DNA of 22,021 nucleotides from a virus. The stretch is from positions 1 to 22,021 of IMG/VR virus record IMGVR_UViG_3300020472_000192, one strand, 5' to 3'. The notes beneath the pieces are model-generated. The model searched no databases. It saw only the letters and a list, made by a program, of their open reading frames with translations, and was not told the DNA's origin. The position numbers were made by a program, and so were the translations under genes. Positions 1-22,021 of this stretch are shown here, piece by piece (position 1 is the stretch's first letter; every line of letters begins with the position of its first letter).

Positions 1-834
1 GTTGACGGAGAGGGCTATGGAAGGGGCCGTGTCGAAGAGTTTATCGGAGACCTTAAATCCCTAGAGGCACTCAGTCAAGCACTGGTAGAAGGCTCTGCAG
101 CAGCCGCTAAGGTGGTGTTTACAGTTAGTCCTAGTTCAAGTACTAAACCTGCGACACTAGCTAAAGCTGGTAACGGTGCAATTGTACAAGGAAGACCTGA
201 TGATATCGGTGTAGTCCAGGTTGGTAAGACCGCAGACTTCTCCACAGCTTATAGTATGATTCAACAGTTAGAGAAGAGGTTAGCAGATGCTTTCCTTATT
301 CTTTCTGTAAGACAGTCTGAACGTACAACTGCAGAAGAAGTACGTCTCACTCAAATGGAGTTAGAGCAATCCTTAGGTGGTTTATTCTCCCTCCTTACTG
401 TTGAATTCTTAGTACCTTATCTTGATCGTAAGCTTAACGTATTCCAGAAGACAGGTAAGATTCCACGTATACCTGAAGGTATTGTAAGCCCAACTATTGT
501 AGCTGGTATTAATTCATTAGGACGCGGACAAGACAGAGAAAGTCTAGGCATGTTCCTCACAACCATTGCTCAAACAATGGGACCAGAAGCACTACAACAA
601 TTCATTAATCCAGAAGAAGTCATTAAACGTCTAGCAGCTGCTTCAGGTATTGACGTACTCAATCTTGTAAGAAGTATGCAAGAGCTTCAGCAAGAAGCTA
701 TGCAACAACAACAGATGCAGCAAGAACAAGCACTTCAAATGGAAGGAGCTAAGCAAACTAGCAAGCTGGCTGCAGTTGGTCAAAAGCAAGCACAAGCTGA
801 GATGGAAATGACACAACAACAACCACCACAATAA
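1..834 (+). CDS. Portal (head-tail connector) protein, C-terminal part
   Basis: The frame is open from base 1, so the gene begins outside the window and the 277 residues here are the C-terminal part of a T7 gp8-type portal. The portal forms the dodecameric ring at the capsid vertex through which DNA is packaged and ejected. The stretch GYGRGRVEEFIGDL followed by SLEALSQALVEGSAAAAKV is the conserved portal core segment of T7-like podoviruses. A GTG at 112 lies inside this conserved segment and is not the true start. The last 50 or so residues are rich in Gln, Met and Ala, a low-complexity tail common in this family. It ends two bases before the scaffold start, as expected for the portal-scaffold pair. 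Assignment is by motif and gene order. Confidence 0.93.
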   Translation, partial: VDGEGYGRGRVEEFIGDLKSLEALSQALVEGSAAAAKVVFTVSPSSSTKPATLAKAGNGAIVQGRPDDIGVVQVGKTADFSTAYSMIQQLEKRLADAFLILSVRQSERTTAEEVRLTQMELEQSLGGLFSLLTVEFLVPYLDRKLNVFQKTGKIPRIPEGIVSPTIVAGINSLGRGQDRESLGMFLTTIAQTMGPEALQQFINPEEVIKRLAAASGIDVLNLVRSMQELQQEAMQQQQMQQEQALQMEGAKQTSKLAAVGQKQAQAEMEMTQQQPPQ

Positions 835-836
835 CT

Positions 837-1613
837 ATGGCAGAAACATTAACTTATGATGCCTCACCAGAGGCAGAAGTTCTCAATGCAGACGAACAGG
901 AATCACTAGATATTGGTGAACAGTTACAAACTGAACAAGAAGGATTGTTAGCTGGTAAGTATACTAATGCACAAGAACTAGAGAAGGCTTACATTGAATT
1001 ACAAGGTAAGCTAGGTGAATCTAAATCAGAAGATAAAGAGCCTCCTACTGATGAGGTGGCAGAGATACCTGAGGAAAAGGTAGAAGAAGAAGCACCTGAT
1101 ATTGAATTCCTTGATCGTCTTTGGGAGGAAGCTACAACTGACTCTTATAAAGACGAGACATTACAAGAACTGGGAAACATGTCCACTAGAGATCTTGCTC
1201 GAATGCATCTTCAATATCGTTCCCAAGTTCAACAGAACCAACCTGAACAACTCAGTAATGATCAAGCAACCAGTTTGAAAGAAATGGCTGGAGGTGAAGA
1301 AGGTTATACATCTATGATGGGTTGGGCTAAAGGAGCATTACAAGATCAAGAGATACAAATGTATGACGCAGTGATGGAGAGGGGTGAACCTCTCTCCTGC
1401 TTCTTTGCGGTACAAGCTCTTAAATATCGTTACGACGATGCCTCAGGTACTGATGGTCAAATGCTTACAGGTAAAGCACCATCTAATAGTGGTAATCAAT
1501 TCAAAAGCCAAGCACAAGTTGTTGAAGCTATGAATGATCCTAAGTATGACGATGACCCTGCATATCGCAGGGAAGTAATGGAAAAACTAGAACGCTCAAA
1601 TCTTCAATTCTAA
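837..1613 (+). CDS. Capsid assembly scaffolding protein
   Basis: This is a 258-residue, strongly acidic protein directly after the portal and upstream of the major capsid gene, the position of T7 gp9. Scaffolds of this type direct procapsid assembly and leave before DNA packaging. It has a disordered acidic N-terminal half (many Glu/Asp, residues about 1-90), a YTNAQELEKAYIELQGKLGE helix near residues 42-61, and a charged helical C-terminus containing DPAYRREVMEKLERS, which resembles the capsid-binding ends of other T7-like scaffolds. No Shine-Dalgarno motif is visible, and translation is probably coupled to the portal two bases upstream. It is somewhat shorter than T7 gp9. Confidence 0.88.
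   Translation: MAETLTYDASPEAEVLNADEQESLDIGEQLQTEQEGLLAGKYTNAQELEKAYIELQGKLGESKSEDKEPPTDEVAEIPEEKVEEEAPDIEFLDRLWEEATTDSYKDETLQELGNMSTRDLARMHLQYRSQVQQNQPEQLSNDQATSLKEMAGGEEGYTSMMGWAKGALQDQEIQMYDAVMERGEPLSCFFAVQALKYRYDDASGTDGQMLTGKAPSNSGNQFKSQAQVVEAMNDPKYDDDPAYRREVMEKLERSNLQF
1376..1397 (+). other. Strong hairpin inside the scaffold gene
   Basis: A nine-base-pair stem (1376-1384 with 1389-1397, one G-U pair) closes a four-base loop, TGAA, within the scaffold coding sequence. No T-run follows, so it is not an intrinsic terminator. The stem shares the GGAGAGG/CCTCTCC core with the hairpin at 2612-2646. It could be an RNA processing or pausing site, or chance. No function is claimed. Confidence 0.4.
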
Positions 1614-1616
1614 ATA

Positions 1617-1913
1617 ATGATTCCACTTTTAACACCTTTAATACTCACAGCATCCTGGTACGGCCCAGGCTTTCATGGAAACTTAACAGCCAATGGAACA
1701 CGCTATAACCAACTCTCCTCAACAGCAGCACACAAAACCCTCCCATTTGGAACCCGGCTCAACGTTTGCTATGAAACGTGCGAGACTGTCACTATTACGG
1801 ACCGTGGACCTTTCATTGAAGGTCGGCATCTTGATTTGTCTTATGGTACTGCTGAACGAATTGGCATGGCCAGTGCCGGAGTTGGCGACGTAGAAGTAAC
1901 AAGATTGAACTAG
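1617..1913 (+). CDS. RlpA-like double-psi beta-barrel protein (possible wall hydrolase)
   Basis: This 98-residue protein is almost entirely one RlpA-type domain. ASWYGPGFHG (12-21), STAAHKTLPFGT (35-46), TITDRGPF (59-66) and GRHLDLSYGTAERIG (69-83) are the family's diagnostic blocks. RlpA proteins of Gram-negative bacteria are outer-membrane lytic transglycosylases that cut peptidoglycan lacking stem peptides. His39 and Asp62 match the expected catalytic His and Asp, but the Glu usually found in the NGE motif is Thr28 (NGTRY), so activity is uncertain. The N-terminus is short and hydrophobic with no clear lipobox or full signal peptide, and there is no SPOR domain. It starts three bases after the scaffold stop. 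A cell-wall role in lysis or entry is inferred from the family alone. Confidence 0.82.
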   Translation: MIPLLTPLILTASWYGPGFHGNLTANGTRYNQLSSTAAHKTLPFGTRLNVCYETCETVTITDRGPFIEGRHLDLSYGTAERIGMASAGVGDVEVTRLN

Positions 1914-2047
1914 TGAAACGCTTTACAGAGCCCTGGATAATTGCAATCATGCTGCTACTTGTGGCTGCATTTATTGAGGGCGTTCACGTCACTAAACATG
2001 ACTACTGGGACAACGTCCGTTCATCGGAGCAATGCTCTGACGCATGA
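1913..2047 (+). CDS. Small single-pass membrane protein (44 aa, GTG start)
   Basis: A GTG start overlaps the last base of the RlpA-like stop codon (taGTG). The predicted peptide begins MKRFTEPW, continues with a hydrophobic helix IIAIMLLLVAAFIEGV (about residues 9-24) and ends in a polar tail of about 20 residues. This gives a positively charged N-terminus and one membrane span, the usual look of a type II membrane peptide. The overlap suggests translational coupling to the RlpA-like gene, so the two may act together at the envelope. I recognise no family. A holin-like or regulatory role is possible but unsupported. The alternative frame running across 1941-2141 lacks this coherent structure and looks like a shadow over most of its length. 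Confidence 0.5.
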   Translation: MKRFTEPWIIAIMLLLVAAFIEGVHVTKHDYWDNVRSSEQCSDA

Positions 2048-2090
2048 CGTGCAGGCAGGGAACGGGGCTTGCATCATAGAAGGAAATCCT

Positions 2091-2141
2091 ATGACTGTCA
2101 CTTATACCTATCGTGGCATCAAGTACACGAAGACAAAGTAG
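2091..2141 (+). CDS. 16-residue peptide resembling the start of DUF4278
   Basis: A very short frame begins at ATG 2091, preceded by a purine-rich AGAAGGAAAT at 2078-2087 that could serve as a ribosome binding site. The peptide MTVTYTYRGIKYTKTK resembles the TYRG-x-x-Y opening of small cyanobacterial DUF4278 proteins, which are usually longer. It may be a truncated relative picked up from the host, a real micro-peptide, or coincidence. It shares a frame with upstream sequence open from 1941, but that part overlaps the 44-residue membrane peptide and is not convincing. Confidence 0.3.
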   Translation: MTVTYTYRGIKYTKTK

Positions 2142-2167
2142 CGTACAACTATACAACAAACTAAACA

Positions 2168-2527
2168 ATGAAATCATTTATTGCACTTGGAACACTTGCC
2201 ACCATGGTTGCGACACCTGCAATGGCTGGCCCCTATGTCAACACAGAAATCAACAGTGGTTGGGCAGGCTCAGACTACGGCGGAAGTGTCACAGACCTTC
2301 ATATCGGTTATGAAGGGAATGTAGACCGTCTCGGATACTACCTTCAAGCGGGCCCAGCAATCGTCTCGCCCGATGGAGGGGATGCCAATACCGAGTTTTC
2401 TGGGAAAGCCGGAGGTTCCTTTCAGGCCACTCAGGCTGTGTCCGTTTATGGAGAAATCAGTTTTCTTACAACTGATGCTGATGAGAACAACTACGGAACC
2501 AAAGCTGGTCTTAAGTGGGCCTTCTAG
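2168..2527 (+). CDS. Secreted outer-membrane beta-barrel-like protein
   Basis: This 119-residue protein opens with a clear Sec signal peptide (MKSFIALGTLATMVATPAMA, cleavage predicted after AMA at residue 20). The mature part is about 99 residues of alternating polar and hydrophobic segments rich in Gly, Tyr and aromatic residues, for example HIGYEGNVDRLGYYLQAGP and VSVYGEISFL, and ends in Phe (LKWAF), as outer-membrane barrels do. I recall similar proteins of unknown function in marine cyanophages. Its length would allow only a small barrel or one subunit of an oligomer. Base composition differs from its surroundings: rows 2221-2520 are about 51% G+C by my count, against roughly 37-40% in sampled rows of the internal virion genes, suggesting acquisition. 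No Shine-Dalgarno motif is visible. Confidence 0.72.
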   Translation: MKSFIALGTLATMVATPAMAGPYVNTEINSGWAGSDYGGSVTDLHIGYEGNVDRLGYYLQAGPAIVSPDGGDANTEFSGKAGGSFQATQAVSVYGEISFLTTDADENNYGTKAGLKWAF

Positions 2528-2608
2528 ATGGACCTTCTGTACGTAATGTTCTTAGTATTATTACTAGGATTCGGTATGGAAATGACTTGGTCTACTAAAC
2601 GGAAGTAG
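2528..2608 (+). CDS. 26-residue single-span membrane peptide
   Basis: An ATG follows the stop of the barrel-like gene immediately (TAGATG), giving a 26-residue peptide: MDLLYVMFLVLLLGFGMEM, a hydrophobic helix, then a short basic tail ending STKRK. Its single span with a positive C-terminal end and its zero-base spacing suggest translation by re-initiation and a role at the inner membrane. I recognise no family. Peptides this short also arise by chance, so comparison with related phages would decide whether it is real. Confidence 0.42.
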   Translation: MDLLYVMFLVLLLGFGMEMTWSTKRK

Positions 2609-2611
2609 ATA

Positions 2612-2646
2612 GGAGGAGAGGCACCTCAGAGTAGGACCTCTCCTTC
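2612..2646 (+). promoter_or_regulatory. Hairpin upstream of the major capsid gene
   Basis: AGGAGAGG at 2614-2621 pairs perfectly with CCTCTCCT at 2637-2644, and the stem can extend to 2612/2646 through one G-U pair, enclosing a loop of about 15 bases. No T-run follows, so it is not a standard intrinsic terminator. It lies in the 158-base gap before the capsid gene and may be an mRNA processing or stabilising element. That role is inferred from its place alone. Confidence 0.45.
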
Positions 2647-2672
2647 ATTGGCATTAGCCCTTACGAGGATAC

Positions 2673-2698
2673 CTTTTGCCGTCTAGACGGTGGGAAAG
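2673..2698 (+). promoter_or_regulatory. Second hairpin / 12-bp perfect palindrome before the capsid gene
   Basis: CCGTCTAGACGG (2679-2690) is a perfect 12-base palindrome. Flanking CTTT (2673-2676) can pair with AAAG (2695-2698), giving a longer bulged stem. It could be an RNA stem protecting the 5' end of the capsid mRNA, or a protein-binding site. The rest of the gap (2699-2766) is AT-rich and contains AAATTG/CAATTT (2708-2725), another small inverted repeat. I see no certain promoter. Confidence 0.42.
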
Positions 2699-2766
2699 AC
2701 CACAAACAAATTGATCAAACAATTTCACGTGAGAACATAAACAATACATTTATTTATTAATTAACA

Positions 2767-3939
2767 ATGGCACATCAAAGTACAGTAAACCCGGCACCAC
2801 TTGTATCGCCGGGTGCCTTAAACATGGACGTAAGTTCACCAAGGACTACGGCTGAAGCTAGAGCACTTTACCTTAAGTTGTTCAGTGGAGAAATGTTTAA
2901 AGGGTTCCAGAATAATACGATCGCTCGCGATCTTGTTATGAAGCGTACACTTAAGAACGGCAAATCTTTACAGTTCATCTATACTGGCCGCACCACGGCT
3001 GAGTACCATGTTCCGGGCCAAAGCATCATGGGTAATGATGCCGGAGCACCTCCAGTAGCAGAGAAGACGATCACAATTGATGATCTGCTTATCTCAAGTG
3101 CATTCCTATATGAACTTGATGAGACTCTTGCTCACTACGATCTTCGGTCGGAGATCTCCCGTAAAATCGGGTATGCTTTGGCAGAAAAATATGACCGCTT
3201 GATCTTCCGTGCTATCGCTAAAGGTGCTCGTCAAGCGTCACCAGTAGGAAAAGCTGGCACTCCTAAAACATATGAAGAGCCAGGTGGAACTCAAATTCAA
3301 GTTGGTGCTGCAGATGCAGATGCCTTCGACTCAGGTAAACTTGTAACAGCATTCTATAATGCTGCTGCTGCTCTTGACGAGAAAGGTGTTAGTAATGATG
3401 GGCGCGTAGCCGTCTTGAATCCAAGACAATATTATTCGCTGATCCAAGACGTAGGTACTAACGGTCTAGTTAACCGTGACGTACAAGGTACTTCACTACA
3501 GAGTGGAAACGGAATCATTGAGATTGCAGGCATTAAAATCTACAAGTCAATGAATATCCCATTCTTCGGTAACTACGGTACTAAGTATGGTCTTACTGAT
3601 GGTCCCGCCAATCCAGGTAACACTGGTTCATTTGTAGGTAGCGATACCGAATTTGAAGATGGCGGTGGTGTTACCGGCATGAACAACAACTACGGTGAGC
3701 AGAATGCTTTCGACAAGTCATGTGGCTTGATCTTCCAGAAAGAAGCTGCTGGTGTAGTTGAAGCTATCGGCCCATCAGTACAAGTTACTAGTGGAGACAT
3801 CTCAGTAGTTTATCAAGGTGATGTAATCCTTGGGCGTTTGGCCTGTGGTGCAGACTTCTTGAATCCAGCTGCTGCTGTTGAACTTCATGTAGGTACGGCT
3901 GATGCTGCATTCGGTACTACATATCCTGCTAACGCTTAA
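2767..3939 (+). CDS. Major capsid protein (T7 gp10-like)
   Basis: This 390-residue protein is the HK97-fold shell subunit of T7-like podoviruses. Visible family blocks are an N-terminal stretch leading to LYLKLFSGEMFKGFQ, then GKSLQFIYTGRTTAEYHVPGQ (about 66-86), the TIDDLLISSAFLYELDE segment, the helix ISRKIGYALAEKYDRLIF, and DGRVAVLNPRQYYSL later on. It lies after the scaffold gene and before tail tubular A, as in T7. The start has an AT-rich leader with no Shine-Dalgarno motif, notable for what should be the most abundant phage protein. It is followed at once by an intrinsic terminator. I saw no obvious slippery site that would give a longer minor form like T7 gp10B. Confidence 0.96.
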   Translation: MAHQSTVNPAPLVSPGALNMDVSSPRTTAEARALYLKLFSGEMFKGFQNNTIARDLVMKRTLKNGKSLQFIYTGRTTAEYHVPGQSIMGNDAGAPPVAEKTITIDDLLISSAFLYELDETLAHYDLRSEISRKIGYALAEKYDRLIFRAIAKGARQASPVGKAGTPKTYEEPGGTQIQVGAADADAFDSGKLVTAFYNAAAALDEKGVSNDGRVAVLNPRQYYSLIQDVGTNGLVNRDVQGTSLQSGNGIIEIAGIKIYKSMNIPFFGNYGTKYGLTDGPANPGNTGSFVGSDTEFEDGGGVTGMNNNYGEQNAFDKSCGLIFQKEAAGVVEAIGPSVQVTSGDISVVYQGDVILGRLACGADFLNPAAAVELHVGTADAAFGTTYPANA

Positions 3940-3963
3940 TAATTTAGCATTAGCTTATACACG

Positions 3964-3988
3964 GGGACCTTCGGGTCCCTTTTTTTTT
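3964..3988 (+). terminator. Intrinsic terminator after the major capsid gene
   Basis: A six-base-pair GC-rich stem (GGGACC 3964-3969 with GGTCCC 3974-3979) closes a stable TTCG tetraloop and is followed by nine T residues (3980-3988). This is a textbook rho-independent terminator. T7 has its late terminator in the same place, directly after gene 10. Only 11 bases separate the T-run from the next start codon, so tail genes depend on read-through or on RNA that begins within this stretch. Confidence 0.93.
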
Positions 3989-3999
3989 ATCTATACATT

Positions 4000-4644
4000 A
4001 TGCCTTTTCCTACCACTAACGCTACAGAAGAACTACCTGCTATTAATGAAATCCTGGCGTCTTGTGGTCAGGCTCCTGTCACCACCCTCGATCAAACCAA
4101 CCCGGACGTTGCGATTGTATATAATACACTGCTTACAGTGTCACGAGAAGTACAGGCAGAAGGTTGGACTTTTAATACAGAGTCCGATGTAACAAAACAA
4201 ACAGATGCAAATAAAGAATTCACAATACCGAATAATTATCTACAAGTCGATTTAACTCAAAATGCAGCTAACTATAGTAAGAGTGTAGTTAGACGTAAGA
4301 AACCAGGGGAAACACAATCTAAATTGTATGATAAATATCATCATACATTTGAGATCACTTCTGGGGCAGCTGAAGATATCAGATTAGACATCGTCTATCA
4401 TTTTGATTGGATTGATTTACCTATCCCTATTCAAGATTATATTGTTGCTAAAGCAGCAGCTGTTGTATCTAGTAGAATTGTAGGTGATACTAATCTATAC
4501 CAAATACTTCAACAGAAAGAGATGCAAGCTAGATCAGTGGCTTTAGAATATGAAACCACTCAAGGTGATTACACATTCTTCGGACACCCTACTGGTCAGA
4601 ACTATTACAATAGTTATCAACCTTATCAAGCACTTTATAGATAA
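4000..4644 (+). CDS. Tail tubular protein A (T7 gp11-like)
   Basis: This 214-residue protein matches the gatekeeper (adaptor) ring between portal and nozzle in T7-like tails. The N-terminal block LPAINEILASCGQAPVTTLD, followed by NPDVAIVYNTLLTVSREVQ and then EGWTFNTE, corresponds to the conserved opening of the family. A later segment, PIPIQDYIVAKAAAVVSSRIVGD, is also typical. Its length is close to T7 gp11. The ATG lies 11 bases after the T-run of the terminator with no visible Shine-Dalgarno motif, and the stop codon overlaps the start of tail tubular B by one base (TAATG), which implies coupled translation of the two. Confidence 0.92.
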   Translation: MPFPTTNATEELPAINEILASCGQAPVTTLDQTNPDVAIVYNTLLTVSREVQAEGWTFNTESDVTKQTDANKEFTIPNNYLQVDLTQNAANYSKSVVRRKKPGETQSKLYDKYHHTFEITSGAAEDIRLDIVYHFDWIDLPIPIQDYIVAKAAAVVSSRIVGDTNLYQILQQKEMQARSVALEYETTQGDYTFFGHPTGQNYYNSYQPYQALYR

Positions 4645-7600
4645 TGTCAGCAGTAACCCAAACAATACCTACTTATTTAGGTGGTGTTTCAAAACAGATA
4701 GACAGTAAAAAGAAACCAGGTCAAGTAAGAGAATGTTTAAATGCTTACCCTGATCCTACATTAGGATTGATCAAGAGGCCTGGTACTAAATTTATGAAAA
4801 CACTAGCCACTACATCACTAACAGATGCTAAGTGGTTCTACATACACAGAGATGGTGATGAACAGTATATCGGACGCATTAGTAAAGGGCCTCCACATGG
4901 AACTATAGAAATTTGGAATGCTGCTACAGGCGTTGAATGCTTAGTAAATGATTGGAGCTACACCTTAACAGTAGACCCGGCGCTAAATGGTATAAGTGGG
5001 GCTACAAGAATGAGGAACGTACCTACAACTGCTGGATCAGGTCAAGGTACTACTGGTACAGGTATGACAGTTAATATATATGGAGTGACTGGTGGTACAG
5101 TTGATCTAGTTTATGTATGTTCTCCCGGCACAGGATACGTTGTTAATGATGTTTTAAAAGTTACAGCAGCTGATGCTGGTACTACTGGTGATATAGAGTT
5201 CACTATTACAAATGTAGAAGATCATTATTTAAAGCCATCAGGTACTGCAGTAGATAACCCGAGTATTAATTACGACGTACTAACTGTACAAGACACTACA
5301 ATTATTACTAATAAGACAACACCCATCACTGTTGAAACAGCACCTACATATGTTGGCAATAAGAAAGGTACTGTACGGTTAAATTTTGTCAGGTATGGTT
5401 CAAAATATAACGTAAAGATAAACGGTACTGAAACAGCAGATCTCATCACGGTGATGGAGGATTCTGGCAATGCTACTGAGGTTCTGAATGCCGATGATAT
5501 TATGGCTCAATTAGTTACTAATATCAACGCTCTTAATGTATCTAATTTAACTGTAACGGCTTTACCATCTTCTATTGAATTAGAATGTGATTCGCCTTTC
5601 ACTCTTGAAGTAAATGATGATGCTGGTAGCGTTAATTTAGATTCATTTCAAGAGCAAGTTAATGTACTAACTGATTTACCTAATCAATGCGCTCATGACA
5701 GGTTAGTTAAAATCATTAATACGTCAGAATCAGGTACTGCTTACTGGGCGAAATTTAGAACAGAAGCAGGCAGCGGTGCAGGCCCTGGATTCTGGGAGGA
5801 GACAGTTGATCCTAACGTATCTACTGGTCTTCTAAATATTAGTATGCCTCATGAGTTAACTAGTGACATACCTGATGTATTTGATTATATAGGTATTGAC
5901 TGGAAAGATAGATTAGTAGGAGATGATACAACAAACTCACACCCTTCATTTGTTAATACAGAAGATCCTGTAACTATCCAACAAGCCTTCCTATATAATA
6001 CAAGGTTAGGGTTTTTAACTAAAGATAATGTATCTCTTAGTCAAGCACAGGATTGGTATAACTTTTACTATACTTCAGCGTTAACTAGCCTATCTTCAGA
6101 TCCTATTGATCTTAGTTGTTCGAGTATTAGACCAGCTGTATTACATGGTGTGGTGCCTACTGCACAAGGTTTGATTCTATTTAGTAAGAATCAACAGTTC
6201 ATGATGTTTGCTGGATCTGATGGACCTTTAACACCTTCCTCAGCAATCATCCGTTCTATCTCTAACTATGAGATGGATACAAATATAGATCCTGTAGATA
6301 TTGGAACTAACATCAACTTTGTCAGTAAGACACCTAGTTACTCACGTATCTTTGGTATGCAGACACGAGGGTATGAAGAGAGTCCAATCATTCAAGATAT
6401 CAGTAGACAAGTTTCTCAGTGGATACCAGAAACAATAGATACCTTATTCTCTAGTCCACAGAATTCTCTTACTGGTGTTTTTAGTAGACAATCAGACCGG
6501 CTCTATCTATATAGAGTTTATAATGTTGGTGAAGAACAGTTGATGCAGTCTTGGTTTGAATGGAAATTACCAGGAAAGATACAGTACTGCACAATTGATA
6601 ATGATACTATGTGGTTAATTGTATTGGACGGTACTACTACAATATTACTTAAAGCTAGTATCAGTAAATCTACAGCAGAAGATATTGTCGTTACTAATGA
6701 TGGGCAGCAAGTCAATCCGCATATGGATTTGTTCCACAATGCTAGTTCAGTTAAATGTAGAGAAGTAAAATCTATTACGATAGATAATAGCAATAATATG
6801 GGTTATACAGTACCTCCTACAGTAACAATTGAAGCACCGAGTGACCCCGATGGGGTAACAGCTACAGCTACGACTGTCTGGAATGGTACAAGCGTAACTG
6901 GAATAACTATTACAAATGAAGGTAATGGGTATAGAACAGTACCTGCGGTAACTATTGGTGAACAGTGGTTAACTGCAACTACATATCAAGCACAAGCTCA
7001 GGTATTCAATGGGGACCATGTTTATCAAGCAGGAGTAGGTGCACCTGGAACATCGGGTTCAACACCTCCAACACATACAACCGTCGGCTCTCCTGTCTCA
7101 GACGGTAATATAGAGTGGACATGCATGGGTGAACGAGCTAAAGCTACAGCAGAAATTGACTCTGTGGATCATTCTAGATGTTACTTACCTTACAATGACA
7201 TAACAGATCTCAACCCTGTTATTCTTATTAAGGGTTCTGGTGTTACTGAATCAGGTTTCACCATTAATCCTGACAGGTACGTAGATGGTAATGCTGACAC
7301 ATATTTCTCAATACCTAAGTTAAACTTTGCTAATTCAGCTTCAGATGTTTATGTAGGTTATCAGTATAATTTCGATATAGAGTTACCTAAAACATACTAC
7401 ATTAAAAGGAATGAGGCTGTCGATTATTCAGCTAACTTAACTATTGCACGTATGAAGTTTGCAGTAGGAGCGTCAAGCGGTATATCTTTCAAACTTAAGA
7501 GTAAAGGTTATCAAGGTCAATATTATACAGTCACAGGTACAGCTACTTCAAACACTGATGGATGGCCAATCACTTCTGGTTCGCACCTGAAGTCACAGTT

Positions 7601-8024
7601 TACACTTCCATTCCTTCTTAAAGAAGAAAACGGTATTGTAGTTAAAGTAAACGGTGTAAGACAACCAGCTGGTACTGCTTACACATATGAGAACTTCCCA
7701 GCTCCTTATAACAGCTGCATACTTACATTTAATTCAGGTTATGTACCTACAGGGGAAATAGATAATGGTGATAACACAACTACACCTGCACAAACTGTAG
7801 AGATATATACAGACACTTGGTATGATGTACAACCAGTACAAGATGCTAACCAATACTTAGCAGATGACGTCCCAATAGCAGAAGAGAATATGTTTACTAT
7901 TCCAGTACATCAACGTACAGACAATTTCAATCTAAGAGTTTTCAGTAACTCACCATTTCCAGTATCACTTAACTCAATGATGTGGGAAGGACAATATTCA
8001 CCACGTTATTATAGGAGGACTTAA
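4644..8024 (+). CDS. Tail tubular protein B (T7 gp12-like nozzle), enlarged
   Basis: The start (TIPTYLGGVSKQIDSKKKPGQ, then LNAYPDPTLGLIKRPGTKF) is the conserved opening of gp12-type nozzle proteins, and IDDVDIGTNINFVSK-like and QSWFEWKLPGKIQY segments fit the beta-propeller core. At 1126 residues it is well above T7 gp12 (about 794). The extra length includes Gly-Tyr units near residues 137-189 (SPGTGYVVNDVLKV) and 708-765 (MGYTVPPTVTI and NEGNGYRTVPAVTI), and a small module at about 772-830 with the GDHVYQAG...PPTHTTVGSPVSDGNIEWTCMG pattern seen in accessory carbohydrate-binding-like domains of phage tail proteins. These probably decorate the nozzle surface and may help adsorption. That role is inferred. 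Confidence 0.92.
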   Translation: MSAVTQTIPTYLGGVSKQIDSKKKPGQVRECLNAYPDPTLGLIKRPGTKFMKTLATTSLTDAKWFYIHRDGDEQYIGRISKGPPHGTIEIWNAATGVECLVNDWSYTLTVDPALNGISGATRMRNVPTTAGSGQGTTGTGMTVNIYGVTGGTVDLVYVCSPGTGYVVNDVLKVTAADAGTTGDIEFTITNVEDHYLKPSGTAVDNPSINYDVLTVQDTTIITNKTTPITVETAPTYVGNKKGTVRLNFVRYGSKYNVKINGTETADLITVMEDSGNATEVLNADDIMAQLVTNINALNVSNLTVTALPSSIELECDSPFTLEVNDDAGSVNLDSFQEQVNVLTDLPNQCAHDRLVKIINTSESGTAYWAKFRTEAGSGAGPGFWEETVDPNVSTGLLNISMPHELTSDIPDVFDYIGIDWKDRLVGDDTTNSHPSFVNTEDPVTIQQAFLYNTRLGFLTKDNVSLSQAQDWYNFYYTSALTSLSSDPIDLSCSSIRPAVLHGVVPTAQGLILFSKNQQFMMFAGSDGPLTPSSAIIRSISNYEMDTNIDPVDIGTNINFVSKTPSYSRIFGMQTRGYEESPIIQDISRQVSQWIPETIDTLFSSPQNSLTGVFSRQSDRLYLYRVYNVGEEQLMQSWFEWKLPGKIQYCTIDNDTMWLIVLDGTTTILLKASISKSTAEDIVVTNDGQQVNPHMDLFHNASSVKCREVKSITIDNSNNMGYTVPPTVTIEAPSDPDGVTATATTVWNGTSVTGITITNEGNGYRTVPAVTIGEQWLTATTYQAQAQVFNGDHVYQAGVGAPGTSGSTPPTHTTVGSPVSDGNIEWTCMGERAKATAEIDSVDHSRCYLPYNDITDLNPVILIKGSGVTESGFTINPDRYVDGNADTYFSIPKLNFANSASDVYVGYQYNFDIELPKTYYIKRNEAVDYSANLTIARMKFAVGASSGISFKLKSKGYQGQYYTVTGTATSNTDGWPITSGSHLKSQFTLPFLLKEENGIVVKVNGVRQPAGTAYTYENFPAPYNSCILTFNSGYVPTGEIDNGDNTTTPAQTVEIYTDTWYDVQPVQDANQYLADDVPIAEENMFTIPVHQRTDNFNLRVFSNSPFPVSLNSMMWEGQYSPRYYRRT
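8013..8018 (+). promoter_or_regulatory. Strong Shine-Dalgarno site of the gp14-like gene
   Basis: AGGAGG lies nine bases before the ATG at 8028, inside the last codons of tail tubular B. It is the strongest ribosome binding site in the window and fixes the start of the gp14-like gene. Most other starts here have no comparable motif. Confidence 0.85.
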
Positions 8025-8027
8025 GAT

Positions 8028-9200
8028 ATGGCATGGGGAGCAGTTATCGCAGGAGTTTCTGCTGTTGCAGGTGCTATTGGCGGTTATAACGATAAAAAAG
8101 CGAAGCAGGATGCAGCTAATAAACAGGCAGGCTACAATAAAGAGATGTGGGAGTTTAACTGGGAAGAAACTCAGAGAAGGGAAGACTATGCACAGTATGA
8201 GTTAGATCTTGCCAAGTTAAACAACGAGAATTTAAGGGATCTCACCAATCAGATGTCTCACGATAGATATAATCGAGACCTGTATATTAGAGATTATAAT
8301 TATAAAAGTCAAGTAGAACGGTATAATACTTCAGAAGGTCAGTATGCTAAGCAGTTAGATTATAACGCAATGGGTGCTGAGCTTGCCAGAATGGAGCAGG
8401 ATTTGTGGATGGAAGATCAACAGAAACTGCTTCAATTCCAGTATGCAGATATAGCTATGGATAAAGGTCGAGCTAGAGATAAGTTCGACTTAACTAGAAA
8501 GGATATTGATCTTCAACAAATCTCTAAACGAGGTGAATTTGCAGTTAAATCTTTAGAAGGTTGGTTAAAAGGTTTAGATGCCGCTGCTAAAGTTAACGTA
8601 ATAGGTCAATCAGGTAGGACAAGGAAGAAGAACCTACAGTCTGTAGCCATGGCTACAGGTATGCAACAAGCGTTCTTGAATGACATTGTCACTAAATCTG
8701 ATGAGGCATTTAAACTCAAGCAAGTTTCTAATTTCCATGAGTACGTGTACGCACGTAGACAAGCTCAACTAGATGAAGAGAAAACAGCTTCTTCTTGGGA
8801 TAGTGCAGTTAAAGCTAATGAGCTTGCACATCTTAGAATTTCACATGATCAATATGGTGCAGATATGTCAGCAGATAGTAGACGACTAGCACCACCCCAG
8901 GCTTACTCAGATCTACCACCAATTCCAGCACCATATGAAGTACCTGAGACACACTTCGCAGATATATTTAGAAGCAAGCAACCACCTGGTCCTGTAGGAG
9001 CACCTAACCTAATGGCAGGAGCTGGTCTAACAGCCTTCGCTCAAGCTGGAGCAGGTATTGCTAAGGCAGTTTCAGGTTTTAATGCGAATACTCCTAATTA
9101 CGATGACCCAAATGATATAGTTGGAGGTGGTAGTTACAACCCAGGTATAGATTACGGTAGTTCAGGTGATACAGTCTATGGTGGAGGCGGCTTCGCTTAA
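8028..9200 (+). CDS. Internal virion protein (T7 gp14 position)
   Basis: This 390-residue protein begins with a hydrophobic, Gly/Ala-rich helix (GAVIAGVSAVAGAIGGY, residues about 4-20) followed by a long charged, Gln/Lys/Glu-rich helical region (about 21-240) with the WEFNWEETQRREDYAQYEL and YNRDLYIRDYNYKS segments typical of cyanopodovirus gp14-like proteins. The last 100 residues are Pro- and Gly-rich. In T7 the gp14-type ejection protein forms the pore in the outer membrane at the start of infection. The hydrophobic N-terminus, position after tail tubular B and place before the two larger internal proteins support the same role. It has the best ribosome binding site in the window. Confidence 0.85.
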   Translation: MAWGAVIAGVSAVAGAIGGYNDKKAKQDAANKQAGYNKEMWEFNWEETQRREDYAQYELDLAKLNNENLRDLTNQMSHDRYNRDLYIRDYNYKSQVERYNTSEGQYAKQLDYNAMGAELARMEQDLWMEDQQKLLQFQYADIAMDKGRARDKFDLTRKDIDLQQISKRGEFAVKSLEGWLKGLDAAAKVNVIGQSGRTRKKNLQSVAMATGMQQAFLNDIVTKSDEAFKLKQVSNFHEYVYARRQAQLDEEKTASSWDSAVKANELAHLRISHDQYGADMSADSRRLAPPQAYSDLPPIPAPYEVPETHFADIFRSKQPPGPVGAPNLMAGAGLTAFAQAGAGIAKAVSGFNANTPNYDDPNDIVGGGSYNPGIDYGSSGDTVYGGGGFA

Positions 9201-9253
9201 ATAATTAAATCAATCCACCCACACACAAACATAAACATACCATTACTAAATAA

Positions 9254-11842
9254 ATGGCAGCACAATTTCGCTCCTACGGGAGTAAAGGAAGTTTCCGAGG
9301 AAGTATAAAAGTACCTGATAAAGCTGCGGCTAAAAGAGACAGGGACAAAGAATTTATCCAGGAACTTAAAGATCAGAATGTAGCATTAGAAGACCGTGAT
9401 AAAACTCTTATTGCAGCTCTCAATAAAAAGTATGATACTGAAAAGAGTGCAAGAAAGATCGTTGAGGAAACTAGACGCCAAGGCGTTGAAGCAGAAAGAA
9501 AGCAACGTGTATCTAACGCTAAGTTAGCAGCTGACTTTGCTGAGCAGGAAGCTGGAGTACATAGTAGTAATCTACAAGCACTAACTGAACTACTTCCTCA
9601 AGTTGCAGAGTCAATCAATGAAATACAAGAAAAGAGAAAGGCGTATGATGCAGATCAGTCCTTTCAAGCCTTAGAGAAAGCTGGCCTCACTCCAGATCAA
9701 TATAAGGAATTCAAAAGTTCATCTCTAACATCAGATCAGTTTTCAACTAGTACTCAAGCTTGGGCTGTAGCTCTAAAAGAGGCAGGTATAAGCTGGCATC
9801 AATACAATGCCATGATGCAGAGAACTGGCGGTTATGGTTTAGGTTTTGAACGATATGATGTAAGAAAACTTGCCAACAGCTTCACTGCGTTTATAGCAGC
9901 TGAAGGTAATGTTGAAAATGCAGATGGTGTCTCATTTAATGATGCACTAAATTCTACAAGCCTACCTAACAACAGTAGTCGTCAAGGAATCATTGAAGAG
10001 TTTGTTACCAGATTTAAAAATCAATCAGGTCTAAGTAACTACTCACTTCCTTTCCGAGAAGAAACACTTAAGGGTTCATTTGAATCACAAGTGAATACCT
10101 TTAGGAATAAAGCTACCCAAACTATGCTCAAACAGAGCCAAGTTGAAGGTCTGGAGAAAGATAGGCAAACCTTCAAAGGTGAGTTTGAAGCTGGGAATAT
10201 TCAGAATAAGTATGATGACGCAGGTGGAGGAAAGCAAGCACATAGTTTCCTAAAGAATTATATTGATCATGCAGGTCATCTTGTAAAAAATGATCAAATA
10301 GATCCAGATGAATTAGGTCAGCTGTATAACTTAAAAGTAACTAATGCGAATGGCGAGGTAGGTACTTTAAAAGAGTTATATCCTGGATTAGCAAATCAAC
10401 TAGATGAGGCAGTTTACGAGAGAACAGCTGTTGAAAATAGAAGAAGAAACGGTAACTTAACCAGGTCTAGATTAGATAGAGCTGAAGAACTTGAAGGGTT
10501 ATTGGATGGTGTATTTCAACTTCCTCCATCAGAACAAGATGCAGCCCTAAGACGTATCCTAGAAAATAAAAATGTCTCAACATTCGCCAAGCAATCAATC
10601 CAACCATTAGTTGACTCAGCAGATAAAGCAAGGAATACGGAAATACAGAAGTATGCTGAAGAATCTAGAGCACGTGGAGTCCCTATTACTCAATCATTTA
10701 TAGATCAATTTAATCCAAAAGGAAGTTTGAGACGTGAACTACTTAAGGAAGTGAGAGATACTCAAACTGCTGGTAGTAAGGAGCGAGTTACAGCAGCTAA
10801 AAGAGATTTTAAAACAAAAGTTTCTGAACTTACAGGTAAAAAGAGTGAGTTTGATATTGGTCATGCTGATGCTGCTGAAGTAGAACGTTTAATGTTTGCA
10901 GATTATAATAGAAGAGTCCATGCTTATAGAAATACACTCAGCCCAGAAGATGCGCACGTACAAGCAAGGAAAGAAGTTATAGAGGAATTTGAACAAGGTA
11001 CAGATCCAGATAATCCTAGAGGACCATATAAATATATTGAAAATGATCAGAATCCAAATGAAAGCCGTTTTGAATATATTTCATCTGAAGCTACTCCAGT
11101 TAAACCAATTAAGCTTGCTCAAACATATAGAGATAGGGGAGAAGACATAGTACATACACCTGAAGCTATATTTAAAAGTAATTCAATGCAGAGATGGACA
11201 CTGCCGGGTAATGTGCAGCAACATGAATGGTCTAGAGCAGATCAAATTGCAAAGTTAACTACAGCAAACGACACAGCCGCAATGGTGATGAAGTATCAAA
11301 TGGAAGCAGCAAATGTAAATGTACCGCAGTGGCTTAATGATACGGTAGCTGCTCAGGAACAGTTAATACAAACAAATTATGATAATAGACGAATCATCAG
11401 TGAATCTATAAAACAAGGGGCTAATATAGATGTACTCAAAACAGCAGCTATTGGTAATACAACAAGTATAGGTGGTATTACAAAGATACTTGGCCCATGG
11501 CAGTTAGGCTTTAATGATCTTCCAGACGGGAGTCACAGTAGTGCTGGTAATGCTCACTTTGATGTTGAATTTAGATCTAGAGAGTTAGCAGCTTTTGTTG
11601 GTCGGTACTTATTAGATAGAGGTATCAACGCAAGAGAACACCCTGATTTACCTGGAGGTGTTCAAGGGAGTCATGCACGTTATGCTAGATCTCATTACAA
11701 CGGTTTTAAGATTGATATCGGGTTCGCTGGATCTGGTTCAACTGGCGAGATAGGTACAGAAGCTGATAAGGCTTTTGCAGAAAAGGTTATTAATTTAATG
11801 AGAGAAGCATCTAATGCATACTATGGAGGATCTTATATATAA
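9254..11842 (+). CDS. Internal virion protein (T7 gp15 position) with possible hydrolase-like C-terminus
   Basis: This 862-residue protein occupies the T7 gp15 slot. Residues 1 to about 720 are charged and mostly helical (for example RDRDKEFIQELKDQNVALED), as expected of the ejected tube protein that spans the periplasm. The last 130 or so residues differ: they contain GNAHFDVEF (His768, Asp770) and HARYARSHYNGFKIDIG, in which His814-x-x-Gly-x-x-x-Asp821 fits the HxxGxxxD zinc-ligand pattern of M15-type D-Ala-D-Ala peptidases. The usual second E-x-W-H motif is not apparent, so the domain may be related but distinct, or inactive. A 53-base A/C-rich gap without a Shine-Dalgarno motif precedes the start. 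The gene overlaps the next by one base. Confidence 0.82.
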   Translation: MAAQFRSYGSKGSFRGSIKVPDKAAAKRDRDKEFIQELKDQNVALEDRDKTLIAALNKKYDTEKSARKIVEETRRQGVEAERKQRVSNAKLAADFAEQEAGVHSSNLQALTELLPQVAESINEIQEKRKAYDADQSFQALEKAGLTPDQYKEFKSSSLTSDQFSTSTQAWAVALKEAGISWHQYNAMMQRTGGYGLGFERYDVRKLANSFTAFIAAEGNVENADGVSFNDALNSTSLPNNSSRQGIIEEFVTRFKNQSGLSNYSLPFREETLKGSFESQVNTFRNKATQTMLKQSQVEGLEKDRQTFKGEFEAGNIQNKYDDAGGGKQAHSFLKNYIDHAGHLVKNDQIDPDELGQLYNLKVTNANGEVGTLKELYPGLANQLDEAVYERTAVENRRRNGNLTRSRLDRAEELEGLLDGVFQLPPSEQDAALRRILENKNVSTFAKQSIQPLVDSADKARNTEIQKYAEESRARGVPITQSFIDQFNPKGSLRRELLKEVRDTQTAGSKERVTAAKRDFKTKVSELTGKKSEFDIGHADAAEVERLMFADYNRRVHAYRNTLSPEDAHVQARKEVIEEFEQGTDPDNPRGPYKYIENDQNPNESRFEYISSEATPVKPIKLAQTYRDRGEDIVHTPEAIFKSNSMQRWTLPGNVQQHEWSRADQIAKLTTANDTAAMVMKYQMEAANVNVPQWLNDTVAAQEQLIQTNYDNRRIISESIKQGANIDVLKTAAIGNTTSIGGITKILGPWQLGFNDLPDGSHSSAGNAHFDVEFRSRELAAFVGRYLLDRGINAREHPDLPGGVQGSHARYARSHYNGFKIDIGFAGSGSTGEIGTEADKAFAEKVINLMREASNAYYGGSYI

Positions 11843-14800
11843 TGACAGATTCATATAACCCAGCTTTAGAAGCACTACAAGCTGAAGAAGATTTTCTACA
11901 AGAACAGTACGACGAAGAAGTACGTGAAGAGCAAGCTGCAGCTCAAGAAAGAAATATGCAGCAAAAGCAGGAAGCACTAGATGCTAATCTAGCTGAAGCT
12001 CAAGAGAATGAACCAAGCGCGATAGGGAAGATCATAGAAGGTCAGCAAGAATCAGTAGAGATGAAACAAGCTGCTATTGGTGGCTTAATCGATACTGCTT
12101 TAGGTGTAGGTACTTTCATGGATAAAGCTAATCCTTTTGGAGATCCATTCACAGCTGTAAAAGATGTGTGGGATAAAGCTAACCCCATATCTGAAGAAGA
12201 ACCAATGCACAGAATGGTTCGTAAGATATCAGGAGTAGCTATACCTTCTTTATATGGAGGAGGACTACTTTCAGGCGCAGCTAAATCCACAGCTATGTGG
12301 GGTCAACTAGGTGGTAAAGGTAAACTTATAACTGAAATTGGTGCTCACTTAAGTGCAGATCTAGTTGTTACTACAGCTAGTACATCTGCTACAGATGAAA
12401 ACCTAGCAGCAACGTTGAATGAAAACTTCGGTACACATATACCTTGGGCTACTAAATCAACTGATAGCCCTAATGTGAAGTACTGGAAGCAGATGTTTGA
12501 TACAGCAGGCTTGTCAGTAGCAGGTGATTTGATTGGTGTACTGTTTGGATTCGCTAAGAATACAGGTAAAGGTACTAAATATACAGCTAAAGGATTAGAA
12601 GGAGAAGAGTTACTTGTTAAGCGAGATGTTAGAGAAGCTGCTTTAGTTCAGGAAGCTACAGAAAGTCCAGCTTTAAAAGCTATGGATGAAGAGATTAGTT
12701 CTTTAAATATGGAGGCTGAACTTGATGAAGCTATATTCTTTGGAGAAGGTGCAACTGATGCTGCCACAAACGCTCGGATAGATCAAAAGCTAAGTAATGC
12801 TTGGGATTCCTTTAAATCAGAAGTACAAGCTAAAAATGCTTGGGCTGAACAATCTCCATATAAAGAAACTATTGAGGAGATATATGGAAAGATAGATGAT
12901 TTAGATCGCGAATGGAATTACCGTGTTAATCGCCAATTCAAGGATGGAGATACTGGTAAATTCAGTGCCTTTGATACTCCAGAACGGAGAGCAGAAAAAG
13001 AATGGTTGATACAGAACCCACCGTCAGAACAATGGAAAAAAGATAGCCAGTTAGGTAGAAAACTATTATTTGATGAACTCCAACAGGTTTCCACCGATGC
13101 CAAAGCATCTTGGAATAAAGGTCAAGTTACAGACCCTAAAGTCAACAAATACCTAACTGAACAAATACAAACAGAAGAAGGTCTCCGTCGATTAGAAGCT
13201 GACCCACAAGGTGTTAAAGGATATGATCCATTCGTTCATACTCCATCTAACCCTGTCAGTAAAGCTATTCCACATCCTAAAGCAGACCCTATTGAAGCTG
13301 TAGTTGATATTGCAGAGATCAAGAAATATCCAACACTTAATCCAAGACCAGCTCCAATCGTCACTGAACACTATCAGAAAGATTTTATGAGAGCTGCTGA
13401 TGGGACTGAACGAGCAGCAATGCTACATGATCTATTCTCTAATATGCCTAAACAGATAGATGCCATTAGAGAAGGCAGAACATTGTCTGCTGACGACATG
13501 AAGAAAGCAGTTGATAGTTTAACTTCTAATATTTTAGGTTCTGATGTAAAGAAATTTGCTAAAGATCTTAATACATTGAAGACAAGGATAGTTGAAGGGC
13601 AAAAGTTCATAGATCAGCAAGCTTTTATTACACTATCGCATGCATTCAGGAAAGCCTTTGATGATGTCTTTGATCCAAATACTATAAGAGCATCAGCAAT
13701 GATGGTTCAGCAGGCAGGTAACACTGTCTCAGACGCATCTAGAGTTGCAAACAGTATGGGTGATTTCTTTGATGTAACACGTCAAACAGAGATTGCTTTT
13801 GATAACTTAGAACTAGTTGCTACTGAACTTAGAGCTAATCAGTACATCCGTGGTTTGGATTTACAATCTATAAACCTAACAGGTAATTCAGATATCCCAC
13901 GGGTTGCACAGAAATTAGAAGATCACAGAAAAGTCTTTGAAGATGGTTTACGTGCAGCTAAAGAGAAAGCTAAAGATACAGTTGAAACTCTAAAAGATAT
14001 TACTAAGAATAACCCTGAATACCGTAAAGCCTTCACCATGGCGTTTGACGCTACTGGTGGTGATGTCAATACTTTAGCTAAGATGCATGCTTGGGCAGCT
14101 GAGAACTTAGGAATTATTCAGAAAGGTATTTACGATAGAAACCCGAAGATCCCTAGTCTTATTTTAAAGGGATTAAATGGTGTCAGGTATAACTCAGTAT
14201 TAAGTGGTCTATCTGCTGTTAGAGCAGCTTGGGGTAACGCTACTGTAATGATGGTTAAACCAGTATCTGCTTTAGCAGGTTCAGCACCTAAAGCTATTGC
14301 AGGTGATGCTTATCAATTTAAACGTGCTTTAGCTAGCTACAGTGGCTTTATGGAGTCCGTAAATAGAGCTAGAAAAGTTATGGCTAATGATTGGGGGCTA
14401 GCTGTTAGTAACCCTCAAGAAGCTATGAGAAGAGGACGAGCAGACTTAAACTTTGAAGCTGATCAGAATCTTGAAATTCTAAATGCAATGAAGGAAGGAC
14501 TCAGAGCAGATGGTAAAGAAGGTAAAATAGCTTTAATTAATATTGCACAACAACTTTCTAACTTTAATAATAATCCTATTCCTAGGTTTGGTATTAATGC
14601 AATGTTCGCTATTGATGGATTTACGAATTCAATGATGGCAAGTGCTAGTGCTAGAGCTAAAGCATTTGATGAATTGTTTGAAGCTACTAATGGAGCCTTT
14701 AAACGATCTGACTTTAATAAACTTCAACAGAAACTCTATGATGAAGCGTTTGATGCTAAGGGTGTTTTAACTGATAAAGCAGCTAAACATGCATCCAGTG

Positions 14801-16176
14801 AAATCGCTTTAAACCTTGATAATGATCTTGTTAATGGTTTACAAACAGTGATGGATAAGGTACCTGCATCTAAAGCTTTATTCATGTTCATGAGGACAGG
14901 TCTTAATGCAGTTGAATTATCATTCTCATTCACACCAGTAAGTAGCCTACCTATTGGTCTGACAAAAGCACAACGTCTATTTAAAGCTAAGACACCAGAG
15001 CAAATACTGGAAGTATTATCTGAACACGGCATCGATAAGATGGATCCAATAGCGTTCCAAGCCCTTAAATCTGAGTATGTTGGACGTCAAATAATGGGTG
15101 CAAGTCTCATTACAGGTACTGGTTTAATGGCACTTAACGGTCAACTAACTGGTAATGGTCCACAAGATGCTGCTGAAAGATATAGAATGCAGAAAATGGG
15201 TTGGAAACCTCTATCTATTAGAAATCCTTTCACAGGTAAATGGCATAGTTATAAAGGCTTTGAACCATTCCAATCAATTATGGGACTAACTGCTGATGTT
15301 GTTTACCATGCAAATCGTGTAGATCAGGCAGTTCAGGAAGATATATTTAGAAAAATATCTCAAGCACTTCAACTTAATGTCACTAATTCCACTTTCATGA
15401 GTGGATTAGAACCTTTAGTTGCTTTACAAGCAGGTGATGAATCAGCTTGGGCACGGTTTACAGCTAATAATGTAGACTCACTTATACCATTCTCAGGAGC
15501 TAGAGGTTTACTATCTAAAGCTGTTACATCACAAGTTAAAGATGTAAAGAATGAATGGCAGTACCACCTAGCTAATAGGAATAAGTTTTTATTTAATAAT
15601 AATGCAATTCTAAAAGATGCTCTAGATGTCTACACAGGAGAACCTATCAGATACTTTGAAGGTCTAACTGCAGCAGCTAACGCTTTTATGCCTGCATTTA
15701 AAAGTAATGGAGGTATGGAACCTTGGAGACAGTGGCTACTAGATACAGGTTGGGATAACTTACAGATTATGCAAACTAATCCACTTTCAAAAGATCCTGT
15801 AGATCCAGCTACACAACAGTGGATTAACAATTGGATTGGTAAAAAATACCCTCTTGTTAAGCGTATTGAAGAAATGATGAACCATCCTCATGAATATTGG
15901 GATAAGAAAATTAAAGAATACAAAATAGGTAGAGGTAATTTAGAGCAGAAAGACTTCCCGATTAAACAGTTAGTCGTCCATCAACATTTAGATGAACTAC
16001 ATAGAAAAGCACGTCAAGCAGCTTGGAAAGCCTATAAGAAGGAACAAGCAGGTAAGGCAGCTCTACTACAAGGTGGTTATAAGGAAGACATTAAACAGAA
16101 ACTAAGGAGAGGAAACGTTAAAGGAGCAAAACAAAGTCAACAAGAATACTTAGACGTTATCAACATAGCTAAATAA
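11842..16176 (+). CDS. Large internal virion protein (T7 gp16 position)
   Basis: This 1444-residue protein is the largest in the window and sits last among the internal virion proteins, as gp16 does in T7. Its C-terminal third carries the block MALNGQLTGNGPQDAAERY, then GWKPLSIRNPFTGKWHSYKGFEPF (about 1093-1145), which is conserved among gp16-type ejection proteins. Long helical regions and hydrophobic Gly-rich segments (AAIGGLIDTALGVGTF near 73-90, SLYGGGLLSGAA near 135-146) fit a protein that inserts in the inner membrane. The N-terminus is Glu/Gln-rich coiled coil, and I see no transglycosylase ES...GLMQ-type motif of the kind found in T7 gp16. The start overlaps the previous stop (TAATG), with GGAGG at 11825-11829. 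Confidence 0.88.
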   Translation: MTDSYNPALEALQAEEDFLQEQYDEEVREEQAAAQERNMQQKQEALDANLAEAQENEPSAIGKIIEGQQESVEMKQAAIGGLIDTALGVGTFMDKANPFGDPFTAVKDVWDKANPISEEEPMHRMVRKISGVAIPSLYGGGLLSGAAKSTAMWGQLGGKGKLITEIGAHLSADLVVTTASTSATDENLAATLNENFGTHIPWATKSTDSPNVKYWKQMFDTAGLSVAGDLIGVLFGFAKNTGKGTKYTAKGLEGEELLVKRDVREAALVQEATESPALKAMDEEISSLNMEAELDEAIFFGEGATDAATNARIDQKLSNAWDSFKSEVQAKNAWAEQSPYKETIEEIYGKIDDLDREWNYRVNRQFKDGDTGKFSAFDTPERRAEKEWLIQNPPSEQWKKDSQLGRKLLFDELQQVSTDAKASWNKGQVTDPKVNKYLTEQIQTEEGLRRLEADPQGVKGYDPFVHTPSNPVSKAIPHPKADPIEAVVDIAEIKKYPTLNPRPAPIVTEHYQKDFMRAADGTERAAMLHDLFSNMPKQIDAIREGRTLSADDMKKAVDSLTSNILGSDVKKFAKDLNTLKTRIVEGQKFIDQQAFITLSHAFRKAFDDVFDPNTIRASAMMVQQAGNTVSDASRVANSMGDFFDVTRQTEIAFDNLELVATELRANQYIRGLDLQSINLTGNSDIPRVAQKLEDHRKVFEDGLRAAKEKAKDTVETLKDITKNNPEYRKAFTMAFDATGGDVNTLAKMHAWAAENLGIIQKGIYDRNPKIPSLILKGLNGVRYNSVLSGLSAVRAAWGNATVMMVKPVSALAGSAPKAIAGDAYQFKRALASYSGFMESVNRARKVMANDWGLAVSNPQEAMRRGRADLNFEADQNLEILNAMKEGLRADGKEGKIALINIAQQLSNFNNNPIPRFGINAMFAIDGFTNSMMASASARAKAFDELFEATNGAFKRSDFNKLQQKLYDEAFDAKGVLTDKAAKHASSEIALNLDNDLVNGLQTVMDKVPASKALFMFMRTGLNAVELSFSFTPVSSLPIGLTKAQRLFKAKTPEQILEVLSEHGIDKMDPIAFQALKSEYVGRQIMGASLITGTGLMALNGQLTGNGPQDAAERYRMQKMGWKPLSIRNPFTGKWHSYKGFEPFQSIMGLTADVVYHANRVDQAVQEDIFRKISQALQLNVTNSTFMSGLEPLVALQAGDESAWARFTANNVDSLIPFSGARGLLSKAVTSQVKDVKNEWQYHLANRNKFLFNNNAILKDALDVYTGEPIRYFEGLTAAANAFMPAFKSNGGMEPWRQWLLDTGWDNLQIMQTNPLSKDPVDPATQQWINNWIGKKYPLVKRIEEMMNHPHEYWDKKIKEYKIGRGNLEQKDFPIKQLVVHQHLDELHRKARQAAWKAYKKEQAGKAALLQGGYKEDIKQKLRRGNVKGAKQSQQEYLDVINIAK

Positions 16177-16181
16177 ACATT

Positions 16182-18227
16182 ATGGCAGTCACTTCAAATA
16201 CAATGACTGGGATAGATGGGAGCAAAGTAGCGTTCCCATTTACTTTCCCCTACCAAAATATAACAGATATAAAAGTTGAACTTACTAGATCTCCAGTTGA
16301 AGCTAACACAACTGGAAGTACAACGTTTACAACTTTAGATCATACAAAATTCAAACTTGCCCCAGACGCTGTAACTGTCACCCTCTCAGCAATAGATACA
16401 CCAACAGATTTCCAAGAAACTAGTGGCGCTCCAAAAAATGTCACCGGCACTGGAAATACTGACTTCGTAGTAAGTGGTAAGGTATATAGAGATACAGATT
16501 CATCTCAATTAACTGCAACCTTCTACCCAGGTTCAGCTATCAGATCATCTGACTTAAATAATAACTTCACTCAAAACTTATTTGTAACACAAGAATCGGA
16601 GAAAGAGGTTGAAGATAATAAGACAGCTGTCGACCGCCTTGTTGGATTTACAACTGATGATGGCGCTACTTGGGTCACAACAGGTGGTAATACAAATGCT
16701 AGTACAGATCCTAAGGGCCTAAGATATGGTATTAACACAGCAGATGCAGCTTCAGCTACAGCAACTGACGCTAAGGATAACTACGCTATACCTGCTAAAA
16801 CAGCTACTGATACCTACGTACATGATGGCACTAATCTCCAAGGCGGTGGTCCTGATGACGGTCAACCGAAAGGTGTTAAATATACAGTTGATCTAGTTGA
16901 AACATATGTAGCAGATAGTACTGGACTAAAGGGTGATGGGCAAGGAGGAAATCCTCAAGGTGTTAAGTATGCAGTTGCCAAAGTTGATGACTGGATTATC
17001 AACGGTGACGGTCAAGGCACTAATGAACAGGGCGTCCCTTATGCAGTAGATCTATCAGAGGAAGCACTGAGTAACTCTAGAGATGAAACTGCTAGCCAAC
17101 CTTATCCAAAGGCTATCGATCTCGCTAAGACTGCAGAGCAGAACTCCTCTACCGCATTAAGTAATTCTAGAGATGAAACTGTTAATCCACCCGTATCCGC
17201 TATTTCTAGAGCTACAGATGCAGCTGCAGATGCTGCTACAGCGTTAAGTAACTCTAGAGATGAAACTGCTAGCCAACCTTACCCAAGTGCTATTAGTATC
17301 GCTAAGGATGCTGCAGTAGATGCTTCAGAAGCACTGAGTAACTCTAGAGATGAAACTGCTAGCACACCTTATCCAAGTGCTATCAGTATCGCGCAAGATG
17401 CTAAAGATGCTACAGATACTTATGTACATGATGGAACCTCACTACAAGGTGATGGTGTAGGATCCAACCCTAAAGGTGTTAAGTATGCTATCGATCAGGT
17501 TGAACTGTATGTAGCAGATTCAAATGGATTAAGGGGTGACGGTACTGATCCCGTAACTGATCCTCAAGGTGTTAAATATGCTGTAAGACTTGCAAATGAA
17601 GCATCAGCTTCAGTAGCTGCTTCAGCTATTTATAAAGTGGTAGATGACTTAGCTACACTAGCGACTGATTACCCATTAACTGGTAATCAACCTTCACCAC
17701 CAGGACCAGATCCTAATAATCTAGCACCTACTCCAGATGGAACTTTTGTGCAGATTACTGATAGTACAGGAATCTCATTATCAAACACCGTTTGGACTAC
17801 TACTAACGGAGTAGTCTTCTCAGATGCTGGTAGTTTCCCTAGTGGTTTCGATGGTCATAGTCAATTAACTCTCAGAGTAAAGGTAAGTAATTCAACTGCA
17901 GGTTCGGAGTCTTATATTGCCCAAGAGTATTACGCTAATGATCCTGAATCTAGATACGGTGAAGATAGGAAAATAATTGTTGAGCATGATCAGGTAATCG
18001 ATGCTAACTACACAATACAGCTAGATAAGAATGCTCATTCAGTGTCTGGTGGCTTAGTATTTAATAATAGTACTAATAAATACGATGGGCCTGTAACTAT
18101 TGCTCACAATGGAACAGATCTAACATACAATCCTGAAAATCACGCACAACCTTATGTAGCTACAAATGCTGCAACCGCAGGTAATACTGTAACAATCCCT
18201 GTAAACTCAACTTGGTTAATCTCTTAA
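16182..18227 (+). CDS. Tail fibre with T7 gp17-type N-terminus and repeat shaft
   Basis: Residues 1 to about 150 match the T7 gp17 N-terminal domain that attaches the fibre to the nozzle: DGSKVAFPFTFPYQNITDIKV, TTLDHTKFKL, and YPGSAIRSSDLNNNFTQNLF. Residues about 210-470 form a shaft built of two repeat families: units of about 28 residues (YVHDGT-LQG...GVKYAV and YVADS-GL-GDG...GVKYAV) on both sides of four units of about 30 residues starting ALSNSRDET. The C-terminal 200 residues (from PPGPDPNN on) are beta-rich and end VTIPVNSTWLIS, with no homology that I recognise. It binds the host receptor directly or carries the distal fibre encoded next. At 681 residues it is longer than T7 gp17. The next gene starts one base after the stop. 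Confidence 0.9.
   Translation: MAVTSNTMTGIDGSKVAFPFTFPYQNITDIKVELTRSPVEANTTGSTTFTTLDHTKFKLAPDAVTVTLSAIDTPTDFQETSGAPKNVTGTGNTDFVVSGKVYRDTDSSQLTATFYPGSAIRSSDLNNNFTQNLFVTQESEKEVEDNKTAVDRLVGFTTDDGATWVTTGGNTNASTDPKGLRYGINTADAASATATDAKDNYAIPAKTATDTYVHDGTNLQGGGPDDGQPKGVKYTVDLVETYVADSTGLKGDGQGGNPQGVKYAVAKVDDWIINGDGQGTNEQGVPYAVDLSEEALSNSRDETASQPYPKAIDLAKTAEQNSSTALSNSRDETVNPPVSAISRATDAAADAATALSNSRDETASQPYPSAISIAKDAAVDASEALSNSRDETASTPYPSAISIAQDAKDATDTYVHDGTSLQGDGVGSNPKGVKYAIDQVELYVADSNGLRGDGTDPVTDPQGVKYAVRLANEASASVAASAIYKVVDDLATLATDYPLTGNQPSPPGPDPNNLAPTPDGTFVQITDSTGISLSNTVWTTTNGVVFSDAGSFPSGFDGHSQLTLRVKVSNSTAGSESYIAQEYYANDPESRYGEDRKIIVEHDQVIDANYTIQLDKNAHSVSGGLVFNNSTNKYDGPVTIAHNGTDLTYNPENHAQPYVATNAATAGNTVTIPVNSTWLIS
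16809..16976 (+). repeat. Fibre repeat B, first block
   Basis: This block encodes two related half-units of about 28 residues: TYVHDGTNLQGGG to KGVKYTV, then TYVADSTGLKGDG to QGVKYAV. A shorter, more diverged copy (WIINGDGQGTNEQGVPYAV) follows up to about 17048. A second block with the same two halves lies at 17415-17585, beyond the A repeats. The units probably form successive segments of the trimeric fibre shaft. Confidence 0.75.
17064..17417 (+). repeat. Four tandem fibre repeats A (about 90 bp each)
   Basis: Units start at 17064, 17154, 17241 and 17331, with spacings of 90, 87 and 90 bases. Each encodes ALSNSRDET, a variable Pro-rich linker (ASQPYPSAIS-type) and an Ala/Asp-rich helix. 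The bases around AACTCTAGAGATGAAACTGC are identical in units 1, 3 and 4, which points to recent duplication or ongoing recombination between units. Unit 2 is one codon shorter and the most diverged. Confidence 0.88.
17415..17585 (+). repeat. Fibre repeat B, second block
   Basis: This repeats the order of the first B block: TYVHDGTSLQGDG to KGVKYAI, then LYVADSNGLRGDG to QGVKYAV. Its length is 171 bases against 168 for the first block, so the two are nearly in register. With the A units in between, the fibre shaft has a B-A-A-A-A-B plan. Confidence 0.75.
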
Positions 18228-18228
18228 A

Positions 18229-19329
18229 ATGGCATACGGAAATCTTAAAGCAGACAACTTAATATTCGCAGACAGTACTAATAATAATGTAGATACAGTA
18301 GTACCTCTAGCTCATGTAGCAGGTAAAGCATCTCTAGCTAGCCCTGCATTCACAGGTACACCAACTGCACCAACAGCTGGTACTAGTGTTAACACAACAC
18401 AGCTTGCAACTACAGAATATGTCACCACAGCAGTAGCAGCAGTAGATCTATCTGCTAAAGCTGACCTAGTGGGAGCTAACTTTACAGGTGATGTAGACAT
18501 AGCTCAAGGTGATAAACTTACTTTAGGTGGCAATTATGAAATATATGAGGTTTCTGGTTCATCAGAACTTAGAATTGAATCACTCGCTGGACACATGCGT
18601 CATAAGGTTCCAGCAAGCCAAAGCGTACTGATCGAAGGTCCAACAGGATCAATAGCTCAATTTACTGAAGGTGGAGCTTGTGAGCTTTATCATGATGATA
18701 TTAAAAGGCTTTCAACTACAAACGTAGCTGTAGATGTAACTGGAATCCTTACAGTAAGCGGTTCTGCCCATTTTGGAGCAGCTAGTAATACATCTATCAC
18801 TTCCAGTTCCGATGGTAGTGGTGGCTATCATACAATGCTTGAGAATGGCAGTACTGGTGATCTTTACCTAAGAGGTACAGAGTTCTACCTTCAAGACAAT
18901 GGCACTGGAAATGCTAATCAGTCCTGGATTCATTGCTTACCAAGTGCTGGTGTTGAGATATCTCATGATGGCAGTAAGAAACTAGAAACCACAACAGCTG
19001 GTGTAACCGTAACTGGTGAACTCACCAGCACAACTACATTCCAACCTTTTATCGACGGAACACAACTAGCAACAGCTGCTGCTAACACAAAATATACAAC
19101 TGATACTAGTAGTGCTGCTTTTACAATTCAACTTCCAGTATCACCAACTGTAGGTCAGTATGTCACGGTAACTGATATAAAAGGAACTTGGGCTACTAAT
19201 AATTTAACAGTCGCACAAAACGGTAATAATATACAAGGAGCTGCTGCAGACTTAGTTTGTAATGTCAATCATGCTTATGTAACTCTAATTTATACAGCCG
19301 ATGCAACCACTGGCTGGGTCGTAACTTAA
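18229..19329 (+). CDS. Second tail fibre protein with cyanophage-type fibre repeats
   Basis: This 366-residue protein has SPAFTGTPTAPTAGTSVNTT followed by QLATTEYV near residues 37-65, the collar-associated repeat common in phage tail fibres. It also carries two copies of a unit seen in many marine cyanophage fibres: ELYHDDIKRLSTTNVAVDVT near 150-170 and EISHDGSKKLETTTAGVTVT near 242-262. A C-terminal part of about 100 residues (from FQPFIDGT to TTGWVVT) is beta-rich and may form the tip. It starts one base after the gp17-like fibre, so the two are made together and probably assemble into one appendage. The receptor cannot be told from sequence. Confidence 0.8.
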   Translation: MAYGNLKADNLIFADSTNNNVDTVVPLAHVAGKASLASPAFTGTPTAPTAGTSVNTTQLATTEYVTTAVAAVDLSAKADLVGANFTGDVDIAQGDKLTLGGNYEIYEVSGSSELRIESLAGHMRHKVPASQSVLIEGPTGSIAQFTEGGACELYHDDIKRLSTTNVAVDVTGILTVSGSAHFGAASNTSITSSSDGSGGYHTMLENGSTGDLYLRGTEFYLQDNGTGNANQSWIHCLPSAGVEISHDGSKKLETTTAGVTVTGELTSTTTFQPFIDGTQLATAAANTKYTTDTSSAAFTIQLPVSPTVGQYVTVTDIKGTWATNNLTVAQNGNNIQGAAADLVCNVNHAYVTLIYTADATTGWVVT

Positions 19330-19365
19330 ACCTAATCTTTTAACAATTTTTTTTATATATTAATC

Positions 19366-20769
19366 ATGACAAATTTATCTTCAATAGCAGGTTTTAGTTC
19401 AGGAGGAGGAGGAGCAGGAGCAGGAGGAAGTGCCACACCACTTGTTGCTGACACCCCAACTAGTTCAGTTCAAGTACCTATACATGCAGCTACTGGTACA
19501 AATAGAAGCATAAGTGGTCAGGGCCATGGCTGGATAGGAGGGCAATGTACAAATGGTGTTTTAAAATCGAGAAATACGTTTGGCCATTGGGTTCACTACA
19601 GTGATGACACAGCTGGAGCATTTAAACAGGGTACGGCGATGACGCCTATTACAGTAAACCGATCTACTGGTGCAATTACTGTAGGAACTCCTCAAGATGT
19701 ATGGGTGAATACTAATGTGGCTACAGGAGCTGTGAATTATAATACTACACTTATTTATGAGCCTGTACATGGGTGTTTCATTAACTCTGGAATAGCAGGT
19801 TGGGATACGTCTTCCTCCACAGAATATGCTTACGGACATGCTTATGGTCAACTTCAAACTGACGGAACAGTTACTCTGCAAGCAAGTACAACAAATAATG
19901 CTAGCGCTACTATGAACAAGTACGGTAGTAGATGTATTGCACTACCACAAGGTACAGGTACGCAACATACAATACACCCTTCTAATTATAGTTATGGTTC
20001 GTACTACAAGGCGGAAGCTACATCTACTGGTTGGCAAAACGTAGGAAGCACAACATTCCCACATACTGGTAGTTATTCATATTTTGGCCAGCACTATTAC
20101 CAACCAGATATAGCTGCTGTTGATACTACACTACCTGCTAGTGTTATTAACATGCAGCATTCTGCAAGCACGTATGGTTACTATGTCAACCATAATGGAA
20201 CAGTCTTTGATGTAGATGCACCTAACAACCCGATTTATGCCGGCGTACCTGAAGTATTTTTACGTGATGACAAACCTATTGTATATTATAACAATAGCAC
20301 ATCTATATTTACACCACATTGGTCAGGAAGTGGGTTTGAGCTTGCTGAGCAAACCACTTCCTCAACAAGTCCAGAAGCAAACCAATTTAATCAGTATTTT
20401 CACATCTCGGGGAAGGGCTATAACCAGATTATCGGAATGGGAGCAAATAGGTATTTAATGTTCGGCCAGAAGGATACAACGTGTAACCTCGATTATGGTG
20501 AAGCACAGTTAATCGGTGTTAAAGCTGACTACAGCTTGGAAAGATTAGCTTATTTTAGTGTTCCAGACCCAACTGGCAATGTTTTGACTGCTCATTCTTA
20601 CATGTATAACCATGACTTCTTCACTGTTTATGAGAATGACACTGATGCTAATCCTAAATGGCTTATTACACTAAGCCAACCAAGTTATGTGGGGGTCGGG
20701 CTAAAAGATGTTACCGCAGAATCTTACGAGATCACAGCTGACCTAACTGCATACGCTACTAGTACTTAA
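19366..20769 (+). CDS. Gly-led protein of unknown function in the fibre module
   Basis: I do not recognise this 467-residue protein. It starts MTNLSSIAGFSSGGGGAGAGG, a flexible glycine-rich leader seen at the start of some phage tail-associated proteins, and then consists of short beta-rich segments with many Tyr, His, Asn and Thr (for example HGWIGGQC, YAYGHAYGQL, YFGQHYYQP). There is no signal peptide or membrane span. The spacing of aromatic beta segments would fit a beta-propeller, but I cannot show this. Its place right after two fibre genes suggests a receptor-binding or fibre-tip protein. An AT-rich 36-base gap with an eight-T run (19347-19354) but no hairpin precedes it, and no Shine-Dalgarno motif is visible. 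Confidence 0.6.
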   Translation: MTNLSSIAGFSSGGGGAGAGGSATPLVADTPTSSVQVPIHAATGTNRSISGQGHGWIGGQCTNGVLKSRNTFGHWVHYSDDTAGAFKQGTAMTPITVNRSTGAITVGTPQDVWVNTNVATGAVNYNTTLIYEPVHGCFINSGIAGWDTSSSTEYAYGHAYGQLQTDGTVTLQASTTNNASATMNKYGSRCIALPQGTGTQHTIHPSNYSYGSYYKAEATSTGWQNVGSTTFPHTGSYSYFGQHYYQPDIAAVDTTLPASVINMQHSASTYGYYVNHNGTVFDVDAPNNPIYAGVPEVFLRDDKPIVYYNNSTSIFTPHWSGSGFELAEQTTSSTSPEANQFNQYFHISGKGYNQIIGMGANRYLMFGQKDTTCNLDYGEAQLIGVKADYSLERLAYFSVPDPTGNVLTAHSYMYNHDFFTVYENDTDANPKWLITLSQPSYVGVGLKDVTAESYEITADLTAYATST

Positions 20770-20783
20770 GAGGATAAACAACT

Positions 20784-21002
20784 ATGAATTTCGCAGACAT
20801 TGCAGCATTACGTACATACCGTGATGCTTTACTTGAAGAATCAGATAAATGGCTTCTTGAAGATTGGCCATTAAAACCCACAACTGTGGCTGGACCTGAT
20901 CTAAGGGATGCTTGGAAAGCCTACCGTATTCAACTACGTGAGTGGCCTGCTTTAGAGGCAGATCTATCTAACGCAACTGCACCTACTAAACCACCACATT
21001 GA
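20784..21002 (+). CDS. Phage tail assembly chaperone-like protein
   Basis: The 72 residues have the pattern of the small phage tail assembly chaperone family often found next to fibre genes: TYRDALLEESDKWLLEDWPL, then DAWKAYRIQLREWP, then a Pro-rich end (TAPTKPPH). In other phages such proteins help fold or assemble fibres and tail parts and are usually not in the virion. The ribosome binding site AAGAGGA at 20768-20774 fits the ATG at 20784. Its place straight after the fibre and Gly-led genes supports a chaperone for one of them. The family assignment rests on the motif pattern. Confidence 0.68.
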   Translation: MNFADIAALRTYRDALLEESDKWLLEDWPLKPTTVAGPDLRDAWKAYRIQLREWPALEADLSNATAPTKPPH

Positions 21003-21005
21003 TGA

Positions 21006-21470
21006 ATGGTCGAACCTCCTATCTTCCCTTCCATCAATCTTCCAGGTCAAGTTATACCTGAACCACCAATACTTCCTGAGCCTATCCTAGCTGTCCCTAC
21101 AGCAGACGTTCCAGCATATAAACCTATGGTTGCTCCTCCAGAACTTTTAAGCCCCCCTGTAGGCGTTCCTAGAGAGGGTGAGGAAGAGGTGAAAGAAGAG
21201 CCAGAGGGGCAGAAGGAAAACCCTTTACCAGAAGTGCGGAAGATAAATATACCTTGGACAGATGTAGAGATACCAGTTCCAAGGGAGGAGATTGTAGCGA
21301 CTGCGGCAACTACTGCTGCAGTCTCTGTAGTCGCCACCCTGACTGCTACTTCTATGTTTAATTATTTAGTTAAAATATTAAAACCTGTATTTATGCAGGC
21401 AGTAAAACGTATTCAGAAGAAACTTGGAAAAGACGGAAAACCCACCGAAGGGATTACTGAACAAAATTAA
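21006..21470 (+). CDS. Proline-rich protein with C-terminal membrane span
   Basis: This 154-residue protein has a Pro/Glu-rich N-terminal half (repeated PEPPILPEP- and PPELLSPP-like runs, residues 1-75), then INIPWTDVEIPVPREEIVA, an Ala/Thr/Val-rich hydrophobic span (TAATTAAVSVVATLTATSMF, about 98-118), and a basic C-terminal helix (LVKILKPVFMQAVKRIQKK). I recall similar proteins of unknown function in marine cyanophages. The layout, a stiff proline-rich arm joined to one membrane helix, recalls envelope-spanning lysis proteins in general form only. ATG 21006 was chosen; another ATG at 21002 opens a different, short frame. The last 47 bases overlap the next gene. Confidence 0.7.
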   Translation: MVEPPIFPSINLPGQVIPEPPILPEPILAVPTADVPAYKPMVAPPELLSPPVGVPREGEEEVKEEPEGQKENPLPEVRKINIPWTDVEIPVPREEIVATAATTAAVSVVATLTATSMFNYLVKILKPVFMQAVKRIQKKLGKDGKPTEGITEQN

Positions 21471-21825
21471 ACATGCTGTTGACGATAGAGACGAACAGCT
21501 AGCCCTTATCGGCGTAATGGTAAGACTGATTGTATTAGCTTGGAGTGGAGCAATCCTTACTCTGGCTTACATACAACTCCCAGCTTATTTAGCTATTCCT
21601 GAACAGAAGTTTGATCCTACTTTTATTGCTAGTATCTTTACTTCAGTAATTGGTTCTTTTGGTTTGAATATCAATAAAAAGGATAAGAATGCCATGACTA
21701 AAGCAGACATGGAGCAAATGATAGCTAAAGCAAATTCATCCCAAGGCTACCAAACAATTCGAGTAGTCACACCACTACAGATCAATGGAGCCGAAGTTGT
21801 AGAACCCACAGATGCAAAAGAATGA
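21424..21825 (+). CDS. Small membrane protein with two predicted spans (TTG start)
   Basis: The 133-residue frame starts at TTG 21424, inside the previous gene. The frame opens at 21406 and contains no ATG before codon 32, which would cut the first span, so TTG is the most likely start. The N-terminus MEKTENPPKGLLNKIK is followed by a span at about 26-50 (LALIGVMVRLIVLAWSGAIL and on) and a second hydrophobic stretch at about 67-83 (FIASIFTSVIGSFGLNI), then a charged tail. Homologues of unknown function occur in cyanophages as far as I recall. Size, two spans and a place after the fibre genes, where T7 keeps its holin gene, make it a holin candidate, but no diagnostic motif is present. Confidence 0.65.
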   Translation: MEKTENPPKGLLNKIKHAVDDRDEQLALIGVMVRLIVLAWSGAILTLAYIQLPAYLAIPEQKFDPTFIASIFTSVIGSFGLNINKKDKNAMTKADMEQMIAKANSSQGYQTIRVVTPLQINGAEVVEPTDAKE

Positions 21826-22021
21826 ACAAATGGCTTTTACTCCTACTGTTGTTACCGACAGCAGTAAGGGCAAACTCAATAACACCACAGTTCACCCAAG
21901 GATCAATGCAAGCTACGACAATTACGACTCAAGTAGTAACAGAGGTTATAGACCAAGAAGTATTTGGAGGTACTTACAACAGTTGGTCAGGAACCAACGT
22001 AGTACCCAGTGGGAACATCGT
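21822..22021 (+). CDS. Small secreted protein, N-terminal part (gene runs off the window)
   Basis: ATG 21822 overlaps the previous stop (ATGA), and the frame stays open to the end of the window, giving 66 residues. It begins with a signal peptide, MNKWLLLLLLLPTAVRA, with cleavage likely after VRA or shortly beyond. The mature start is NSITPQFTQGSMQATTITTQ and on, a Thr-rich stretch. I recall Thr-rich exported proteins like this after the two-span membrane protein in marine cyanophages, with no known role. With the two genes before it, it forms a membrane/export cluster. Confidence 0.62.
   Translation, partial: MNKWLLLLLLLPTAVRANSITPQFTQGSMQATTITTQVVTEVIDQEVFGGTYNSWSGTNVVPSGNI

Follow-up and report, generated by a model that had tools for sequence, protein, structure and literature searches.

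A candidate circularly permuted LAS-type domain at the C-terminus of the gp15-position ejection protein of an apparently cyanophage-like virus

The LAS superfamily (lysostaphin, D-Ala-D-Ala peptidase, Sonic hedgehog) includes VanX as well as Hedgehog, an animal signal protein. The metal ligands of Sonic hedgehog (Shh) are given as H141, D148 and H183, with H-x6-D preceding H-x-H, in the available sections of PMC6027127, and H181 is described as not being a metal ligand in those of PMC4102407; for ChiX, the ligand order is H68, D75 and H123 (excerpt of PMC5778951). In such excerpts, H-x6-D plus H-x-H appears as the signature of Hh/DD-peptidases, and a wall peptidase role, used by phages, is ascribed to the M15/LAS L-Ala-D-Glu endopeptidases (further background in parts of PMC8954989, PMC11440229, PMC3927764, PMC9860041 and PMC7824862). 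For T7, the available portions of the literature describe gp15 as forming a periplasmic tunnel and the N-terminal transglycosylase of gp16 as cutting the wall. According to the accessible part of a review, the hydrolase can swap to gp15, as in K1E and K1-5, and a partly accessible source describes the gp15 equivalent of PhiM1 as having a lysozyme-like domain.

The window, i.e. the whole stretch of DNA that we analysed, comprises positions 1-22,021 (22,021 bases) of the virus record IMGVR_UViG_3300020472_000192, and the virus appears to be cyanophage-like. Its genes stand in a T7-like order of tail adaptor, nozzle, gp14-, gp15- and gp16-position proteins and tail fibres (Table 1), where the names gp15 and gp16 rest on position and size. 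A relative of gp16 is present in 57 phage records, 51 of which are named Synechococcus, Cyanophage or Prochlorococcus phage, and the best relative among them, with 44% identity, belongs to Synechococcus phage S-CBP3, whose gp16-position gene (L003:8779-12593) is annotated in KC310803 as two CDSs of 1170 and 2592 bases. The tail-fibre-like protein encoded at 16182-18227 has repeated DGTSLQGDG..PKGVKYAIDQVE units, and similar repeats occur in locus L002. At 21006-21470, the window encodes a 154-residue Pro-rich protein with a hydrophobic C-terminal stretch and without a convincing Pfam family, to which L002 11365-11829 is strongly alike.

Table 1 Features of the window and of related loci (window coordinates unless a locus is given).
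Feature	Position	Strand	Basis
Tail adaptor			PF17212, E 1.4e-33
Tail nozzle (gp12-type)	4644..8024	+	PF25675, E 1.6e-162
gp14-position protein, 390 aa	8028..9200	+	PF24072 (T7_gp14), E 0.0011 (under cut-off); phrog_20153, E 5e-35
gp15-position ejection protein, 862 aa	9254..11842	+	Position by synteny; body homologous to L139, L145, L144, L002, L141
Candidate permuted LAS/Hedgehog-like domain, residues ~745-848	11486..11797	+	HMM, pairwise z, phmmer, AF2, BFVD
NAHFDVEF (766-773), equivalent of the family NYHxHIAF strand	11549..11572	+	Second His replaced by D770; model strand 27-31
HYNGFKID (814-821), H-x6-D motif	11693..11716	+	Model strand 78-82
gp16-position ejection protein, 1444 aa	11842..16176	+	phrog_6651 internal virion protein, E 7e-230
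Permuted M23-like domains, gp15 C-termini	L137:3039-3488, L004:2775-3179, L005:4029-4433, L139:3593-4012		Motif order

An earlier note on this DNA had stated that the gp16-position protein shows no transglycosylase motif, and had named a hidden hydrolase domain in its 1444 residues as an observation that would speak against a relocated activity. As far as tested, the statement holds and no such hydrolase was found: at E<=1, the protein (P0002) matched no Pfam family, SLT and lysozyme domains included, and no wall enzyme among the PDB sequences, where phmmer returned only unrelated chains at E-values of at least 0.34. Since no hydrolase was found in gp16, the C-terminus of gp15 is the most likely wall-acting part. 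The HxxGxxxD at 814-821 and the nearby His768/Asp770, to which the note had drawn attention in this region, are indeed present, with H768, D770, H814, G817 and D821 all in place, and H-x6-D occurs a single time in the 862-residue protein, at 814. Direct searches of Pfam, PHROGs, phage records and viral contigs with gp15 or its C-terminus gave no relative above chance, the domain itself had no match in Pfam or PHROGs, and no curated LAS family matched it above the cut-off.

In S-CBP3, the gp15-position protein ends in NYHEHI...HSRDSYHYYGQAFDV, which is preceded by an SLT domain, and this terminal domain was the starting point for collecting a phage-virion family without a Pfam model, which we define here by the signature N-x-H-x-H, helix, H-x6-D (NxHxH...Hx6D family). 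The first step of the collection gave 36 viral loci out of 41 stretches, the second gave 272 out of 293 (80 were kept), and the family loci yielded 126 domain hits and 88 unique domains; in bacterial genomes, none of 96 pattern-matching stretches was confirmed. The window domain is identical to that of L125 at 31 of 97 aligned residues (z 10.8), and its z-scores against L110, L111 and L117 are 10.3, 9.1 and 8.6 (5,000 shuffles each), these four having been chosen as the best of 43 members, of which only 14 show a similarity to the window reached by at most 1% of shuffles. Five other gp15 stretches, used as controls, gave median z-scores of -0.24 to 0.73. In a plain phmmer search of 20,823 ORFs, all 16 non-self matches at E<=1 were family members (best E 3e-4). 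Shuffled sequences did as well as the window in 3 of 1,000 cases against the S-CBP3 domain and in 147 of 1,000 against that of S28-C3. A first family HMM, built from 15 members, missed the window, which was found only with diverse members; the later HMM matched the window domain at 761-848 with an i-E of 0.017, and none of 20,000 shuffles reached 14.1 bits. On full ORFs, six other ORFs scored 9.9-11.9 bits with this HMM and the full window frame 9.1 bits; we take the six for chance, and because these non-family ORFs stand above the window frame, the case is not rested on the later HMM. Significant similarity extends across the whole domain, and the N, the first H and the H-x6-D are invariant including the window, so that the window domain is, on these comparisons, very probably a divergent homologue of the NxHxH...Hx6D family.

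When the window is aligned with 43 family members (44 rows), N766, H768, H814 and D821 are identical in all rows, and G817 varies within the family. Two near-invariant residues that do not define membership are absent from the window: the second His of H-x-H and the Asp of a TGD motif, each found in 43 of the 44 rows, are D770 and P748 there. As the alignment runs without gaps from H768 to the G-I pair, D770 corresponds to the second His, and as His is missing downstream of the motif Asp in 39 of the 44 rows, a second His ligand must lie upstream. The order of the motifs, with H-x-H (H-x-D in the window) ahead of H-x6-D, is thus the reverse of the usual LAS order, a point that the earlier note had overlooked. 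A circular permutation in which the last LAS strand is shifted to the front would leave such an order. Based on motif order and partial alignments, we consider it rather likely that the family site is a circularly permuted LAS-type metal site, and because of the reversed order we describe the domain as one that would work like LAS, in permuted form, and do not file it as a canonical LAS member.

A likeness to Hedgehog emerged from comparison of the family profile with PDB sequences. With the profile built without the window, 23 of the 25 matches listed were Hedgehogs (E 0.0062-0.19) and the first unrelated match appeared at E 0.75; with the window included, the best Hedgehog reached E 7.5e-4. 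All matches at E<0.2 were Hedgehog chains, aligned with the H-x6-D half, and the matching region, a helix end plus H-x-x-x-S-x-H-Y-x-G-x-A-x-D, covers only about 40 residues. Among 20 members searched against Pfam at E<=1, three matched HH_signal (best E 0.0071) and one matched Peptidase_M15_3 (PF08291, E 0.15).

An AF2 model of the window domain based on a 43-row alignment had a mean pLDDT of 78.5 and a pTM of 0.76, with strands at HFDVE and KIDIG and helices between and after them; a single-sequence model of residues 670-862 (pLDDT 52.8) was discarded. In BFVD, the top three matches of the model were the family proteins of S-SKS1 (probability 1.00), S-CBP3 (1.00) and S28-C3 (0.97), followed by nothing clear; S28-C3 is absent from the alignment used for the model, and near relatives of S-SKS1 and S-CBP3 are included in it. 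The PDB fold searches (Foldseek, VIA) had no LAS chain among the matches listed, and their best rows were Pcc1 chains (VIA Z 6.7) and parts of transaminases, all with Z <8, the value for Pcc1 being within the range reached by unrelated models. A permuted topology could explain the missing LAS chains, without proving a permutation.

The surroundings of the domain in other phages point to the cell wall. In 92 segments of at most 300 residues ahead of the domain, Pfam detected Phage_lysozyme2 (17), SLT (13), SLT_3 (10), Glucosaminidase (3), Hydrolase_2 (3) and Phage_lysozyme (2), with overlaps kept in the counts, which indicates that virion proteins often combine the domain with glycan-cutting ones; no glycosidase partner was found in the window copy. 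After position 5902 of L105, the domain is succeeded by a stretch (GIASWYGPGFYGNKTANGE) that resembles an RlpA/DPBB domain. At the C-termini of gp15-position proteins in phages with a gp16 relative, we found glucosaminidase plus M23 in S-SRP01, SLT plus M23 in S-CBP4, glucosaminidase in DSL-LC07 and S-CBP1, the family domain in S-CBP3 (after SLT) and S28-C3, Hydrolase_2-like sequences in S45-C4 (at the cut-off) and S-B28 (under it), tail-lysozyme-like sequences under the cut-off in Syn5 and P60, and a lysozyme-like pattern without a Pfam match in S-TIP37. No domain was seen there in P-SSP7, P-SSP3, P-GSP1, NATL2A-133 and CRP-227, and S-RIP1 was omitted from the gp15 tree and table, as the gene read did not adjoin gp16. 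Wall opening by a gp15-type protein, as the earlier note had envisaged, agrees with hydrolases at the same place in relatives, the relocation as such being already published.

Mapped onto a 78-row tree of gp16, the domain labels require 17 changes, compared to a minimum of 7 and a shuffle average of 34.1; 42 of the rows are 'none seen', a class that is based on simple patterns and Pfam labels and in which hydrolases may therefore have gone unnoticed, and for the outer rows FastTree issued a warning about long branches. The clearest case is the clade of six rows (support 100) that unites the window with its five nearest gp16 relatives, with different occupants of the slot: M23 in L144 (Pfam, 4e-24), under cut-off also in L141 (3e-6) and L145 (1e-3), a permuted M23-like domain in L139, LAS-like motifs only in L002, and the family domain in the window. 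The gp16 proteins of window and L145 are 82% identical, and the gp15 body of the window aligns with those of its five relatives over stretches from 1-387 up to 1-803 at 25-41% identity (41% over 1-803 for L139), whereas its last 160 residues gave no match at E<=1 to any of these relatives. The slot has thus been exchanged and the gp15 body retained. The gp15 C-terminus of L002 (L002:2317-2775) contains SNHRADIGSGAIDL and HHWHIE and is LAS-like by motif; it has no Pfam match, does not resemble the window domain (z 0.26) and was therefore rejected as an intermediate of the permutation. In a BLAST alignment, GSHSSAGNAHFDV (window 11531-11563) resembles GSGASTGAHLDV at about residues 757-769 of L139 gp15, a stretch too short to use.

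A second type of seemingly permuted domain occupies the same slot. In the C-termini of P60, DSL-LC07, S-CBP1 and L139, STG-[PA]-HLDV stands ahead of G-[IVF]-D, and a profile of these M23-like domains matches two PDB M23 chains, 5kqb and 5kvp, at weak E-values of 0.047 and 0.078. In both, the match falls into two segments whose order is exchanged; in 5kqb, profile positions 73-106 align with chain residues 13-53 and positions 16-37 with residues 98-119. The M23 motif is H-x-H, and at this position all four domains have H-L-D, the window having H-F-D. As the four are all alike in this respect, H-x-D may be a working site. In view of the short BLAST resemblance to L139, the H-x-D of the window might have been acquired by recombination with a permuted M23 neighbour. 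The window domain as a permuted M23 was rejected, its H-x6-D spacing and the helix after the first strand fitting the Hedgehog-like family.

Our main reading, to which we give a probability of about 0.55, is that the gp15-position protein bears a C-terminal, circularly permuted LAS-type metal-site domain of ~105 residues, which is carried in the virion and replaces the T7 gp16 transglycosylase. Family homology, motif order, the Hedgehog-like half, the fusions to glycan hydrolases elsewhere and the slot swapping within the clade are shown by the comparisons; from these, we infer permuted fold, metal binding, catalysis and timing as parts of the best explanation. In such a mechanism, the gp15-position protein would leave the capsid together with the ejection proteins and form the periplasmic tunnel, and its C-terminal domain would cleave the host peptidoglycan at peptide stems or cross-links via metal-bound water, letting the tunnel pass in place of the T7 transglycosylase. 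In the window copy, H814 and D821 might hold the metal together with D770 (in place of a His), H768 or both. That the family as a whole acts on the wall is likely; for the window copy, putative catalysis has an even chance. The peptidase-type domain suspected by the earlier note thus stands as LAS-type metallopeptidase-like by family homology and motifs, and is qualified by the altered D770 and P748.

These two replacements, at positions conserved in all other rows, also speak for a degenerate window copy, whose LAS-type fold would persist to bind peptidoglycan or to position the tunnel without cutting, another virion or host activity opening the wall. The missing glycosidase partner and the M23-like domains of L145 and L141, likewise weak, would fit this, and inactive LytM-type LAS proteins are known (excerpt of PMC8416486). 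On the other hand, N766, H768, H814 and D821 are retained, and the H-L-D of the four permuted M23-like domains makes a functional H-x-D possible; we regard a degenerate copy as less likely than our main reading. That the domain is a phage-specific non-LAS alpha/beta fold, in which the resemblance to Hedgehog is convergence round a short H-x6-D and the His and Asp serve another chemistry or the structure, seems quite improbable to us: the PDB fold searches with their Pcc1 rows and the shortness of the Hedgehog alignment are in its favour, but it leaves aside that every PDB sequence match under E 0.2 is a Hedgehog, that the motif pair is the published Hh/DD-peptidase signature (in the excerpts cited above), and that the family is fused to peptidoglycan glycosidases. 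An ordinary spacer or tunnel-tip region with a coincidental motif would agree with the lack of Pfam and PHROG matches and is hardly credible in view of a family homology beyond chance and the invariant His and Asp.

More tentatively, the permuted LAS-type reading can be extended to a viral family of permuted Hedgehog/LAS zinc peptidases that are part of the virion, often go together with a muramidase and sit in a C-terminal recombination slot of gp15 in cyanopodovirus ejectosomes; as the slot also holds permuted M23 domains, permutation of the LAS site would then have happened two or more times, and H-x-D would be an altered metal site used by both kinds in the clade. Searches of an open-access library turned up no publication that describes a permuted Hedgehog/LAS or M23 domain; next to the published relocation of the hydrolase to gp15, the permuted family and the swapping at clade level look new. 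If true, this would account for host-wall opening in these podoviruses without the T7 gp16 transglycosylase, and the LAS superfamily (lysostaphin, VanX, Hedgehog) would gain a permuted branch. It would also mean that phages whose gp16 proteins are still ~80% identical trade the wall-cutting end of an ejection protein, an exchange that is testable as adaptation to host walls.

Compared to known systems, the phage family shares with the Hedgehog N-terminal domain (HH_signal, PF01085) and the bacterial Hh-DD-peptidases the H-x6-D and H-x-H motifs and a half, G-[IV]-K plus H-S-x-x-S-[LY]-H-Y-x-G-x-A-x-D, that is aligned by profile, but its motif order is reversed, it has only about 100 residues, and the window has H-x-D. 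With the M15/LAS L-Ala-D-Glu endopeptidases (ChiX, Ply500, YcbK), it has H-x6-D and a further His in common; these enzymes have the canonical order, and PF08291 is matched by only the one member mentioned above. The T7 gp16 transglycosylase domain resembles the window domain in wall opening by an ejection protein, as proposed for the window, and differs in that it sits on another protein, at another end, with another chemistry. The gp15-position proteins of S-CBP3 (AGK86606.1, phrog_24152) and S28-C3 also carry the domain at the C-terminus and at the same operon position, that of S-CBP3, annotated as hypothetical, with SLT ahead of it and N-Y-H-E-H in place of the window's motif. The gp15-type proteins of K1E and K1-5 and the octameric ejection protein of PhiM1, finally, likewise have the wall hydrolase on a gp15-type protein and not on gp16, but theirs are lysozyme-like and not LAS-type metallo-domains.
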